NCBI RefSeq assembly: GCF_000419685.1
Contig: NZ_ATTM01000002.1
Coordinates: 186,001-250,000, forward strand
DNA: 64,000 bases
Reading direction: 5' to 3'
From: Flavobacterium antarcticum DSM 19726
GTDB taxonomy: Bacteria > Bacteroidota > Bacteroidia > Flavobacteriales > Flavobacteriaceae
Shown one piece after another: positions 1 to 64,000 of this stretch; positions within the stretch are counted from its first letter, which is position 1, and the number at the start of each line of letters is the position of its first letter. A model generated the notes under the pieces. It saw only the letters and a list, made by a program, of their open reading frames with translations. It had not been told where the DNA came from and did no database searches. Made by a program: the position numbers and the translations under genes.

Positions 1-144
1 ACTTTTTCGATGTAGAATAACCACTATTGCAAAGTTAATAATAGGCTTTAAATTTGGAAGGATAGCCATTAAAACTTCTAAACTTCCAGCTGAACCCCCG
101 ATAAGGAGTACTTTACAGTGTTTTTTTAGATCATTTTCTTCCAT
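1..144 (-). CDS. cheB: CheB-type protein-glutamate methylesterase, N-terminal part only
   Basis: Only the first 48 codons are present; the rest lies beyond the left edge. The product starts MEENDLKKHCKVLLIGGSAG, and the GGSAGS turn after the first strand is the CheB methylesterase signature carrying the catalytic Ser. The protein begins directly with the esterase fold, with no receiver domain, so it is a stand-alone esterase domain as often paired with CheR in hybrid-kinase clusters. The reading frame overlaps the 3' end of the CheR gene (stop at 126), which implies translational coupling. Identification rests on a short N-terminus and on the CheR neighbour. Confidence 0.75.
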   Translation of the reverse strand, partial: MEENDLKKHCKVLLIGGSAGSLEVLMAILPNLKPIINFAIVVILHRKS

Positions 145-935
145 ATTTTTTCTTTATCAAGTTGTTTAAATCGATGTTGAATTGATGAAAACTTAATCGT
201 TTCTTTTGTTCCTAAAGCTAAGTACCCCAATTTAGATAGACTTTCATCGAATAATTCTAAAGCGACCCTTTGAAAATCGTTGTCAAAATAAATCAGCACA
301 TTACGACATAAAATCAAGTCAAACTCATTAAATGAACCGTCTGTAATCAGGTTGTGTTGTGAATAAACCATTCGACTGATTAATTCATCACTAAATTTCG
401 CATAACCATAATTTGCTGTGTAATAGTCTGAAAAATCATTTTTGCCACTTGCAATTCTATAATTTTCTGCATACTGTTGAATCGTTCGCAACGGAAAAAG
501 ACCTTTTTTAGCCACATCCAAAACAGCAGGATTTAAATCAGTCGCATACAGTAACGACTTATGCAGTAAATTTAATTCTTTAAGCAAGATTGCCATGGAA
601 AAAACCTCTTCGCCAGTGGAACATCCTGCGTGCCAAATCCTTATAAAGGGTTTAGTTGCTAATGTAGGTAATATTTCAGTTCGTAGTGTTTTATAAAATG
701 TAGGATCCCTGAACATTTCAGTCACGTTGACGGTAATTTCTTCAATCATGTGCTTGAAATATTCTTCATCAGATCGCGCTTTGGATAGTAATTCAGTAAA
801 ATTCTCGAATCCGTCCATTTGATACAAGCGATCGACTCGTCTGCGAAAAGACGCCGCGGAATAACCACTGAAATCGTATCCGTGGTATTTGTATAATTCC
901 TCAATTAAAATGGCTATTTCGCGGTCTTCCAACAT
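126..935 (-). CDS. cheR: CheR-type protein-glutamate O-methyltransferase
   Basis: A 269-residue SAM-dependent methyltransferase of the CheR family, which methylates glutamates on chemoreceptors or receptor-like kinases. An all-alpha N-terminal domain with the RRRVDR helix (about 31-36) precedes the Rossmann domain, which has the SAM-binding HAGCSTGEE motif (about 102-110) and the RNVLIYF motif (about 191-197). Start chosen at 935 (MLEDREIA), giving a 4-base gap after the receiver gene; a longer start at 959 would overlap that gene by 20 bases. It sits between the esterase and a receiver protein. No MCP or CheA is visible, so its substrate may be the large neighbouring kinase (inference). Confidence 0.9.
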   Translation of the reverse strand: MLEDREIAILIEELYKYHGYDFSGYSAASFRRRVDRLYQMDGFENFTELLSKARSDEEYFKHMIEEITVNVTEMFRDPTFYKTLRTEILPTLATKPFIRIWHAGCSTGEEVFSMAILLKELNLLHKSLLYATDLNPAVLDVAKKGLFPLRTIQQYAENYRIASGKNDFSDYYTANYGYAKFSDELISRMVYSQHNLITDGSFNEFDLILCRNVLIYFDNDFQRVALELFDESLSKLGYLALGTKETIKFSSIQHRFKQLDKEKIWKKMI

Positions 936-939
936 AAGT

Positions 940-1305
940 TTACAACTGATTAAGAACAAGCATCAACTTGTCAACATTTATAGGTTTAGAAATATAATCA
1001 TCGGCTCCTGCTTCTATACATTTTTCTCTGTCTCCCGTCATCGCTTGAGCTGTAACTGCAATGACAGGTACTTGTTTATAATCGGGCAATTCTTTAATTA
1101 ATGGAATAGCATCATAACCATCCATTTCAGGCATCATCATATCAATTAATATGATATCGATGTCTTTTTGTTTCTGCAAAAGTTCTATAGCTTCGGGAGC
1201 ACTTAAGCAAGAAATACACTCGAATGATCTTGATTTTAACGTTGCCGTTAATGCAAAAATATTTCGAGAATCATCATCAATAATTAACACCTTTTTCCGG
1301 TTCAT
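940..1305 (-). CDS. Single-domain response regulator (receiver only)
   Basis: A 121-residue CheY-like receiver domain with no output domain. The acidic pocket is DDD at 10-12, the phospho-acceptor is Asp55 (ILIDMMMP), the switch Thr is T85 (AVTAQA) and the conserved Lys is K107 (SKPIN), so it should be phosphorylatable. It closely resembles the last receiver of the upstream hybrid kinase (same MMMP.MDGYD and TGDR.KCI.AGA.DYI.KP sequences), which suggests domain duplication within the cluster. It lies 20 bases downstream of that kinase and is probably in the same transcript. It could be a phosphorelay shuttle or a diffusible regulator; no direct target is visible. Confidence 0.9.
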   Translation of the reverse strand: MNRKKVLIIDDDSRNIFALTATLKSRSFECISCLSAPEAIELLQKQKDIDIILIDMMMPEMDGYDAIPLIKELPDYKQVPVIAVTAQAMTGDREKCIEAGADDYISKPINVDKLMLVLNQL

Positions 1306-1324
1306 TTAAATAATTTATTAAATT

Positions 1325-4300
1325 TTAAACTTTATCGTACAACCACACTCGTAACAAAGACAGCAACTGATCTACATCTACAGGTTTTGTAATATAGTCA
1401 GAAGCACCAGCATTAATGCATTTATCACGATCGCCAGTCATTGCCTTAGCCGTAACTGCGATAACAGGTAAGTTTTTCCATTCTTTATTTTTACGGATAA
1501 CCGTAGCAGTCTCATATCCATCCATGTTAGGCATCATCATATCAAGTAAAACAACATCAATATTGCTATTTTCATGCATTGCTTTTATGGCTTCGTTCCC
1601 GTCTATTGCAGTTACAACTTTCATCTTTACAGACTCTAACGCTTTTGTTAATGAATAAATATTACGAACATCATCATCAACAACTAAAACTGTTTTTCCG
1701 TGCAATAGATTATTAACCTTATTAAGTTTTTTAATATTGTCTTGTTTGCCATCCTCCATTAAGTGTAAAAATAAGGAAACTTCGTCTAACATTCTCTGGT
1801 ATGAATACGCTGTTTTGACAACAATTGAATCTGCATATTTTCGTATTTTTTGCTCTTCAATCATCGATAAACTTTTTCCGGTAAAAACAATAACGGGTAA
1901 GTTTTCAAATGCTTTATTCTTTTTGATATTATCTAATATTTCGTAAGCGTGTTTGTCGGGAATTCCCATATCTAAAATGACGCAATCCACCTCTGGCTTT
2001 TGTAGCGCTTCGATTCCATCTTCGATCTTGCTTTTGATGTCAGAGTTGATGCTGTTACTTTCTAAGAATGACGACAATGCTTTTGCATGCTTTGTGTTGT
2101 CTTCAATGATTAGCACTTTTTGACTTTCACGATTTACATAATGCTCAATCTTTTTAAATACTTCCGGTAGTTTTTCAAAAGCAACTGGTTTATCTAAAAA
2201 GTTAACGGCTCCTTTTAGTAAACTTTCTTGCTTCAATTTGTGTGAAGACATAATGTGTACAGGAATATGTTTTGTAAGCGGATTCGCTTTTAATTCATCC
2301 ATTACTTCCCAACCACTCTTAATTGGCAATTGAATGTCCAATAAAACACCCAAAGGTTTGTAGGTTAATGCTAAGTTTAAAGCATAATCACCTCGAACAG
2401 TTACCACTCCTTTGTAACCTCTTGCTCTTGTAAATTCAAGCAATGACTTGGCAAAATTAACGTCGTCTTCCACAATTAAAATAACCTTATCAGCTTCCGT
2501 AATTGACTCTTTGTCGTCCGGAATAGCTTCGGGAATTACATTGCTAATGTATTTTCCACGATCTTCTAATTTTTTAGAACGCAATTCGTTTTCTCGCTCT
2601 TCTAAGGTATATTCTTCTTCCTCTAAATTTTGATCGGCCGTTGATTTGTGTGAAGAAGGACTAATAGGTATTGTCAATGTAAATGTACTTCCTACGTTAA
2701 TTTCACTACTTAATTTAATTTCACCCCCAAGTAATTTTGACAATTCGCGGCTAATGGACAAGCCAAGTCCTGTTCCTCCATATTTGCGTTTTGTAGAACC
2801 ATCAGCTTGTTGGAACGCTTCAAATATTAATGGTTGTTTTTTTAATGGAATTCCGATTCCACTGTCCTTTACAATAAATGCAACTTTATTTTTTTCGTTC
2901 TTTACTTTTACAATATCCACCGTAACGGAACCTTCAGTTGTAAACTTTATTGCATTGGAAATTAAATTTTTCAGAATCTGCTCCAGTCGCACTTGATCTG
3001 ATTTTATTAAAATCGGTGCTTGAGTAGTAGTTATTGTTAAATCAATCTTCTTTTCCTTCGCTACAATGTTGAATAAATTATGCAAATTCGTACCAATGTC
3101 GTTTACAAGAATATCGGTAATTTCCAAGTCCATTTTTCCTGCTTCGATTTTTGATAAATCCAAGATCTCATCAATCAATCCTAATAATCCATTTCCTGAA
3201 CTTTGAATTACAGTTGCAAATTCAACTTGTTCAGGATTCATGTTTTTATCGTTATTCTCGGATAATAATCGACTCAGAAGCAAAATGGAGTTTAACGGTG
3301 TTCGTAATTCGTGCGACATATTTGCTAAAAATTCCGACTTATAACGTGTGGTCAACTCTAAATCTTCTGATTTTTTTTGAATTTCTACATTCCGTTGTTC
3401 CAGTAAAACACCTCGTTCCGTCAATTCTTCATTTGTCTGCTGCAGTTCTTCTTGTTGCACTCTCAACTCTTCTTCGGAGGCTTGTAACTTTTCAGTTTGA
3501 GCTTCAAGTTCCGCATTCATTCCTTCTAATTCAGAATGTTGTGCTTTTAACTCTTCAGATTGAGCTTCTGTTTCTTCCAATAATTCCTGAACACGTTTTC
3601 TGTTTTCAGCAGCTTTAATGGCAATCGCAATATTATTGGCAACACTATTTAAAAAATCGATTTCCAAATCTGTATATTTTCTTAGCGATGCTAATTCAAT
3701 TACACCTGCCACAAAACCATCTATTATTGGGAATGCAAGAATGTGTTTTGGTTTAATTTCGCCTAAAGCATACGTAATTCGGACATTTTCTTCATCAAAC
3801 GACTGCAGTTCGATCATCTTTCGAGAAACTGCCGCTTGACCTGTTAAGCCTTCTCCAAATTTTAATCGTTCTCTTGAACTATCTGGAATATAACTGAATC
3901 CTGATGCAGCAAATAGACCGTCTTTTTCCGATAAATAAAAAATTCCTGCACTACTTCCTGTATATTCGCAGATGTAATTTATTATATCTTTTGTTAAAAC
4001 ATATAAATCTTTTTCGCCGATCATTACTTTGTTCAACTCGGCAATACCGCTTTTAATCCACTCTTTACTTGCAAGCTCGTCAAAATTGGTTTGCAGAGAC
4101 TCACTCATTAAATTTAACGAAACACCTATACTTCCTAAATCTCCATCGTGGCCTTCTACTTTAATAGAGTAATCACCTTTCAAAATTTTATCAGCGGCAA
4201 CACTAACCATATTGATCCGACGGGCAGTTTCACGATCACTGTCTTCTAGCATTCTAGTTAATAACGCTCTTTTCTTGAAATCATTTAAAATTCTAACAAA

Positions 4301-4891
4301 AAACAAAACACTAAGTGTTATTGCAATTAATGCGGCAAGTATAATTAAAATACTGCTGTAAACGCCGTAATCTTTAGATTTGTCTGTCCGAGCTTTTAAT
4401 AATGCAAGCTCTTCGTTTTCCATTTTATTATACAAATTACGAAGATCATCCATGATGGCTTTTCCTTGATTTAAATCTTCAGAACCAATGGGAACGCCTT
4501 GCCTTTTTAAATAAACTTTCTCTTTTAAATAGTTGTAAAACTTTTGTTGTTCTGTCTTAATTGCCCTTATATGAGATTGTTGCACGGTATTTCCAGCAGT
4601 AAGTACTTCTAAATCTTTTACAACATTGTCCAGCACCACACTACTTTGTAAATAACGATTTAAAAACATATCATTTCCTGTAACCATATAGCCTCGTACT
4701 CCGCCTTGAGCATCAAGGACAATACGTTGCGAATCATTCAAGTGATAAATGATTTTTTGAGTATGGTTTACCAGCGAGTTACTTTCTAATAAACTGTTAA
4801 TACTTAAAAATGAAGCCGTTGAACTTATGATTAAGATTACAACCGATATTGTAGAGCTTACAATTAGATTCCTTCTAAAATTACTTTCCAT
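1325..4891 (-). CDS. Large membrane hybrid histidine kinase: CHASE3-HAMP-GAF-HK-3xREC
   Basis: A 1188-residue hybrid kinase. Order: TM helix (about 9-31), CHASE3-like extracytoplasmic domain (about 35-170), second TM (about 178-200), HAMP (about 200-275), GAF (about 285-430), a long Glu/Gln-rich coiled coil (about 430-515), HisKA with the phospho-acceptor H527 in MSHELRTP, HATPase with N box (NLISNAIKF) and G boxes, then three receiver domains in the last 360 residues. All three receivers keep the acceptor Asp (LLDIQLP, ILDMGIP, LLDMMMP). The gene heads the REC-CheR-CheB group downstream. The coiled coil followed by many receivers resembles kinases that travel with CheB/CheR; the ligand cannot be told from sequence. 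Confidence 0.92.
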   Translation of the reverse strand: MESNFRRNLIVSSTISVVILIISSTASFLSINSLLESNSLVNHTQKIIYHLNDSQRIVLDAQGGVRGYMVTGNDMFLNRYLQSSVVLDNVVKDLEVLTAGNTVQQSHIRAIKTEQQKFYNYLKEKVYLKRQGVPIGSEDLNQGKAIMDDLRNLYNKMENEELALLKARTDKSKDYGVYSSILIILAALIAITLSVLFFVRILNDFKKRALLTRMLEDSDRETARRINMVSVAADKILKGDYSIKVEGHDGDLGSIGVSLNLMSESLQTNFDELASKEWIKSGIAELNKVMIGEKDLYVLTKDIINYICEYTGSSAGIFYLSEKDGLFAASGFSYIPDSSRERLKFGEGLTGQAAVSRKMIELQSFDEENVRITYALGEIKPKHILAFPIIDGFVAGVIELASLRKYTDLEIDFLNSVANNIAIAIKAAENRKRVQELLEETEAQSEELKAQHSELEGMNAELEAQTEKLQASEEELRVQQEELQQTNEELTERGVLLEQRNVEIQKKSEDLELTTRYKSEFLANMSHELRTPLNSILLLSRLLSENNDKNMNPEQVEFATVIQSSGNGLLGLIDEILDLSKIEAGKMDLEITDILVNDIGTNLHNLFNIVAKEKKIDLTITTTQAPILIKSDQVRLEQILKNLISNAIKFTTEGSVTVDIVKVKNEKNKVAFIVKDSGIGIPLKKQPLIFEAFQQADGSTKRKYGGTGLGLSISRELSKLLGGEIKLSSEINVGSTFTLTIPISPSSHKSTADQNLEEEEYTLEERENELRSKKLEDRGKYISNVIPEAIPDDKESITEADKVILIVEDDVNFAKSLLEFTRARGYKGVVTVRGDYALNLALTYKPLGVLLDIQLPIKSGWEVMDELKANPLTKHIPVHIMSSHKLKQESLLKGAVNFLDKPVAFEKLPEVFKKIEHYVNRESQKVLIIEDNTKHAKALSSFLESNSINSDIKSKIEDGIEALQKPEVDCVILDMGIPDKHAYEILDNIKKNKAFENLPVIVFTGKSLSMIEEQKIRKYADSIVVKTAYSYQRMLDEVSLFLHLMEDGKQDNIKKLNKVNNLLHGKTVLVVDDDVRNIYSLTKALESVKMKVVTAIDGNEAIKAMHENSNIDVVLLDMMMPNMDGYETATVIRKNKEWKNLPVIAVTAKAMTGDRDKCINAGASDYITKPVDVDQLLSLLRVWLYDKV

Positions 4892-4904
4892 GGAAATGTG
4901 CGTA

Positions 4905-6470
4905 TTATTTTTTTAACGGTAAAATTACTATAAAGCTTGATCCTTCGTCGATTTTACTTTTAGCCGTAATTATTCCGTTGTGTTTCTCTATTATTTTTTT
5001 GGCAATAGCCAATCCTATTCCCGTTCCTTCGTAGACTTGTCGGTTATTCAAACTCTGAAAGATGATAAAAATCTTGTGCAACATACTTTCGTCAAATCCA
5101 ATTCCATTGTCTGTCACAATTATTTTACAAAATTTACCGTTAGGATCTTCCGGACTGTCAATTGATCTGTCAGCAATTTGTTGCCAAGTTACCGAAATTA
5201 TGGGTGGAACTCCAGGTTTTGTAAATTTGAGTGCGTTCCCAATTAAATTTTGAAATACTTGGCGTAATTGACTTGGAATACCCATTATTTCCGGCAGAAT
5301 TGCGACTGTAATTGTAGGCTGTTTGGGATGCATTTCAGCATCTAAGTCGTCCAGAACTTCCTTTATAACTACATTTAAGTCCGTAGGTTCACAATCAACT
5401 TGAGCCGATAATCTTGCATACACAAGCAAATCGTCAATAAGTAACCGCATTCTACGCGCTGAATTTACCGCACGATCAATATAATCAACTGCTGGACTGT
5501 CTTTTTCAATAAAGCGGTCTTTGATCATCTTTACAATCATCTCAATTTTTCGTATGGGTTCTTTTAAATCGTGCGAAACTACCCAAGCAAATTGTTGTAA
5601 TTCGTGGTTACTGAATTCTAAATCTTCATTCTTTATGGTTAATTCTTTCGTGCGTTTGAGCACCATTTTTTCCAAACTTTCATTCGTTATTTTTTGCTGG
5701 TGAATGTCTGTAAAGGTTCCTACCCATTTCGTAATGGATCCGGAAGGTTGGATTGGAACAATTTTCATCATAAAATAGCGGTATTCACTTGAAGATAAAT
5801 GTTGCAATCTTATTTCCGACTGAAATTCTTTTCCTTGCATCAAATGTTGCTTCCACTTATTCCAAATTTCTGAGTCATCTGGATGTTTAGTTGGAAACTG
5901 ATTCACATCATTTGAATAATCAGACCATTGCTTGTTTACATACTCTAAAGCACCATCTTTTGAAAGTACAAAAGCCATCTGTGGTACTGATTCAAGCACA
6001 AACTGAAGTTGATGCATTTCTTCAGATAGTTTTTCCTGAGCTGCTTTTCTGATTTCGACTTCCTTAAAAAGCATTTCTTGAATGCGTTTTAACTCTTGTT
6101 GTTGTTCAGAAATCTTTAAGAAAGATTTTACTTTTAAAATCAATAAATCCGGATCAACTGGTTTCGTGATGTAATCAACCGCACCAGATGCATATCCTCT
6201 GGAAATGTATTTTTTTTCTTTACTTATTGCCGATAAAAAAAGCACGGGAATGTCTTTTGTTCGATTACTTTGTGCCAAAATTTCAGCCACTTCAAAACCA
6301 TCCATTCCTGGCATTTGAACGTCTAAAATAATTAAAGAGTAATCAAACTTCAGGATTTTCTTTAGCGCTTCTTCACCTGAATTTGCTGTTTCTACTTTCA
6401 GCCGATGCACTTCAAGCGTTTTTTGCAAAGCAATCAGGTTAGCATCAATGTCATCAACAATCAGTATCAT
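4905..6470 (-). CDS. Soluble hybrid histidine kinase: REC-PAS-HisKA-HATPase
   Basis: A 521-residue cytoplasmic kinase with no membrane segment. An N-terminal receiver domain (about 1-120, acceptor in LIILDVQMPGMDGF, Lys in TKPVD) is followed by a short coiled coil, a PAS domain (about 150-270, ending in WVGTFTDIH), a second helix and a HisKA box of the SHDLKEP type common in phytochrome-like kinases. The C-terminal HATPase has NLIGNALKF and DNGIGF motifs. It ends 14 bases before the large hybrid kinase on the same strand and is probably the first gene of a five-gene signalling operon. A receiver at the N-terminus means it may receive phosphate from another kinase. Confidence 0.92.
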   Translation of the reverse strand: MILIVDDIDANLIALQKTLEVHRLKVETANSGEEALKKILKFDYSLIILDVQMPGMDGFEVAEILAQSNRTKDIPVLFLSAISKEKKYISRGYASGAVDYITKPVDPDLLILKVKSFLKISEQQQELKRIQEMLFKEVEIRKAAQEKLSEEMHQLQFVLESVPQMAFVLSKDGALEYVNKQWSDYSNDVNQFPTKHPDDSEIWNKWKQHLMQGKEFQSEIRLQHLSSSEYRYFMMKIVPIQPSGSITKWVGTFTDIHQQKITNESLEKMVLKRTKELTIKNEDLEFSNHELQQFAWVVSHDLKEPIRKIEMIVKMIKDRFIEKDSPAVDYIDRAVNSARRMRLLIDDLLVYARLSAQVDCEPTDLNVVIKEVLDDLDAEMHPKQPTITVAILPEIMGIPSQLRQVFQNLIGNALKFTKPGVPPIISVTWQQIADRSIDSPEDPNGKFCKIIVTDNGIGFDESMLHKIFIIFQSLNNRQVYEGTGIGLAIAKKIIEKHNGIITAKSKIDEGSSFIVILPLKK

Positions 6471-6546
6471 AATAATAATTTACATTAATTAGCTCTCGTA
6501 GAGAATTAAAATAGGCAACAATGTACCAAAACGAATTAAATAAAGT

Positions 6547-6585
6547 AAAAAAAATCGCTTCTGCACTAAAAAGCACAAAGCGATT
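6547..6585 (-). terminator. Rho-independent terminator of the 6713-7180 gene
   Basis: Read on the minus strand, an AATCGCTT/AAGCGATT stem (6578-6585 with 6553-6560) is followed by a run of eight T. It lies downstream of the 155-residue orphan gene and upstream of the kinase operon, so it separates the two transcription units. Confidence 0.75.
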
Positions 6586-6712
6586 GTTGTTGTTTAGATC
6601 TAATTATTTAAAATAAAGGTATATTTTACTCACATCCAAAAATAGTGAAAAAATACGTCAAATTAAAAACCTTTCATAAAAATAAAACCTGTTTTGATTT
6701 ACTTGGCAAAAA

Positions 6713-7180
6713 TTACTGATATTGTGCTTGTAACGTTCGTAGTTTATTTTTTCTCGTCAGGATTTCAGCTATTTCACCGATCCGCCAAGGAAAAACATTT
6801 GGGTTTTCCATTTCTTCGTAAACGGTTTCTTCAAAACACAAGCCTTCACACTTTGTTGCCAGAGACAAGATGGATTCGTTGATGAGCATATTGACTGCAA
6901 AAGCAGTAATTCTGCTCATTTTATAGGTGTTGACTTTAAACAAACACGGCTTTTCAATTTTAGTTCTTGTACTGAATGGATTCCAATAGGTTCCCACTAA
7001 AATTGATTGCTTACTTTCCTGTAAAATGGTGGCGATTTCTCTTGACGACAAGTCCGTATTCGACATTTGAGGTAATGCCGCTACTTTATCATAAAATGCG
7101 GAACTTTGCAAAATTTCATTTGCTTTCTTAACAGCTTTCCGTATGGCGTAGTTTTGTCCTGTGTATTGTAATTGTATCAT
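6713..7180 (-). CDS. Hypothetical protein, 155 residues, no recognised family
   Basis: I do not recognise this protein. It is soluble, without signal peptide or membrane helix, and mixed alpha/beta in composition. Visible features are a basic N-terminal stretch (RKAVKKANEIL), a central segment KVNTYKMSRITAFAVNMLIN and two Cys in KCEGLCFEE. It is monocistronic: its own terminator lies at 6547-6585 and more than 500 bases of non-coding sequence lie upstream. Codon use resembles the surrounding genes, so I take it as real, but no function can be proposed. Confidence 0.6.
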   Translation of the reverse strand: MIQLQYTGQNYAIRKAVKKANEILQSSAFYDKVAALPQMSNTDLSSREIATILQESKQSILVGTYWNPFSTRTKIEKPCLFKVNTYKMSRITAFAVNMLINESILSLATKCEGLCFEETVYEEMENPNVFPWRIGEIAEILTRKNKLRTLQAQYQ

Positions 7181-7701
7181 AGCTGGTGTATTTTAAAATA
7201 ATTTTCAGATGGCTGTTGCAAAACCCATTTTTACATTCTAATAATTCGTACTTATTGATTTTCTTCAAAATTATATGAAGTAATTAAGTAGTTCAATAAG
7301 TAGAATGACGTATTTTGGGGCTACTACGTACAATTAAATATTCTAAAAATGCGCTTACTGAGCTAAGATACAAATTGCCTGTGCTTCAAACTGTTAAAAC
7401 AGATGAATACCCAATATTAGTTTACGAAATGCGGTTTTCAATTTACGAATTCATTTTAGCCAACACTCTTAATATCAAACTAGAATTAAACGAGGATTTT
7501 TTTTTAAATATTATTTTTCTTTAAATAGTAATCGAATAGACACATTAGTTATATGGGAAACTATTAAGATTATTATATTCAAATTAATTGGCACGCTTTT
7601 TAGTCGCACATTCATTAGTTAAATAAACCTTAAATTAAATACTTTCTGCAGAAATTTTAATTTTCTGATTATTGATATATTAATCTAAAAAGTAAACGTT
7701 T
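7181..7701. other. Intergenic interval without a convincing gene
   Basis: This is 521 bases between divergent genes. It holds one 69-codon open frame on the plus strand (7315-7524, TTG start) that has no recognisable motif and Flavobacterium-like intergenic composition. I see no hairpin, repeat or good TAnnTTTG promoter pair. Promoters for both flanking genes must lie here but cannot be placed. Confidence 0.5.
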
Positions 7702-8607
7702 ATGAAAAATCATATTAAAATTATGTGGGTAGCTGTATTATTCACCATTTTATTTGCTTGCAAACAAGGTCCTGAATCAGCGGAAAATTCTTCGATGCAA
7801 GATCAAATGGAATCTGTTGAAAGCGCCAGTAATCTTTCCTCTTCGGCGGCTAAAGTTGATAAAAACAGCAGTCGTAAATTTATTAGAACTGCCGATGTAA
7901 AATTTAAAGTCAAAAGCGTTGCGAAAACCACTTATGCAATTGAAGATGCCACTTCAAAATTTGGCGGATACGTTACTTACACTAATTTGGAAAGCAATAT
8001 TTACAGTGAGAACCAAACTAAAATAAGTCCTGACAGTACTTTAGTTTCTACGAAATATAAAGTTGAAAATAATATTACCATTCGTGTTCCCAATACTAAA
8101 CTTGACACCCTGCTCAAAACGATTTCGAAGCAGATTCATTTTTTAAATTATAGAGTAATTAAAGCAGACGACGTTTCTTTAACAATGCTTTCGAATGAAA
8201 TGGCACAAAAAAGAAGCCATTTATCAGAAAAGAGATTGGAAAATGCGATTGATAATAAAGGTAAAAAATTAAAGAACATTACTGATGCAGAAGAAAATTT
8301 GACTGATAAAAAGGAGCAAAATGATGCTGCTAAAATTCAAAATCTATCCTTAAAAGATCAAGTTGATTTCAGCACAATTACCTTAAATATTTATCAAGAT
8401 GAAAGCATCACTCAAGAAATGGTAGCGAATGAAAAAAGCATCAATTCCTACCGACCAAATATTGGATTACAACTTCTAGATAGTTTAAAAACGGGTTGGT
8501 TTATGCTTGAAAATATAATATCATTCATCGTTTTAATTTGGCCAATACTGCTTTTTGGATTCCTTGGATATTTTGGTTACAAAAGATTGAAAACAAAAAA
8601 AGAATAA
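7702..8607 (+). CDS. DUF4349 domain lipoprotein
   Basis: A 301-residue envelope protein. The N-terminus is an SPII signal with lipobox ending LFAC (Cys20), then a Ser-rich linker. The RKFIRTADVKFKVKSV segment at about 59-74 opens the DUF4349 domain; the family has two beta-rich parts separated by a coiled coil, here the Lys/Glu-rich region at about 170-215. A C-terminal membrane helix (about 270-290) with a basic tail KRLKTKKE suggests double anchoring: the lipid at the N-terminus and a helix at the C-terminus. DUF4349 has no established biochemical function. Monocistronic, convergent with lpd across a shared terminator. Confidence 0.85.
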   Translation: MKNHIKIMWVAVLFTILFACKQGPESAENSSMQDQMESVESASNLSSSAAKVDKNSSRKFIRTADVKFKVKSVAKTTYAIEDATSKFGGYVTYTNLESNIYSENQTKISPDSTLVSTKYKVENNITIRVPNTKLDTLLKTISKQIHFLNYRVIKADDVSLTMLSNEMAQKRSHLSEKRLENAIDNKGKKLKNITDAEENLTDKKEQNDAAKIQNLSLKDQVDFSTITLNIYQDESITQEMVANEKSINSYRPNIGLQLLDSLKTGWFMLENIISFIVLIWPILLFGFLGYFGYKRLKTKKE

Positions 8608-8616
8608 CACCATAAA

Positions 8617-8659
8617 AAATCCCAAATTCTAACTATCAACAGTTTGGAATTTGGGATTT
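8617..8659. terminator. Bidirectional terminator between the DUF4349 gene and lpd
   Basis: A 13-base perfect inverted repeat (8617-8629 with 8647-8659, core CCCAAATTC/GAATTTGGG) lies between two convergent genes. A-rich sequence on one side and T-rich on the other give a U-tract in both directions. Confidence 0.85.
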
Positions 8660-8680
8660 AAATTATTGAAATTTATTTTA

Positions 8681-10084
8681 CTAAACGTGCAAAGCTCTAT
8701 TATCAGTTGCTGCTAAAGCCGCTTCTTTTATCGCTTCTGCAAATGTTGGATGAGCATGACTCATTCTAGAAATATCTTCAGCTGATGCTTTAAATTCCAT
8801 TGCAGTAACTGCTTCTGCAATTAAATCTGCACAACGAGCTCCAATCATGTGAACGCCTAAAACTTCGTCGGTTTTCTTATCAGCAAGAATTTTTACAAAT
8901 CCGTCTAAATCGCCTCCAGCTCTCGCTCTACCTAATGCTTTGAATGGAAAACTTCCTGCTTTATAGTCTACACCTGCTTCTTTCAATTGCTCTTCAGTTT
9001 TACCCACTGCAGCGACTTCTGGCCATGTGTAAACGACTCCAGGAATTAAATTGTAATCAATATGTGGTTTTTGTCCTGCGATGAGTTCAGCAACCATCGT
9101 ACCTTCTTCTTCGGCTTTGTGTGCCAACATTGCGCCACGAACTACATCACCAATTGCATAAATATTTGAAACATTTGTTTGTAAATGGTCGTTTACTTCC
9201 ACCATTCCTCGGTCAGTGATTTTCACACCCGCTTTTTCAGCGTTCAAACCGTTTGTAAATGGTTTTCTTCCCACAGAAACTAAAGCATAATCACCTTCTA
9301 AAGAAATTGTTTCGCCTTTTGCATTTTCTGCTTTCACAGTTACAGCATCGCCGTTTCTTTCAACAGATTGTACTTTGTGCGAAACATAAAATTTCATTCC
9401 TTGTTTCTTCAACACTTTTGTTAATTCTTTTGAGAGTGAGCTGTCCATTCCAGGAATAATGCGGTCTAAATATTCTACTACAGAAACTTGTGCCCCCAAT
9501 CGTAAATATACTTGACCTAATTCAATTCCAATAACCCCACCACCAATAACGATAAGGTGCTTAGGAACTTCAGGAAGCTTTAATGCTTCCGTAGAAGTAA
9601 TTACTCGTTCTTTGTCTAAAGTAATGAAAGGTAAATTTGCCGGTTTAGAACCTGTAGCGATTATGATGTTTTTTCCTTCAATAACTTCCGAAGAACCATC
9701 ATTTTTATCAATCTTAACATGCGTTGCATCTTCAAAAGAACCTGTTCCTTCAAAAACGGTCACCTTGTTTTTATCCATTAAATACTTAACACCACCACTT
9801 GTCTGATCTACAACGGCTTGCTTTCTATCAATCATCTTTTGAAGATTCACCTTTACTTCTCCAGTCACTTCGATTCCGTGATCTGCAAAATGTTTAATTT
9901 CAGCATAATGATGCGAAGAAGCCAACAGTGCTTTCGAAGGAATACATCCTACATTTAAGCAAGTTCCTCCTAAAGTGGAATATTTTTCAATAATTGCGGT
10001 TTTGAAACCCAATTGTGCACAACGAATAGCTGATACATATCCACCAGGACCTGAACCAATAATGACTACGTCAAATGAACTCAT
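8681..10084 (-). CDS. lpdA: Dihydrolipoyl dehydrogenase (E3)
   Basis: A 467-residue FAD-dependent E3 component of pyruvate, 2-oxoglutarate or branched-chain dehydrogenase complexes; it reoxidises dihydrolipoamide with NAD+. FAD-binding GSGPGG lies at the N-terminus, the redox disulfide is in GGTCLNVGCIPSK, the NAD-binding GGGVIGIE is in the middle, and the C-terminal HAHPTFAEA carries the catalytic His-Glu pair. Length is normal. Start taken at 10084 (MSSFDVVIIG): a promoter core TAAATTTG on the minus strand lies at 10120-10127, so the longer frame to 10117 would begin at the transcript start. No E1/E2 genes are adjacent. Confidence 0.95.
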   Translation of the reverse strand: MSSFDVVIIGSGPGGYVSAIRCAQLGFKTAIIEKYSTLGGTCLNVGCIPSKALLASSHHYAEIKHFADHGIEVTGEVKVNLQKMIDRKQAVVDQTSGGVKYLMDKNKVTVFEGTGSFEDATHVKIDKNDGSSEVIEGKNIIIATGSKPANLPFITLDKERVITSTEALKLPEVPKHLIVIGGGVIGIELGQVYLRLGAQVSVVEYLDRIIPGMDSSLSKELTKVLKKQGMKFYVSHKVQSVERNGDAVTVKAENAKGETISLEGDYALVSVGRKPFTNGLNAEKAGVKITDRGMVEVNDHLQTNVSNIYAIGDVVRGAMLAHKAEEEGTMVAELIAGQKPHIDYNLIPGVVYTWPEVAAVGKTEEQLKEAGVDYKAGSFPFKALGRARAGGDLDGFVKILADKKTDEVLGVHMIGARCADLIAEAVTAMEFKASAEDISRMSHAHPTFAEAIKEAALAATDNRALHV

Positions 10085-10119
10085 GATATATTGTTTTTGT
10101 GTGTTTAAATTTTTCAACG

Positions 10120-10127
10120 CAAATTTA
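10120..10127 (-). promoter_or_regulatory. Promoter -7 element of lpdA
   Basis: On the minus strand this reads TAAATTTG, a match to the Bacteroidota consensus TAnnTTTG. It lies 36 bases ahead of the chosen lpd start. I see no clear upstream TTTG element. Confidence 0.5.
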
Positions 10128-10178
10128 CGGAAGTTTTTTTGTTTAAGACTTGTTTAATTTGAACTTTTACAGCTGATT

Positions 10179-10637
10179 TTAAAGTGTGTAAACAGTAGTG
10201 TTTTTAACTTCTCCAATCATAAATGTACTGTGTGTACTTCCAATATGTTGCAAAGTAGTCAATTTTGTCACCATAAATTCACGGTATTCTTCCATATTTT
10301 CGACGCAAATTTTTAAAATATAATCGTAGTCGCCACTAACGTGAAAACATTCCAAGACTTCATTTAGTTTAACCACTTCTCTTTCAAATTGTGAAATAAA
10401 CTCTTTCGTATGTTGCATCAATTTCAAATGACAAAAAACGACAAACGCTTTCCCGATTTTGTTTCTATTTAGCAAAACCACCTGTTTTTCAATAACTCCT
10501 TCGCGTTCCAGTTTCTTAATCCGTTCATAAACAGCTGTAACCGATAGATTCAATTTTAAAGACAGTTGTTTCGTAGTTTGCTTTGCATCATTCTGCAATA
10601 ATTCTAATAATTTGGTGTCAATTGCATCAAAATTCAT
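10179..10637 (-). CDS. Lrp/AsnC family transcriptional regulator
   Basis: A 152-residue feast/famine regulator. The N-terminal winged helix-turn-helix (about 4-62, with LLELLQNDAKQTTKQLSLKL and AVYERIKKLEREGVIE) is followed by an alpha/beta RAM domain (about 68-150) that binds amino acids and drives oligomerisation. A minus-strand TATTTTTG core at 10652-10659 is a likely promoter. It is divergent from the PLP enzyme of sulfur amino acid metabolism, a classical arrangement for an Lrp-type local regulator, so that enzyme gene is the obvious candidate target (inference). Confidence 0.92.
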   Translation of the reverse strand: MNFDAIDTKLLELLQNDAKQTTKQLSLKLNLSVTAVYERIKKLEREGVIEKQVVLLNRNKIGKAFVVFCHLKLMQHTKEFISQFEREVVKLNEVLECFHVSGDYDYILKICVENMEEYREFMVTKLTTLQHIGSTHSTFMIGEVKNTTVYTL

Positions 10638-10794
10638 AAAATAGTTTTCACCAAAAATACAATTTTTATCGATTTACCTTAAAATAAATCTATATAAATA
10701 AAAATACCCAGTTCTAAAATCTAAATTTTTATAGTTATGTTGTTTAATCGTTTCGAAATCTGTTTTTTTGAATTGAATTTAAAACAAAACAATT

Positions 10795-11997
10795 ATGAGT
10801 AATTTCAATCCTGCAGACAACATTCAAGATTTACAATATTTTGGTGAATTTGGCGGCGTAAATCCATCTATTTCAGATTCTTCCACGTACACATTCCTTT
10901 CGGCAAAAACAATGTTTGATACTTTTGAAGGAAATGCAGAAGGTTGTTACTTGTATTCCCGTCACTCTTCACCAAGCAATTTATATTTAGACAGAGCCCT
11001 TGCAGCAATGGAAGGAACGGAAACTGCAAACGTTGCCGCTTCAGGAATGGGTGCGATTACTCCTACTCTATTGCAATTATGCGGAAACGGTGATCACATC
11101 GTTTCAAGCAGAACTATTTATGGTGGAACTTATGCGTTTTTGAAAAATTTAGCGCCTCGTTTTGGCGTTAAAACTGCATTTGTGGACATTACGAAATTAG
11201 ACGTTGTTGAAGCTGCAATTACGCCTGAAACGAAAGTTTTGTATTGTGAAACGGTTTCTAATCCATTATTAGAAGTGGCTGATTTAGCGGGTTTATCAAA
11301 AATCGCTAGGAAACACAACTTAAAATTAGTAGTTGACAATACGTTTTCGCCTTTATCAGTAACGCCTGTTCAGTTTGGTGCTGATATCGTAATTCACAGT
11401 TTGACAAAATACATCAACGGAAGTAGCGATACAGTGGGTGGTGTAGTTTGTGCTTCACAAGAGTTCATCAATGATTTGAAAAATGTCAACTCTGGAGCAA
11501 GTATGCTTTTAGGGCCAACAATGGACAGTATGCGTTCTGCAAGTGTGATGAAAAACTTGAGAACTTTGCATTTACGTATGAAACAACACAGTTTCAACGC
11601 GCAATATTTAGCAGAGAAATTTGAAGGATTAGGATTGAAAACGGTTTATCCAGGTTTGAAAAGTCACCCATCTCACGAATTGTATAAAGGAATGATTAAT
11701 CCAGAATATGGTTTTGGAGGAATGATGACGATTGATGCAGGAAGTTTAGAAAAAGCAAACGCTTTGATGGAATTGATGCAAGAAAGAAACTTGGGTTATT
11801 TAGCAGTAAGTTTAGGCTTTTACAAAACATTATTTAGCGCTCCAGGTTCTTCTACGTCAAGCGAAATTCCAATGAAGGAACAAAAAGAAATGGGATTGAC
11901 CGATGGTTTAATTCGTTTTTCAATTGGTTTAGACAACGACATCAAACGTACATTCGAAATGATGCATCAATGTATGAAAGACGTTTCAGTGCTTTAA
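10795..11997 (+). CDS. Cys/Met-metabolism PLP enzyme (methionine gamma-lyase-like)
   Basis: A 400-residue fold-type I PLP enzyme of the gamma-family (cystathionine gamma-synthase/lyase, methionine gamma-lyase). The PLP lysine is K205 in HSLTKYINGS, the PLP-ring Asp is in VVDNTFSPL and the phosphate-binding segment is ASGMGAITP. The tyrosine typical of the active site is in YLYSRHSSP. Sequence alone does not separate gamma-lyase, O-acetylhomoserine sulfhydrylase and cystathionine enzymes. Divergent Lrp regulator upstream and strong terminator downstream indicate a single-gene unit, probably controlled by amino acid supply. Confidence 0.88.
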   Translation: MSNFNPADNIQDLQYFGEFGGVNPSISDSSTYTFLSAKTMFDTFEGNAEGCYLYSRHSSPSNLYLDRALAAMEGTETANVAASGMGAITPTLLQLCGNGDHIVSSRTIYGGTYAFLKNLAPRFGVKTAFVDITKLDVVEAAITPETKVLYCETVSNPLLEVADLAGLSKIARKHNLKLVVDNTFSPLSVTPVQFGADIVIHSLTKYINGSSDTVGGVVCASQEFINDLKNVNSGASMLLGPTMDSMRSASVMKNLRTLHLRMKQHSFNAQYLAEKFEGLGLKTVYPGLKSHPSHELYKGMINPEYGFGGMMTIDAGSLEKANALMELMQERNLGYLAVSLGFYKTLFSAPGSSTSSEIPMKEQKEMGLTDGLIRFSIGLDNDIKRTFEMMHQCMKDVSVL

Positions 11998-12014
11998 TTA
12001 ATAATTTTTTTTCA

Positions 12015-12050
12015 TAAAAAAAGCCGTTTGAATTTAACTTCAAACGGCTT
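12015..12050. terminator. Bidirectional terminator after the PLP enzyme gene
   Basis: A 12-base perfect stem (AAGCCGTTTGAA at 12021-12032 with its complement at 12039-12050) is preceded by seven A. It serves the plus-strand PLP gene and, in reverse with a T-run, the convergent L,D-transpeptidase gene. Confidence 0.88.
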
Positions 12051-12070
12051 TCTCATTACTATATTACTAT

Positions 12071-13636
12071 TTATTTCTTGGTCGTATACAACAATTGTGC
12101 TAAACGATTGTCTCTATTGTACACATCTTCATAAAAATTCACGTTACCGTTTTTATCAGCCCAAGCGGTGAAGTACGAAATGTAAACTGGAATCTTCCGT
12201 TTTAAAGAAACGCTTTGTTCGGTTCCCGCATTCATTGCCGCATCAATCTGAGAAGTACTCATTTTATTTTGCTCATCCATTATGGCAATGGCCAAATCTC
12301 TGGCTTTTTCCACACGAACACAACCATGACTAAAAGCACGACTTTCTTTGTTGAACAAACTTTTAGAAGGTGTATCGTGTAAGTAAATGTTGTTTGAATT
12401 TGGAAACATAAATTTCACCAAACCTAAAGAATTTGCATTTCCTGGTTTTTGACGGACATTTCCGTCGTTCCATTCCATGTTTTTACTTTCTAAATAATTA
12501 GGATTCTTTTCCATTCCCGGTTTGATTTCTTTTTCAATAATACTTTTTGGGATATTCCAATACGGTGAGAAAACGATATAACTCATTTTTCCACTGAAAA
12601 CTACGGTTTTATTCAACTCCTTACCTACTACAACATTCGATTCTAAAACCGTTTTTCCATCTTTCATATAATTCAATTTATACGAAGGAATATTAACGGC
12701 AACTAATTCCGGTGAATTCATGATTTCAGGATCAATCCATCTGCAACGTTCCATATTCACGATAATCGTTTTAATTCGGTCTTCAACAGGAATACTTAAT
12801 TCTTTTGCTAATGTTGCGGTAATAATGTTATCGACTTTACGATTGTGACGTGTTTCATATTTTGCTAAACCGTCTTTCAATTCACTATCGAATACCTTTT
12901 TTCCATTGTCATTTGTCAAATCTCCTGTAATAAACAATCTTTTGCGGATTTGAGCAATTGCAACCGCAGAATCCCCTTCTTTCAACGTTTTTACATTTGC
13001 TGGAAAGTCAACTTTTCCCCAACCTCCTTTTGCTTGAATATCTTGGTAACGTTTCAATCCTTTTTTCAATAAATAATATTGACTAAAGTTTTCTGCTTCG
13101 TCTTTTTCTAATTTCTCAGGATCTTTCATTAGTTCCGCCAAATAATCAACATACGAAACATTAGGACGCGGCAAGTACCAACCTGTTTTTTTACTCGTTT
13201 TAGTATCGACACCAGCTAAAACATTATTGGTATAATAAAAATACATCGCACTCACCAATAAGTCATTTTCTAAAGTTGATTTGTCGCCGCTTTTTGAAGA
13301 AAACAATTCATCCAACTCCGCTTTATATGGCATTTTTACCACAACACCTTCTTCTTTGATTTCATTTAGTTTTCCATAAAGTACTTCGGCAAAGTCCACT
13401 CGACCGTCTTTATCGTACCATACGTAATGGAAATCTTCTTTATTGTACAGTTCATTAATGTCCTTTTCGTATTTTTTGAAATCGGGATGCGACTTAAAAA
13501 AAGTTTCTAATTTTGCACTGTCAAATGCAATTCTATCTTCAGGAGTGATGACTCCGTCCGTCTTCTTTTTACAAGAAGCTGCAACAATGAATAAGCTAAA
13601 AAGCCCAATCAGCATTTTGTTTTTGATGTTTTTCAT
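12071..13636 (-). CDS. L,D-transpeptidase (YkuD/YcbB-like) lipoprotein
   Basis: A 521-residue periplasmic peptidoglycan cross-linking enzyme. A signal with lipobox-like AASC at about 20-23 is followed by an L,D-transpeptidase scaffold domain, a peptidoglycan-binding segment (about 210-270, ending NRKVDNIITATLAKEL) and the YkuD catalytic domain (about 300-460). The active-site signature is SHGCVRVEKA, with Cys as nucleophile, and the upstream His is in IYLHDTPSK. It forms 3-3 cross-links or attaches proteins to peptidoglycan. The C-terminal 50 residues follow the catalytic domain as in YcbB. Single gene, ending at the shared terminator. Confidence 0.92.
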   Translation of the reverse strand: MKNIKNKMLIGLFSLFIVAASCKKKTDGVITPEDRIAFDSAKLETFFKSHPDFKKYEKDINELYNKEDFHYVWYDKDGRVDFAEVLYGKLNEIKEEGVVVKMPYKAELDELFSSKSGDKSTLENDLLVSAMYFYYTNNVLAGVDTKTSKKTGWYLPRPNVSYVDYLAELMKDPEKLEKDEAENFSQYYLLKKGLKRYQDIQAKGGWGKVDFPANVKTLKEGDSAVAIAQIRKRLFITGDLTNDNGKKVFDSELKDGLAKYETRHNRKVDNIITATLAKELSIPVEDRIKTIIVNMERCRWIDPEIMNSPELVAVNIPSYKLNYMKDGKTVLESNVVVGKELNKTVVFSGKMSYIVFSPYWNIPKSIIEKEIKPGMEKNPNYLESKNMEWNDGNVRQKPGNANSLGLVKFMFPNSNNIYLHDTPSKSLFNKESRAFSHGCVRVEKARDLAIAIMDEQNKMSTSQIDAAMNAGTEQSVSLKRKIPVYISYFTAWADKNGNVNFYEDVYNRDNRLAQLLYTTKK

Positions 13637-13811
13637 AGTTTTCGTTTTAAGTAAGGGTATTTAAATTGTTTAAATTCTTGAATTTCAGGAATTATTTTTC
13701 ACAAAAATTCATTTAATTTTCACCTTACAATGTTCCGACTCTTAAATGAATATGGTGTTATACAATTTTCTTCTTTTTTCATTATATTGCAACGTCATTT
13801 AAAATAACTAT

Positions 13812-15287
13812 ATGGATCAAAATAGCCTGAATCATGCAGACGAACGAATTATTACGAATAAATATCTTTCCATTTGGGAAGCACTGATTCCCATTGTTGT
13901 ACTGATCGCAATCCTAGGCTATAATGTTTATATTTACGAAAGTGACGCTACTTCTGGTCCCAATCAGTTTGCATTAATAATTGGAGCTGCTGTCGCTGCA
14001 ATCGTTGGTTTCCGAAATAAAATCACTTATTCAAAAATGATTGAGGAGATTTCGGAAAACATCAAATCTACAGCTGGCGCGATATTAATTCTACTAATGG
14101 TGGGTGCTTTGTCCGGAACTTGGCTTTTAAGTGGTATCATTCCAACGATGATTTTTTACGGAATGCAAATCTTACATCCATCCATATTTCTTCCCGCTTG
14201 TGTCATCATCTGTTCGATTATTTCAATTGCTACAGGAAGTTCCTGGACTACTTCTGCAACGGTAGGAATTGCTTTAATTGGAATTGGCTCTACCATGGGA
14301 ATGCCGCTTGGAATGGTTGCTGGAGCTGTTGTTTCTGGTGCTTATTTTGGCGACAAACTTTCTCCGCTTTCTGACACCACTAATTTAGCACCTGCAATGG
14401 CAGGAACAGATTTATTTACGCATATTCGGTACATGACAATTACTACAGTTCCTACGATGGCAATTACTTTAATTCTATTTGTAATTCTTGGTTTGATGCA
14501 GGACACAAGTCTAATGGCGAACGACGGAACCACTTTGGCAGCCATAAAAGAAACGTTTAATGTCACTCCACTTTTATTTATTGTACCCGTTTTGGTGATT
14601 GTTTTGATCGTAAAAAAAACAGAACCACTTATCGCGTTATTAGTCGGTATATTATTAGGAGGTGTATTTGCTTTAATTTTTCAACCGGATTTAGTAGCAA
14701 AAATTGGCGGAGGAACCGAACTAAATTTTGTGAACGGATATAAAGGAGTGATGAATGCAATAACAGTAGACACTTCAATTGAAACGAGTAATAAAGTGTT
14801 GAATGATTTATTTACTGCAAAAGGAATGCAAGGCATGTTAGGAACTGTTTGGCTGATTTTATGTGCGATGGTTTTTGGTGGAATTATGGAAGCTATTGGT
14901 GCATTAGCGCGAATAACTGATTCATTATTGAAAATGTTTCACACTGTCTTTGGATTGTTTGCAAGTACAGTGGTAAGTTGTTTGGCGTTGAACTTGACCG
15001 CTTCAGACCAATATTTAGCCATTGTAGTTCCTGGTAAAATGTTTGCTAAAGCCTACAAAGAGAAAGGTCTTGCTCCCGAAAATCTAAGCCGAACTTTAGA
15101 AGATTCAGGAACTGTTACCTCTGTATTAATTCCGTGGAATACTTGTGGAGCGTATCATGCGGGTGTTTTAGACGTTACCACTTTTAGTTATTTGCCTTAT
15201 GCATTCTTCAATATTATAAGTCCTTTCATGACGTTGATTTATGCGGCTTTCAGGATTAAAATTAAACAACTTTCAGATACAAAATAG
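13812..15287 (+). CDS. nhaC: Na+/H+ antiporter NhaC
   Basis: A 491-residue inner-membrane antiporter with about 11-12 hydrophobic segments. Family hallmarks are GSSWTTSATVGIALIGIG and the GAYFGDKLSPLSDTTNLAP segment in the first half, whose Asp residues belong to the ion path, and the C-terminal TASDQYLAIVVPGKM and VTSVLIPWNTCGAYHAG. It exports Na+ in exchange for protons. Single gene; the flanking intergenic regions hold no related genes. Confidence 0.93.
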   Translation: MDQNSLNHADERIITNKYLSIWEALIPIVVLIAILGYNVYIYESDATSGPNQFALIIGAAVAAIVGFRNKITYSKMIEEISENIKSTAGAILILLMVGALSGTWLLSGIIPTMIFYGMQILHPSIFLPACVIICSIISIATGSSWTTSATVGIALIGIGSTMGMPLGMVAGAVVSGAYFGDKLSPLSDTTNLAPAMAGTDLFTHIRYMTITTVPTMAITLILFVILGLMQDTSLMANDGTTLAAIKETFNVTPLLFIVPVLVIVLIVKKTEPLIALLVGILLGGVFALIFQPDLVAKIGGGTELNFVNGYKGVMNAITVDTSIETSNKVLNDLFTAKGMQGMLGTVWLILCAMVFGGIMEAIGALARITDSLLKMFHTVFGLFASTVVSCLALNLTASDQYLAIVVPGKMFAKAYKEKGLAPENLSRTLEDSGTVTSVLIPWNTCGAYHAGVLDVTTFSYLPYAFFNIISPFMTLIYAAFRIKIKQLSDTK

Positions 15288-15324
15288 CCAAATACTATTG
15301 CTATATAGAAAGATATAATTAAAA

Positions 15325-15359
15325 TTGATTGTAGGTACTTTATATCCGTGGTATATTTG
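15325..15359 (+). promoter_or_regulatory. Promoter of the peroxiredoxin operon
   Basis: TTG at 15325-15327 and TATATTTG at 15352-15359 (24-base spacer) fit the Bacteroidota -33/-7 pattern. The predicted transcript start near 15366 supports the start codon at 15393 rather than the longer frame beginning at 15348, which would start inside the promoter. Confidence 0.65.
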
Positions 15360-15392
15360 CATCAGAAAATAATAACACTTAAACTTATATTT

Positions 15393-16031
15393 ATGTCATT
15401 AGTAGGAAAAAAATTCCCAAGTATTGCAGTAGACGCGATTTCTGAAATGGGAGATAACATGAAAATCAATATTTTTGAAGAAGCAGTAAACAACAACAAA
15501 AAAGTACTTTTGTTTTGGTACCCAAAAGATTTTACTTTCGTTTGTCCAACAGAATTACACGCGTTCCAAGCTGCTTTGCCTGAATTCGAAAAAAGAAATA
15601 CAATGGTAATTGGTGCTTCTTGTGATACAAACGAAGTGCACTTTGCTTGGTTGAACACTGCAAAAGACAACGGTGGAATTGAAGGCGTTACCTACCCAAT
15701 TCTTGCGGATACAAACCGTAACTTGTCTAACATTCTAGGAATTCTAGACATCGAATCTACGTCTTACGATGAAACTACAGATTCAGTAATGGTGGAAGGT
15801 TCTAACGTAACGTACAGAGCTACTTACTTAGTTGACGAAACAGGAAAAATTTTCCACGAAAGTGTAAACGACATGCCGTTAGGTAGAAATGTAAACGAAT
15901 ATTTACGTTTAGTAGATGCTTACACACACGTTCAAGAAAAAGGTGAAGTTTGTCCTGCAAACTGGGAACAAGGTAAAGATGCAATGAGTGCTGACAGAAA
16001 CAGTACGGCTTCTTATTTAGCTTCACACTAA
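15393..16031 (+). CDS. 2-Cys peroxiredoxin (AhpC/Prx1-type)
   Basis: A 212-residue thiol peroxidase that reduces H2O2 and organic peroxides in the cytoplasm. The peroxidatic Cys is C51 in FTFVCPTE, the resolving Cys is C187 in GEVCPANW, and the catalytic Thr precedes in the same motif. The C-terminal extension contains the resolving site as in typical 2-Cys enzymes. It is followed 75 bases later by a thioredoxin gene and a small conserved protein, so its reductant may be encoded in the same operon (inference). No AhpF is present nearby. Confidence 0.93.
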   Translation: MSLVGKKFPSIAVDAISEMGDNMKINIFEEAVNNNKKVLLFWYPKDFTFVCPTELHAFQAALPEFEKRNTMVIGASCDTNEVHFAWLNTAKDNGGIEGVTYPILADTNRNLSNILGILDIESTSYDETTDSVMVEGSNVTYRATYLVDETGKIFHESVNDMPLGRNVNEYLRLVDAYTHVQEKGEVCPANWEQGKDAMSADRNSTASYLASH

Positions 16032-16106
16032 TAAAAAACAGTAGGAATTGCCAAGTGAGAATTTTCAAACTTGGCGTTCTATTTTTTCACACTAAAAACA
16101 AATGAT

Positions 16107-16421
16107 ATGTTAATTGAATTAAACGAAGATACTTTAGCTGATTTAATCACTAAAAATGAAAAAGTGGTAGTACAATATTCCGCATCATGGTGTGGAAACT
16201 GTAGAATCATGAAGCCAAAATTTAAAAAGATGGCTACTGAAAACGAAAACATCACTTTCGTTTTAATTGACGCGGAGAATTCGCCTGAATCAAGAAAATT
16301 AGCCAATGTTTCTAACTTACCTACATTTGCCACTTTCGTAAATGGAAAGTTACTAAACGAAACACAAACGAATAAAGCAGATGTTTTAGCTGAATTAGTA
16401 AGTGAAATTTCTTCAAATTAA
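16107..16421 (+). CDS. Thioredoxin family protein with CGNC active site
   Basis: A 104-residue single-domain thioredoxin fold. The active site is WCGNC (C29, C32) instead of the usual WCGPC, and the cis-Pro is in NLPTFATF. Replacing Pro by Asn in the CxxC changes redox potential in other thioredoxins. It lies between a 2-Cys peroxiredoxin and a small conserved protein (6-base gap downstream), which suggests a dedicated electron donor to the peroxidase. Start at 16107 (MLIELNED), since upstream codons are not conserved-looking. Confidence 0.88.
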   Translation: MLIELNEDTLADLITKNEKVVVQYSASWCGNCRIMKPKFKKMATENENITFVLIDAENSPESRKLANVSNLPTFATFVNGKLLNETQTNKADVLAELVSEISSN

Positions 16422-16427
16422 AGCCAC

Positions 16428-16685
16428 ATGAAACTACCTGTAATTAAACACTTAACACAGTTTATCGAAGAGAACGACCAGGATTATTTGGTTGAAACAA
16501 TCGAAGTTTTAGAAGCATTGACTGAAGTTCCATCTTTGAAAGATGAGGAATTAGACGTCATTGGTGAGTTGATTTCAAATATGTACGGCGCTTTAGAGGT
16601 GCATAAAATGATCAAAAACGGAACAGATAAAAAAATTGCTTTAAATTCTTTTATGAAACGTGTTTTAGGTTCTATTGATAAATAA
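16428..16685 (+). CDS. Small conserved Flavobacteriia protein (DUF6952-like)
   Basis: An 85-residue, acidic, helical cytoplasmic protein without Cys. I believe it is the small family listed as DUF6952, which in Flavobacteriia follows the peroxiredoxin and thioredoxin genes, but the family number is from memory. Six bases separate it from the thioredoxin stop, so it is translated from the same message, which ends at the hairpin at 16705-16732. The function is unknown; the operon points to peroxide defence. Confidence 0.75.
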   Translation: MKLPVIKHLTQFIEENDQDYLVETIEVLEALTEVPSLKDEELDVIGELISNMYGALEVHKMIKNGTDKKIALNSFMKRVLGSIDK

Positions 16686-16704
16686 GAGCTTTTTTTTATA
16701 AACT

Positions 16705-16738
16705 AAAACAGCATCAGAAATGATGCTGTTTTTTTTGT
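16705..16738 (+). terminator. Terminator of the peroxiredoxin operon
   Basis: A perfect 12-base stem (16705-16716 with 16721-16732) has a GAAA loop, a stable tetraloop, and runs into a T-tract to 16736. Confidence 0.9.
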
Positions 16739-16850
16739 GCCAAATTGATTTATTTAAAAGAAGAGTTTCTTCATTTGAAAATAAATCTATTTATTTTTGT
16801 AACAAATCAAATGCGGAGGTATCAAAAGAGAAATTCAAAAAACAGTTATC

Positions 16851-17702
16851 ATGAAAAATCTCTTAACAACCTTCACCTTAGTATTCTTCGTTTTTCAAAG
16901 TTTCGCGCAAAACGCTAAAGCTTTTGAAGTAAAAGTCATTGGCAAAGGCGATCCCATCATTCTCATTCCCGGTTATTCTTGCAGTGGCGAAGTTTGGAAC
17001 GAAACCGTTGATCATTTGAAAAACAAGTACCAACTCCACGTTTTAACATTAGCCGGTTTTGGCACTGCAAAACCCATTCAGGACGAAGAAATCCTTAAAA
17101 CCGTACGCGACCAAATTATTCAGTATGTAAAAGATAAAAAACTAATCAAACCAATGATTATTGGTCACAGTTTAGGCGCTTTTATGACATTGTGGTTGCA
17201 CAGTAACGAACCCGATTTGTTTGGAAAAAGCATTTGTGTCGATGGTGTTCCATTTATTTCATCAATATATAATACCGAAGCTACTGCAACATCGGTTAGG
17301 GAAAATCCACAATTTGATAAAGCAATGGTAATAGAAAATTTTAAAAAGTTGCCTAATGAAGGGTACATCGATAATATGACTAAAGCAATGGCATATCAAG
17401 TCAACGATACACTTCGTGCCCGTAAAATAGCCACTTGGAGTTTTCAAAGCGATCGAAGAACATTAGGAAGTACACTTGTTGAAATGTCCACCACCGACTT
17501 GCGTCCCGAATTGCCGAAAATCAAACAAGAAATACTAATTTTAGCAAGTATTTTTGGAACCAAAGAAAATAGCGAGAAAGTGTATGGCAAACAATATGAA
17601 TTATTGCAAAATAAAAAATTAGTAGTTGCCGACAGCAAACATTTCATCATGTACGACCAACCGGATTGGTTTTACGCTCAAATAGATGCTTTTTTGAAAT
17701 AA
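16851..17702 (+). CDS. Secreted alpha/beta hydrolase
   Basis: A 283-residue exported hydrolase. A Sec signal peptide ends near SFAQ (about 20). The fold shows the oxyanion-region GYSCSG, the nucleophile elbow GHSLGA (Ser107) and the C-terminal catalytic His in DSKHFIMYDQP (about 264). The cap region between carries no substrate-specific signature, so the substrate (ester, lactone or amide) is unknown. A TATTTTTG core at 16792-16799 may be the promoter. Single gene. Confidence 0.88.
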   Translation: MKNLLTTFTLVFFVFQSFAQNAKAFEVKVIGKGDPIILIPGYSCSGEVWNETVDHLKNKYQLHVLTLAGFGTAKPIQDEEILKTVRDQIIQYVKDKKLIKPMIIGHSLGAFMTLWLHSNEPDLFGKSICVDGVPFISSIYNTEATATSVRENPQFDKAMVIENFKKLPNEGYIDNMTKAMAYQVNDTLRARKIATWSFQSDRRTLGSTLVEMSTTDLRPELPKIKQEILILASIFGTKENSEKVYGKQYELLQNKKLVVADSKHFIMYDQPDWFYAQIDAFLK

Positions 17703-17847
17703 AAACAGATAGTAATTCAAATGAATTCATTTAAACGAGTATTAATAAGCAAGTATTTATCAAAGTTAGCCACAGATTAATTCAATTTCCACAGATTAAA
17801 TCCTTTTCGTCTTTTTAAGCTGTGGCAAATAGAAAATTAAAAACAAA

Positions 17848-18345
17848 GTGAACCAAAATCAAGAACAACAATTCAAAGACCTTTACCAAAAGTTCGGCCC
17901 AAAAGTGCAACGGCTCTGTCTCGGTTACACGGGAAATACGATGGAAGCGGAAGACTTATTGCAGGAAGTTTTTGTAAAAGTGTGGCAGAATCTGCATACG
18001 TTTCGAGGGGATTCACAAGTCAGTACTTGGATATACCGCATTGCTGTTAATACGTGTTTGTACCAAATTCGATCTTCCAAGAATAAGAAAAGTGTGGATC
18101 TCGAAAAAGCACCTGCTTTATTTGAATCTGAAAGCGATAACAAAGAACTACAAATTCAGATATTGCATAAAGCAATCAGCGAATTAAAAGAAAGTGACCG
18201 TCTTATAATCACCCTTTTACTTGAAGAAGTTTCTTATCCTGACATCGCACAAATTACCGAAATTTCAGAAGCCAACTTACGAGTGAAAATTCACCGAATC
18301 AAACAACAATTAAGTATAATTTACGCGAAATATGAAAGACTTTAG
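17848..18345 (+). CDS. ECF-type RNA polymerase sigma factor
   Basis: A 165-residue sigma-70 family factor of group 4. Region 2 (about 10-75) contains AEDLLQEVFVKVWQNLHTFRG and WIYRIAVNTC; region 4 (about 105-160) contains LLLEEVSYPDIAQITEISEANLRVKIHR, with the helix-turn-helix. It starts with GTG. It overlaps the following membrane-protein gene by 14 bases, so the two are coupled. The usual flavobacterial anti-sigma (FecR type or zinc-finger type) is absent; the downstream membrane protein may play that part. Confidence 0.92.
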   Translation: MNQNQEQQFKDLYQKFGPKVQRLCLGYTGNTMEAEDLLQEVFVKVWQNLHTFRGDSQVSTWIYRIAVNTCLYQIRSSKNKKSVDLEKAPALFESESDNKELQIQILHKAISELKESDRLIITLLLEEVSYPDIAQITEISEANLRVKIHRIKQQLSIIYAKYERL

Positions 18346-18925
18346 CGACTTACAAAATCTGTGGAGCGACCAGAAATCAGTTCAATTACCAGACGTAAAT
18401 AGTGTTTTGGCGGATGCCAAAAAAGTACAGCGTGATTTGAATTCTAAGATCATAATTCAAATTAGTATTTTAATAGCCGTCGTGATTTTTATAGTAGCCT
18501 TAATGCAAGTGATTCCTTTTAAAGAAGCAACCACTTTCCTTGGAATTGGTTTAATGGCAAGTACTATTTTAGTCTTTTCAGCTATTCGCTTGTACCAAGT
18601 AATTCAAATGAAAAATATTAATTTGACAAGTAACCCACGCATTTTACTTTTAGATTTAGAAAAATATTATAAGTTTCAAAACCTAGTAAATACCCGATAT
18701 ACTTTAATTTATTTTGTTTTGATGAACCTTGCCTTTGTGCTTTATTTTAGTGAAGTACTACAACCCGTTCCTTTTTTATATCAAGTCATTATCATCGTTG
18801 TTTATTTAGCTTGGATGTTTTTTGCTTACTTCTATTTAGGCAAAAAACACAAACAGAAAGAACAGTTAAAAACCCAAATTATAATTGACATCATTAAAGA
18901 TATCGAACAACATTACGACGCCTAG
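18332..18925 (+). CDS. Four-helix membrane protein, candidate anti-sigma partner
   Basis: A 197-residue protein with a soluble N-terminal part of about 45 residues (MKDFSDLQNLWSDQK, then a helical segment) and four predicted membrane helices (about 48-68, 72-92, 125-145, 150-170), ending in a charged cytoplasmic tail. Overlap of 14 bases with the sigma factor gene implies co-translation. The LQNLWSDQK-type start followed by a helix and TM segments is common in membrane proteins coded next to ECF sigma genes in Bacteroidota, where a regulatory role is inferred but not, to my knowledge, shown. Confidence 0.7.
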   Translation: MKDFSDLQNLWSDQKSVQLPDVNSVLADAKKVQRDLNSKIIIQISILIAVVIFIVALMQVIPFKEATTFLGIGLMASTILVFSAIRLYQVIQMKNINLTSNPRILLLDLEKYYKFQNLVNTRYTLIYFVLMNLAFVLYFSEVLQPVPFLYQVIIIVVYLAWMFFAYFYLGKKHKQKEQLKTQIIIDIIKDIEQHYDA

Positions 18926-18983
18926 TATGCTTGTTAAATTGAACTTTTTTTCGTATATTTATCAACATTTAAAATTTGAAGCC

Positions 18984-19178
18984 ATGATACATAATTTATG
19001 GACCAATTGGTCTGTTTTTAGATGGGTTCGCCTGATTTTTGGCGGCCTTATGATTTTCGAAGCGGTAAGCATCAGTAACTATTGGTTGTTGATTCCCGGC
19101 GTAATCTTTATCGCTATCGCTTTATTTAATGCAGGTTGCGAAAGAAATAACTGTGCTGTTCCAAATAAAAGAAGATAA
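18984..19178 (+). CDS. Small two-helix membrane protein (DUF2892-like)
   Basis: A 64-residue protein with two hydrophobic helices (about 14-30 and 33-50) and a C-terminal tail with two Cys (AGCERNNCAVP). The pattern (R.VRLIFGGLMI, then NYWLLIPGVIFI.IALFNAGC) resembles YgaP/DUF2892 membrane modules that accompany rhodaneses and thioredoxins. The thioredoxin gene starts 3 bases after its stop, so they form a pair; the tail Cys may be the substrate (inference). Start at 18984, since the longer frame runs inside the previous gene. Confidence 0.7.
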   Translation: MIHNLWTNWSVFRWVRLIFGGLMIFEAVSISNYWLLIPGVIFIAIALFNAGCERNNCAVPNKRR

Positions 19179-19181
19179 AAC

Positions 19182-19481
19182 ATGAGTAAATTCAACGAAC
19201 TTATCAATTCAGACACACCAGTTCTAGTCGACTTTTTTGCCACGTGGTGTGGTCCATGCCAAATGTTGATGCCCGTTTTAAAAGAGGTCAAAGACAATAT
19301 GGGCGAACGCGTCAAGATATTAAAAATTGACGTAGATAAAAATAAAGAACTTGCGGCACAGTTTCAAGTTCGCGGCGTTCCAACCATGGTATTGTTTCAA
19401 AATGGCAAACAAATCTGGCGTCAATCAGGTGTGTTGACAAAAGATGAAATCATTCGAACTATAATTGGGAAGAGCAATTAA
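19182..19481 (+). CDS. trxA: Thioredoxin
   Basis: A 99-residue canonical thioredoxin with ATWCGPCQ (C23, C26), buried Asp in VDFFATW and cis-Pro in RGVPTMVLF. It reduces protein disulfides in the cytoplasm, taking electrons from thioredoxin reductase. It follows a small two-Cys membrane protein with a 3-base gap, which hints at a membrane-linked thiol pathway. A hairpin terminator lies at 19530-19569. Confidence 0.9.
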   Translation: MSKFNELINSDTPVLVDFFATWCGPCQMLMPVLKEVKDNMGERVKILKIDVDKNKELAAQFQVRGVPTMVLFQNGKQIWRQSGVLTKDEIIRTIIGKSN

Positions 19482-19529
19482 TTTTAATAAACTTGTTTTC
19501 TATTTATTAATAATCCTCATAGGAAATTG

Positions 19530-19569
19530 AAAAACCATTTCAAACCATTCTTGGACTGAAATGGTTTTT
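19530..19569 (+). terminator. Terminator after thioredoxin gene
   Basis: A 13-base perfect stem (19530-19542 with 19557-19569, core ACCATTTCA/TGAAATGGT) ends in a T5 run. Confidence 0.85.
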
Positions 19570-19684
19570 GTGTTTAAATATTTTACGCTTTTATCCTTTC
19601 AAATTCGCAAACATTATTATTCTTAGTACAAATACTACATTTTCATCGAAAAACAGAATTCCCTAATGTTAATAACTTTTGAGA

Positions 19685-19713
19685 TTTGTTTTCCGTTTTA
19701 ATTGATATATTTG
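19685..19713 (+). promoter_or_regulatory. Promoter of the 2OG-Fe(II) oxygenase gene
   Basis: TTTG at 19685-19688 and TATATTTG at 19706-19713 with a 17-base spacer match the Bacteroidota housekeeping pattern closely; the start codon follows 52 bases later. Confidence 0.7.
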
Positions 19714-19765
19714 TGACAACAAGGTGTAAGCCTTAGCAAAGTTATTAACATTTTAATTAAAGAGT

Positions 19766-20716
19766 ATGCAAAATATTCCTAGTGTTGACTTGCGTGATTT
19801 CCTTTCGGACAACCCGGAACGTAAACAAAAATTTGTAAATGAAATCGGACGAGCTTTTGAAGACATTGGCTTCGTCGCTTTAAAAGGTCACTTCTTAGAT
19901 GACCAATTGGTAGGTGAATTGTATGGAGAAATTAGAAATTTCTTCGCCTTATCCGTAGAAACCAAATATTCCTATGAAATTCCCGGAATTGGCGGACAAA
20001 GAGGCTATGTTTCTTTTGGAAAAGAACATGCTAAAGGTCGAAAAGAAGGCGATTTAAAAGAGTTTTGGCACTTTGGACAATATGTGGACAAAGATTCCAA
20101 ATGGGCAAATGAATATCCAGACAACGTAGAAGTAAAAGAACTGCCTAACTTTAATAAAGCAGGGAAAAAAGCCTATCAAATGCTTGAGAAAACAGGGATT
20201 TATGTTTTGAGAGCGTTGGCTTTGCATTTAGGTTTGGACGAATTCTATTTTGACGAATACGCCAAAGAAGGAAATTCTATTTTACGACCAATCCATTATC
20301 CTCCGATTACGGAAGAACCTAAAAATGCAATTCGTGCTGCAGCTCACGGCGACATCAATTTGATAACTCTTTTAATGGGTGCTCAAGGCCGCGGTTTGCA
20401 AGTTCAAAATCACGACGGCGAATGGTTAGATGCCATTGCAGAACCAGACGAGTTAGTGATAAATGTGGGAGACATGCTTTCACGTCACACGAATAATAAA
20501 TTAAAATCTACCATTCACCAAGTGGTAAATCCTCCGAGAGAATTGTGGGGCACTTCCCGTTACTCAGTTCCCTTTTTCATGCATCCTGTTAGCGACATGC
20601 GATTGGATTGTTTAGAAAATTGCATTGATGATGAAAATCCAAAATTATATGAAGATATTTCAGCAGGAGAATTCTTGCACGAACGTTTAGTTGATTTGGG
20701 ATTAATCAAAAAATAA
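19766..20716 (+). CDS. Isopenicillin N synthase family 2OG-Fe(II) oxygenase
   Basis: A 316-residue non-heme iron oxygenase. The DIOX_N part (about 1-115, VDLRDFLSDNPERK, FVALKGHFL) precedes the 2OG-FeII domain. Iron ligands are His and Asp in AAHGDINLITLL and the distal His in STIHQVVNP; the 2-oxoglutarate/carboxylate-binding Arg-x-Ser is in RYSVPFFMHP. All cofactor residues are intact. It is probably a hydroxylase or desaturase in the cytoplasm; substrate unknown. Single gene with its own promoter and terminator. Confidence 0.9.
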   Translation: MQNIPSVDLRDFLSDNPERKQKFVNEIGRAFEDIGFVALKGHFLDDQLVGELYGEIRNFFALSVETKYSYEIPGIGGQRGYVSFGKEHAKGRKEGDLKEFWHFGQYVDKDSKWANEYPDNVEVKELPNFNKAGKKAYQMLEKTGIYVLRALALHLGLDEFYFDEYAKEGNSILRPIHYPPITEEPKNAIRAAAHGDINLITLLMGAQGRGLQVQNHDGEWLDAIAEPDELVINVGDMLSRHTNNKLKSTIHQVVNPPRELWGTSRYSVPFFMHPVSDMRLDCLENCIDDENPKLYEDISAGEFLHERLVDLGLIKK

Positions 20717-20739
20717 GTTTTACTTTTATAGTATAAAGG

Positions 20740-20772
20740 AAAGACATTGAGTTTTGCTTGATGTCTTTTCTG
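20740..20772 (+). terminator. Probable terminator after the oxygenase gene
   Basis: AAAGACAT at 20740-20747 pairs with ATGTCTTT at 20761-20768, followed by a T-rich stretch. The stem is short and the loop is 13 bases. Confidence 0.6.
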
Positions 20773-20794
20773 TTTTTAATTAAATATAATAATT

Positions 20795-20824
20795 TGGAAC
20801 GCAGATTTTAAAAATTAGAAAAAT
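20795..20824 (+). repeat. Left arm of inverted repeat flanking the GxxExxY gene
   Basis: This 30-base sequence begins TGGAACGCAGATTTTAAAAA. Its reverse complement recurs at 21369-21398 with 27 of 30 identities, all three differences being A/G transitions; a shorter inverted copy lies at 21292-21311. Confidence 0.8.
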
Positions 20825-20883
20825 TATAGAAATTTTATTTTAGGTTTTAAAATCATATCGGATTTACGATAAATATAATTTTT

Positions 20884-21279
20884 ATGAAGATCTTTCCGCA
20901 TCAAGAATTAACAAAAGAAATTATTGGTATTTATTATGATGTTTACAATGAACTTGGATATGGTTTTTTGGAACGAGTGTACCAAAATGCAATGGTAATT
21001 GAGTTACAAAAGAGAGGTTTTAAAGTTGAATGCCAAAAGAAATTAATCGTTTATTATAAAAATGAAATCGTTGGAGATTACTATCCAGATCTTATCGTAA
21101 ATAATATAGTTATACTTGAATTAAAAGCTGTTGAGCAACTTATTGAAGCACATGAAAATCAACTTTTAAATTATCTCAAAGCAACAGAATGCGAAGTTGG
21201 CATATTATTAAATTTTGGAAAAGATCCACAATTTGTAAGAAAAATATTTACCAATGATTTTAAGAAAAATAGATTATAA
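20884..21279 (+). CDS. GxxExxY protein (PD-(D/E)XK nuclease-like fold)
   Basis: A 131-residue protein of the GxxExxY family, named for the motif GFLERVYQNAM present at about 22-32. The acidic pattern PDLIVNNIVILELKA (about 61-75) has the D...ExK spacing of PD-(D/E)XK nucleases, so a nuclease-like fold is likely; no cellular role is established for the family. It stands alone and is flanked by inverted repeats (20795-20824 and 21369-21398), which suggests that it was acquired or moves as a small cassette. Such genes often occur in many copies per genome. Confidence 0.88.
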   Translation: MKIFPHQELTKEIIGIYYDVYNELGYGFLERVYQNAMVIELQKRGFKVECQKKLIVYYKNEIVGDYYPDLIVNNIVILELKAVEQLIEAHENQLLNYLKATECEVGILLNFGKDPQFVRKIFTNDFKKNRL

Positions 21280-21291
21280 AGATTTCTGTAC

Positions 21292-21311
21292 TTTCTAAAA
21301 TCTGTGTTCCA
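21292..21311 (-). repeat. Short copy of the GxxExxY flanking repeat
   Basis: TTTCTAAAATCTGTGTTCCA is identical to 21379-21398 and is the inverted counterpart of the left arm at 20795. The two right-hand copies are 67 bases apart. Confidence 0.8.
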
Positions 21312-21368
21312 AACTTTAGATAAAAGCAAGTATTTCTAAAAATTAATAGATTTTAAAAGATTATAAAT

Positions 21369-21398
21369 ATTTCTCTAATTTCTAAAATCTGTGTTCCA
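21369..21398 (-). repeat. Right arm of inverted repeat flanking the GxxExxY gene
   Basis: Read on the minus strand, it matches 20795-20824 at 27 of 30 positions. It ends 22 bases before the SUI1-type gene. Confidence 0.8.
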
Positions 21399-21420
21399 CA
21401 ACACCAAATCAATTATAATA

Positions 21421-21753
21421 ATGGACTTACAAGACCAATTAAAAAACCTCTTCCCCGACCACGAACCTTCCAACGAAGTAGAGGAATTCTCTACCGAACC
21501 CAAAGAACTTTGGATTCAAAAAGAACCCATGATTTGCAAATACGAAAAGCGAAAAGGAAAACCAACCACCATTATCGCTGGTTATGAAGGAGAAGACGAA
21601 GACTTTAAAATTTTAGCTAAAGAAATAAAAAATAAATTTGCCGTAGGCGGAAGTTTCAAAGAAGGCGAAATCATCATCCAAGGCGATTATAGAGATAAAA
21701 TAATGAAATTCCTTCAAGAGAAAGGATTTAAAACAAAACGTGTTGGAGGTTAA
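21421..21753 (+). CDS. SUI1/eIF1-type translation factor (YciH-like)
   Basis: A 110-residue protein with the SUI1 fold at its C-terminal 75 residues: KRKGKPTTIIAGYEGEDED, then LAKEIKNKFAVGGSFKEGEIIIQGDYRDKI. The family stimulates start-site fidelity in archaea and eukaryotes; in bacteria YciH-type proteins are proposed inhibitors or fidelity factors of initiation. The acidic N-terminal 35 residues carry a flavobacterial-type extension. Start at 21421 (MDLQDQLK); the longer frame runs into the upstream repeat. Confidence 0.88.
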   Translation: MDLQDQLKNLFPDHEPSNEVEEFSTEPKELWIQKEPMICKYEKRKGKPTTIIAGYEGEDEDFKILAKEIKNKFAVGGSFKEGEIIIQGDYRDKIMKFLQEKGFKTKRVGG

Positions 21754-21827
21754 AAAAGCGATCAGTAATCAGATTATTAGTAATCAGTTGTGAAACTTTA
21801 AACCTTAAACTTTAAACAAAAAAAATA

Positions 21828-22694
21828 ATGATACAATCTTCAGAACTTATATTAAATCCAGATGGAAGTGTTTACCACTTAAACTTGAAACCCGAAAACC
21901 TTGCCCATACTATTATTGTGGTAGGAGATCAAAATAGAGTAGAAAAAATTACACAATTCTTTGAATCAATTGAATTTTCAACCCAAAAAAGAGAATTCAA
22001 GACGCAAACAGGAATGTACAAAGGCAAGCGTATTTCTGTAATTTCAACAGGAATTGGCCCCGACAATATTGACATCGTATTTAACGAGCTAGACGCGTTA
22101 GTAAATATTGATTTCGAAACCCGTCAACCCAAACAAGACCTAGTTTCACTAAATATCATTCGCGTAGGAACTTCCGGTTCACTTCAAGAAGATATTCCGG
22201 TGGACAGTATAGTAATGTCTAAATTTGGATTGGGGTTAGACAACATGCTCCACTCCTATTTAATTGAAGAAATCACACATCCCGAAATTGAAGATGCTTT
22301 TATTCAACAAACCAATTGGGACTTGAAAAAAGGAAGACCTTACGTGATTTCTTGCAGTGAAAAACTAGAAAAACTAATCGAAAGCGACCAAATTTTTAAA
22401 GGTTTCACAGCAACAGCACCCGGATTTTATGGTCCACAAGGTCGTGTGCTGCGTTTGGCAATTCAAGATCCAGAGTTGAACCACAAAATGGATAATTTCA
22501 ATTTTGAAGGTACAAGAATTACCAATTTAGAAATGGAAACTTCTGCTATTTACGGGCTTTGCAAACTTCTTGGGCACGAAGCTTTGTCGTTAAATGCCAT
22601 TATAGCCAATCGTGCCAACGGTACCTTCAGCGAAGATCCGTACAAAGCAGTCGATGATTTAATTGCATATACGCTGGATAAATTAGCACACTAA
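21828..22694 (+). CDS. Nucleoside phosphorylase (PNP/UDP type 1)
   Basis: A 288-residue nucleoside phosphorylase of the hexameric PNP_UDP_1 superfamily. Phosphate and ribose contacts are suggested by VVGDQNRVEKI, STGIGPDNIDI and RVGTSGSLQEDIPV; the nucleoside-binding signature NLEMETSAIYGL is near residue 224. It cleaves purine nucleosides or uridine to base and (deoxy)ribose 1-phosphate in salvage. The exact base specificity cannot be read from these motifs. The GNAT gene follows after 11 bases and is probably co-transcribed. Confidence 0.9.
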   Translation: MIQSSELILNPDGSVYHLNLKPENLAHTIIVVGDQNRVEKITQFFESIEFSTQKREFKTQTGMYKGKRISVISTGIGPDNIDIVFNELDALVNIDFETRQPKQDLVSLNIIRVGTSGSLQEDIPVDSIVMSKFGLGLDNMLHSYLIEEITHPEIEDAFIQQTNWDLKKGRPYVISCSEKLEKLIESDQIFKGFTATAPGFYGPQGRVLRLAIQDPELNHKMDNFNFEGTRITNLEMETSAIYGLCKLLGHEALSLNAIIANRANGTFSEDPYKAVDDLIAYTLDKLAH

Positions 22695-22705
22695 TTTCAA
22701 CCGAT

Positions 22706-23239
22706 ATGGATTTAATCCTAGAAACAGAACGCCTTCTGATCCGCGAAATGCTGCACGAAGATGCTGACGCTTTATTTGACATGGATAAAAATCCCGATGT
22801 TCATAAATATCTGTGGCAAAAACCGTTTACAAAAATCGAGGAGATTCACGATTACATTACTTATATAAGAAAGCAATATCAAGATAATGGAATTGGACGT
22901 TTCTCTACAATACTTAAGGAAACAAACGAGCTTATTGGTTGGACCGGCATTAAATACATAAACGATCACGTAGAAAATGGAAAAACCAATTTCTACGATT
23001 ATGGTTACCGACTGAACGTTAAATCGTGGAACAAAGGATACGCTACAGAAGCGTCAAAAGCTTGGTTGGAATACGCTTTCAACCAAATGAATATTCCTGA
23101 AATGAACGCGTACACCCATGCAGAAAACGGAGCATCAAACCATGTTTTACAAAAAGTAGGATTTAATTTTGTAGAAAATTATCAAGATGAAAACGACGTG
23201 ACTTGGAAATGGTGGCAAATAAAAAAACAGCAAGCGTGA
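22706..23239 (+). CDS. GNAT family N-acetyltransferase (RimJ/RimL-like)
   Basis: A 177-residue acetyltransferase. It opens LILETERLLIREMLHEDADAL, the usual start of the RimJ/RimL-type GNAT_3 group, and has YRLNVKSWNKGYATEASKAW as the acetyl-CoA pyrophosphate loop (the R/Q-x-x-G-x-A position reads NKGYAT), then NAYTHAENGASNHVLQKVGF. Target amine unknown. It follows the nucleoside phosphorylase closely. Confidence 0.88.
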   Translation: MDLILETERLLIREMLHEDADALFDMDKNPDVHKYLWQKPFTKIEEIHDYITYIRKQYQDNGIGRFSTILKETNELIGWTGIKYINDHVENGKTNFYDYGYRLNVKSWNKGYATEASKAWLEYAFNQMNIPEMNAYTHAENGASNHVLQKVGFNFVENYQDENDVTWKWWQIKKQQA

Positions 23240-23291
23240 AAATTCATAGAAAAATCAGATCTAAATTGTATAATCTGTGTAAAAAAATAAA

Positions 23292-24140
23292 ATGAAAACA
23301 ATAAATATAGCAGGAGTTCCAGAACATTTCAACCTTCCTTGGCAATTGGCCATTGAAAATAATGAATTCAAAGATCAAAATATCGATCTGCAATGGACAA
23401 ATGTTCCCGAAGGAACCGGCAAACTGTGTGAAATGCTTCGCAACGGCGAAACCGATTTAGCCGTAATTTTAACCGAAGGAATCATCAAGGACATTCTCGC
23501 CGGAAACCCTTCTAAAATAGCACAAGTTTTCGTACAAAGTCCACTGATTTGGGGTATTCACGTAGCCCATAATTCCAAATATCAAACGCTGTCCGATTTA
23601 CAAAACACGAAATGCGCCATTTCTAGAAAAGGTTCTGGTTCAGAATTAATGGCTTATGTCAACGCGCACAATCAAAAGTGGCCTACAGCTGATTTACAAT
23701 TTGAAATCATCAACACTATCGACGGAGCGGTTGAAGCTTTGACAGCCGAAAAAGCAGATTACTTCATGTGGGAACGCTTCATGACGAAGCCCCTAGTGGA
23801 CAAAGGGATTTTTAGACGTTTAGACGATTGCTTGACGCCTTGGCCAAGTTTCGTAATTGCAACCACAGATGCATTACTGCAACAACAACCTCATATCGTT
23901 CATAAAGTCTTGGAAATCATTAACGCAAAAACAGAATCGTTTAAAGAAATTCCAAATATTAAAACCATACTTGCCGAACGGTTCAATCAGAAACCAGCCG
24001 ATATAGCCGATTGGATTTCACGTACCGAATGGTCACAAGAACCCATTAATGCTGAAATGTTAAACAATGTTCAAAATCAACTGTTTGAATTCGGCATTAT
24101 CGATAAAAAAGGTACTTTTGCTCAAATGACAGTTAGCTAA
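23292..24140 (+). CDS. Orphan substrate-binding-domain protein without signal peptide
   Basis: A 282-residue protein with a type II periplasmic-binding fold of the NMT1/SsuA/ThiY kind: IAGVPEHFNLPWQLAIE at the start, LRNGETDLAVILTEG, KCAISRKGSGSELMAYVN and ADYFMWERFMTKPLVDKGIFRR. The usual start of a binding protein (signal or lipobox) is missing; residue 1 is already the first beta strand, so the protein should be cytoplasmic. There are no ABC permease or ATPase genes around it. A thiamine-precursor-type or other small-molecule binding or biosynthetic role (as for THI5-type proteins, which share the fold) is possible but unproven. Confidence 0.8.
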   Translation: MKTINIAGVPEHFNLPWQLAIENNEFKDQNIDLQWTNVPEGTGKLCEMLRNGETDLAVILTEGIIKDILAGNPSKIAQVFVQSPLIWGIHVAHNSKYQTLSDLQNTKCAISRKGSGSELMAYVNAHNQKWPTADLQFEIINTIDGAVEALTAEKADYFMWERFMTKPLVDKGIFRRLDDCLTPWPSFVIATTDALLQQQPHIVHKVLEIINAKTESFKEIPNIKTILAERFNQKPADIADWISRTEWSQEPINAEMLNNVQNQLFEFGIIDKKGTFAQMTVS

Positions 24141-24161
24141 AAAGCGACCTTGTAACGGTAT

Positions 24162-25094
24162 ATGATTCAGGAAACAAAAAAGAAATTTCAAGAACTTCGA
24201 AGTAAATTCCAGCTCAAAAAGCCGTGGAACAACATCGCCATTTTGATTCTTAACATCCTGATTACCATTCCCGTCTTCATCATCATCCACCAGAACCTTA
24301 TCGATCCTGAATGGCCGTTTCAAATTGACCGTATTCTGCTCATTCTCTTAATAGTTTCCGTAATTCATGTAATTTTAAGACTGTTACGAACCATTATTAT
24401 CATTTGTATGGGTCTGTATTTACTTGTACTCTTGTACGGAAGTACCATCGGAAATTACGGATTTAACGATGTTTTTGAAGATTACCGTTCCATGATGTAC
24501 CTCATGCTTGACAACGCTAACCCGCAAGATTTAATTATTTCAAAATTACTTCCGTTTCCCAATAAGTCAAAAATTCTAAATGCCATTGACTATCAGAATC
24601 CAAAAGTGCGGAACTTTGCTTTAATGGCAACTGCAAAAAACTTTAGAGATGTAAAAGGATATCATGAATACCGAATGATCATTCAATGTTTCGCTGTTTT
24701 CAAAGAAATCAAAGGCCGTTGGAATTACGTCGATGACCCAAAAGGACGGGAATACATCGCTGCTGCAAGTGAAACTGTCCAGCACTTTTCTGGCGATTGT
24801 GACGACCACGCCATATTTATGGCAGCGTGCATTCGGGCAGTTGGCGGCACTCCCCGACTCATTCACACCGGTGGCCATATTTATCCCGAAATGTTAATTG
24901 GCGACAAGAAAGATTTAGAAGCCATCAATTACCTGATTAAAGAAGTACTGTTCATAAACGAAAGCAAAGGCAAAGAAATCCACTACCACATTGACGAACG
25001 CGGCCAAATATGGCTCAACCTTGACTACACTGCCCGATATCCCGGAGGCCCATTCATGTCTGAAGAAATATTAGGTGCTTTGACTCTAAATTAG
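24162..25094 (+). CDS. Membrane-anchored transglutaminase-like protein
   Basis: A 310-residue protein with two or three N-terminal hydrophobic helices (about 25-45, 53-72, 74-95) and a C-terminal transglutaminase-core domain. The catalytic Cys is in FSGDCDDHAIFMA and the Asp partner is in WLNLDYTARYPGG; the His is probably in HTGGHIYPEM. The fold cuts or cross-links peptides, but many bacterial members have unknown substrates. It lies 21 bases after the orphan binding protein and is probably co-transcribed with it. Confidence 0.85.
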   Translation: MIQETKKKFQELRSKFQLKKPWNNIAILILNILITIPVFIIIHQNLIDPEWPFQIDRILLILLIVSVIHVILRLLRTIIIICMGLYLLVLLYGSTIGNYGFNDVFEDYRSMMYLMLDNANPQDLIISKLLPFPNKSKILNAIDYQNPKVRNFALMATAKNFRDVKGYHEYRMIIQCFAVFKEIKGRWNYVDDPKGREYIAAASETVQHFSGDCDDHAIFMAACIRAVGGTPRLIHTGGHIYPEMLIGDKKDLEAINYLIKEVLFINESKGKEIHYHIDERGQIWLNLDYTARYPGGPFMSEEILGALTLN

Positions 25095-25571
25095 TTTTTG
25101 GAGTAAATCGCTTGTTTTCATTTTAATTCATTTTCCCGACATCCTTCCATGCCGTAACAAAAGATAGGACCGCGGCTATAATAAAAGCGCTAGGCTGCTC
25201 TTAACTTTTAAGATTTGAGTAAAATAAATAGATTTCAAAACACCGAAATTTTAAAAGAATTATTTATGAAGTTCTTCAAATCAGAAAAGAATCTGACGAT
25301 GTACAAGAAAAAGAATATATTTGGTAGAAAATACCTTCATACATCTAATAGATCTATTTACAAATGTTAATTTCGCCAATAACATTATCGTAAATCATTT
25401 TTAGAAATAACACGAGGATTATATATCCTTCCATTTTTTGGAGTAAAATGTACTTGATTTTTTATAAGCAGAATTTATTCTTCGAGAAATCCGTTACATT
25501 TAGTTCAAAATTAAGTTTAGATATAAATTTGGCAGTCTTTTTTGAAGAACTAACCATAAAACTACCGAAAA
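25095..25571. other. Gene-poor interval
   Basis: This is 477 bases with stop codons in all frames. I can read no family in it. A TAAATTTG promoter core at 25524-25531 probably serves the next gene. Confidence 0.5.
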
Positions 25572-25994
25572 ATGAAATATATTTATTTAATTGCTCTGAT
25601 TCTCTTCTCTTTTAATGCCAAATCACAAGAAAATGTGCATTGGTTAATAAACAAAGATTCGATTACTGATTGTAGTTTTATTAAATCAGGGAAATTTGTT
25701 AATGAAGAAATTGGAGGTAAAATTACGAAAGGATACTCAATAGAATTTCGTGGCGAAAACGTTATAGAGAAGATTGAAAATGGAAAATATTATTTGAGAT
25801 CTAAAATCAACTACACTTCAGAATGTAGTTATGAAATTAAAGTTTTAGAATCCAATATTCCTGGTTACGAAGTCATAATTGGACAAACATTTTATACAGA
25901 AATTTTAGAGACAGCCAAAATTGATAAATTGATAAAAATACGTTCAAAAGACGAACAATGGAAAACTTTTGTTTTTAGAAAAGTCGAAGAATAG
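25572..25994 (+). CDS. Hypothetical secreted protein, 140 residues
   Basis: A Sec signal peptide (about 1-18, ending NAKSQ) precedes a small beta-rich domain with two Cys (about 34 and 79) that may form a disulfide. The sequence TECSYEIKVLESNIPGYEVIIGQ near the middle and the charged end KDEQWKTFVFRKVEE are the only recognisable stretches. I do not know the family. It sits alone in a gene-poor interval beside a broken gene, and such small secreted proteins are typical of accessory pockets in Flavobacterium. Confidence 0.6.
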   Translation: MKYIYLIALILFSFNAKSQENVHWLINKDSITDCSFIKSGKFVNEEIGGKITKGYSIEFRGENVIEKIENGKYYLRSKINYTSECSYEIKVLESNIPGYEVIIGQTFYTEILETAKIDKLIKIRSKDEQWKTFVFRKVEE

Positions 25995-26117
25995 AATTAG
26001 TCATACCAAATAAAGTTGTATTTGTATTAGAACAACGAACAATGAAACCTGTATTGATCAGCCTATCCAAACCACCTCTAACGCGAATCACTGACGTAGG
26101 TCTTAATGCAATAAAAA

Positions 26118-26515
26118 ATGGAAAACGAAAAAATATCTGTTGAAAATGGAAAGTGGTATATCGCTGAAATCATTGAAAAATGTGAACCCACAAATAGAAA
26201 CGAAGCTCAAGAATTACGAAGAGTTAAACTTGGGGTAATTTCCATTTAATTAAAGCCGAAACACCAAAAATGGCATATGACAAAGCGGTAAAAATTGGAA
26301 AGGCTGCAGAATATAAGTTTATTAATTCTGACAATTTACAAATGGAATGGATTTTTATTGGGATCGGAAATCTTCTTCCAATTTCCAAAGATATTGAAGA
26401 TGGAAGTGAAATAATGTGGGAAAATTATGGAAATATCAGTAATCGAAGAGCGATGAAATTTCCAATTAGTGAAGAAAATCTTTTAGAAGAATTAAACAAA
26501 AAGAAAGAAATATGA
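26118..26515 (+). pseudogene. DUF4288 gene broken by a frameshift
   Basis: The first frame (from 26118) encodes MENEKISVENGKWYIAEIIE and continues to ELRRV, then shifts out of frame near 26226-26235 and stops at 26250. The other frame resumes at 26231 with WGNFHLIKAETPKMAYDKAV and runs to 26515. Together they make one continuous DUF4288-like product (WYIAEI at the start, AYDKAVKIGKAAEY, then the MEWIFIGIGNLLPI motif). A single lost base, probably in the CTTGGGG run at 26229-26235, explains it. The start codon at 26270 used by gene finders is internal. It may be real decay or a sequencing error in a G-run. Confidence 0.75.
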
Positions 26516-27145
26516 TTGAGAAAATAGTGCTGTATAGTTTTCTTGTTCTTAAATAAAAAAAAATACAAATAAAGGTACAGCTCCGAGTCCAATCTCTTAT
26601 CGTGGTCTTCATGCTTAGTCTATGTTTTTTTTTACGTTGGACCAACTATCCGACTACTTCTCATTCTAACTTTCTCTAGATTTTCGAATTCAAATAAATT
26701 TATACGCTTTAATATTTCCTGAGTATTTGAAGCTAATTTATCAAAACATAAAAACAAAATAAGAACAGCACAAAAGCAGACAAATATGTGTTGCCAACCG
26801 TTAAGGATGACGACGCAACTTATGAAATAACAAGTATAAAAAAGAAATTATTTTACAGACTTTTTCATCACTAAATTTTAGAAAGCACTTATTTCAACAC
26901 GCATCCATTAAATTAATTAAGAAAGTCAACTTTTTAATGTTCTAAAATGAATAACATTTAAAAATAAAATCCGTGTAAATTCGTGCAATCTGTGTAAAAA
27001 AAGTTCTATTCGAGTCTCAGAGCATTAAAGGTCCTCAAGCTCTTCAAAGGCTACCCACTTTAAAGCATTTCAATTAATGATTATAATCAGAAATAATGCA
27101 ATTACTTCTTTAACTTTGCCACTATACGGACCAAATTTTAATTCA
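26516..27145. other. Gene-poor interval before the SDR gene
   Basis: This is 630 bases with no supported gene. It contains a T-rich hairpin-like area, the sequence TGTTGCCAACCGTTAAGG (26789-26806), a 34-base repeat (26969-27002) and the SDR promoter core TAACTTTG (27111-27118). Minus-strand reading gives only a short open stretch ending near 26675 without a start codon. Confidence 0.5.
26969..27002 (+). repeat. Direct repeat copy 1 (left of the SDR gene)
   Basis: A 34-base element starting ATCCGTGTAAATTCGTG; 32 of 34 positions match 28040-28073. It is itself built from repeated TCGTG/TCCGTGTAAA units of the kind scattered through Flavobacterium intergenic DNA; partial relatives occur at about 23268-23289 and, inverted, at about 17770-17804. 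Confidence 0.8.
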
Positions 27146-27952
27146 ATGAAAAACTTAGAAGCAAAAACAGTATTAATAACAGGAGGAGCATCAGGTATTG
27201 GTAAAATAATGGTTCGCTTACTACTGGAGCGAAAAGCAAAGGTTATTATTTGGGACATCAATCAAGAAAAAATTGACGAGACAATTGCCGAATTCGCGCA
27301 CAAAGGAAGTCTTACTGGCTTTACTGTAGATATTTCTATTGTGGATCAAATTCAAGCAACCGCCCTAAAAGTAAAGCAAGAAATAGGGATTGTGGATGTG
27401 GTGATCAATAACGCCGGAATAATTGTGGGCAAATATTTCAGCGAGCACACAACAGCGGAGATTTCAAAAACCATGGAAATAAATGCAAATGCACCCATGT
27501 TCATCACAAAAGAATTTCTAGGTGATATGGTATACCAAAATTCAGGACATATTTGCAACATCGCCTCTTCTGGAGGATTGGTTTCAAACCCTAAAATGTC
27601 GGTTTACGCAGCAAGTAAATGGGCACTTATCGGTTGGTCGGACAGTTTGCGTTTGGAGATGAAGCAACTGAATAAAAACGTAAATGTGACGACAATAATG
27701 CCGTATTACATCAACACCGGAATGTTTGATGGCGTACAATCAAAAATACCAATTCTTGATCCAGAAGCAGCAGCATTTACAATCATCAAGGCGATTGAAA
27801 ACAATAAAAAAATGGTCACTATTCCAGGCTATATTTACAGATTCACCCGTTTAGGTCAAGCAATTATGTCGATAAATGTTTTTGATTGGTTCGCAGGCGA
27901 TGTTCTCGGAATCTACAAAACTATGGAGTTTTTCACAGGTAGAAAAAAATAA
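27146..27952 (+). CDS. Short-chain dehydrogenase/reductase
   Basis: A 268-residue NAD(P)-dependent SDR. Cofactor-binding TGGASGIGK, the NNAGI motif and the catalytic Ser (NIASSGG) and YAASK (Tyr-Lys) are all present. A C-terminal extension with the IYRFTRLGQAIMSINVFDWF stretch resembles retinol-dehydrogenase/DHRS-like SDRs acting on hydrophobic substrates. Start at 27146 (MKNLEAKTVLITGG) because the promoter core TAACTTTG lies at 27111-27118, within the longer frame from 27077. The gene is flanked by 34-base direct repeats. Confidence 0.88.
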   Translation: MKNLEAKTVLITGGASGIGKIMVRLLLERKAKVIIWDINQEKIDETIAEFAHKGSLTGFTVDISIVDQIQATALKVKQEIGIVDVVINNAGIIVGKYFSEHTTAEISKTMEINANAPMFITKEFLGDMVYQNSGHICNIASSGGLVSNPKMSVYAASKWALIGWSDSLRLEMKQLNKNVNVTTIMPYYINTGMFDGVQSKIPILDPEAAAFTIIKAIENNKKMVTIPGYIYRFTRLGQAIMSINVFDWFAGDVLGIYKTMEFFTGRKK

Positions 27953-28039
27953 AACGACTAAAAAATCCGCATTATCAGGGTCATCCGAATAATCAGCGTT
28001 AAAAGTTCGCATCAATTTTACAAATTTAAATAAAAAACA

Positions 28040-28073
28040 ATCCGTGTAAATTCGTGAAATCCGTGTAAAAAAA
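28040..28073 (+). repeat. Direct repeat copy 2 (right of the SDR gene)
   Basis: Matches 26969-27002 at 32 of 34 positions and ends directly at the ung stop codon (28074). Confidence 0.8.
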
Positions 28074-28748
28074 TTACCACTTAATAGCCTTCAATTTCCT
28101 CTTCCGCAAATACTTATTAGCCAAACTAAAGTGCTTGTTTCCAAACCATTTTCCCTGATTAGCACTCATCGGCGACGGATGACTACTTTGCAAAACAAGG
28201 TGCCGTTCGCCATCAATCTTAGCTCCTTTTTTGTGTGCGAAATTTCCCCACAACAAAAACACAACACCTTCCTTTTCGCTGTTAATCAATTCAATAACCG
28301 CGTCCGTAAAAACATTCCAATCCATGTTTTTATGACTATTTGCTTTGTCTTTTTCAACGGTAAGTCCCGCATTCAATAACAATACGCCTTGTTTCGCCCA
28401 ACGTTCTAAACTGCCAAAAATAGGGAGTTCCGTTCCTAAATCTTCATTCAGCTCTTTAAATATATTGCGCAAAGAAGGTGGAATTCGGGTACCATCATGA
28501 ACAGAAAACGACAGTCCATTTGCTTCGCCAATTCCATGGTATGGATCTTGTCCAATAATTACAACCTTTATATTATCCCATTCACATTGATTAAAGGCTT
28601 CAAAAATCAATCTTTTCGGAGGAAAACAAGTTGTGGTTGCATAGGCTTGCTGCACTTCGTTCCACAATTTATCAAAATAAGGCTTCTCAAATTCGGATTG
28701 GAGTTGGTTGTACCAAATTGGATCAATATTTAATGTTTCAGCGGTCAA
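28074..28748 (-). CDS. ung: Uracil-DNA glycosylase
   Basis: A 224-residue family 1 UDG that removes uracil from DNA as the first step of base excision repair. The water-activating motif GQDPYH (D68, H71), the uracil-binding Asn in LLLNAGL and the DNA-intercalation loop HPSPMSANQG are all intact. The start codon is TTG; no in-frame ATG lies upstream before a stop. Length is normal. Confidence 0.95.
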   Translation of the reverse strand: MTAETLNIDPIWYNQLQSEFEKPYFDKLWNEVQQAYATTTCFPPKRLIFEAFNQCEWDNIKVVIIGQDPYHGIGEANGLSFSVHDGTRIPPSLRNIFKELNEDLGTELPIFGSLERWAKQGVLLLNAGLTVEKDKANSHKNMDWNVFTDAVIELINSEKEGVVFLLWGNFAHKKGAKIDGERHLVLQSSHPSPMSANQGKWFGNKHFSLANKYLRKRKLKAIKW

Positions 28749-28978
28749 ATTTTTAGCGTTTAATGGTTATTACATCTATTTTACGAAGGTAAACAATTGC
28801 ACTATTTATTTAAAATACTATTTTCAACTTTGCAAAAAAACACCAAATTGCAACATTACATTTCCAAGATTCATCAAGCAATTCAATATAAAAAACTTAA
28901 CTTAGCAAAACCGATTCCTACATGAATCAACAACTGCTGCGACAGCTTTTTTAGAACCTACACTAATAAAATATAATT

Positions 28979-29320
28979 ATGAACACCGATCAATTAAGCG
29001 AAAGCTTCGGCACACTTTCTGAAACAATAAACGGCCTAATTGGCGTTGGTTACATACACGACTTCAACATGCATGAAGAGTGCATCGTGTGTCGCCAAAC
29101 CAACGATAGCTTGTCACCAGAAGATTTTCAAATCGACAAAGTATACCGTTTTGAAGGCGCTTCAAATCCAGACGACCAAGCAATATTGTATGCGATATCC
29201 TCACCAAAATACAGTTTAAAAGGTGTTTTAGTGAACGGGTACGGCATTTCTAACGACGAAAACACCTCTAAATTAATTGAGTTATTGGAAACACACCACG
29301 CAAACCAATCGTCTAATTAA
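28979..29320 (+). CDS. Conserved Flavobacteriia protein of unknown function
   Basis: A 113-residue soluble protein. As I recall, databases often name this family 'phosphoribosylpyrophosphate synthetase', but it is one third the length of PRPP synthetase and lacks its PRPP and ATP motifs, so that name should not be used. Visible features: FNMHEECIVC near residue 36-45, FEGASNPDDQAILYAI and the conserved GVLVNGYGI. The whole product looks like one small alpha/beta domain. Monocistronic; function unknown. Confidence 0.75.
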   Translation: MNTDQLSESFGTLSETINGLIGVGYIHDFNMHEECIVCRQTNDSLSPEDFQIDKVYRFEGASNPDDQAILYAISSPKYSLKGVLVNGYGISNDENTSKLIELLETHHANQSSN

Positions 29321-29441
29321 GAAAGCAAAAAAGTTACAGTATTCCTAAAGTAGTACTTTGAATACATCTAAATCGCTAATTAAGTAAAAATAGTACGCGA
29401 TTCCTAAGTCAAGTTTCTCATAATTTCCTTAATATTGCAAC

Positions 29442-29768
29442 ATGAAGTGGACGCATTTCCTAATGGCAATCTATCTTATGGCAGTGTCTTTTTATCCGTG
29501 TAGTGATACGGATAAAACGATTATGGCTTCAGTTGCTACAGAAACCACTCATGAACACGAAAGTCATTCGCACGACGAACACCATGATACGTGTCCCCCG
29601 TTTTGCGTTTGCAATTGTTGTGGTATGCAAATGTTAAACTATATTTCGACCGTTACTTTTGAATTTCCAATTCCTTTCCAAGCCATTCCTTTAAAGGAAT
29701 CTTTTTACGTTTCTAATTTAAGCGATACCTATTCCGGTAGCATTTGGCAACCGCCCCAACTCGTATAA
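29442..29768 (+). CDS. Small exported His/Cys-rich protein (DUF6660-like)
   Basis: A 108-residue protein with an N-terminal hydrophobic signal segment. Its centre is rich in metal ligands: EHESHSHDEHHDTCPPFCVC, then NCCGMQM. This pattern strongly suggests binding of Cu, Zn or another soft metal in the envelope. I believe it is the family called DUF6660, which precedes RND metal pumps in Flavobacteriia; that number is from memory. The CusA-type gene begins 94 bases later, so it is probably the first gene of a metal-efflux operon, perhaps a metallochaperone. Confidence 0.75.
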   Translation: MKWTHFLMAIYLMAVSFYPCSDTDKTIMASVATETTHEHESHSHDEHHDTCPPFCVCNCCGMQMLNYISTVTFEFPIPFQAIPLKESFYVSNLSDTYSGSIWQPPQLV

Positions 29769-29862
29769 TGAACTAAAACAACCTGTATTGAAGCAGTCAT
29801 CTTGTATGTGCTGACTTAAATCAGGGTATTTCTTATTGTTTTACCTTTCTTATACCTTCTAC

Positions 29863-32800
29863 ATGTTAGATAAAATCATACATTTTAGCATCCATAATAA
29901 GTTTATTATTGGAATATTCACATTAGCATTAATCTTGGTAGGTAGCTATTCTGCTGTCCATTTGCCAATTGATGCCTTGCCGGATATTACTAATAATCAG
30001 GTGCAAATTATTACAACATCTCCTACCCTAGCGACTCAAGAAATTGAGCAATTTATAACGTATCCAATTGAGCAATCGCTCAAGACCATTCCGAAAACGG
30101 TGGAATTACGTTCTATAAGTAAATTTGGTTTAAGTGTAATTACACTTGTTTTTGAAGAAAACGTAGATATTTATTGGGCTCGAACACAAGTCGCAGAACG
30201 GCTAATAGAAGCTCAAAATGCGATTCCACCTGATATGGGAACGCCTGAAATGGCACCCGTTTCTACAGGATTAGGCGAAATATACCAATACATCATTCAT
30301 CCTAAAAAAGGCTTTGAAGACAAGTTTGACGCTACAGAATTGCGTACAATACAAGACTGGATTATCAAACCTCAATTGATGGGAATCAAAGGAATTGCCG
30401 AAATAAATACGCTTGGCGGTCATTTAAAACAATACGAAATTGCCATTCAACCCGACCGATTGAACAGTATGAATACTTCGATAACCGAGATATTTGACGC
30501 GCTTTCGCAAAATAACGAAAACACAGGTGGCGCTTATATTGACAAGAAACCCTATGCCTATTTCATTCGTGGAATTGGCATGGTGAAAAGCATCAGCGAT
30601 ATCGAAAAGATAGTCGTCAAAAACAATAACGGTATTCCGATACTCATTCGTGACGTGGCTAAAGTACAAATAGGAAGTAGCACGCGTTATGGTGCCGTTA
30701 CCAAAGATGGTGAAGGCGAAGATGTTTCTGGAATGGTCATGATGTTAAAAGGCGAAAATGGCGGCGAAGTCACTCAACGCGTCAAAGAAAAGATGGAGCA
30801 AATCAAGAAATCCTTACCTGAAGGCGTGGAAGTGACTGCTTTTCTAGACCGTTCGATGTTGGTCGACCGAACCATTAGTACCGTTGAAAAAAACCTGCTT
30901 GAAGGCGCTTTAATCGTTGTTTTTGTCTTGGTCTTGTTATTGGGAAATTGGCGTGCCGGATTAGTGGTTGCTTCTGTAATTCCCTTGTCGTTGTTGTTTG
31001 CGATTTCGATGATGAAACTTTTTGGCGTCAGCGGCAACTTGATGAGTCTTGGTGCGATTGACTTCGGATTGATTGTCGATGGAGCCATAATCATTGTCGA
31101 AGCCATCATACACCGACTCCATTTGGGCAAGAAAACGAAACTTTCTACCGCCGAAATGAACGAGGAAGTGTATAAAGGAGCTTCAAAAATCAGAACAAGT
31201 GCCGCTTTTGGAGAAATCATCATCTTAATTGTGTATTTACCGATTTTAGCATTGGTGGGTATTGAAGGGAAAATGTTCGGACCCATGGCACAAACGGTTT
31301 CGTTCGCGATTCTTGGCGCATTCCTGTTGTCTTTGACTTATGTGCCAATGATGACGTCGTTAGTTTTAAGCAAAACCATCGACCGACGACGGAATTTCAG
31401 TGATAAAATCATTGACAAATTGAATAGCTTTTACCAACCTATTTTAGAAAAAGCGTTGGAAATTAAAGGTTTAATTATTGCAATTTCACTAGGATTGTTA
31501 GCGATTTCATTGCTTGTGTTTTCAAATTTAGGAGGCGAATTTATTCCGAATTTAGATGAAGGTGACATTGCCACCCATATTATTATCGCTTCTGGCAGTT
31601 CACTTTCGCAAGAAATTGAAACGACTACAAAAGCAGAAAAGTTGTTGAAAGCCAAGTTTCCCGAAATAAAGATGATTGTCTCAAAAATAGGCTCATCTGA
31701 AATTCCGACGGATCCAATGCCGATGGAAGCCGCCGATATGATGATTATTTTGAAAGACAAAAGCGAATGGACTTCGGGGAAAACCAAAGAACAGTTGACG
31801 CAAGAAATGGAAAAAGCACTTGAAAACCTTCCGGGCGTCACCACCGAATTTTCACAACCGATACAAATGCGTTTTAACGAATTGATGACGGGTGTGCGAA
31901 GCGACGTGGCAATAAAGATTTTTGGTGACGATATTGATATGCTTGTGAGTCAAGGCGAAGAAGTAATGCGTAAAATCAGCGGTATTTCCGGAGTTACAGA
32001 TGCTGAACTAGAACGTGTGGCGGGATTGCCTCAAATTACCATTCGGTACAATTCCGATAAAATGGCCGCTTACGGACTAAAAGTAAGCGACTTAAATCGC
32101 GTAATAAAAATGGGTTTTGCGGGCGAAAAAGCAGGTGTCGTTTATGAAGGCGAAAAACGTTTTGACCTAGTGGTTCGTCTAGAAAACTCAAGTAGACAAG
32201 ATTTGAATAATTTAGAACAGTTGTTTATTTCGTTGCCTTCTGGCAATCAAATACCGCTGCATCAAGTCGCCGATATCAAGATGGAAAACGGTCCCATGCA
32301 AATTTCCCGCGAAGAAGGAAAAAGACGGATTGTGGTTGGTTTCAACGTTCGTGATAGAGATGTAAAAAGTGTTGTAGAAGAAATCCAAACGAAACTAGAC
32401 GCCGAATTAAAACTACCCGACGGTTATTACGTCACTTATGGTGGACAGTTTGAAAACTTAATTCAAGCGAGTGAACGTTTGATGATTGCCGTTCCAATGG
32501 CGTTGGGATTGATATTGATTTTATTGTACTTCACCTTTAATTCCATCAAGCAATCGTTATTAATTTTTACAGCGATTCCGCTTTCGGCAATTGGAGGAAT
32601 CTTCGCTTTGTGGTTGCGCGATATGCCGTTTAGTATTTCTGCTGGAGTTGGTTTTATTGCACTATTTGGCGTGGCCGTATTAAACGGAATCGTTTTGATT
32701 GCCTATTTTAACCAATTAAAAGCCGAAGGAATTACAGATATTACCACTAGAATAAAAATGGGAACCAAAACACGTTTGCGTCCCATTATCATGACGGCTG

Positions 32801-34206
32801 CCGTAGCTTCGCTGGGATTTTTACCGATGGCATTGAGTACTTCTGCAGGAGCTGAAGTGCAAAAACCATTGGCGACAGTCGTAATTGGAGGTTTACTGAC
32901 GGCAACTTTGCTGACTTTAATTGTTTTGCCTATTTTGTATTATTATTTAGAGACCATGTTTAAAAATTCGATTAAAATGAATACGACTGCCACTACGCTA
33001 CTACTTTTGATTTCAGGAATTACCGTTTCTCAAGCACAGGAGATTAAAACACTTAATCAACAACAAGCAATTGAATTGGGATTGCAAAACAACCTACAAA
33101 TTGAAGTGGCGGCATTGCAAACTCGAAAAACAGAAGCATTGACCAAATCCGGTTGGGAAGTACCTAAAACCGAATTGAATGTTTCTTTTGGACAATTGAA
33201 TTCTACGGAAAATGATAAGAATTTTGAAATAAATCAGAAGTTTAATCCGTTTGAAATTGGCGCGAGAAAAAAAGTATTGAACTTAAACAACGCTGTAAGT
33301 CAGCTGGAATTGGCGAAAGCCAAACAAAATTTGGTGTTTAAAATTAGGCAATCTTGGAACAGTTTGTTGTTTTACAAATCTCAAAATAAATTGTTGCAGG
33401 AACAAAATGAAATTCTATTGAAATTTGCAAATGCTGCTACACTACGCTACAATTTGGGTGAAACTAATGCGTTGGAAAAAAACATAGCCGTTGTAAAACA
33501 GATGCAATTGGAACAGAACATCAAAACGAATACTGCTTTGATGGACATTGAAAAAAGCAAATTGGCACATTTCATGCAAATCAACGAAGACTTCGATATA
33601 GCGGAAAAAGAATTAATTGCGTTGGAATACACACTTTCGGAAAATGCAACTGATGCGAATTTGAATTTAAAAGTGGCGGAACTGCAAATTAATTTGGCAA
33701 AAGCCAATCACAAATTAGAAAAAGCATCTTTGTACCCTGAATTTTCAGTAGGTTACTTTATGCAGTCGATGATTGGTGCTGAAAAATCCAATAATTCAGG
33801 TGCGTTTTACGGAAGTGAGTTGGATTTCAGTGGTTTTACCGTTGGACTTGCCGTACCTATTTTCGCAGGAAGTTCGATTTCAAAAGCGAAAGCTGCTAAA
33901 ATTCAGACGGAAGTGGAAGAGAAAAACAGTGCGTTTGTTCAGAGTGAAATCAAAGCAAGTTTCCAACAAGAAACGACAAAATTAGCAACCGCAAAATCAC
34001 TAATGGATTTCTATAAAACAATCGCACTTCCGAACGCGAAGGAAATCAACACCAACGCCGATAAGAGTTTTAAAAACGGAGCGATATCGTATGTGGAATA
34101 TGTGGAGAGTATTCAAACGGCATATGAAGTGCGTTTGAGTGCCAATGAGGCGGTTTATAAATACAATCAAAATGTGATTAATTTGCATTATTTAACCAAT
34201 CAATAA
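29863..34206 (+). CDS. CusA/CzcA heavy-metal RND pump fused to a TolC-like outer-membrane domain
   Basis: A 1447-residue fusion. Residues about 1-1040 form a complete RND pump of the heavy-metal group: helix and porter repeats, TM4 motif GAIDFGLIVDGAIIIVEAII with its acidic residues for proton coupling, and twelve membrane helices. From about 1050 a new signal-like hydrophobic segment (TTATTLLLLISGITVSQAQ) starts a TolC/OEP-like coiled-coil domain of about 390 residues. Pump and channel are thus encoded as one polypeptide, a layout known in Bacteroidota. Start at 29863 (MLDKIIHF). The adaptor gene follows after 1 base. Expected to export Cu+, Ag+, Zn2+, Co2+ or Cd2+. Confidence 0.92.
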   Translation: MLDKIIHFSIHNKFIIGIFTLALILVGSYSAVHLPIDALPDITNNQVQIITTSPTLATQEIEQFITYPIEQSLKTIPKTVELRSISKFGLSVITLVFEENVDIYWARTQVAERLIEAQNAIPPDMGTPEMAPVSTGLGEIYQYIIHPKKGFEDKFDATELRTIQDWIIKPQLMGIKGIAEINTLGGHLKQYEIAIQPDRLNSMNTSITEIFDALSQNNENTGGAYIDKKPYAYFIRGIGMVKSISDIEKIVVKNNNGIPILIRDVAKVQIGSSTRYGAVTKDGEGEDVSGMVMMLKGENGGEVTQRVKEKMEQIKKSLPEGVEVTAFLDRSMLVDRTISTVEKNLLEGALIVVFVLVLLLGNWRAGLVVASVIPLSLLFAISMMKLFGVSGNLMSLGAIDFGLIVDGAIIIVEAIIHRLHLGKKTKLSTAEMNEEVYKGASKIRTSAAFGEIIILIVYLPILALVGIEGKMFGPMAQTVSFAILGAFLLSLTYVPMMTSLVLSKTIDRRRNFSDKIIDKLNSFYQPILEKALEIKGLIIAISLGLLAISLLVFSNLGGEFIPNLDEGDIATHIIIASGSSLSQEIETTTKAEKLLKAKFPEIKMIVSKIGSSEIPTDPMPMEAADMMIILKDKSEWTSGKTKEQLTQEMEKALENLPGVTTEFSQPIQMRFNELMTGVRSDVAIKIFGDDIDMLVSQGEEVMRKISGISGVTDAELERVAGLPQITIRYNSDKMAAYGLKVSDLNRVIKMGFAGEKAGVVYEGEKRFDLVVRLENSSRQDLNNLEQLFISLPSGNQIPLHQVADIKMENGPMQISREEGKRRIVVGFNVRDRDVKSVVEEIQTKLDAELKLPDGYYVTYGGQFENLIQASERLMIAVPMALGLILILLYFTFNSIKQSLLIFTAIPLSAIGGIFALWLRDMPFSISAGVGFIALFGVAVLNGIVLIAYFNQLKAEGITDITTRIKMGTKTRLRPIIMTAAVASLGFLPMALSTSAGAEVQKPLATVVIGGLLTATLLTLIVLPILYYYLETMFKNSIKMNTTATTLLLLISGITVSQAQEIKTLNQQQAIELGLQNNLQIEVAALQTRKTEALTKSGWEVPKTELNVSFGQLNSTENDKNFEINQKFNPFEIGARKKVLNLNNAVSQLELAKAKQNLVFKIRQSWNSLLFYKSQNKLLQEQNEILLKFANAATLRYNLGETNALEKNIAVVKQMQLEQNIKTNTALMDIEKSKLAHFMQINEDFDIAEKELIALEYTLSENATDANLNLKVAELQINLAKANHKLEKASLYPEFSVGYFMQSMIGAEKSNNSGAFYGSELDFSGFTVGLAVPIFAGSSISKAKAAKIQTEVEEKNSAFVQSEIKASFQQETTKLATAKSLMDFYKTIALPNAKEINTNADKSFKNGAISYVEYVESIQTAYEVRLSANEAVYKYNQNVINLHYLTNQ

Positions 34207-34207
34207 A

Positions 34208-35401
34208 ATGAAAAAGACAAGTATATATATAAGTATTTTGATTGTAATTGTAGTGGGATTACTGCTTTACATTCAATTTGGTCACGACCACGAAGATGAA
34301 CACGACCATCCTGTTGCCGCTGAAGAACCGCACATGGAAGAAAATGAAGTGCATTTGAACGAAGCACAATTCAAGGCTGCCGAAATTGTTTTAGGCACCT
34401 TTTCAAAAAAGAATTTGAATGAAGTTATTTCTTCGAATGGGTATACCAAATTACCTCCGCAAAATCAAGCCGATGTTTCCGTACATTCAAGTGGAATTGT
34501 CAAAAATATCTTGGTAGAAGAAGGCGAAAAAGTACGTAAAGGACAAGTAATTGCCACAATTGAAAGTCCTGAATTTGCAAAATTGAAAGAGGCGTATTTG
34601 CATTCAAGAAGCAACTTGACTTTTCTAAAAGCCGATTACGAACGTCAGAAAACGCTTAATGAAGAAGCAGTAAATGCAAACAAAACGTATGAGAAAGCCA
34701 AGTCAGATTATGAAATGGAACAAGCCCGATTTGCTTCATTGAAAAAACAATTGGCTTTGCTGAACATTAATTTGGGAGAAAATGCTTCGGCAACAGTTCC
34801 GGTTTTAGCCCCAATAAGTGGTTATGTGACAGAAATTCACATTCGCATTGGCACGGCAATTACCGCGGGAACTTCTCTCTTGAATATTGTAGATAATTCG
34901 AAATTACACGTCGATTTATTGGTGTATGAAAAGGATTTATACAAGGTTAAAATAGGACAAAAAATACGTTTTATTTTGACGAATCAGAATCAAAATGAAA
35001 TTGTAGGAACGATTTTTGGTGTGGGAAAAGCATTTGAAAACGATACAAAAGCGGTTGCCATTCATGCCGAAATTGACAATAAGGATGAGAAATTAATTTC
35101 AGGAATGTATGTAAATGCGTTGATTGACCTTGGTGCGAATGCAGTTTTTGCATTACCTTTAGAGTCAGTTGTAAAAGCGGATGGTCGGTCGTTTATCTTT
35201 GTATTGGATAAAAACGATTCGGGCGATAACGAATATCATTTCAAAAGAATTGAAGTCAAAGAAGGCGCTTCCCAACTTGGATTCGTACAAGTTGATGTGT
35301 TGCAACAAATAAATCCCGATGCTAAAATTGCAGTTGACGGTGCTTATTACATTCAAAGTCATTTGACCAAAAGCCAAGGTGGTGGCGGTCATGCTCATTA
35401 A
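34208..35401 (+). CDS. RND periplasmic adaptor (CusB/CzcB family)
   Basis: A 397-residue membrane-fusion protein. An N-terminal membrane helix (about 5-23) is followed by a His/Asp/Glu-rich stretch (HDHEDEHDHPVAAEEPHMEE) that may bind metal, the lipoyl-like half (KNILVEEGEKVRKGQ), a coiled-coil hairpin (about 125-190), the second lipoyl half (VLAPISGYVTEIHIRIG) and beta-barrel domains; the C-terminus ends GGGGHAH. It bridges the pump and outer-membrane channel. One base after the CusA-type stop: same operon. Confidence 0.92.
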   Translation: MKKTSIYISILIVIVVGLLLYIQFGHDHEDEHDHPVAAEEPHMEENEVHLNEAQFKAAEIVLGTFSKKNLNEVISSNGYTKLPPQNQADVSVHSSGIVKNILVEEGEKVRKGQVIATIESPEFAKLKEAYLHSRSNLTFLKADYERQKTLNEEAVNANKTYEKAKSDYEMEQARFASLKKQLALLNINLGENASATVPVLAPISGYVTEIHIRIGTAITAGTSLLNIVDNSKLHVDLLVYEKDLYKVKIGQKIRFILTNQNQNEIVGTIFGVGKAFENDTKAVAIHAEIDNKDEKLISGMYVNALIDLGANAVFALPLESVVKADGRSFIFVLDKNDSGDNEYHFKRIEVKEGASQLGFVQVDVLQQINPDAKIAVDGAYYIQSHLTKSQGGGGHAH

Positions 35402-35427
35402 TAACTAATTTAAAACAATAGAAAACT

Positions 35428-35688
35428 ATGAAAAAAACAATTTTAATGTTCGCTTTAGCTTTAGCTACTTTTTCAATGACCTCCTGCAAATCCGAAGTAA
35501 AAACTGAAACGGCTACAGAAACAGAAACCATAATTAAGACTACGAGTGAAGAAGTTGCATATTCGTGTCCGATGGATTGCGAAAAAGGAAAAACCTATAC
35601 TGAACCAGGAAAGTGTCCGGTTTGTGAAATGGATTTAGTAGCTGTCGATAACACGGCAACTGAATCGCACGAAGGCCACAACCACTAA
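35428..35688 (+). CDS. Lipoprotein with heavy-metal-binding domain (HMBD)
   Basis: An 86-residue lipoprotein (lipobox MTSC at about 17-20). The C-terminal half is one HMBD (YHS-like) zinc-ribbon-type unit: YSCPMDCEKGKTYTEPGKCP then VCEMDLV, with Met and Cys ligands, and the tail is His-rich (SHEGHNH). Such units in Cus systems take copper or silver to the pump. It lies 26 bases after the adaptor gene, and a strong terminator follows it. Confidence 0.85.
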   Translation: MKKTILMFALALATFSMTSCKSEVKTETATETETIIKTTSEEVAYSCPMDCEKGKTYTEPGKCPVCEMDLVAVDNTATESHEGHNH

Positions 35689-35696
35689 AACTAACT

Positions 35697-35729
35697 TCCC
35701 CTATTGATTCATTTGATAGGGGATTTTTT
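35697..35729 (+). terminator. Terminator between metal-binding lipoprotein and P-ATPase
   Basis: TCCCCTAT at 35697-35704 pairs with ATAGGGGA at 35716-35723, followed by T6. It divides the efflux operon from the ATPase gene. It also covers the longer ATPase frame start at 35704, so that start must be wrong. Confidence 0.85.
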
Positions 35730-35742
35730 AAACTTCTTTTGC

Positions 35743-37704
35743 ATGAAACACCCTCATTCTGACTGCTGTTCGACCTCTCCTGAAGAAAACAAACACGACC
35801 ACGAACATTCGCACGACCACGACCACGAAATCAATACTGAAAACAAACTTGCTCTTTTTGGACCTGCTTTAGGTTCGTTTGCACTTTTGATTGTAGGTCT
35901 AGTATTGGATTATCTGCTAAAACCGCTTTGGTTTACTGAAACCTATCGGTTGATTTTGTATAGTTTTGCGTATTTACCTGTTGGTTTTCCCGTTGTGAAA
36001 GAAGCATGGGTCAGCATTAAAAAAGGCGATGTGTTTTCAGAATTCTTTCTAATGACGATTGCAACTTTGGGTGCATTTGCGATTGGTGAATTTCCAGAAG
36101 GAGTCGCTGTAATGTTGTTTTATACGATTGGTGAACTGTTTCAAGGAATGGCAGTCACCCGTGCGAAAGCAAATATCAAAAGCTTATTGGATTCGCGTCC
36201 GGAAGAGGTTACGATTATTGATTCGGAAAATAAAACTACGGTTGTAAAAGCTGCAGAAGTGGCTATTGGTCAAATCATGCAACTCAAACCGGGTGAAAAA
36301 GTGGCGCTTGATGGTATCTTACTTTCGGAGAAATCTTCGTTTAATACTTCGGCGTTGACGGGTGAAAGTGTGCCGGATTCAAAAGTAAAAACGGAAACTG
36401 TTTTGGCAGGAATGATTAATCTGAATTCGGTTTCACATATTGAAGTGACGACCAAATTTTCAGATAGTAAACTGTCTAAAATATTGTTGATGGTACAAGA
36501 TGCGACTTCGCGAAAAGCACCAACCGAATTGTTTATTACCAAATTCGCTAAAATCTACACGCCAATTGTTGTTGGTTTAGCCATTTTAATTTGTTTTGTT
36601 CCCGCACTTTTTGTTGAAAATTATGTGTTTAGCGATTGGTTGTATCGTGCTTTGGTATTTCTGGTTATTTCGTGTCCGTGTGCGTTGGTAATTAGTATTC
36701 CGCTTGGTTATTTTGGTGGAATTGGTGCTGCAAGTAAAAACGGAATTCTATTTAAAGGAAGTAATTTCTTGGATTTAATTGCACAAGTAAACCACGTGGT
36801 GATGGATAAAACCGGTACGATGACCGAAGGCGTTTTCAAAGTCCAACAAGTGGCTTTTAAATCGAAATTTGACGAAAAGGAGATTTTGAATTTAGTGAAT
36901 GTGTTGGAAAGTCAAAGTTCGCATCCTGTGGCAACTGCAATTCACGAGTATATCGGAGCCGTTGATTCAGAAATCCAATTCAGTAAAGTGGAAGAAATTC
37001 CTGGTTTAGGTTTGAAAGGAGTTTATAATGGTGCTGATTTATTGGTTGGAAATTTCAAACTGATGGATAAATTTTCCATTAATCACCAAATAAATGTAGA
37101 GTCTATTGTGTTTACGACGATTGCCGTTGCTTATCAGAATGAATTTGTGGGCTACTTGACCATTTCAGATACCATTAAAAAAGAAGCACAAACGACGATT
37201 AACCAACTCAATGCATTACAAATTAAAACTACACTATTAAGTGGTGATAAAAACGCGGTTGTTCAAGAAGTCGCTACCACTTTAGGAATTGCAACTGCTT
37301 TTGGGGATTTACTACCCGAAGATAAAGTGTCGCATTTGACTAAAATAAAGCTGCAAGACAAAATCGTTGCTTTCGTGGGCGATGGAGTTAACGACGCCCC
37401 TGTTGTAGCGTTAAGCGACATCGGAATTGCGATGGGCGGTTTGGGAAGTGACGCCACCATTGAAACCGCTGACGTCGTTATTCAAGACGACAATCCGAGT
37501 AAAATCCCACTTGCAATCGCCATTGGTAAGAAGACCAAACAAATTGTGTGGCAAAATATTACGCTTGCATTTGTAGTCAAAGGTCTAGTTCTTATTTTAG
37601 GAGCCGGAGGTTTAGCAACGATGTGGGAAGCTGTTTTCGCTGATGTGGGCGTTGCTTTACTCGCCATTTTAAACGCGATTCGAATTCAGAAAATGAAGTT
37701 TTAG
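35743..37704 (+). CDS. Heavy-metal P1B-type ATPase (Zn/Cd/Pb class)
   Basis: A 653-residue cation-translocating ATPase. The N-terminus is a metal-binding tail rich in His (HPHSDCC, then HDHEHSHDHDHE) instead of a folded HMA domain. The metal-binding CPC is in ISCPCALVIS, the phosphorylation site is DKTGTMTEG, the HP motif is SSHPVATAIH and the hinge is GDGVNDAP. TM8 has ADVGVALLAILNA, whose Asp marks the Zn/Cd/Pb group (ZntA-like). Start at 35743 (MKHPHSDCC). It follows the CusA operon but after a terminator; the 3' end overlaps the convergent TonB receptor gene by 4 bases. Confidence 0.92.
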   Translation: MKHPHSDCCSTSPEENKHDHEHSHDHDHEINTENKLALFGPALGSFALLIVGLVLDYLLKPLWFTETYRLILYSFAYLPVGFPVVKEAWVSIKKGDVFSEFFLMTIATLGAFAIGEFPEGVAVMLFYTIGELFQGMAVTRAKANIKSLLDSRPEEVTIIDSENKTTVVKAAEVAIGQIMQLKPGEKVALDGILLSEKSSFNTSALTGESVPDSKVKTETVLAGMINLNSVSHIEVTTKFSDSKLSKILLMVQDATSRKAPTELFITKFAKIYTPIVVGLAILICFVPALFVENYVFSDWLYRALVFLVISCPCALVISIPLGYFGGIGAASKNGILFKGSNFLDLIAQVNHVVMDKTGTMTEGVFKVQQVAFKSKFDEKEILNLVNVLESQSSHPVATAIHEYIGAVDSEIQFSKVEEIPGLGLKGVYNGADLLVGNFKLMDKFSINHQINVESIVFTTIAVAYQNEFVGYLTISDTIKKEAQTTINQLNALQIKTTLLSGDKNAVVQEVATTLGIATAFGDLLPEDKVSHLTKIKLQDKIVAFVGDGVNDAPVVALSDIGIAMGGLGSDATIETADVVIQDDNPSKIPLAIAIGKKTKQIVWQNITLAFVVKGLVLILGAGGLATMWEAVFADVGVALLAILNAIRIQKMKF

Positions 37705-40139
37705 AAAGTATATTCTAAAGTACTGTAAAACGTTCTCGTTTCGGAAGGAATAATTCCTGGTCCTGGATATCCAGTGGCACGACGGGTAAAATAATTGTTG
37801 TTTGTAAAATTAGTAATTCCTGCTTCCAATTTGAATTTTCTCCATTTATAAGAAGCCGAAAAGTCCGCTACATAATATGATGGAATTTCACCAAAAATCC
37901 CGTACGTATTGTCATTTCTGTCCGTAATACTATTTCTAGCTTCTGTAAATTGAGAAGAAACATAAGTCAATTGCAAGCTTGTCATGAAGTTTTTGTACCC
38001 AATTGAAGTTCCCGTTTTTAAATTTAACAGCGGAACAAATTCGACTTTATTTCCTTCTACATTTGGTGCATCCGATTTCAAATATTTCGAATCTGTAATC
38101 GCAGAATTGGTAAAGACATTCCATACAAATTGGTCGTTATCCGCAAAAAAAGTTTTACTTAAACTCCAATCAATCAATGCTTCAAAACCATAAGTTGCCG
38201 CAGTTCCAAGATTATCACGGAAACGAATAACAGCGGCACTTCCATTGGGATTCTGTGCTTCAAATTCTCCAATTTTATCGTTGTAATAGAGTCCAAAAAC
38301 ACTTGCGTCAAAACTTACTTTATCGCTTATTTGTCCTCTAATTCCAATATCAGACGTATATCCTTTTTCATCACCAATATTCTCAGCAATCACTTGACTT
38401 GCCATTGCTGTTCGAATGTCATTAAAGGTGACTGAACGGTAGTTTTGCGAAACATTTCCGTACAATTCTAAACGATTTTTAAGTTTGTAGCTTAAACCAA
38501 TTCCAAGTAAAAGAAAGTCGCGTTCTTTGATGTTGTCTTCCTCAATCGTTTCGTCAAAAATCACATTGTCTGCTAAGTCAAAATTAATTCTTCGGTAAGA
38601 CCCTTTTGCTTCCGTTCTGATTTTCTCGTAACGAAAGCCAGGTGTAATGGAAAATTTTGGAGAAACTCTAAAAATATTTTCACCAAAAAGTGATAAATTC
38701 AAGTTGGGATATTCGTAATTCGATTGACTTGGGTAGTTTGGAAATTCGCTTGTTGCCAATGAAAAGTCAGGACCTTTGCCCGAACTTCCCGCTCCTTGAA
38801 GTCCTCCATTTTTAGATTGGTAATATTTGGCACCAATTAAAAAAGCATTGTCGGTTCCCAGGAAATCATGGCGTTGTAAAAAACGCACTTCCGCACCCCA
38901 ATTCACAAAATCACCAATAATTAAATCACGAACCGTTCCCTCAAGATCGGTACTGGAAACACGGTTACTTCTATATCCAACCGCTTTCCGACTTGCATCT
39001 AGACCAAATAATTGCAATGAAAAATCGGCTTTTTCAGAAACTTTATGTTTCAATCTTAACGCAAATAAATTCCAATTCACGGCAAACCAATTTCGGTCTC
39101 TATTACTCTGGTTGGGATTTTCGTTGAACATAAAATCGGTCAATCCACCGGCTTGTTTCGCTAGGTAATTAAAATGAGTATAATCAAAATGCACCGATGT
39201 TTTTTCATTAAATTGATAATTGGTATTCACGAAAAAGTTCTTACTGTTGAATTCCGAATTTGGGCGAAAGCCATTACCTTGCTTAAAATTAAAAAATGTA
39301 TAGTAACTGAATTTTCCTTTTGTACCACTTAACGACGTAAAATTGGTAAATAAGTTATGGGAACCAAATGTGTTTCGAGTCGTAATTTCCATCTCTTTTT
39401 TAGAAGGTGATTTGATTTTAAAGTTAACCAATCCTCCAAACTGCGTTCCGTATTGCAAAGAAGCCGCACCTCGAACAATTTGGATTTCTTCCAATGCCTC
39501 TGTTGGTGTGGAATAATAACTTTCAGGATAGCCCAAAACGTCGGCACTAATGTCGTAACCATTTTGTCTTGTATTGAAATTCGAGGTTCTGTTTGGATTC
39601 AATCCACGACCACCAATGCTCAATTGCAAGCCACCTTCTGAACCTTCATTAATAGTTAAGCCAACTACTTGACCAAAAATTTGTCGTGTATTGTTAATCG
39701 CTTTATTGGCTGTCAATTTAGATATTGCAATCACTTCTGTCTTTTTTCCAGCGTAAATTGCCGTTTCTTCCACATCACGTAATCGATTCAAATTAAATAA
39801 TTTAGCACGTTGATTTTGAATCACTACTTCAGATAAATTATTAATCTTTTCTAAGGTAAAAATCGGATTGGTTTGATCAGGAGAAACCGTAGTTTCAACT
39901 AATTCATATCCTTCTTTATATAAAATAATTTGATTCGCAACTTGGTCTTTTATTTCGATTGAAAACATTCCATTTGCATCCGTAACAGTCTTTGCCGCAG
40001 AAGTTGTATTGTACACTTCTACTCCATTCACGGGTGTATTGTTTGAATTCTGAATCGTTCCACTCATCCGACTTTGCCCAAAAAGAGTAATCGAAAAAAG
40101 GAGAAAGAACAAAAAACTAAAAGCCTTTGATGGTGTCAT
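37701..40139 (-). CDS. TonB-dependent outer-membrane receptor (FecA-like)
   Basis: An 812-residue outer-membrane transporter. A signal peptide ends LFGQ (about 22), followed by a carboxypeptidase-regulatory-like domain (about 25-95), a plug domain (about 110-230, with GAASLQYGTQFGGLVNF), then a 22-strand barrel ending in aromatic EYTF. The family imports ferric chelates, other metal complexes or vitamins. Start at 40139 (MTPSKAFSFLFF), which overlaps the 3' end of the HTTM gene by 23 bases. As last gene of the DUF4856-imelysin-HTTM unit it is expected to be co-regulated by iron (inference). Confidence 0.9.
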   Translation of the reverse strand: MTPSKAFSFLFFLLFSITLFGQSRMSGTIQNSNNTPVNGVEVYNTTSAAKTVTDANGMFSIEIKDQVANQIILYKEGYELVETTVSPDQTNPIFTLEKINNLSEVVIQNQRAKLFNLNRLRDVEETAIYAGKKTEVIAISKLTANKAINNTRQIFGQVVGLTINEGSEGGLQLSIGGRGLNPNRTSNFNTRQNGYDISADVLGYPESYYSTPTEALEEIQIVRGAASLQYGTQFGGLVNFKIKSPSKKEMEITTRNTFGSHNLFTNFTSLSGTKGKFSYYTFFNFKQGNGFRPNSEFNSKNFFVNTNYQFNEKTSVHFDYTHFNYLAKQAGGLTDFMFNENPNQSNRDRNWFAVNWNLFALRLKHKVSEKADFSLQLFGLDASRKAVGYRSNRVSSTDLEGTVRDLIIGDFVNWGAEVRFLQRHDFLGTDNAFLIGAKYYQSKNGGLQGAGSSGKGPDFSLATSEFPNYPSQSNYEYPNLNLSLFGENIFRVSPKFSITPGFRYEKIRTEAKGSYRRINFDLADNVIFDETIEEDNIKERDFLLLGIGLSYKLKNRLELYGNVSQNYRSVTFNDIRTAMASQVIAENIGDEKGYTSDIGIRGQISDKVSFDASVFGLYYNDKIGEFEAQNPNGSAAVIRFRDNLGTAATYGFEALIDWSLSKTFFADNDQFVWNVFTNSAITDSKYLKSDAPNVEGNKVEFVPLLNLKTGTSIGYKNFMTSLQLTYVSSQFTEARNSITDRNDNTYGIFGEIPSYYVADFSASYKWRKFKLEAGITNFTNNNYFTRRATGYPGPGIIPSETRTFYSTLEYTF

Positions 40140-41484
40140 TAAAAGGTAAAATCCAGTTTTTGTGTTGGAATGTATCATATTCTTTTGCTAAATTAATGTT
40201 AGGGTCAATGTATTTTTGACTTAATCGTCCGTTTAAAGCCACATAACTTTCAACGGTAACTATTGGATCATTGACACCCTGTTTTTGATAATAATCGTGT
40301 AAATAGTGGGCATACTGAATGATGAAATCCGGCTGAAAAGACATTTGCTTTTCTTGAAATCGGGTCAGAAATTCATCATTATCTACGTGAATTGTTTCTC
40401 TTGTAATTGCATCCGTTACTTGAAATTCGGTATAGCCTGCTTTTTCCATTAGCATTACTCTCCAAGAAAACCGAAAGCCTTCTTCGGTCCAAAACAATTC
40501 GTTTGGATACACTAAATAGCGGAATGGAACGAGCAATTGCAAGAGTAAAAAGGTACTTAAAAAGACCAATTTTGTTTTGTATATATTCGAAATAGAAGCG
40601 ATTTTGGTTTTACCGTTTTCCCAAATATCTATTGAAATTTTAAACAAACGTGAAAAGAAGAAAAGCACTTTTTGATGAAAACTTGCATCGAAGAAAATAA
40701 GCGTACTTATAATCATGACGTACGGAAAAACGCCGATTGGAAAGAGAATTCGGGTTAGCACGTGAAAAACAACTACAAAAAAGAATCCTAAAAGGCGCGT
40801 TCGCTTATTTAAAAGTAAAAACACAATTCCTAAATCGTAAATCATGCCAAACCAACTGAACACATAAGCTACCCAAGTTTCTTTCAAAAAGGAGCCAATC
40901 AAAGGCAAATCAGCATTTGTTGGAAGCCAAATTCGCAAAGGCATTGCTTCTAGTAACCAATCGGAATTAATTTTGGCTAAACCAGCATAAAAATAAACAA
41001 CAGCCAGCATTACCTTTAAAATATCAGTATTCCAACGCGGTATTTTAGCGAAAGCCAAATCTTTATTTCTATAGGAATCAACAGAAAAATACGCATTTGC
41101 CGGTAAAAAAATCAAGACAAAACTGACAAGCGAAATAAAATAATAGTGGTTGAGATAATAGGTTTTATCCATCAACTCAATATAAGTAAATGCTAAAAAA
41201 AAAGTAACAATTGATAGGCGGTATTTAAACCCCATTGCAACAGAAAATGCTGCTATTCCTGCAACTAAATAGATCAAATACGTGTAAATTCCAAGTGGTT
41301 TTACCCATTCAAAACCGTAATAGGTAAAATGAAAATTAGGCTGAATATAAAACTGATCAATCCACCCGTAAGACACAAATCGGATCAAACTCATAAGCAT
41401 CATTAAACCAAACGCTAGCCTAAAAAAAGCTAGCGTTGCGGTTGATGTATACGTATTAAAATATGCGTTTAGTCTTTGATTCAT
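40117..41484 (-). CDS. HTTM-domain membrane protein (vitamin K gamma-carboxylase-like)
   Basis: A 455-residue protein with many membrane helices (at least eight between about 15 and 310) and a C-terminal soluble part of about 120 residues. Recognisable stretches are RLAFGLMMLMSLIRFVSYGW and FYAGLAKINSDWL, characteristic of HTTM/VKG-carboxylase-like proteins. Bacterial members have no proven function. It lies 7 bases from the imelysin gene and overlaps the TonB receptor gene, so it belongs to the same transport unit and may be the inner-membrane component (inference). Confidence 0.85.
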   Translation of the reverse strand: MNQRLNAYFNTYTSTATLAFFRLAFGLMMLMSLIRFVSYGWIDQFYIQPNFHFTYYGFEWVKPLGIYTYLIYLVAGIAAFSVAMGFKYRLSIVTFFLAFTYIELMDKTYYLNHYYFISLVSFVLIFLPANAYFSVDSYRNKDLAFAKIPRWNTDILKVMLAVVYFYAGLAKINSDWLLEAMPLRIWLPTNADLPLIGSFLKETWVAYVFSWFGMIYDLGIVFLLLNKRTRLLGFFFVVVFHVLTRILFPIGVFPYVMIISTLIFFDASFHQKVLFFFSRLFKISIDIWENGKTKIASISNIYKTKLVFLSTFLLLQLLVPFRYLVYPNELFWTEEGFRFSWRVMLMEKAGYTEFQVTDAITRETIHVDNDEFLTRFQEKQMSFQPDFIIQYAHYLHDYYQKQGVNDPIVTVESYVALNGRLSQKYIDPNINLAKEYDTFQHKNWILPFNDTIKGF

Positions 41485-41490
41485 AAGGAA

Positions 41491-42606
41491 TTAGTCTCCA
41501 TCGCCATCCACGTAATCGATGGTGATATTTAAGGCTTGCATCATGTCTAACTTGAAGTAAACTACATTTTGCTGCAAAGCATCATACGCGTCAATCATTT
41601 TAGCATTATTCGTACTTACTTGTTGTGCGAAATTATCGTTCAAAGTTGCATTTGCAGTATAAATTGTAGCAAACTGATTATTGATAATTGTGCTTAAATT
41701 TTGACCGTTGCGAATTGCTTTCACATCATCTAAATACGACTTCAAACTCGGTCCGGTAGCCGTTCCGTTAAATGATTTTCCATTAAAGAAATCTTGTTGA
41801 GACTGAATGGCAACGTTCAACAGCTTTTTAGAAAGATCTTTTTTGTAAAATGCTTCCACTTTCTCTGCAAATAAAGTTCCGTTAGAAAAGATGCCTGCTG
41901 GAATTCCAATTTTTCCGGTACGAATACTTTTCTCGAAGTTCTTTACGAAAATATTAGTCATTTTATTGGTTGAACTACTCACTGCTGTTCCACTATTTGA
42001 GATGAATGTATTTCGGTACGAACCGTTCCAATCGATTAAAATAGCGTTGCTTTTTGCAGTTAAAACAGTGGTTAGATCCAATAAATATTGCTTGTAAGCT
42101 GCTGCATTTGGCGTAGAAGTATAAAATGCTACGATTTGAGCATCCGTGGTTCCTAAACCATTCAGCAGGTAATCTAATGCAGGGAATCCTTGTTTAGAAT
42201 ACTGTGAAAACAATTCAAGGTTATAAGTTCCGGCAGCAATATTCTGCTCAATCCCGATCACATCTGTTGGATAAGTATTGGTTGCTTCACTGAAATTAAT
42301 CTCAGCTGCTTTTCCGATATTAAATAACATTACTTGCTGATACGCTTCGTATGCCGCCGTCCAAGAAATTCGCACTGTAGCTAAGTTCTCTACGGAAGGA
42401 TTATTTGTAAACGCATTCGCATCTGCTGAAAAAGCAGCAAGTTTATTACTGTAATTTTGATACGAAGGAATAATAATGTTATCTGCCCAATGGGTCAACA
42501 ACGTTGTTCTGTTAAAATTGTCTCCACTTCCTGAAGGTCCGTTGTCACTAGAGGAACATGCCGTTAAAAACGCTACGAAGCTAACTAATACAATCAATTT
42601 TTTCAT
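41491..42606 (-). CDS. Imelysin-family lipoprotein with variant motif
   Basis: A 371-residue lipoprotein (lipobox LTAC at about 14-17) built from the helical imelysin repeat (Peptidase M75). Family segments are visible (WADNIIIPSYQNYSNKL, SWTAAYEAYQQV). The usual GxHxxE metal motif reads GFPALD at 140-145: His is Pro142 and Glu is Asp145, so metal binding as in EfeO-type proteins is doubtful, unless other residues take over. It sits 64 bases after DUF4856 and 6 bases before the HTTM gene. A second, canonical imelysin lies in the divergent unit. Confidence 0.85.
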   Translation of the reverse strand: MKKLIVLVSFVAFLTACSSSDNGPSGSGDNFNRTTLLTHWADNIIIPSYQNYSNKLAAFSADANAFTNNPSVENLATVRISWTAAYEAYQQVMLFNIGKAAEINFSEATNTYPTDVIGIEQNIAAGTYNLELFSQYSKQGFPALDYLLNGLGTTDAQIVAFYTSTPNAAAYKQYLLDLTTVLTAKSNAILIDWNGSYRNTFISNSGTAVSSSTNKMTNIFVKNFEKSIRTGKIGIPAGIFSNGTLFAEKVEAFYKKDLSKKLLNVAIQSQQDFFNGKSFNGTATGPSLKSYLDDVKAIRNGQNLSTIINNQFATIYTANATLNDNFAQQVSTNNAKMIDAYDALQQNVVYFKLDMMQALNITIDYVDGDGD

Positions 42607-42670
42607 AAAGGGTACTAAATTTAATGCAAAAATACGAATTCAAAAAGAATCTATCTATATTTATTCTAAA

Positions 42671-43894
42671 TTAATTTACGGTAGCTGCTTGTTCCACGCT
42701 GAAACCAAAACGACTCGCAATTTGAGCAGAAATAGCATCAAGTTTAGGACTTAAATTGTCAATATCCCACAATCCGTTCGGTCCACTAACTAAGGAAGCC
42801 AACATCGCATCCACTTCTACTTTGCTGAAATATGGATTATCAGTTCCTGGTTGGCGCGTGTATCGTAATGACATAATGAAACCATATCCTTCAGATAAAG
42901 CGTGAAACGCCTTGGCACCATTATCTTGTACCAACTTCGCTTTACCTTCTTGTAAGTAATATACCGAACGAACTGCAGCAACTAAAGCTAAATTTTTCTG
43001 AATAATAGCTGTTTGTTGGTCACGAACTAAATAATCATTATTCACAATTGCAGCACGACCTTTCCGGAATGCTAAATTGATATCAGTACTAACGGTATTA
43101 AAATCAGCATCTTCGTTTACTTGTTTGATATAAGAACTCCAAAATTTTAATGAATTAGTCGCCACATCATCTGCACCATAAACGTAGCCGTATGCTTCGT
43201 CCCAGTAATGCTCCATTGTTGTGAAATTTGAATTCTCAGCCAATACTTTATTTGTATTTTCGATTCTTGTGGACGCTTTGTCTAATGTATTTACGGATAA
43301 ATATTGATTTGAGATTTGGTCCATCATTAAAGCACCCATCATTCCTTTTAAAAGAATTTGTTGTGGCTCTAAACCATTTGCAGCAAATAATCGCATTTTA
43401 CTTCCGTCTAAATAAGAACCTGCAACTCCTGCTGAAGCCGAATTTCCAAGGCTTGCAACGTTTCCAATTGTAAATTGAGATTCAAAGTACGATTGAACTG
43501 CTACTTTTTCAGCTGTTGATCCGCCACCTAAAAACAATGTGAAATAATCATTTGATGCAGCCGTTTTACTTTTTATATTTTTTCCTGAACTATTTAATGC
43601 TGCAGAAGAAAAGGCATTATTAGTATTCGAAAACATATTTTGCAACTCAAGTACATTTAATGCCGTACCGTTGGTTCCAGCATCTGTAAATTTAGCACCC
43701 ATTTCATTTAACATATTTAAACGAGTGGTTTGTCCGTCAAATTCAACAGTTGTTACTCCATTTCTATCAAAAGAATAAGTAGATGGAATCTCATAAGTGA
43801 CAGGATTTGTAGCATCATCATTATCGCTAGAACATGAAGTCAACATCGATAAACTCAATACAATTGCTCCAAAAGAATACGTAATACGTTTCAT
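42671..43894 (-). CDS. DUF4856 lipoprotein
   Basis: A 407-residue lipoprotein (lipobox LTSC at about 18-21). The DUF4856 domain begins PSTYSFDRNGVTTVEFDGQT and is mostly helical; the region LSEGYGFIMSLRYTRQPGTD is typical of the family. DUF4856 proteins are coded beside imelysin and TonB receptor genes in Bacteroidota but have no assigned biochemistry. It is the first gene of the four-gene minus-strand unit, starting from a promoter at 43926-43956. Confidence 0.88.
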   Translation of the reverse strand: MKRITYSFGAIVLSLSMLTSCSSDNDDATNPVTYEIPSTYSFDRNGVTTVEFDGQTTRLNMLNEMGAKFTDAGTNGTALNVLELQNMFSNTNNAFSSAALNSSGKNIKSKTAASNDYFTLFLGGGSTAEKVAVQSYFESQFTIGNVASLGNSASAGVAGSYLDGSKMRLFAANGLEPQQILLKGMMGALMMDQISNQYLSVNTLDKASTRIENTNKVLAENSNFTTMEHYWDEAYGYVYGADDVATNSLKFWSSYIKQVNEDADFNTVSTDINLAFRKGRAAIVNNDYLVRDQQTAIIQKNLALVAAVRSVYYLQEGKAKLVQDNGAKAFHALSEGYGFIMSLRYTRQPGTDNPYFSKVEVDAMLASLVSGPNGLWDIDNLSPKLDAISAQIASRFGFSVEQAATVN

Positions 43895-43925
43895 ATAGTT
43901 ATTTAGATTTAATTAAAATAAAGTG

Positions 43926-43956
43926 CAAATGTACTAGCTGATTTTATATTCTGCAA
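43926..43956 (-). promoter_or_regulatory. Promoter of the DUF4856-imelysin-HTTM-TonB unit
   Basis: On the minus strand, TACATTTG (43926-43933) is a -7 core and TTG (43954-43956) is the -33, with a 20-base spacer. It lies 32 bases ahead of the DUF4856 start. Confidence 0.65.
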
Positions 43957-43961
43957 GAAAT

Positions 43962-43980
43962 ATTTATAATAATTCTAAAT
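43962..43980. promoter_or_regulatory. Fur-box-like palindrome 1
   Basis: ATTTATAAT-A-ATTCTAAAT is a 9-1-9 inverted repeat with 8 of 9 arm positions paired. It sits just upstream of the -33 element of the minus-strand promoter. A Fur-family operator is the best guess from context, not demonstrated. Confidence 0.5.
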
Positions 43981-43992
43981 AACTTTTAAGCT

Positions 43993-44011
43993 ATTTAAAT
44001 TAGTTCTAAAT
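43993..44011. promoter_or_regulatory. Fur-box-like palindrome 2
   Basis: ATTTAAATT-A-GTTCTAAAT has the same layout as site 1 with 6 of 9 arm positions paired, and shares TTCTAAAT. It abuts the -33 TTTG (44015-44018) of the plus-strand promoter. Confidence 0.4.
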
Positions 44012-44014
44012 AAA

Positions 44015-44046
44015 TTTGCAAGTATTTTTTAAACATTATATATTTG
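44015..44046 (+). promoter_or_regulatory. Promoter of the imelysin-di-heme cytochrome unit
   Basis: TTTG at 44015-44018 and TATATTTG at 44039-44046 with a 20-base spacer match the Bacteroidota pattern; the start codon lies 34 bases downstream. Confidence 0.7.
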
Positions 44047-44080
44047 CTTAAATTTAATTAATCCAAATAAACATTCTACA

Positions 44081-45250
44081 ATGAAAAGATTGTACTTCAA
44101 GGTTTCATTCATTTTAGCAGGAACATTTTTAATAGTATCATGCAGTAACGACGATAATTCAGTTACAAATGAGAACGTTACAAAAAAAGAGGTTATCGAA
44201 AATTATGCTGATATTGCTTATAACAATTATAAGAAAGCGTATGATGATGCTGCAGTTTTAGAAAATTCCATCACTACATTCACCTCCAATCCTACCGACG
44301 CAAATTTTACGTTTGCAAAAAAGAAATGGAAAGAAGCACGTGAAAGTTACGGAACTACCGAAGCTTTCCGTTTTGCAAATGGACCCATCGATGACGAAAA
44401 TGGACCAGAAGCGTTGATGAATGCTTGGCCACTGGACGAAAATTTTGTGGATTATGTAGTTGGTAATTTAGATGCAGGAATCATTAATGCAACAAATACG
44501 TATCCTATAATTTCAAAAGAACTTCTAACGGACTTGAATGAAAATGGTGGAGAGAAAAACATTAGTGTGGGTTACCATGCGATTGAATTTTTATTATGGG
44601 GCCAAGATTTAACAGATCCGGCTGACAACTTACCAGGGCAAAGACCTTATACAGATTATTTAGTGAATGGTACTGCTGAAAATCAAGCAAGACGCGCGAC
44701 TTACTTAAATGTTTGTGCAGATTTATTGACTGATCATTTGCAATATATGGTGAACCAATGGAAACCAGGTGGTGCGTACAGAACGATATTTTTAGCTTTA
44801 CCGGAAAATACAGCTTTAAAAAATATGTACTTGGGAATAACCACGCTCGTTTTAGCAGAATTGCCTATTGAACGAATGAATGTTGCTTTGGGAAATGCAG
44901 ATCAAGAAGACGAACATTCGTGCTTTAGTGACTATACACACCGTGATATTTATTTGAACCTGAAAGGTGTCGTTAACGTATATCAAGGAACATACGGTTC
45001 AATTAATGGTCCGTCTTTAGCAGATTTAGTTGAAAACGCAGATGCTACTATTTTTAATGCTACAGCAACTGCAGAAACACAAGCGCTAGCAAAAGTAGCT
45101 CAAATTTTAACTCCTTTTGACTTGGCAATCGCAGGAGGTCCGTCGACCGCTGAAGGTTTGAAAGTACAAGCGGCCGTATTACAGTTGGACGATTACGGAT
45201 CAAATTTGTTAGCTGGTGCCGCAAAGATTGGCATTTTAGTTAATAATTAG
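44081..45250 (+). CDS. Imelysin-family lipoprotein, canonical GxHxxE
   Basis: A 389-residue lipoprotein (lipobox VSC, Cys21) of the imelysin/M75 family. The GxHxxE signature is intact as GYHAIEFLLWGQDL (H166, E169), and HRDIYLNLKGVVNVYQG near the C-terminal third is the second family hallmark. Related proteins (IrpA, ICMP, the M75 domain of EfeO) act in iron uptake and lack proven protease activity. It lies on the outer face of a membrane and is followed after 64 bases by the di-heme cytochrome gene. Confidence 0.92.
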   Translation: MKRLYFKVSFILAGTFLIVSCSNDDNSVTNENVTKKEVIENYADIAYNNYKKAYDDAAVLENSITTFTSNPTDANFTFAKKKWKEARESYGTTEAFRFANGPIDDENGPEALMNAWPLDENFVDYVVGNLDAGIINATNTYPIISKELLTDLNENGGEKNISVGYHAIEFLLWGQDLTDPADNLPGQRPYTDYLVNGTAENQARRATYLNVCADLLTDHLQYMVNQWKPGGAYRTIFLALPENTALKNMYLGITTLVLAELPIERMNVALGNADQEDEHSCFSDYTHRDIYLNLKGVVNVYQGTYGSINGPSLADLVENADATIFNATATAETQALAKVAQILTPFDLAIAGGPSTAEGLKVQAAVLQLDDYGSNLLAGAAKIGILVNN

Positions 45251-45314
45251 TACTCTAAAATAAAATAATAACAAAGGTGGTCTTTAGTCAAGGCCACTTT
45301 TTACAGTTTAAAAA

Positions 45315-46715
45315 ATGATAAAGAAGTGCTTAAAAGTAGTTTTATTTATAACGTTGATTTCATTTGTGGGATGTCAAAAAGACGACGACTATGAAACAAT
45401 TTCCGTTGAAAGTGGTGAAGAACTCTTAGGCGGAAGTACGACTGTTTTCAATGCATCAGAAGAAGCATTTGGTTTTGCAGCTTCTCAGTTGACTTTTGAA
45501 GAACGAGCAGCTTTTGGAACAGGAAATTCTTTTTTTCGCCAAAGTTGGGTTTCTGCTCCTGCATCCACAACCGCTCGAGATGGTTTAGGCCCCTTTTTCA
45601 ATGCAGTTGCATGTGCAAGTTGTCACTTTAAAGACGGACGAGGAAGACCACCGAGTTTTGATGGAGAAACAGCTCGCGGACTTTTACTGCGATTGAGTAC
45701 AGATGGATTCGCATCTGATGGATCGACGCTTCCCGATCCTATTTATGGGCATCAATTGCAAGACAACGCTATTTTAGGACAAACCGTGAAAGGAAATTTT
45801 ACCATTACGTACCAAGATATCACAGAATATTTTGCCGATGGAACTCAAGTTGTACTTAAAAAACCAGTTTATAATATTGCTACTCCTGGTTACGGAAATC
45901 TTACTTCGGGAATTCGAATTTCACCTCGATTAGCCAATCAAATTATTGGACTGGGATTACTGGAAGCTTTGGAGGAACAAACGCTTTTGAATTTGGCAGA
46001 TCCAAACGATATGGATGGAGACGGGATTTCAGGTCGGCCAAATTACGTCCATGATATTGCCAAGAATAAAACGGTAATGGGACGATTTGGCTGGAAAGCA
46101 AATCAACCGAATGTCAAACAGCAAGTTGCTGCTGCATTTAGTGGCGATATGGGAATAACTTCCGTTTTATTTCCGAACGAAAATTGTCCTCCAGGAATGG
46201 ATTGTGATGCCATTCCTAACGGCGGTTCACCTGAAATTACAGATAGCAATTTAGACAAAGTCGCTTTATACGCCAGTACGTTAGCAGTTCCGGTACAACG
46301 TGATTTCAAGAATCAAAATGTTTTGAAAGGCAAGAAAACATTTAATGCTATTGGTTGTGCAAATTGTCACATTCCTAAATTGCAAACAGGAAATACACAT
46401 CCGATTGTCGCATTAAGAAATCAAACCATTCGTCCCTATACTGACTTGCTTTTGCACGATATGGGAAACGATTTAGCAGATAATGCTCCTGATTTTTTAG
46501 CAAGTGGAACCGAATGGCGAACTCCTGCTTTATGGGGTATTGGCTTACTGAATACCGTTAATAAATCTACATTTTTAATGCACGATGGTCGAGCAAGAAG
46601 TATTGAAGAAGCAATTTTGTGGCATGGTGGTGAAGCTCAGGTTTCAAAATCCAACTACAAAAAGCTTTCACTACAAAACAGAAAAGACTTATTGCAGTTT
46701 ATGAATACGCTTTGA
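45315..46715 (+). CDS. Di-heme oxidoreductase (DHOR/DUF1111) cytochrome c lipoprotein
   Basis: A 466-residue envelope cytochrome. An SPII-like signal ends FVGC (Cys20). Two c-type heme sites are visible: CASCH (100-104) and CANCH (348-352). The C-terminal MHDGRARSIEEAILWHGGEA is the conserved MauG/DHOR-type end with candidate axial ligands. The family was first annotated as 'thiol oxidoreductase' without evidence. Next to an imelysin it may oxidise or reduce iron during uptake, as EfeB (a heme peroxidase) does beside EfeO; this is inference. A terminator follows. Confidence 0.9.
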   Translation: MIKKCLKVVLFITLISFVGCQKDDDYETISVESGEELLGGSTTVFNASEEAFGFAASQLTFEERAAFGTGNSFFRQSWVSAPASTTARDGLGPFFNAVACASCHFKDGRGRPPSFDGETARGLLLRLSTDGFASDGSTLPDPIYGHQLQDNAILGQTVKGNFTITYQDITEYFADGTQVVLKKPVYNIATPGYGNLTSGIRISPRLANQIIGLGLLEALEEQTLLNLADPNDMDGDGISGRPNYVHDIAKNKTVMGRFGWKANQPNVKQQVAAAFSGDMGITSVLFPNENCPPGMDCDAIPNGGSPEITDSNLDKVALYASTLAVPVQRDFKNQNVLKGKKTFNAIGCANCHIPKLQTGNTHPIVALRNQTIRPYTDLLLHDMGNDLADNAPDFLASGTEWRTPALWGIGLLNTVNKSTFLMHDGRARSIEEAILWHGGEAQVSKSNYKKLSLQNRKDLLQFMNTL

Positions 46716-46740
46716 TTTTTTATTTATAGTTAGTTTGATT

Positions 46741-46773
46741 ATCCCAAGAGATTTTTTTCTTGGGATTTTTTTT
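46741..46773 (+). terminator. Terminator after the di-heme cytochrome gene
   Basis: ATCCCAAGA (46741-46749) pairs with TCTTGGGAT (46758-46766), followed by a T-run. Confidence 0.85.
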
Positions 46774-46933
46774 AGAGTACAAAATTAATATTGCCAACTA
46801 TTAATTGTACAATTCGAAAGTCAACTTTTTCGTTTTAAAATAGTTATATATTTGTAACGTAATTCTATTTGCCATTGCCAACTGTAATCGCAAATTTGAC
46901 TGCTATTTTTTTGAATAAATTTTAAATGAAAAA

Positions 46934-47275
46934 ATGAAACAAATTGCATTTCTTTTTCTGATACTCTTTACTTTTAACGCTAGCAGTCAAACGGTTTATA
47001 AAACACCTTCAGGCACAAAATATCATTTGGCTAACTGCAGAATGGTGACAAATGTTTCTAAAGGAATTACAATTGGTGCCGCATTAGAACTTGGCTTATT
47101 GCCGTGTAAAATTTGCAAACCTCCACTACAAAATAATTCGAAACTATCCATAAAGAAAAGTACCAAAGGAAGTTCGAGTACGGTTCAATGCAAAGGAAAA
47201 ACGAAAGCTGGTTCGCGATGCAAACACAAAACCTCTATTGGAAATGGCTATTGCTTTCAACACAATCCAGATTAA
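46934..47275 (+). CDS. Secreted small Cys-rich protein (DUF5763-like)
   Basis: A 113-residue protein with a signal peptide ending NASSQ (about 18). The first half has VYKTPSGTKYHLANCRMV with Cys and CKICKPP; the C-terminal half has CKGKTKAGSRCKHKT then YCFQHNPD, the C..T..G.RC.....G.C..H pattern of DUF5763, which looks like a small zinc-binding unit. A TATATTTG core at 46847-46854 is the likely promoter. Function unknown; single gene. Confidence 0.75.
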   Translation: MKQIAFLFLILFTFNASSQTVYKTPSGTKYHLANCRMVTNVSKGITIGAALELGLLPCKICKPPLQNNSKLSIKKSTKGSSSTVQCKGKTKAGSRCKHKTSIGNGYCFQHNPD

Positions 47276-47353
47276 AACAAATCGTAAAAGTAATTTTCGC
47301 TTTGTTTTTAATACCAACAAAAACAGACATTCTTTAAAAATACGGATTGTAAT

Positions 47354-47788
47354 TTATTCAAAAACAATTTCCTTTTTACTGTGAATTTCTGCAATTACAA
47401 ATGGATTTGTTAATGCCATTGTGACCATCTCATCTGCTTTTGGGGTTTCAATCTTTTTAAACACATAGATCTTTCCCTCCGATTCTTCTACCCGATCGAT
47501 GGAAATTCGAAAACCTCCGGTACTTTTTGTTCCTAAGAATAAAGCTACAACTTGGTTTTTAGAAAAATCAATATTTGGCATCTCTTCAGCTCCAACGGAT
47601 TTGAATAATGCAACTAAATCTTTTTGATTATCAATAATTATATTGGATTCAGATTCTCTTCCCTGATATTGTGACGTATAAATTGTGGTAACTAAACTTG
47701 CTTTTTTGGATTTATCGGTCATGGCATCTTTCTTCGTGTTGCATGCAAATAGTAAAAATACGAAAGGAATTAAGTAGCTACTTTTCAC
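47354..47788 (-). CDS. PrcB-like lipoprotein
   Basis: A 144-residue lipoprotein (lipobox LFAC at about 13-16) with one PrcB C-terminal domain: FSKNQVVALFLGTKSTGGFR and ISIDRVEESEGKIYVF, the strand pair typical of this fold. PrcB was described as a regulatory partner of the dentilisin protease complex in Treponema; stand-alone lipoproteins of this kind have no known partner. The start codon is GTG and overlaps the bshA stop by 4 bases (GTGA), so the two are translationally coupled. Confidence 0.8.
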   Translation of the reverse strand: MKSSYLIPFVFLLFACNTKKDAMTDKSKKASLVTTIYTSQYQGRESESNIIIDNQKDLVALFKSVGAEEMPNIDFSKNQVVALFLGTKSTGGFRISIDRVEESEGKIYVFKKIETPKADEMVTMALTNPFVIAEIHSKKEIVFE

Positions 47789-48921
47789 TTTACTTTAGCT
47801 TTTAGCGCTTTTTCATAAAGCGATTCGTATAAAGGTAAAATGTTGATGATGTCAAATTTCTTTGCCACTTCTAATGCGTTCTTTTTAAACAGACACAAAT
47901 TGTCGTCGTCTTCTAAAATAGAAATTGCTTTTTTAGCCATATCATCTGTATCGCCAACATCACTTAAATACCCCGAAACACCTTCAAAATTTACTTCAGG
48001 CAAACCACCAGAATTACTTGATATTACAGGAACCCCCCAAGCCATTGCTTCTAAAGCTGCTAAACCAAAACTCTCAGTTTCAGAAGGCAATAAAAATAAA
48101 TCTGTGTAACTTAAGATGCGATCCACCTCATTACTATTTCCAAAGAAAATAACTTTATTGGTGATACCCAATTCTTCACACTGAATTTCTGCCTTTTCAC
48201 GTTCTGGTCCGTCGCCAACCATCATTAGTTTTACGTCTAATTTTTGTTGAATTTTATAGAAAATTTCAATCACATCTGGAATGCGTTTTACTTTTCTAAA
48301 ATTACTAATGTGTGTAAGGATTTTTTGATTTTCTGTAGCCATAACAGAACGACTGCAAGGAAGTGTGTGGTCTTCAGTATTTTTTACCAATTCAATGAAA
48401 TTCGGAATTACTTCAATTTCCTTTTTAATATTGAAAAGTTTCAACGTGTCTTGTTTCAAACTTTCTGAAACAGAGGTCACGTAATCTGATTTATTGATAC
48501 TAAAAGTAACCGCTGATTTATAAAAGGGATGGCTTCCTACTAAAGTAATATCCGTTCCGTGAAGCGTAGTGACCATTGGAATGTCAATGCCTTCGTCTTT
48601 CAACATTTGCTTCGCCATATAACCTGCATAAGCATGTGGAATTGCATAATGAACATGCATCAATTCAATTTGATATAATTTCACCATGTCTACAAGTTTG
48701 CTCGAAAGTGCTAATTCGTAGGGTTGGTAATGAAACAAAGCATATTCGGGAACATTTACTTCGTGGTAGAACACATTTGGATTTAATAGCGCTAATCGAA
48801 CAGGTTGCCGATACGTAATGAAGTGTATTTCGTGGCCTCTTCGTGCTAATTCTAAACCTAATTCTGTAGCCACTACTCCACTTCCACCAAAGGTAGGATA
48901 ACAAACAATTGCAATTTTCAT
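47785..48921 (-). CDS. bshA: N-acetyl-alpha-D-glucosaminyl L-malate synthase
   Basis: A 378-residue GT4 glycosyltransferase that joins UDP-GlcNAc to L-malate, the first step of bacillithiol synthesis. It starts MKIAIVCYPTFGGSGVVATE, has the HGTDITLVG motif (His) in the N-terminal lobe and the GT4 signature ESFGLAALEAMAWGVPVISS (EX7E) in the C-terminal lobe. Its presence means the organism probably uses bacillithiol as low-molecular-weight thiol. A minus-strand TAATTTTG core lies at 48948-48955. Confidence 0.92.
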   Translation of the reverse strand: MKIAIVCYPTFGGSGVVATELGLELARRGHEIHFITYRQPVRLALLNPNVFYHEVNVPEYALFHYQPYELALSSKLVDMVKLYQIELMHVHYAIPHAYAGYMAKQMLKDEGIDIPMVTTLHGTDITLVGSHPFYKSAVTFSINKSDYVTSVSESLKQDTLKLFNIKKEIEVIPNFIELVKNTEDHTLPCSRSVMATENQKILTHISNFRKVKRIPDVIEIFYKIQQKLDVKLMMVGDGPEREKAEIQCEELGITNKVIFFGNSNEVDRILSYTDLFLLPSETESFGLAALEAMAWGVPVISSNSGGLPEVNFEGVSGYLSDVGDTDDMAKKAISILEDDDNLCLFKKNALEVAKKFDIINILPLYESLYEKALKAKVK

Positions 48922-49000
48922 TCGAATTTTTTAATCTCACGAATGTACAAAATTACGACCTAGTTCTCTTTTTTTTAAATAACTTTAACGTGTGTTATAC

Positions 49001-51907
49001 TTAGTTTTCGATCGCTTCATAAATCACTTTTTGAATATCTTCACGGATATTTGCCTTTGAAAGTTCATTTGGCAAATTCGAATCAGGGAACGTTCTGTTT
49101 GATAGAAAGATATATACTAAATTATGTTCAGAATCGGCCCATGCCATAGTTCCTGTAAACCCAGTGTGTCCAAAACTACTTGCAGAAGCACAACCACATG
49201 TTGGCCCCGAAGTTCCAGGTAATTGTTGCTTATCAAATCCAAGCCCACGACGACTTCCTGTTGCTTCAAAATAACGGGTATTAAAAGTATCAAAAGTACG
49301 AGGTGAAAAATAGGTTTTCCCACCATAATTGCCTTTCTGTAAATACATTTGCATCAATTTCGCCACGTCCATACTGTTCGAAAAAATTCCAGCATGACCT
49401 GCTACTCCACCTTCCATTGCCGCTTCCATATCGTGCACATAACCTTGTAGTTTTTGGTACCTGAAATAAGTATCAATTTCAGTTGGAATTATTTTTGTTG
49501 CAGGAAATTTATTCAGCGGATTGTATAAAGTTGAATTCATTCCTAACGGCTGAAAGAAATGATCGTAAGCCAAAATATTCAACGGTTGATGCGTTAACTT
49601 CTCTAAATATTCTTTCAACAAAATAAAAGTAAAATCGCTGTACTTGTATTCTTTCTTCGGTAAAAGCGCACTGATCTTAATTTTGTTGATGATCGTGTCT
49701 TGGTAGTCATTTCTCAAGTATAAACTATCCGCTACTTTTTTACTAAACTGTTCGTTGACAAATTTTCTATAGTATTTCTCACTCGGCTTTCCTTCTTCAT
49801 TTAAAGTTGCTTTATAAAAAGGTTCCCAAGCTTGCAGTTGAGCCTGGTGTGAAAGCAAATCAGTAAAGGTAATACTGCTTTTATTTGAATTTTTAAAATC
49901 GGGTAGCATTTGACCTAAAGTAGTGTTGGTATTGATTTTACCTTTATCAAATTCTTGCATTACAATTGGCAAGGTAGCGATGATTTTAGTCAAAGAAGCC
50001 ACATCATATAAGTCAGTATTTTTGACTTTGACTTTATTTTCATAAGTAGGTGAACCAAATGCTTTCTGGTAGACAATCTTTCCATCTTTTGCAATCAGCA
50101 CTTGAGCTCCTGGTGTCATTTTAGCAGCAATCGCTTTTTGAACGATTTTGTCAATTTGTGCCAATTTTACGGAACTCATATTCACATTTTCAGGAGCAGA
50201 AAAACCCAATACATTAATTGATTTTGTTTCTAATCCGTGATTTACCGGATATAATTTACTTATTGAAACCGGAAGTTTTCCTTTAGAACTAACGGCTCCA
50301 AAGATTATTTCACTAGAAACAATTTGAGCTACATCCGTATTTTGATACGAAACTACTAAAGCATCATAGTCGTCGAAACCGTCGAAAGAAAGAAGTGAAT
50401 ATGGTTTTGCAAAAACGTCTAAAATAATGTGTTTGTATTTTGCAATTGAATCCAATCTAGCCATTTCATTCGGTTTAAAATCATGACTTTTCCAAGCGCC
50501 ATCTGCTTTATGGAAGCCAACAATTACCTTTGTAAACGGCTGTAATTTTACCAATAGAGAATCAATATTGTCGTCCTTTATTTCAGTTACTTCTGTATAA
50601 TTTTGCAAAGTAGATAAAAAAGTAGAATGACTGTCGTCACCCATTTTTACATAAGCAATTCGCTCTTTGTCGAAGTTTTTGAGTGGTAAAATTTCATCTC
50701 GGTTCCGAACTACCGTGATTGCATTTTCATACAATTGATATTGGAATGCTTTGTCTTTTGCCGGATTCAAATCTTCATATAAATTCAATGTATCAATTGG
50801 TTTATAATTATTCAAACCAGCTTTATATTTGAAATTCAAAATCTTTTTAACCGAATGTTGCAAACGCTCTTCAGAAATCAATGAGTCCTGATAGGCTACA
50901 CAAATTTTCTCTAAAGCTAAAGGAACATTTTCTGGAAAGAGCAAAATATCATTTCCTGCCATGAATGCTGCAAGATCAATTTCGCCTGGTTTTTTGAAAT
51001 TACTTGCCCCTTTCATGTTCAATGCATCCGTAAAAATCAGTCCATCAAAACCCAGTTGTTTTTGGAGAATATTAGTTACAATATTGTATGATAACGACGA
51101 AGGAAAATTTTCACGAGATTCTAAACTAGGTACATTCAAATGCGCCACCATAACAGAAGCAAGTCCGGCTGCAAAAAGTTTTTTGTACGGATAAAGTTCC
51201 ACTTCTTCAATATGTTCTTTAGTAAAATCGACTGTGGGAAGTGAATAATGCGAATCTGTGGAAGTCGCGCCATGACCTGGAAAATGTTTTCCGGTTGCAA
51301 AAACGCCGTTGTTCTGAATTCCTTTCATCAATGCCATTGCACTTCGGGTTACGTTTTCCTTGCTTTCGCCAAAAGAACGGTTTCCGATGATTGGATTTTT
51401 AGGATTGGTATTGATGTCTAAAACCGGAGCAAAATTGAACTGAATGCCCATTCGCTTACTTTGTTTGGCGTAGGCCTCACCCACTTTTTCAATCAATAAA
51501 GTATCCTGAATCGCTCCTAAGGTCATGTTCCAAGGAAAACGTGCCACAGAATCCAATCGCATGGCTAAACCCCATTCCGCATCTATTCCTATAAATAAAG
51601 GAAGATTTGATTTCTTTTGATAACGATTTGTCAATCGTGCTTGGCGTTTTGGACCACCTTGAAAAAAGATAAGTCCACCTATTTTATAATTGGACACCAA
51701 TTTATCGATGGAATTTACGTGGACAGAATCTTTGTTAGAATAGGCTGCAACCATAAATAATTGGCCAATACGTTCGTCTAAAGTCATCTGGTTGTAAACG
51801 CTGTCAACCCATTTTACTTGGGATTCTGAAGTGTTTTTTGAAAACGAATTGGTCTGAGAAAAAGAAAGCTGACTTAAAAAAATCAGCATCAGTATAAATT
51901 TGTTCAT
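49001..51907 (-). CDS. Two-domain protein: NagZ-like GH3 glycosidase plus serine beta-lactamase-type hydrolase
   Basis: A 968-residue exported protein. A signal peptide (about 1-17) precedes a family 3 glycoside hydrolase (about 30-380) with KHFPGHGATSTDSH (catalytic His/Asp dyad of the NagZ group) and the nucleophile Asp in FTDALNMKGAS. A middle GH3 C-domain-like part follows (about 390-570). The last third (about 590-960) is a beta-lactamase/class C serine hydrolase with SLTK (SxxK) and GHTGFTG. Both active sites look intact, which suggests peptidoglycan recycling or remodelling by sugar and peptide cleavage (inference). Confidence 0.9.
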   Translation of the reverse strand: MNKFILMLIFLSQLSFSQTNSFSKNTSESQVKWVDSVYNQMTLDERIGQLFMVAAYSNKDSVHVNSIDKLVSNYKIGGLIFFQGGPKRQARLTNRYQKKSNLPLFIGIDAEWGLAMRLDSVARFPWNMTLGAIQDTLLIEKVGEAYAKQSKRMGIQFNFAPVLDINTNPKNPIIGNRSFGESKENVTRSAMALMKGIQNNGVFATGKHFPGHGATSTDSHYSLPTVDFTKEHIEEVELYPYKKLFAAGLASVMVAHLNVPSLESRENFPSSLSYNIVTNILQKQLGFDGLIFTDALNMKGASNFKKPGEIDLAAFMAGNDILLFPENVPLALEKICVAYQDSLISEERLQHSVKKILNFKYKAGLNNYKPIDTLNLYEDLNPAKDKAFQYQLYENAITVVRNRDEILPLKNFDKERIAYVKMGDDSHSTFLSTLQNYTEVTEIKDDNIDSLLVKLQPFTKVIVGFHKADGAWKSHDFKPNEMARLDSIAKYKHIILDVFAKPYSLLSFDGFDDYDALVVSYQNTDVAQIVSSEIIFGAVSSKGKLPVSISKLYPVNHGLETKSINVLGFSAPENVNMSSVKLAQIDKIVQKAIAAKMTPGAQVLIAKDGKIVYQKAFGSPTYENKVKVKNTDLYDVASLTKIIATLPIVMQEFDKGKINTNTTLGQMLPDFKNSNKSSITFTDLLSHQAQLQAWEPFYKATLNEEGKPSEKYYRKFVNEQFSKKVADSLYLRNDYQDTIINKIKISALLPKKEYKYSDFTFILLKEYLEKLTHQPLNILAYDHFFQPLGMNSTLYNPLNKFPATKIIPTEIDTYFRYQKLQGYVHDMEAAMEGGVAGHAGIFSNSMDVAKLMQMYLQKGNYGGKTYFSPRTFDTFNTRYFEATGSRRGLGFDKQQLPGTSGPTCGCASASSFGHTGFTGTMAWADSEHNLVYIFLSNRTFPDSNLPNELSKANIREDIQKVIYEAIEN

Positions 51908-51914
51908 ATGTATT

Positions 51915-52397
51915 TTAAAAAAAACGTCCGTGCCAACTATCCAATGCTGGAGTTTCCCACGATTCGTTAAATTCGGCGATGTTGTTGACTAAATTATTAA
52001 AGACGATGGTTTCGCCTGTAACCGCTTTGTCTTTAGCCATTTTTTTGAAGTCAATCAATGTTTTGTGTGCTACATGTTCGCCTACTTTAAACGTAACATT
52101 CATTTTGTCCAGTAAATCAACGTTGTATTTTTTCTCTAGACTTTGAATGAAAGCCACAGAAGAATCAATTGAACAACCTGTTGCCGCTTGCTCTTCCTGA
52201 TTTACAGCTAAAATTATAAATCGGTTGTATTTTAACAAATACGAAGCAGACAATCCTGTTCCGTGAGCGGCCCAATTTTCGACAAATTCTTTCAAATCTG
52301 TTTCAATTTCAGCCATTTCATCATCTGAAAATTTTCGGTTGGATTGGTAAATCCAAATTTTGGATTCTTCGGGAAGTGTATCAAAAGGAACGTACAT
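51915..52397 (-). CDS. Conserved Bacteroidota protein, often misnamed ABC transporter ATPase
   Basis: A 160-residue soluble protein. I recall that it is frequently annotated 'ABC transporter ATPase', but there is no Walker A, Walker B or LSGGQ motif. Visible conserved-looking parts are WIYQSNRKFSDDEM at the start, FVENWAAHGTGLSASYLL, GCSIDSSVAFIQSLE and the end TPALDSWHGRFF. A Cys in the GCSIDSS stretch is the only candidate catalytic residue I can point to. It lies 8 bases from the GH3 gene and 41 from the Fe-S protein. Function unknown. Confidence 0.75.
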   Translation of the reverse strand: MYVPFDTLPEESKIWIYQSNRKFSDDEMAEIETDLKEFVENWAAHGTGLSASYLLKYNRFIILAVNQEEQAATGCSIDSSVAFIQSLEKKYNVDLLDKMNVTFKVGEHVAHKTLIDFKKMAKDKAVTGETIVFNNLVNNIAEFNESWETPALDSWHGRFF

Positions 52398-52437
52398 AAT
52401 ATATTTTTTTTAGTAATCAAGAATAGAACAGCTATTC

Positions 52438-53229
52438 TTATAAATCTTCAGCATTAGCAATCATTTCCGCAATATCCATTACTTTAACGTCGCCTTCTTT
52501 ATTTTTGCCTTTCACACCATCCGTCATCATTGTGTTACAAAAAGGACAGCCTGTAGCAATAAAATCAGGTTTTAATTCCAGAGCTTCTTCTGTTCTTTCG
52601 ATGTTGATTTCCTTATCTCCAGGTTCAGCATCTTTAAACATTTGTGCTCCACCTGCTCCACAACACAATCCGTTTGCTTTAGAGCGTTTCATCTCAACAA
52701 GTTCAGCATCTAATTTTGAAATCAAATCACGTGGTGCTTCATAAACCTTATTGGCACGACCTAAATAACAAGGATCGTGAAAAGTAATTCGCTTACCTTT
52801 GAATTTACCACCTTCAATAGATAATCGGCCTTCGTCTAATAATGATTTTAAAAACTGAGTATGGTGAACTACTTCATAAATACCACCTAATTCAGGATAT
52901 TCATTTTTAATCGTATTGAAACAGTGTGGACAAGCGGTTACAATTTTCTTAGCTTCGTAAGCGTTTAAAACTTCAATATTCATCATCGCTTGCATTTGGA
53001 ACAAAAACTCATTCCCCGCTCTTTTTGCTGGATCTCCAGTGCAACTTTCTTCAGCACCTAAAACGGCAAACGAAACATTTGCACGATTCAAAATTTTTAC
53101 AAAAGCTTTGGTGATTTTTTTGGCTCTATCGTCAAAACTTCCAGCACAACCTACCCAAAAAAGGACTTCTGGTTGTTTGCCTTGTGCTAACATTTCTGCC
53201 ATTGTTGGTACCACTATATTTTCTGACAT
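52438..53229 (-). CDS. Fe-S binding protein with CCG domains (HdrB/LldE-like)
   Basis: A 263-residue soluble protein with the two cysteine-rich CCG repeats of heterodisulfide reductase subunit B and lactate/glycolate oxidase subunits. First repeat: TACPHCFNTIKNEY; second: LCCGAGGAQMF and ATGCPFCNTMM; further Cys at VGCAGSFDD and EESCTGDP. These sites carry a non-cubane or [4Fe-4S] cluster. It is 87 bases downstream of the membrane Fe-S subunit and probably forms a two-subunit electron carrier with it. No matching flavin dehydrogenase subunit is adjacent. Confidence 0.88.
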   Translation of the reverse strand: MSENIVVPTMAEMLAQGKQPEVLFWVGCAGSFDDRAKKITKAFVKILNRANVSFAVLGAEESCTGDPAKRAGNEFLFQMQAMMNIEVLNAYEAKKIVTACPHCFNTIKNEYPELGGIYEVVHHTQFLKSLLDEGRLSIEGGKFKGKRITFHDPCYLGRANKVYEAPRDLISKLDAELVEMKRSKANGLCCGAGGAQMFKDAEPGDKEINIERTEEALELKPDFIATGCPFCNTMMTDGVKGKNKEGDVKVMDIAEMIANAEDL

Positions 53230-53316
53230 TGTAAATTTTATTTTATAGTATAATAATTGGCTTTACTAAAACCGTTTTACTTTTCTTTTTGCGAATAATT
53301 TCCTGATTGCATTAAC

Positions 53317-54645
53317 TTAATTTTCGTCTCTCCAGTTCAAGCGATCTTGCTGGTTGTATTGCCATGGCGCTCCGTTGTTTTCAATGTTTGTCATCATTGC
53401 ATTTAGAGGCATTGGTGCAGCACTTTGCTCCATTACTAAATATTGACGCATATCCATAATAATGGAAAGCGGACTGATATTTACAGGACATTCTTCAACA
53501 CAAGCGTTACAAGAAGTACAAGCCCACAATTCTTCTGGTGTGATGTAATCATTTAATAGTGTTTTATCATCTGGAATAAAAACGCCTTTATTTGCATCAA
53601 TATTTTTACCTACTTCCTCTAAACGGTCACGCGTATCCATCATAATTTTACGAGGAGATAATTTCTTGCCTGTAATATTTGCCGGACAAACACTGGTACA
53701 ACGACCACATTCCGTACACGTATACGCATTCAGCAATTGAACCCAATTTAAATCTTCTACATCTGATGCGCCAAATTTTGCTGGAACTGCATCTGCTGGT
53801 GCTGCAGCATACGGATCCGCATTTGGATCCATCATCATCTTTACTTCGGCAGTAACTGCTTCTAAATTTTCAAACTTACCTAGCGGATTTAAATTCGCAA
53901 AATAAGTGTTTGGAAATGCCAATAAAATATGAAGGTGTTTTGAAAAGTATAAATAATTTAAGAAAATCAAAATACCAGTGATGTGCAACCACCAAGCCGC
54001 ACGTTCAATAACGTAAACTGTTCCATTTGGTACACCTTCGAAAAGTGCAGAAATGTATTGACTGATCGGAAATGAACCTGCAGGATGAAAATGCATAAAA
54101 CCACCAGCAACGTTTTGCAAATGGAAATCAGTAGCATTCATTAATAAAAACAAACTCATTAATACGACTTCAAAATACAAGATGATGTTACCATCTGATT
54201 TTGGCCATCCTTTTAAATCTGAACTGACAAATCGCTTCAGTTTGATAATATTTCTTCTGATGAAAAAGATCACAACAGCTACCAAAACTAAAACCGCTAA
54301 AATTTCAAAAGAGCCAATTAGTACATTGTAAAAACTTCCCATGAATGAAAATACACGGTGCGTTCCAAAAAGTCCATCAATAACAATTTCTAAAACTTCA
54401 ATATTGATCACAATAAAACCTACATAAACGATAACATGCAAGAATCCTGCAACTGGTCTTTTAACCATTTTTGATTGGCCTAAAGCAATCATAAACATAT
54501 TGTTCCATCGTTCCCCTTTTCGGTCAGAACGATCAATATCTTTTCCTAATTTTATATTTCTAATTAACTTTTTAACATTAATTGTAAAATAACCAATTCC
54601 CAGAATAAGTAAAATTGCAAATAATATATTGTCTAAGTAATTCAT
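53317..54645 (-). CDS. Membrane-bound Fe-S electron-transfer protein (HdrC/NarI-like fusion)
   Basis: A 442-residue protein with five or six N-terminal membrane helices (about 5-260), several containing His that could hold b-type heme as in NarI/DsrM, then a cytoplasmic dicluster ferredoxin part with CTECGRCTSVCP and CTSCNACVEECP (two [4Fe-4S]). It links a quinone pool to soluble Fe-S partners, presumably the CCG-domain protein downstream. The arrangement is conserved in Bacteroidota, but the electron donor is not known to me. Confidence 0.88.
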   Translation of the reverse strand: MNYLDNILFAILLILGIGYFTINVKKLIRNIKLGKDIDRSDRKGERWNNMFMIALGQSKMVKRPVAGFLHVIVYVGFIVINIEVLEIVIDGLFGTHRVFSFMGSFYNVLIGSFEILAVLVLVAVVIFFIRRNIIKLKRFVSSDLKGWPKSDGNIILYFEVVLMSLFLLMNATDFHLQNVAGGFMHFHPAGSFPISQYISALFEGVPNGTVYVIERAAWWLHITGILIFLNYLYFSKHLHILLAFPNTYFANLNPLGKFENLEAVTAEVKMMMDPNADPYAAAPADAVPAKFGASDVEDLNWVQLLNAYTCTECGRCTSVCPANITGKKLSPRKIMMDTRDRLEEVGKNIDANKGVFIPDDKTLLNDYITPEELWACTSCNACVEECPVNISPLSIIMDMRQYLVMEQSAAPMPLNAMMTNIENNGAPWQYNQQDRLNWRDEN

Positions 54646-54658
54646 CGTTTATACGCTG

Positions 54659-55618
54659 TTAGTTTGAGATCGTGTCTTGAGGTTTGGGTGCGACGTAAGG
54701 CTTGTTTTTCTTACCAAATAAAGAAACATTTATGTATCGAGTAGGATTTAAACGCAAATCTTGTAATAACAATTCTAATTCAGTAGAAGTCGAATTCAAG
54801 TTTTTATACAATGCATCGTCATTCAATAGTTTGCCTAAGGAACCTTTACCTTTATCCAAATTACTGATCATATTGTCCACACTTTTCAAAGAATGTTCAA
54901 AATGTTTGATGGCCTGACCAATTTTAGCTTTCGCCAATGTATCTGAGATTTTAGAAAAATTTGCAGTAGTCTTTTTTAAGTTCGCCAATGAACCATCAAT
55001 ATTCGCTTGATTCTTATCGATGATTTGGTTTACATTTTTACCCGCTTTTGCAAATTCATCCATTAAACTATTTAACTTGGCAATGCTTTCTCTTAAATTC
55101 GCTTTAGATTTATCATCTAAAACCTGATTTAAATTATTCAAAAGTACATCCGCACTAACGGCTACTTTCTCAATTTTTTCCTGCAGAGGAGTTAATTTTT
55201 CACCTACTAATGAAGTCAGTCCAGGAATGATACGGCCGGTAAATACATGACCTGATTCAGCCATATCGTTGTCTTGTAGATTTGGAACAATCTGAATTTG
55301 TTTACCACCAATTAATCCTGGCTCATAAATATCAATTGTACTTGATTTTGAAATTGGAAAATCGTTTTTAATTTGAAGTTCTACTTGTAATTTAGCTGTA
55401 GAAGGAACCAATTCAATTTTAGTAATTCGACCAACAATCAATCCGTTAATGGTGACAGGAGCTGAAGTAGCAAGTCCTTCAACATTGTCGTACTGAACGT
55501 AGAACATGCGGTATGAAGTCAGTAAATCTCTACCTTGAAGAAAACTATATCCCCAAATAAATAATAATATCGAAGCAATAACAAGTATTGCGGTTTTAAT
55601 TTCTCTTGTAATTTTCAA
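54659..55618 (-). CDS. MlaD/MCE-domain protein
   Basis: A 319-residue inner-membrane-anchored lipid-transport protein. One N-terminal helix (about 8-28), then the MCE domain (about 38-115: VEGLATSAPVTINGLIVGRI), then a long helical tail (about 140-300) of coiled-coil type. In other bacteria MCE proteins form hexameric rings or tubes that move phospholipids across the periplasm. Here MlaD is without MlaE or MlaF neighbours. The start codon is TTG (LKITREIK), with a TAAATTTG promoter core on the minus strand at 55639-55646. Confidence 0.9.
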   Translation of the reverse strand: MKITREIKTAILVIASILLFIWGYSFLQGRDLLTSYRMFYVQYDNVEGLATSAPVTINGLIVGRITKIELVPSTAKLQVELQIKNDFPISKSSTIDIYEPGLIGGKQIQIVPNLQDNDMAESGHVFTGRIIPGLTSLVGEKLTPLQEKIEKVAVSADVLLNNLNQVLDDKSKANLRESIAKLNSLMDEFAKAGKNVNQIIDKNQANIDGSLANLKKTTANFSKISDTLAKAKIGQAIKHFEHSLKSVDNMISNLDKGKGSLGKLLNDDALYKNLNSTSTELELLLQDLRLNPTRYINVSLFGKKNKPYVAPKPQDTISN

Positions 55619-55669
55619 AATGTAGCGCTTTTTATAGACAAATTTATAACAAAATATTGAAAGATGAGC

Positions 55670-56839
55670 CTATTTAATGGCTTCCTGCAAATTAATTTTC
55701 GTCCCATCTTTAAATGCAACGATGTAAGCTCCTTCAAATCCTTTTGATTTTGCCTCCGCTAAATTTTGTTTCGCATCGTTATAATTCGTCGCGTTTCCGT
55801 ACATATATTTATAAAGCGTCCCATTATCTGTAGTAACTGAAATAGCATTTAATCCTTTAAAGTTACCAGGTGTCAAGTCAATTTTTTTTCCACTTGCAGC
55901 AAGTTGCACCTTAAAAACAATTCCCTTATCAGTTGAATCTACTTCGCTTTTCGGTTGCTTTACTTCCGGTTCTGCTTGTTTTTCAACTTTCTGAGCAACT
56001 ACTTCCTTTACTTCTGCTTTTTCTGGTGTTTGTGGTACATATTTTTCAAGTGCAGGTTCATTCTTACCCGAACCATAAAATTCATTTTTATAACTGATGA
56101 TGGCATTTGCAATTCCCGCAGCAATTTCGCCTTGTCCGTCTTCAGAATTCATGTAACCACTTTCTCGCTTGTTAGAAATAAACCCCATTTCCACTAATAT
56201 TCTTGGCATTGAAATTTGACGCAATACAAGAAATCCTGCTTGTTTCACTCTTCTATCTTTCCGTCCAAAATTAGTAGCCATGCCATTCTGAACCCGACTT
56301 GCTAAAGAGATACTATTTGCCATATATTCTTCTTGCAACAACGAAGTTCCAATGGCGCTTTCCGGAGATTTTGGATCATAACCGTTGTATTTCAACTTAT
56401 AATCTTTCTCCATGGTCACTACTTCATTCTCCTTTTTTGCAACCTCTAAATTTGATGCATTTCGGTGCATACCCATTACATAGGTTTCATATCCTTCAGC
56501 CGAAGTATTTTCGTTTGCATTACAGTGAATCGAAACAAATATGGAAGCGTTGTTTTTATTTGCAATATGAGCTCTTTCATTTAGCTCTACAAAAACATCG
56601 TTATTTCTAGTATAAATAACATCGACATTCGGGTTTTTTTCAAGAATTTTGCCCACCTTTAATGTCACGCTTAAAGCAATATTTTTCTCCGCTAAACCAT
56701 GATAACTGGCACCAAAGTCGTTTCCGCCATGTCCTGCATCCAGTACGACTTTAAACTTAGTCGACTGTCCAAAACTATTGATTGAAACAGCAGTTAACAA
56801 TATGATAATAAAAAGGTTACACTTGTTGAATATACGCAT
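55670..56839 (-). CDS. N-acetylmuramoyl-L-alanine amidase with SPOR-like end
   Basis: A 389-residue exported amidase_3 (AmiC-type). Signal peptide about 1-24, catalytic domain about 30-260 with the zinc ligands in LDAGHGGNDFGA (His), the Glu in LAEKNIALS and VSIHCNANENTSAEG (His), and the catalytic Glu in RILVEMGFISNKRE. A charged linker leads to a C-terminal SPOR-like repeat (about 310-385) for binding denuded glycan at division sites. It cleaves peptide stems from peptidoglycan. Divergent from lptD. Confidence 0.92.
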   Translation of the reverse strand: MRIFNKCNLFIIILLTAVSINSFGQSTKFKVVLDAGHGGNDFGASYHGLAEKNIALSVTLKVGKILEKNPNVDVIYTRNNDVFVELNERAHIANKNNASIFVSIHCNANENTSAEGYETYVMGMHRNASNLEVAKKENEVVTMEKDYKLKYNGYDPKSPESAIGTSLLQEEYMANSISLASRVQNGMATNFGRKDRRVKQAGFLVLRQISMPRILVEMGFISNKRESGYMNSEDGQGEIAAGIANAIISYKNEFYGSGKNEPALEKYVPQTPEKAEVKEVVAQKVEKQAEPEVKQPKSEVDSTDKGIVFKVQLAASGKKIDLTPGNFKGLNAISVTTDNGTLYKYMYGNATNYNDAKQNLAEAKSKGFEGAYIVAFKDGTKINLQEAIK

Positions 56840-56873
56840 AAGAATCAGAAAAGTTAATTTAATTAAAAACAGT

Positions 56874-59651
56874 ATGGTTATAATTTATAAAAATACTTAT
56901 TTTGATGAAAAAAATATAGTAAGTTTGACACATCAAATAGTACGCCATATTTTTACAAAAATAGCATTTAAACTCTTGCGAACAAACTTATTTCATATCG
57001 TTTTATCGGCCATTTTCCTAACATTAGGAACTTCAAATTTACATTCGCAGGAAAAACCTAAAAAATTAAGCGTTCCAATTCCTGAAAAAAAAGAAGTTGC
57101 TGCTGATACAATTTCAATCCAACCTTTACAAGTACCTAAAAAAGAATTAGATAGCACTAAATCAGACACCGTTAAGAAGAAAAAGTCTGTTTTAGAAGGT
57201 ATTGTAAAACGTACGGCTGTTGATTACGAACGAATCGACCAAAAAAAGAAACTTGTTACCTTATATAACCAAGCTGAATTGCATTACTTAGATGTTGTGC
57301 TGAAATCAGGCATCATTGTAATGGATTATGCCAAGAATGAAGTTTATGCAGGAAGGATCAAGGACTCTGCAGGAAATTTTACGCAACGTCCCGTTTTTAC
57401 ACAAGGTTCTAATGTCGTTGAACCTGATTCCATTCGTTTTAACTTTAAAACCAAGAAAGTATTAATTTGGAATTCCCGAAGTAAACAAGGAGAATTAAAT
57501 TTCATTGCTCAAAAAGCAAAAAAGGAAAATGATTCGGTTTATTTTATGGAAAATGTAAAATTTACGACTGCGGAAGATATTGATGATCCGGAATATTATT
57601 TTTTAGCGCGAAAAGCAAAATTCGTTCCTAAGAAAAAAGTCGTAGTAGGATTGACAAATATGTACATTGCTGACGTTCCTACACCAATAGGATTGCCATT
57701 CGCTTTTTTTCCAATGACAGAAACGAGTCAATCTGGAGTCATTCTTCCTACATTTAACGACACAAGACGTCAAGGATATTCACTGCAAAATGGTGGTTAT
57801 TATTTCGCATTAAGCGATAATTATGATTTGACATTTCTAGGTGATTATTATACGAACGGAAGTTATGCAATGCGTTTTGAATCCAGTTACGCAAAAAGAT
57901 ACCGCTTTACGGGAAATGTCAATATTCGTTTTGAAAACCAGATTACAAGTGAACGCGGTTTTCCGGATTACGCAAAAAGCAATGAATACAACATTCAATG
58001 GACCCATTCACAAGATCCCAAATCAAATCCAAATTCTAGATTTTCAGCGTCGGTCAACTTAGGAAGTAGTACCTATTTCCGAAATTCGCTGAACCAAATG
58101 AATGTCGGATCGCAATTGAACAACAACTTAAGTTCGTCCATCTCGTATTCAAAAACCTTTAATTCAGTACCAAGCGTAAATTTTTCGGTAACTGCAAATC
58201 ATTCTCAAAATACCCAAACGGAAGAAATAAGCATGACTTTGCCTACTTTACAATTGAGTGTAGATCGTGTTTTTCCATTCGCTTCCGAAGACCAACCTAA
58301 AAAAGGTTTCATAAAAAACATTAACTTTCAGTATAATTTAAGAGGTGAAAATAGGATTCGTACCAATGACTCGCTGTTTTTCAAATCTGAAATGTTTAGA
58401 GATGCAAAAGTAGGTTTCCAACATTCAATTCCAATCAATACGAATTTTAAGGTATTTAAGCATTTTAGTGTTTCTACAGGTGTGAATTACAACGAAGTTT
58501 GGTATTTGAAAACATTGCGTAAAGAGTTTGATCAAGATCAAGGACGTGTCGTGGAAAGCGAAGTGAATAAGTTTGACGCTTACCGTACCTATTCTTTTTC
58601 GAGCAGCGTGGGTACGACGGTCTATGGAACATTTGACTTTGGCGAAAGCAAAAAAATTCAATCCATTCGCCACGTGATGAGGCCTTCAGTTTCGTACAAT
58701 TACACACCGAGTTTTGAGAAATATTTTGACACCTATGCACTTGATGCAAGTGGTACGATGCAAAAAGACTATACACGATTTGAAGGCGGTATTTTTGGTG
58801 CACCCGGAAAAACGTACTCTAATAATGTAGGCTTTACCTTGAATAATACGTTTGAAGCAAAAGTAACAAGCAAGGATTCAACTTCTGCAGCGCCGCGAAA
58901 AGTGATGTTGCTGAACAACCTTCTTTTCGCTACAAGTTATAACATTGCGGCAGATTCATTGCAGTGGGATCCTTTGCGAGTAAGCGGTGGAACTTTGTTG
59001 TTTAAAGATAAAATGAATGTTAATTTTGGTGCCACTTTTGATCCTTATGCGATTGATAATGCAGGAAAAAGAATTAAAAAATACAACATTGACAACGGTG
59101 GAAGTTTATTCCGAATGACAAGTGCCAATATGACGATTAATTATTCCTTAAGCAGCACTGGAGACGGTAAAAAAGAGAAAGACAACACCCAAGGTGCAAG
59201 AAATGGTGGTCGCGAAGATGATTTATTTGGAACAAATGTCGATTTTAGTGAACGACGCGAAAGCCAATTTACCGAAGAAAACAAAAACAAAGAACAGTCC
59301 GAGTTTTTCACAACAGACTTACCATGGGATTTGACCTTTGCGTATTCATTGACCTACGGAAATATGACGCGTCAAAATGAAATTATAGGAAATTCAATTA
59401 TGATTTCTGGAAATATTGACATCAGTCCAAAATGGAAAATAGGTGTTTCAACTGGATATGACTTTGTGCAACAAGGCGTTACTTTTACCCAACTTCGCTT
59501 CGAACGTGATTTATTGAGTTGGCGTATGGATTTCAACTGGACTCCTTTTGGTGAAAATGCATATTGGGGATTCTTCATCGGTATCAAATCAGGAATGCTG
59601 AGCGACATTAAGTGGGAAAAAAGAACACAGCCTGCACGTTTAATCAAATAA
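56874..59651 (+). CDS. lptD: LPS-assembly protein LptD-like outer-membrane protein
   Basis: A large outer-membrane barrel that inserts LPS into the outer leaflet. An N-terminal OstA-like domain (about residues 100-270: RTAVDYERIDQKKKLVTLYN, then PTPIGLPFAFFPM) precedes a long barrel ending with aromatic KWEKRTQPARLIK. Signal-like sequence LFHIVLSAIFLTLGTSNLHSQ. The start is uncertain: ATG at 56874 is used here, but TTG at 56976 would give a protein beginning directly with a normal signal peptide, and a TAAGTTTG promoter core lies at 56920-56927 between the two. The frame ends 17 bases before ridA. Confidence 0.88.
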   Translation: MVIIYKNTYFDEKNIVSLTHQIVRHIFTKIAFKLLRTNLFHIVLSAIFLTLGTSNLHSQEKPKKLSVPIPEKKEVAADTISIQPLQVPKKELDSTKSDTVKKKKSVLEGIVKRTAVDYERIDQKKKLVTLYNQAELHYLDVVLKSGIIVMDYAKNEVYAGRIKDSAGNFTQRPVFTQGSNVVEPDSIRFNFKTKKVLIWNSRSKQGELNFIAQKAKKENDSVYFMENVKFTTAEDIDDPEYYFLARKAKFVPKKKVVVGLTNMYIADVPTPIGLPFAFFPMTETSQSGVILPTFNDTRRQGYSLQNGGYYFALSDNYDLTFLGDYYTNGSYAMRFESSYAKRYRFTGNVNIRFENQITSERGFPDYAKSNEYNIQWTHSQDPKSNPNSRFSASVNLGSSTYFRNSLNQMNVGSQLNNNLSSSISYSKTFNSVPSVNFSVTANHSQNTQTEEISMTLPTLQLSVDRVFPFASEDQPKKGFIKNINFQYNLRGENRIRTNDSLFFKSEMFRDAKVGFQHSIPINTNFKVFKHFSVSTGVNYNEVWYLKTLRKEFDQDQGRVVESEVNKFDAYRTYSFSSSVGTTVYGTFDFGESKKIQSIRHVMRPSVSYNYTPSFEKYFDTYALDASGTMQKDYTRFEGGIFGAPGKTYSNNVGFTLNNTFEAKVTSKDSTSAAPRKVMLLNNLLFATSYNIAADSLQWDPLRVSGGTLLFKDKMNVNFGATFDPYAIDNAGKRIKKYNIDNGGSLFRMTSANMTINYSLSSTGDGKKEKDNTQGARNGGREDDLFGTNVDFSERRESQFTEENKNKEQSEFFTTDLPWDLTFAYSLTYGNMTRQNEIIGNSIMISGNIDISPKWKIGVSTGYDFVQQGVTFTQLRFERDLLSWRMDFNWTPFGENAYWGFFIGIKSGMLSDIKWEKRTQPARLIK

Positions 59652-59668
59652 TTATAATTCAAATAAAG

Positions 59669-60049
59669 ATGAAAAAAATAATTTATACGGACAAAGCTCC
59701 CGCACCAATTGGCCCTTACAATCAAGCGGTTTTAGTAGGAAATACATTATATACTTCCGGTCAAATTGCCTTAAATCCGGTAACAATGGAACTGATAACG
59801 GAAACCATTGAAATCGAAACCAAGCAGGTGATGGAAAACATGAAAGCAGTTTTAGAAGCCGCTGGAATGACTTTTGAAAATGTAGTGAAAACTACTATAT
59901 TCATAATGAATATGGGTGATTTTGGAAAAATAAATGATGTTTACGAAACCTATTTTGACGAAAAAACCGCTCCTGCACGAGAAACAATTCAAGTGGCGTG
60001 TTTGCCTAAAAATGTAAATATTGAAATTTCGATGATTGCAGTTTTGTAG
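59669..60049 (+). CDS. ridA: RidA family enamine/imine deaminase
   Basis: A 126-residue RidA (YjgF/YER057c/UK114) protein. It hydrolyses reactive enamines and imines made by PLP enzymes such as threonine dehydratase. The family marks are APAPIGPYNQAV, YTSGQIALNP and the end RETIQVACLPKNVNIEIS, with the Arg that holds the substrate carboxylate. Start at 59669 (MKKIIYTD). It follows lptD by 17 bases and ends before a strong terminator. Confidence 0.93.
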   Translation: MKKIIYTDKAPAPIGPYNQAVLVGNTLYTSGQIALNPVTMELITETIEIETKQVMENMKAVLEAAGMTFENVVKTTIFIMNMGDFGKINDVYETYFDEKTAPARETIQVACLPKNVNIEISMIAVL

Positions 60050-60078
60050 TCTTGGACTTTTCTTTTTATAAAATATCG

Positions 60079-60110
60079 AAAAGCCATTTCTGTTTAGAAA
60101 TGGCTTTTTT
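60079..60110 (+). terminator. Terminator of the lptD-ridA unit
   Basis: AAAAGCCATTTC (60079-60090) pairs with GAAATGGCTTTT (60097-60108) around a six-base loop, followed by T's. Confidence 0.9.
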
Positions 60111-60137
60111 GTGTTTGTGAAAATTAAAAACTTTCTT

Positions 60138-60169
60138 AAAAAAAAAGAGATTATAATTAAATAATCTCT
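60138..60169 (-). terminator. Terminator of the ferredoxin gene
   Basis: Read on the minus strand: AGAGATTAT/ATAATCTCT stem (60161-60169 with 60146-60154) followed by a T-run. Confidence 0.8.
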
Positions 60170-60176
60170 CTTACAT

Positions 60177-60527
60177 CTATTCGTTGTGTAAAAACGCTTT
60201 CCTGTTCAGTAACGTTTCATCGCTTTCAACGTGATTATCATCAGGAACACAACAATCTACAGGACATACAGCCGCACATTGAGGTTCGTCGTGGAAACCT
60301 TTACATTCTGTACATTTACTTGGTACAATATAGTAGTAATCGTCTGAAACTGGGATTTGAACTGCATCCGCATCCACTTCTGTTCCGTCCGGTAAAACAA
60401 CTTTACCCGTTAATTTTGTTCCGTCTTTATACCTCCAGTCGTCAGCACCTTCGTAAATTGCAGTGTTTGGACATTCCGGTTCACATGCACCACAATTGAT
60501 GCATTCATCAGTTATTATGATTGCCAT
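60177..60527 (-). CDS. Dicluster 4Fe-4S ferredoxin
   Basis: A 116-residue electron carrier. The first cluster motif is [19 protein letters not shown] (8-26), with a long insertion of about 45 residues before the second motif [20 protein letters not shown]. It resembles the YfhL/FdxA-type 2[4Fe-4S] ferredoxins found widely in Bacteroidota. It donates or accepts low-potential electrons in the cytoplasm. It is divergent from the acyl-CoA reductase gene, and this gene pair is common in the family. Confidence 0.92.
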
Positions 60528-60572
60528 TTTTTATATTTTAAAACAGACTTTAAGCGTTTAAAAAAGTACTTA

Positions 60573-60603
60573 TTGTCTATTGCTTAGAAAAGGTTTATTT
60601 TTG
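60573..60603 (+). promoter_or_regulatory. Promoter of the acyl-CoA reductase-serC unit
   Basis: TTG at 60573-60575 and TATTTTTG at 60596-60603 with a 20-base spacer. This places the reductase start at 60643 rather than 60580, which lies inside the promoter. Confidence 0.65.
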
Positions 60604-60642
60604 TGCAAAATTACGTCCAAAACATTTCATAAGCAAATCAAT

Positions 60643-61701
60643 ATGACCTTAGAACATAAAAAAAATACTTTAGTCGAATTAGGTAAATTCCTCTCCCAAT
60701 TTCACTTGGAAAAAAGCGTACCTAATCCCGAAGTTTTAAAAAACGATTTGTTTTATACTGCCTTTTTAGACTTAATTGAATTGTCGCAATCGCACAACGG
60801 TTGGTACACACAAGAAAACGTTTATTTTGCTGTAGAATCGTGGGCTAAAGCACTTACTAAGGATAATTTAGAACAATGGCTTTCAAAATATAATTTTGAT
60901 AATGTGAATCCAAAAACCGTTGGATTAGTCTTAGCCGGAAATATTCCGCTAGTTGGCTTTCACGATTTTATTTGCGTCTTGCTTTCAGGTCATCATGTAC
61001 AAGTAAAAACATCTTCTAACGACCAAATGTTATTACCATTCTTGGCCAATTATCTAACTTCTGTTGAACCTGCTTTGTTGAATTGTATTCATTTCTCAGA
61101 AGGAAAGCTAACTGATTTTGACGCCGTAATTGCAACAGGTAGTAACAATACAGCGCGTTATTTTGAATATTACTTTAAAGACAAACCTTCTATTATTCGC
61201 AAAAATAGAAATTCTGTAGCCGTTTTAAATGGCTCTGAAACTGCAGCAGATTTTGAAGCTTTAGGTGAAGATATCTTCAGGTATTTTGGATTAGGTTGCA
61301 GAAATATTTCTAAGATTTTTGTGCCAAAGGGTTACGTTTTTGATTCATTCTTTGAAGGAATTTTCAAATACCAAGATGTAATTCATTACGAGAAATACGC
61401 CAATAATTACGATTATAATAAGGCCGTTTTCTTGATGAGTAATTTCAAACTATTAGATAACGGATTTTTGACAATTAAAGAAGATGCAAGTTACGCCTCT
61501 CCTATATCAAGTGTGTTCTATGAATTTTATGATGATTTAGATACTTTGAAAGCAAAACTTGCCGATGAGAAAGACCAAATTCAATGCATATCATCAAATA
61601 ATTTAGTGCCCAATAGCATTCCTTTCGGGAAAACGCAACAACCTGAATTGTGGGATTATGCAGATAATGTGGATACATTAGAATTTCTATTGAAACTATA
61701 A
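60643..61701 (+). CDS. Acyl-CoA reductase (LuxC-like)
   Basis: A 352-residue aldehyde-dehydrogenase-superfamily protein of the LuxC group, which reduces acyl-CoA to aldehyde with NAD(P)H. Visible: LVLAGNIPLVGFHDFICVLLSGH (nucleotide and acyl binding), ATGSNNTARYFEYYF, and GLGCRNISKIFVPKG, whose Cys is the thioester-forming residue. It is shorter than LuxC of luminous bacteria (about 480). The two genes after it, serC and a SerA-like gene, lie 31 bases apart each and are probably co-transcribed. Confidence 0.85.
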   Translation: MTLEHKKNTLVELGKFLSQFHLEKSVPNPEVLKNDLFYTAFLDLIELSQSHNGWYTQENVYFAVESWAKALTKDNLEQWLSKYNFDNVNPKTVGLVLAGNIPLVGFHDFICVLLSGHHVQVKTSSNDQMLLPFLANYLTSVEPALLNCIHFSEGKLTDFDAVIATGSNNTARYFEYYFKDKPSIIRKNRNSVAVLNGSETAADFEALGEDIFRYFGLGCRNISKIFVPKGYVFDSFFEGIFKYQDVIHYEKYANNYDYNKAVFLMSNFKLLDNGFLTIKEDASYASPISSVFYEFYDDLDTLKAKLADEKDQIQCISSNNLVPNSIPFGKTQQPELWDYADNVDTLEFLLKL

Positions 61702-61732
61702 AATAAAATTTCTTTTCTAAAATTGCTATTCT

Positions 61733-62806
61733 ATGAAAATACATAATTTCAGTGCAGGACCTTGTATCCTTCCCCAGGAAGTGTTTGAAAAAGCAGCACA
61801 AGCCGTCTTAAATTTAGACAATTCGGGATTGTCAATTTTAGAAATTTCACACCGAAGTGACGCTTTTATTGCGATTTTAGAAGAAGCGAAAGCATTGGTG
61901 TTAGAATTGATGAATTTGGAAAATCAAGGATATGAAGTTTTGTTTTTGCAAGGTGGAGCAAGTATGGAATTTTTACGTGTTCCCTACAATTTATTGGCAC
62001 AAAATCAAAAAGCAGCTTATTTAGATAGCGGACTTTGGGCAGCAAACGCAATTAAGGAAGCAAAAAGTTTTGGTGAGGTTGAAATTATAGCTTCTTCAAA
62101 AGATGAAAATTATAATTTCATTCCAAAGAATTATAAAATTCCCGAAGACGCAGCCTATTTTCATTGCACTTCAAATAATACTATTTACGGAACACAAATG
62201 AAAAATTTTCCTGAGACAAACATTCCCGTAGTTTGCGACATGAGTTCCGATATTTTTTCAAAAGCAATTGATTATTCCTATTTTGATCTAATTTATGCTG
62301 GTGCTCAAAAAAATATGGGTCCTGCTGGAGTAACTTTAATCGTTATTAAAAAAGATATCTTAAGAAAATCAGGCAGAAAAATTCCAAGTATTTTAGATTA
62401 TCAAAAACACATTGATGCTAAAAGCATGTTCAATACGCCAAATGTTTTTGCAATTTACACCTCATTGTTAAATTTGAGATGGCTGAAAAAAAGTGGTGGA
62501 ATTTCGAAATTACAAGAAAAAAACGAAGCGAAAGCTAATTTATTATACACAGAAATTGACAGAAATCCACTATTTGAAGGAACAGCAAATGCCGAAGATC
62601 GCTCGATGATGAACGCAACTTTCGTATTAAAAGATTCACGGCTAACTAATAAATTTGCACAAATTTGCGAAAGCAAAGGAATCTCTGGAATTCTTGGACA
62701 TCGAACGGTTGGCGGTTATCGTGCTTCGCTGTATAACGCATTGCAATTGGAAAGTGTGCACGTTTTAGTAAATGCGATGCAAGAATTAGAAAAATATACA
62801 AATTAA
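61733..62806 (+). CDS. serC: Phosphoserine aminotransferase
   Basis: A 357-residue PLP aminotransferase (class V) for serine and pyridoxal-phosphate synthesis: 3-phosphohydroxypyruvate to phosphoserine. It starts MKIHNFSAGPCILPQEV; the PLP lysine is in YAGAQKNMGPAGVT; the substrate-binding end is GHRTVGGYRASLYNAL. Length and motifs are normal. It precedes a SerA-like gene after 31 bases, as in other Flavobacteriia. Confidence 0.95.
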   Translation: MKIHNFSAGPCILPQEVFEKAAQAVLNLDNSGLSILEISHRSDAFIAILEEAKALVLELMNLENQGYEVLFLQGGASMEFLRVPYNLLAQNQKAAYLDSGLWAANAIKEAKSFGEVEIIASSKDENYNFIPKNYKIPEDAAYFHCTSNNTIYGTQMKNFPETNIPVVCDMSSDIFSKAIDYSYFDLIYAGAQKNMGPAGVTLIVIKKDILRKSGRKIPSILDYQKHIDAKSMFNTPNVFAIYTSLLNLRWLKKSGGISKLQEKNEAKANLLYTEIDRNPLFEGTANAEDRSMMNATFVLKDSRLTNKFAQICESKGISGILGHRTVGGYRASLYNALQLESVHVLVNAMQELEKYTN

Positions 62807-62837
62807 TTACATAAGATTTTCTCACAAATAAATTAAA

Positions 62838-63791
62838 ATGAAAGTATTAGCTAACGATGGAATTTCAGCAAATGGAATCCAACTTTTAGAACAAAACGGA
62901 TTTGAAGTAATCACTACGAAAGTCGCGCAAGAGCAAGTTGCCGCTTATATCAATAAAAATGAAATTGATGTTTTATTCGTTCGTACTGCAACAAAAATTT
63001 CAACTGAACTATTAGACGATTGTCCTTCGCTGAAAGTAATAGGAATTGCTGAAGAAGCTATTGACAATAAGATTATTGACTACGCGAAATCTAAAGGAAA
63101 AACAATTGTAAATGCATCCGATTCTTCCGCCGTAGCAATGGCAGAATTGGTTTTTGCACATTTATTTTCAGGTGCTCGTTTTTTGCACGATGCCAACAGA
63201 AATATGCCTTTAGAAGGAGATAGTAATTTCAATAGCTTGAAAAAGGCATACTCAAGCGGAATAGAACTAAGAGGAAAAACACTTGGAATCATTGGTTTTA
63301 CAGCTTCTGGAATTGAAGTTGCAAAAATAGGATTAGCTTTAGGAATGCATGTAATCGTTGCTGATGGTTCGACTGAAGAAACGGAGATTGAACTGAATTT
63401 CTACAACGGAAAGTCGGTGATTGTAAAAGTAGAGAAAGTAGAATTAAACCAACTTTTAAGGCACTCGGATTTTATTACGATACATCTTCCTGCGTCTGAA
63501 AAGAAATATTTGATCAGTGAACCAGAATTCAAATTAATGAAGGACAATGTGGGAATTGTAAACGTCTCACAAGGCGGAATCATCAACGAAGTGGCATTAT
63601 TAAAAGCATTAGACGACAACAAAGTACTGTTTGCTGGATTAGATGTTTTTGAAGAGCAACCGACTCCTGCCGTTCAAGTTTTGATGCATCCAAAAGTTTC
63701 GTTGACACCTCACATTGGAAGTACGACAGTAGAAACACAGCAGAGAATGGAAATTGAATTGGTACAAAAAGTCGCTCAGCTTCTAAAATAA
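62838..63791 (+). CDS. SerA-like D-2-hydroxyacid dehydrogenase with lost active-site motifs
   Basis: A 317-residue protein with the fold and operon position of phosphoglycerate dehydrogenase. The nucleotide domain reads GIIGFTASG (153-158) where GxGxxG is expected, the substrate loop GRGGVGxDNID reads GIAEEAIDNKI (69-79), the catalytic Arg of NxxRGG is Gln245 (NVSQGG), and the Glu before Pro in the GLDVFxxEP segment is Gln274 (EEQP). His292 of PHIG is kept. Flanking parts (ELVFAHLFSG, NRNMPLEGDSNFN) are highly typical of the flavobacterial SerA family. It is full length and intact as a frame, so it is either a pseudoenzyme or has a changed reaction. Confidence 0.85.
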   Translation: MKVLANDGISANGIQLLEQNGFEVITTKVAQEQVAAYINKNEIDVLFVRTATKISTELLDDCPSLKVIGIAEEAIDNKIIDYAKSKGKTIVNASDSSAVAMAELVFAHLFSGARFLHDANRNMPLEGDSNFNSLKKAYSSGIELRGKTLGIIGFTASGIEVAKIGLALGMHVIVADGSTEETEIELNFYNGKSVIVKVEKVELNQLLRHSDFITIHLPASEKKYLISEPEFKLMKDNVGIVNVSQGGIINEVALLKALDDNKVLFAGLDVFEEQPTPAVQVLMHPKVSLTPHIGSTTVETQQRMEIELVQKVAQLLK

Positions 63792-63820
63792 CAATAGATT
63801 TTTCAAGAAATTAAAAACTA

Positions 63821-63849
63821 GCCAAACTTCATCGTTTGGCAATTTTTGT
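63821..63849 (+). terminator. Terminator after the SerA-like gene
   Basis: GCCAAAC (63821-63827) pairs with GTTTGGC (63834-63840), followed by T5. Confidence 0.75.
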
Positions 63850-63912
63850 TAAATCAAATAAAGTCGGCTACTATATCTACAAAAAATTGTATTTTTAGTG
63901 AAAATAATAATT

Positions 63913-64000
63913 ATGAAAAAACACTTCGTTATAATTGTCGCTTTATTTTTCGCAGTGGCTTGCGGAACAAAAAAGACGACCACTTTTGATACTGGTACTT
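63913..64000 (+). CDS. Lipoprotein, cut by the right edge
   Basis: Only the first 29 codons are present: MKKHFVIIVALFFAVACGTK and on. The hydrophobic stretch followed by VAC is an SPII signal with lipobox, so the product is a lipoprotein. The mature part is beyond the window, so no family can be assigned. Confidence 0.7.
   Translation, partial: MKKHFVIIVALFFAVACGTKKTTTFDTGT

Follow-up and report, generated by a model that had tools for sequence, protein, structure and literature searches.

The window analyzed here, a stretch of 64,000 nucleotides from Flavobacterium antarcticum DSM 19726, carries behind serC a gene whose product has the length and fold of a phosphoglycerate dehydrogenase (PGDH, SerA) and has lost the catalytic and cofactor motifs of that family. 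The locus raises the questions of whether such a gene is a relic, a protein kept for something other than dehydrogenation, or a catalyst of another kind, and of where this strain would then oxidize its phosphohydroxyacids. A preliminary description, made from the sequence, had argued against simple decay and proposed a pseudoenzyme, a scaffold or regulator of SerC, or an enzyme with a new reaction. The features concerned are as follows, with the operon deduced from gene spacing.

60177..60527, minus strand: 4Fe-4S ferredoxin, a divergent neighbor conserved with the locus
60580..61701, plus strand: LuxC-like acyl-CoA reductase frame upstream of serC, probably the operon's first gene
61733..62806, plus strand: serC, aminotransferase class V, ending 31 bases ahead of the SerA homologue
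62838..63791, plus strand: candidate SerA-fold pseudoenzyme, full length, 317 residues; intact frame with 2-Hacid_dh domains, catalytic and cofactor motifs lost
63042..63068, plus strand: former substrate loop, residues 69-77, GRGGVGMDN changed to GIAEEAIDN; residues 70-75 kept in 108-109 of 109 relatives
63111..63140, plus strand: former active-site segment, residues 92-101, NTPASSSESV changed to NASDSSAVAM (alignment of relatives)
63294..63311, plus strand: former NAD loop, residues 153-158, GFGRIG changed to GFTASG; Gly-155 in 109 of 109 relatives, Thr here
63570..63572, plus strand: codon 245, catalytic Arg changed to Gln (NVSQGG); Arg in 109 of 109 relatives
63657..63659, plus strand: codon 274, catalytic Glu changed to Gln (EEQP); Glu in 109 of 109 relatives
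63711..63713, plus strand: codon 292, catalytic His retained (TPHIG); Asn at this position in an 18-member clade described below

Loss of the family motifs in the window protein

The frame at 62838-63791 begins with ATG and runs through 317 codons with no internal stop. Its product gives a two-domain match to PF00389 and PF02826 with 136.7 and 59.6 bits, passing the gathering scores of 25.1 and 24.6, and scores 224.7 bits against TIGR01327 for a cut-off of 454, a value to be read with the model length of 525 in mind and with no canonical short SerA as yardstick. The best PDB sequence match (phmmer) is the Pyrococcus PGDH 1wwk, with the motifs in register, and both synteny and orthology with the flavobacterial serA beside serC hold.

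We aligned the window protein with relatives from 109 loci that are 54-63% identical to it. Some of these loci are one gene under an unnamed and a named record, and the canonical relatives, mostly chosen for being the top matches of the window protein, are a non-random sample. Tblastn matches above 1e-50 and duplicate proteins were dropped from the alignment of the genus sample described below, and proteins shorter than 300 residues were left out of the counts of loop and other columns. Of the 166 columns on which 95% or more of the 109 relatives agree, 38 are altered in the window protein. Arg-70, Gly-72, Val-73, Gly-74, Gly-155, Arg-245, and Glu-274 are present in all 109 relatives and Gly-71 in 108, and all six of the residues 70-75 are replaced in the window protein, where residues 69-78 read GIAEEAIDNK. 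The Arg-Glu-His triad of a D-2-hydroxyacid dehydrogenase appears here as Gln-245, Gln-274, and His-292, and G155T breaks the GxGxxG motif. The preliminary description had reported this loss of the triad Arg and Glu, of GxGxxG, and of the substrate loop in a full-length homologue with His-292 kept and the frame intact over 317 residues, and the relatives and the frame bear it out on every point: the triad positions sit in register with canonical residues in the relatives, and the segment 92-101 proves to be rewritten as well. Asp-176 and His-292 are retained, as is Arg-49, which aligns with the Arg of the phosphate-binding Arg-Ser motif. PMC6303947 agrees on the roles of the Arg, Glu, and His residues, the substrate-loop amides, and the Arg-Ser motif.

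The altered invariant columns are concentrated in the ligand loops (24 of 49, compared with 13 of 115 elsewhere; Fisher p 7e-7), the loop set being our own choice from family motifs. Sequencing error is an unlikely cause of 38 altered conserved columns that are clustered and free of frameshifts. With the short flavobacterial SerA of about 317 residues, whose closest solved chain is 1wwk, the window protein thus has in common the fold, the length, the position next to serC, 54-68% identity, and the Arg of the Arg-Ser motif; it differs in the catalytic Arg and Glu, GxGxxG, the substrate loop, and the 92-101 segment. The catalytic loss is established at the level of sequence, and we infer that the protein can no longer act as an NAD-dependent hydroxyacid dehydrogenase.

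Across 398 genomes of the genus, its own included, the nearest relative is that of genome G268, which is 68% identical, aligns without gaps, and is canonical at the motifs; the window form itself occurs in one of the 398 genomes sampled. Flavobacterium-like serA genes 56-59% identical to the window gene also lie on contigs of metagenome-assembled genomes (L051, L066, L107, and L116) titled Sphingobacterium thalpophilum, Bifidobacterium breve, Chitinophaga pinensis, and Chryseobacterium gleum. Since they carry such a gene under these other titles, an error of binning or labelling is possible for these contigs.

An older clade and the history of the window gene

In six of 101 genus genomes the best match to the window protein is just 41-44% identical. 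In these six proteins EEEP is kept, and the Arg is gone (most read NCAYPEA), as are GxGxxG, the His, and the substrate loop. A profile built from these low-identity proteins and run on the 398 genus genomes retrieved 18 members at 540-602 bits, the next score being 348 and that of the window protein 342. The substrate-loop glycines and the GxGxxG glycine are lost in this clade, and Arg is replaced by Tyr and His by Asn in 18 of 18 members. All 18 have serC within the same short locus, L108 having been dropped from the locus and serC set as it has no long serC match there, and the order ferredoxin, LuxC-like reductase, serC, pseudo-serA equals the canonical order in the six loci checked. The divergent ferredoxin and the LuxC-like reductase adjoin serC in most canonical loci and in the six pseudo-SerA loci compared. 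Searched at 1e-120, a sample of 397 genomes from elsewhere in the family yielded no member of the clade, in a search that carried no positive control of its own.

Among the canonical-invariant columns, the clade consensus is altered at 33 of the 49 in the loops and at 35 of the 115 outside them (p 2e-5). A single new residue is fixed in at least 17 of the 18 members at 11 of the 33 altered loop columns, among them W92, A93, E94, L97, A100, T101, Y245, E247, and N292, and at seven of the 35 altered columns elsewhere; conservation within the clade is 0.806 in the loops and 0.755 in the rest (p 0.095). Codon models gave omega values of 0.030-0.102 in four unsaturated groups, with omega = 1 fitting worse in each. 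Canonical SerA gave 0.005-0.033 in three sets, and the SerC genes of those four groups gave 0.050-0.084; the pair L163/L165 was saturated, and probably L189/L190 too. An intact frame, purifying selection, and lost catalytic residues, the marks of a functional pseudoenzyme, are thus all found in the clade. Because purifying selection goes together with loss of the motifs, its members appear to be maintained proteins without the chemistry of the family, and retention for a non-catalytic role is well supported for them. Like the window protein, the clade adjoins serC, shows the same classes of loss, and is altered at 27 invariant columns in common with it; unlike that protein it keeps the Glu and has lost the His, is older and strongly constrained, and is only 41-44% identical in the six members measured.

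AlphaFold2 predicts that both proteins keep the family fold. The window model has a mean pLDDT of 79.0 (below 50 at residues 115-127, 139-141, and 272-275) and that of a clade member 78.1 (below 50 at 114-127 and 269-296), from shallow alignments of 25 and 18 sequences, respectively. The low-pLDDT stretches take in the former Glu loop in both models, and the best PDB match of each is 1wwk.

Whether the window form and the clade arose together depends on which alignment is read. In the full SerA tree the window gene joins the 18-member clade, both inside the G268 branch, and on a tree without the ligand loops it groups with G268; these two nodes carry no support value after rerooting, and the next node out on the loop-free tree has 100. 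In the SerC tree the sister of the window genome is G268, and the clade stands far from both. The L001 gene of the window genome, which encodes another member of the dehydrogenase family, shares 89% identity with that of G268 and 57-66% with those of the clade genomes. An AU test on the full alignment, with two trees from fast searches, rejected neither the joined arrangement (p 0.842) nor the one with G268 (p 0.158). Of the 37 columns altered in the window protein, 27 are also altered in the clade (p 1e-5), and at six of those 27 the window residue equals the clade consensus. A single origin is thus disfavored by the SerC tree, the L001 identities, and the loop-free SerA tree, short of proof. 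We read the grouping in the full tree as long-branch attraction with parallel change, a reading that is not proved, and hold with moderate confidence that there were two origins, the window gene being probably a young and independent parallel of the older clade.

The branch leading to the window gene is long, with 0.43 substitutions per site on the loop-free tree; on the full tree it measures 0.25 plus a stem of 0.32 common to the clade, and G268 measures 0.05. The SerC branches are 0.22 for the window and 0.20 for G268. Between these two genomes serC is 75% identical, and the reductase, ferredoxin, and Rid-type neighbors are 88-92% identical. A DUF6146 gene (71%) and an MsrA-like gene (76%) have diverged to a degree like that of serC. 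Since synonymous sites are saturated, pairwise omega for SerA against G268 is unusable, as it is for SerC and the DUF6146 gene. The same saturation affects the unclocked branch model, in which window omega is 0.08, omega = 1 is worse by 10.7 log units, and the two-ratio model gains just 2.2 over the one-ratio model, a weak gain that saturation explains. We therefore replaced this estimate by a clocked one, with a clock of 1.5-3.0 per branch based solely on the reductase, ferredoxin, Rid-type, and L001 genes. On the window branch, where one genome carries the form, the clocked omega goes from 0.40 to 0.20 over this clock range, against a background of 0.023, and fixing omega at 1 costs about 50 to 170 log units. 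The roughly tenfold rise indicates that the relaxation is real. Simulations that started from the G268 gene, not the ancestor, and left indels outside the model produced stop-free genes in 0 of 400 runs when all divergence was neutral, in 13 of 400 when half was, and in 73 of 400 when a quarter was.

Neutral decay along the whole window branch is rejected, as omega = 1 fails with the clock and without it in the dN/dS analysis that the preliminary description had called for. The 73 stop-free runs at quarter-neutral divergence leave a short recent neutral phase compatible with the data. Retention of the window gene for a non-catalytic role is probable.

SerC, vitamin B6, and the supply of serine

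The preliminary description had asked where phosphoglycerate is oxidized in this strain. The search for a canonical serA elsewhere in the genome, suggested in the preliminary description, found none: full-length PF02826 matches are two, the window gene and L001, so that L001 is the sole other intact member of the family. It keeps the Arg-Ser, GYGNMG, NTARG, LEYE, and HIAG motifs in the window strain, and it falls below the cut-offs of the NCBIfam families listed, with PGDH ranking first. A match of at least 57% was found in all 34 genomes compared, own included, one copy having an internal TAA. That copy, at G145:C1:3988999-3989931, belongs to a pseudo-SerA genome, which may lack both dehydrogenases. 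By elimination, L001 is a candidate for the oxidation of 4-phosphoerythronate or 3-phosphoglycerate. According to PMC9997740, most Gracilicutes clades other than the best-studied proteobacteria lack PdxB or PdxR, and PMC5764234 proposes an FAD-linked oxidase for the missing SerA in Burkholderia and Herbaspirillum. Serine could alternatively be imported, made from glycine, or supplied through another oxidase.

SerC itself seems to be in use. The window SerC retains its SHRS, AQKN, and GHR..GGYRAS motifs, and SHR and QKN are kept in the SerC sequences compared, those of the window and of four clade and four SerA-less members; the third motif is unmatched in the SerA-less member L217. PdxJ exceeds its cut-off in all 35 genomes tested, own included, so the B6 route by way of DXP, in which SerC takes part, is likely to operate, and SerC is probably kept for B6. 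Of 101 genus genomes, 45 have a SerB (TIGR00338) that exceeds its cut-off. The window genome has none, nor does any of the 18 clade genomes or of the 12 SerA-less genomes searched, four of these 12 being less than 90% complete. Loss of SerB was considered as a cause of the change in SerA; the canonical G268 and 43 of 88 other genomes lack a TIGR00338 SerB too, so that it would be at most permissive.

At 1e-30, 23 of the 398 genus genomes have no SerA match, at least one of them, G329, owing to a contig end. Among 12 such genomes serC is present in 11, one of which is G329 with its canonical serA cut by the contig end. The other ten are L208-L217, and eight of them, L208-L215, fall into a single SerC clade. 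In these ten serC has other neighbors, and no remnant of SerA lies within some 1.5 kb of it. As these ten keep serC alone, SerC appears to have no constant need of SerA. Elsewhere in the genus, a canonical-scoring serA match in a single-contig genome (G346:C1:3352041-3352982) has an internal TAG, possibly plain decay, and G394 has two matches of equal score on different contigs (G394:C4:2212165-2213112 and G394:C6:43225-44172), a duplicate of either the gene or the assembly.

Explanations for a SerA fold without its chemistry

The explanation that we prefer, by a little more than an even chance, is that the SerA-fold protein of the window is kept as a non-catalytic subunit or ligand-sensing partner beside serC. 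The PGDH reaction would probably have become dispensable in the window lineage, in which no TIGR00338 SerB exceeds the cut-off, with L001 perhaps taking over phosphohydroxyacid oxidation for B6 synthesis, or with serine taken up. Selection would then have released the ligand loops but not the rest of the fold, and the protein would have been kept for its presumed new role and partner. That it is a scaffold or regulator of SerC, as the preliminary description proposed, is possible, gene order being the observed link and anything beyond it conjecture, and the ten genomes with serC alone count against it; the wider interpretation given there stands in part, namely, as a pseudoenzyme and not simple decay, for which the clustering in the loops, the rejection of omega = 1, the simulations, and the 18-genome clade all argue. 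A bolder form, which we put forward tentatively and think somewhat improbable, is that the SerA beside serC was converted at least twice independently from PGDH to a conserved non-dehydrogenase with a rebuilt cleft, a new bacterial pseudoenzyme family that would sense a phosphorylated metabolite or control SerC flux into B6.

The window gene might instead be a recent relic that went out of use lately and is drifting to loss, chance and its place in a gene cluster having kept the frame open so far. We consider this unlikely, if the strongest of the competing explanations. It would account for the tenfold rise in omega and for a form seen in one of 398 genomes; genomes without a SerA match (23 of 398), the internal TAG in G346, and the 73 of 400 stop-free genes at quarter-neutral divergence fit it as well. 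The 13 invariant columns altered outside the loops, and a form that no close relative shows to persist, also tell against the preferred explanation. The relic does not readily explain why the changes cluster in the ligand loops (24 of 49 against 13 of 115), why 317 codons have stayed free of stops and aligned without gaps to G268, or why omega = 1 is rejected over the whole branch, and stop-free genes are rare in simulation when half or all of the divergence is neutral (13 and 0 of 400). To a cleft rebuilt for another reaction or metabolite, which would make the protein a new catalyst or ligand-binding protein, we give less credence still. His-292 and Arg-49 are kept, and the 11 of 33 altered loop columns that are fixed in at least 17 of 18 clade members indicate that the cleft is not simply free. 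Against this, seven of 35 altered non-loop columns are fixed too, loop conservation exceeds that of the rest only at p 0.095, the window residue equals the clade consensus at just six of 27 common altered columns, and Pfam scans give no other noteworthy domain. Finally, a working dehydrogenase with unusual residues has precedents in PMC6303947, where Gln replaces Glu in most formate dehydrogenases and the SERA type IIIK enzyme functions with Lys for His and without the Glu, and His-292 and Asp-176 are kept in the window protein. The same paper has the Arg as the most conserved active-site residue, and the window protein lacks it jointly with the glycines of the substrate loop and that of the dinucleotide motif; we regard this last alternative as highly improbable.

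Among the matches listed, titles and the beginnings of abstracts, mostly from outside the subscription journals, mention no paper on a SerA pseudoenzyme in Bacteroidota and no such bacterial protein. The nearest precedents found are Arabidopsis ANGUSTIFOLIA (PMC9907507) and the unstudied 2HADH groups X4 and X13 (PMC6303947). ANGUSTIFOLIA, a CtBP-like plant protein of the same superfamily that the paper gives as about 30% similar to the CtBP core, is likened to the window protein by description, and we claim no direct relation. X4 and X13 resemble it as natural groups of unknown function with altered catalytic or substrate-loop residues; about half of X4 lacks the His and Glu and X13 lacks the loop Gly, and the joint loss of the Arg and the NAD glycine, which the account of these groups does not describe, sets the window protein apart.

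Within one genus, then, a highly conserved core enzyme seems to have turned into a non-catalytic protein on more than one occasion, each time at the same locus. Because the genus now has both a young case, whose sister genome is canonical, and an older one under constraint in 18 genomes, the path from enzyme to pseudoenzyme is directly testable here. Annotated by homology, such proteins would probably be named SerA or D-2-hydroxyacid dehydrogenase, and the genome credited with a serine pathway that it may not have. For the unassigned dehydrogenase step ahead of SerC in B6 synthesis, the analysis also suggests L001 as a candidate. Related losses of SerA recur in the genus, and the finding extends beyond one strain.
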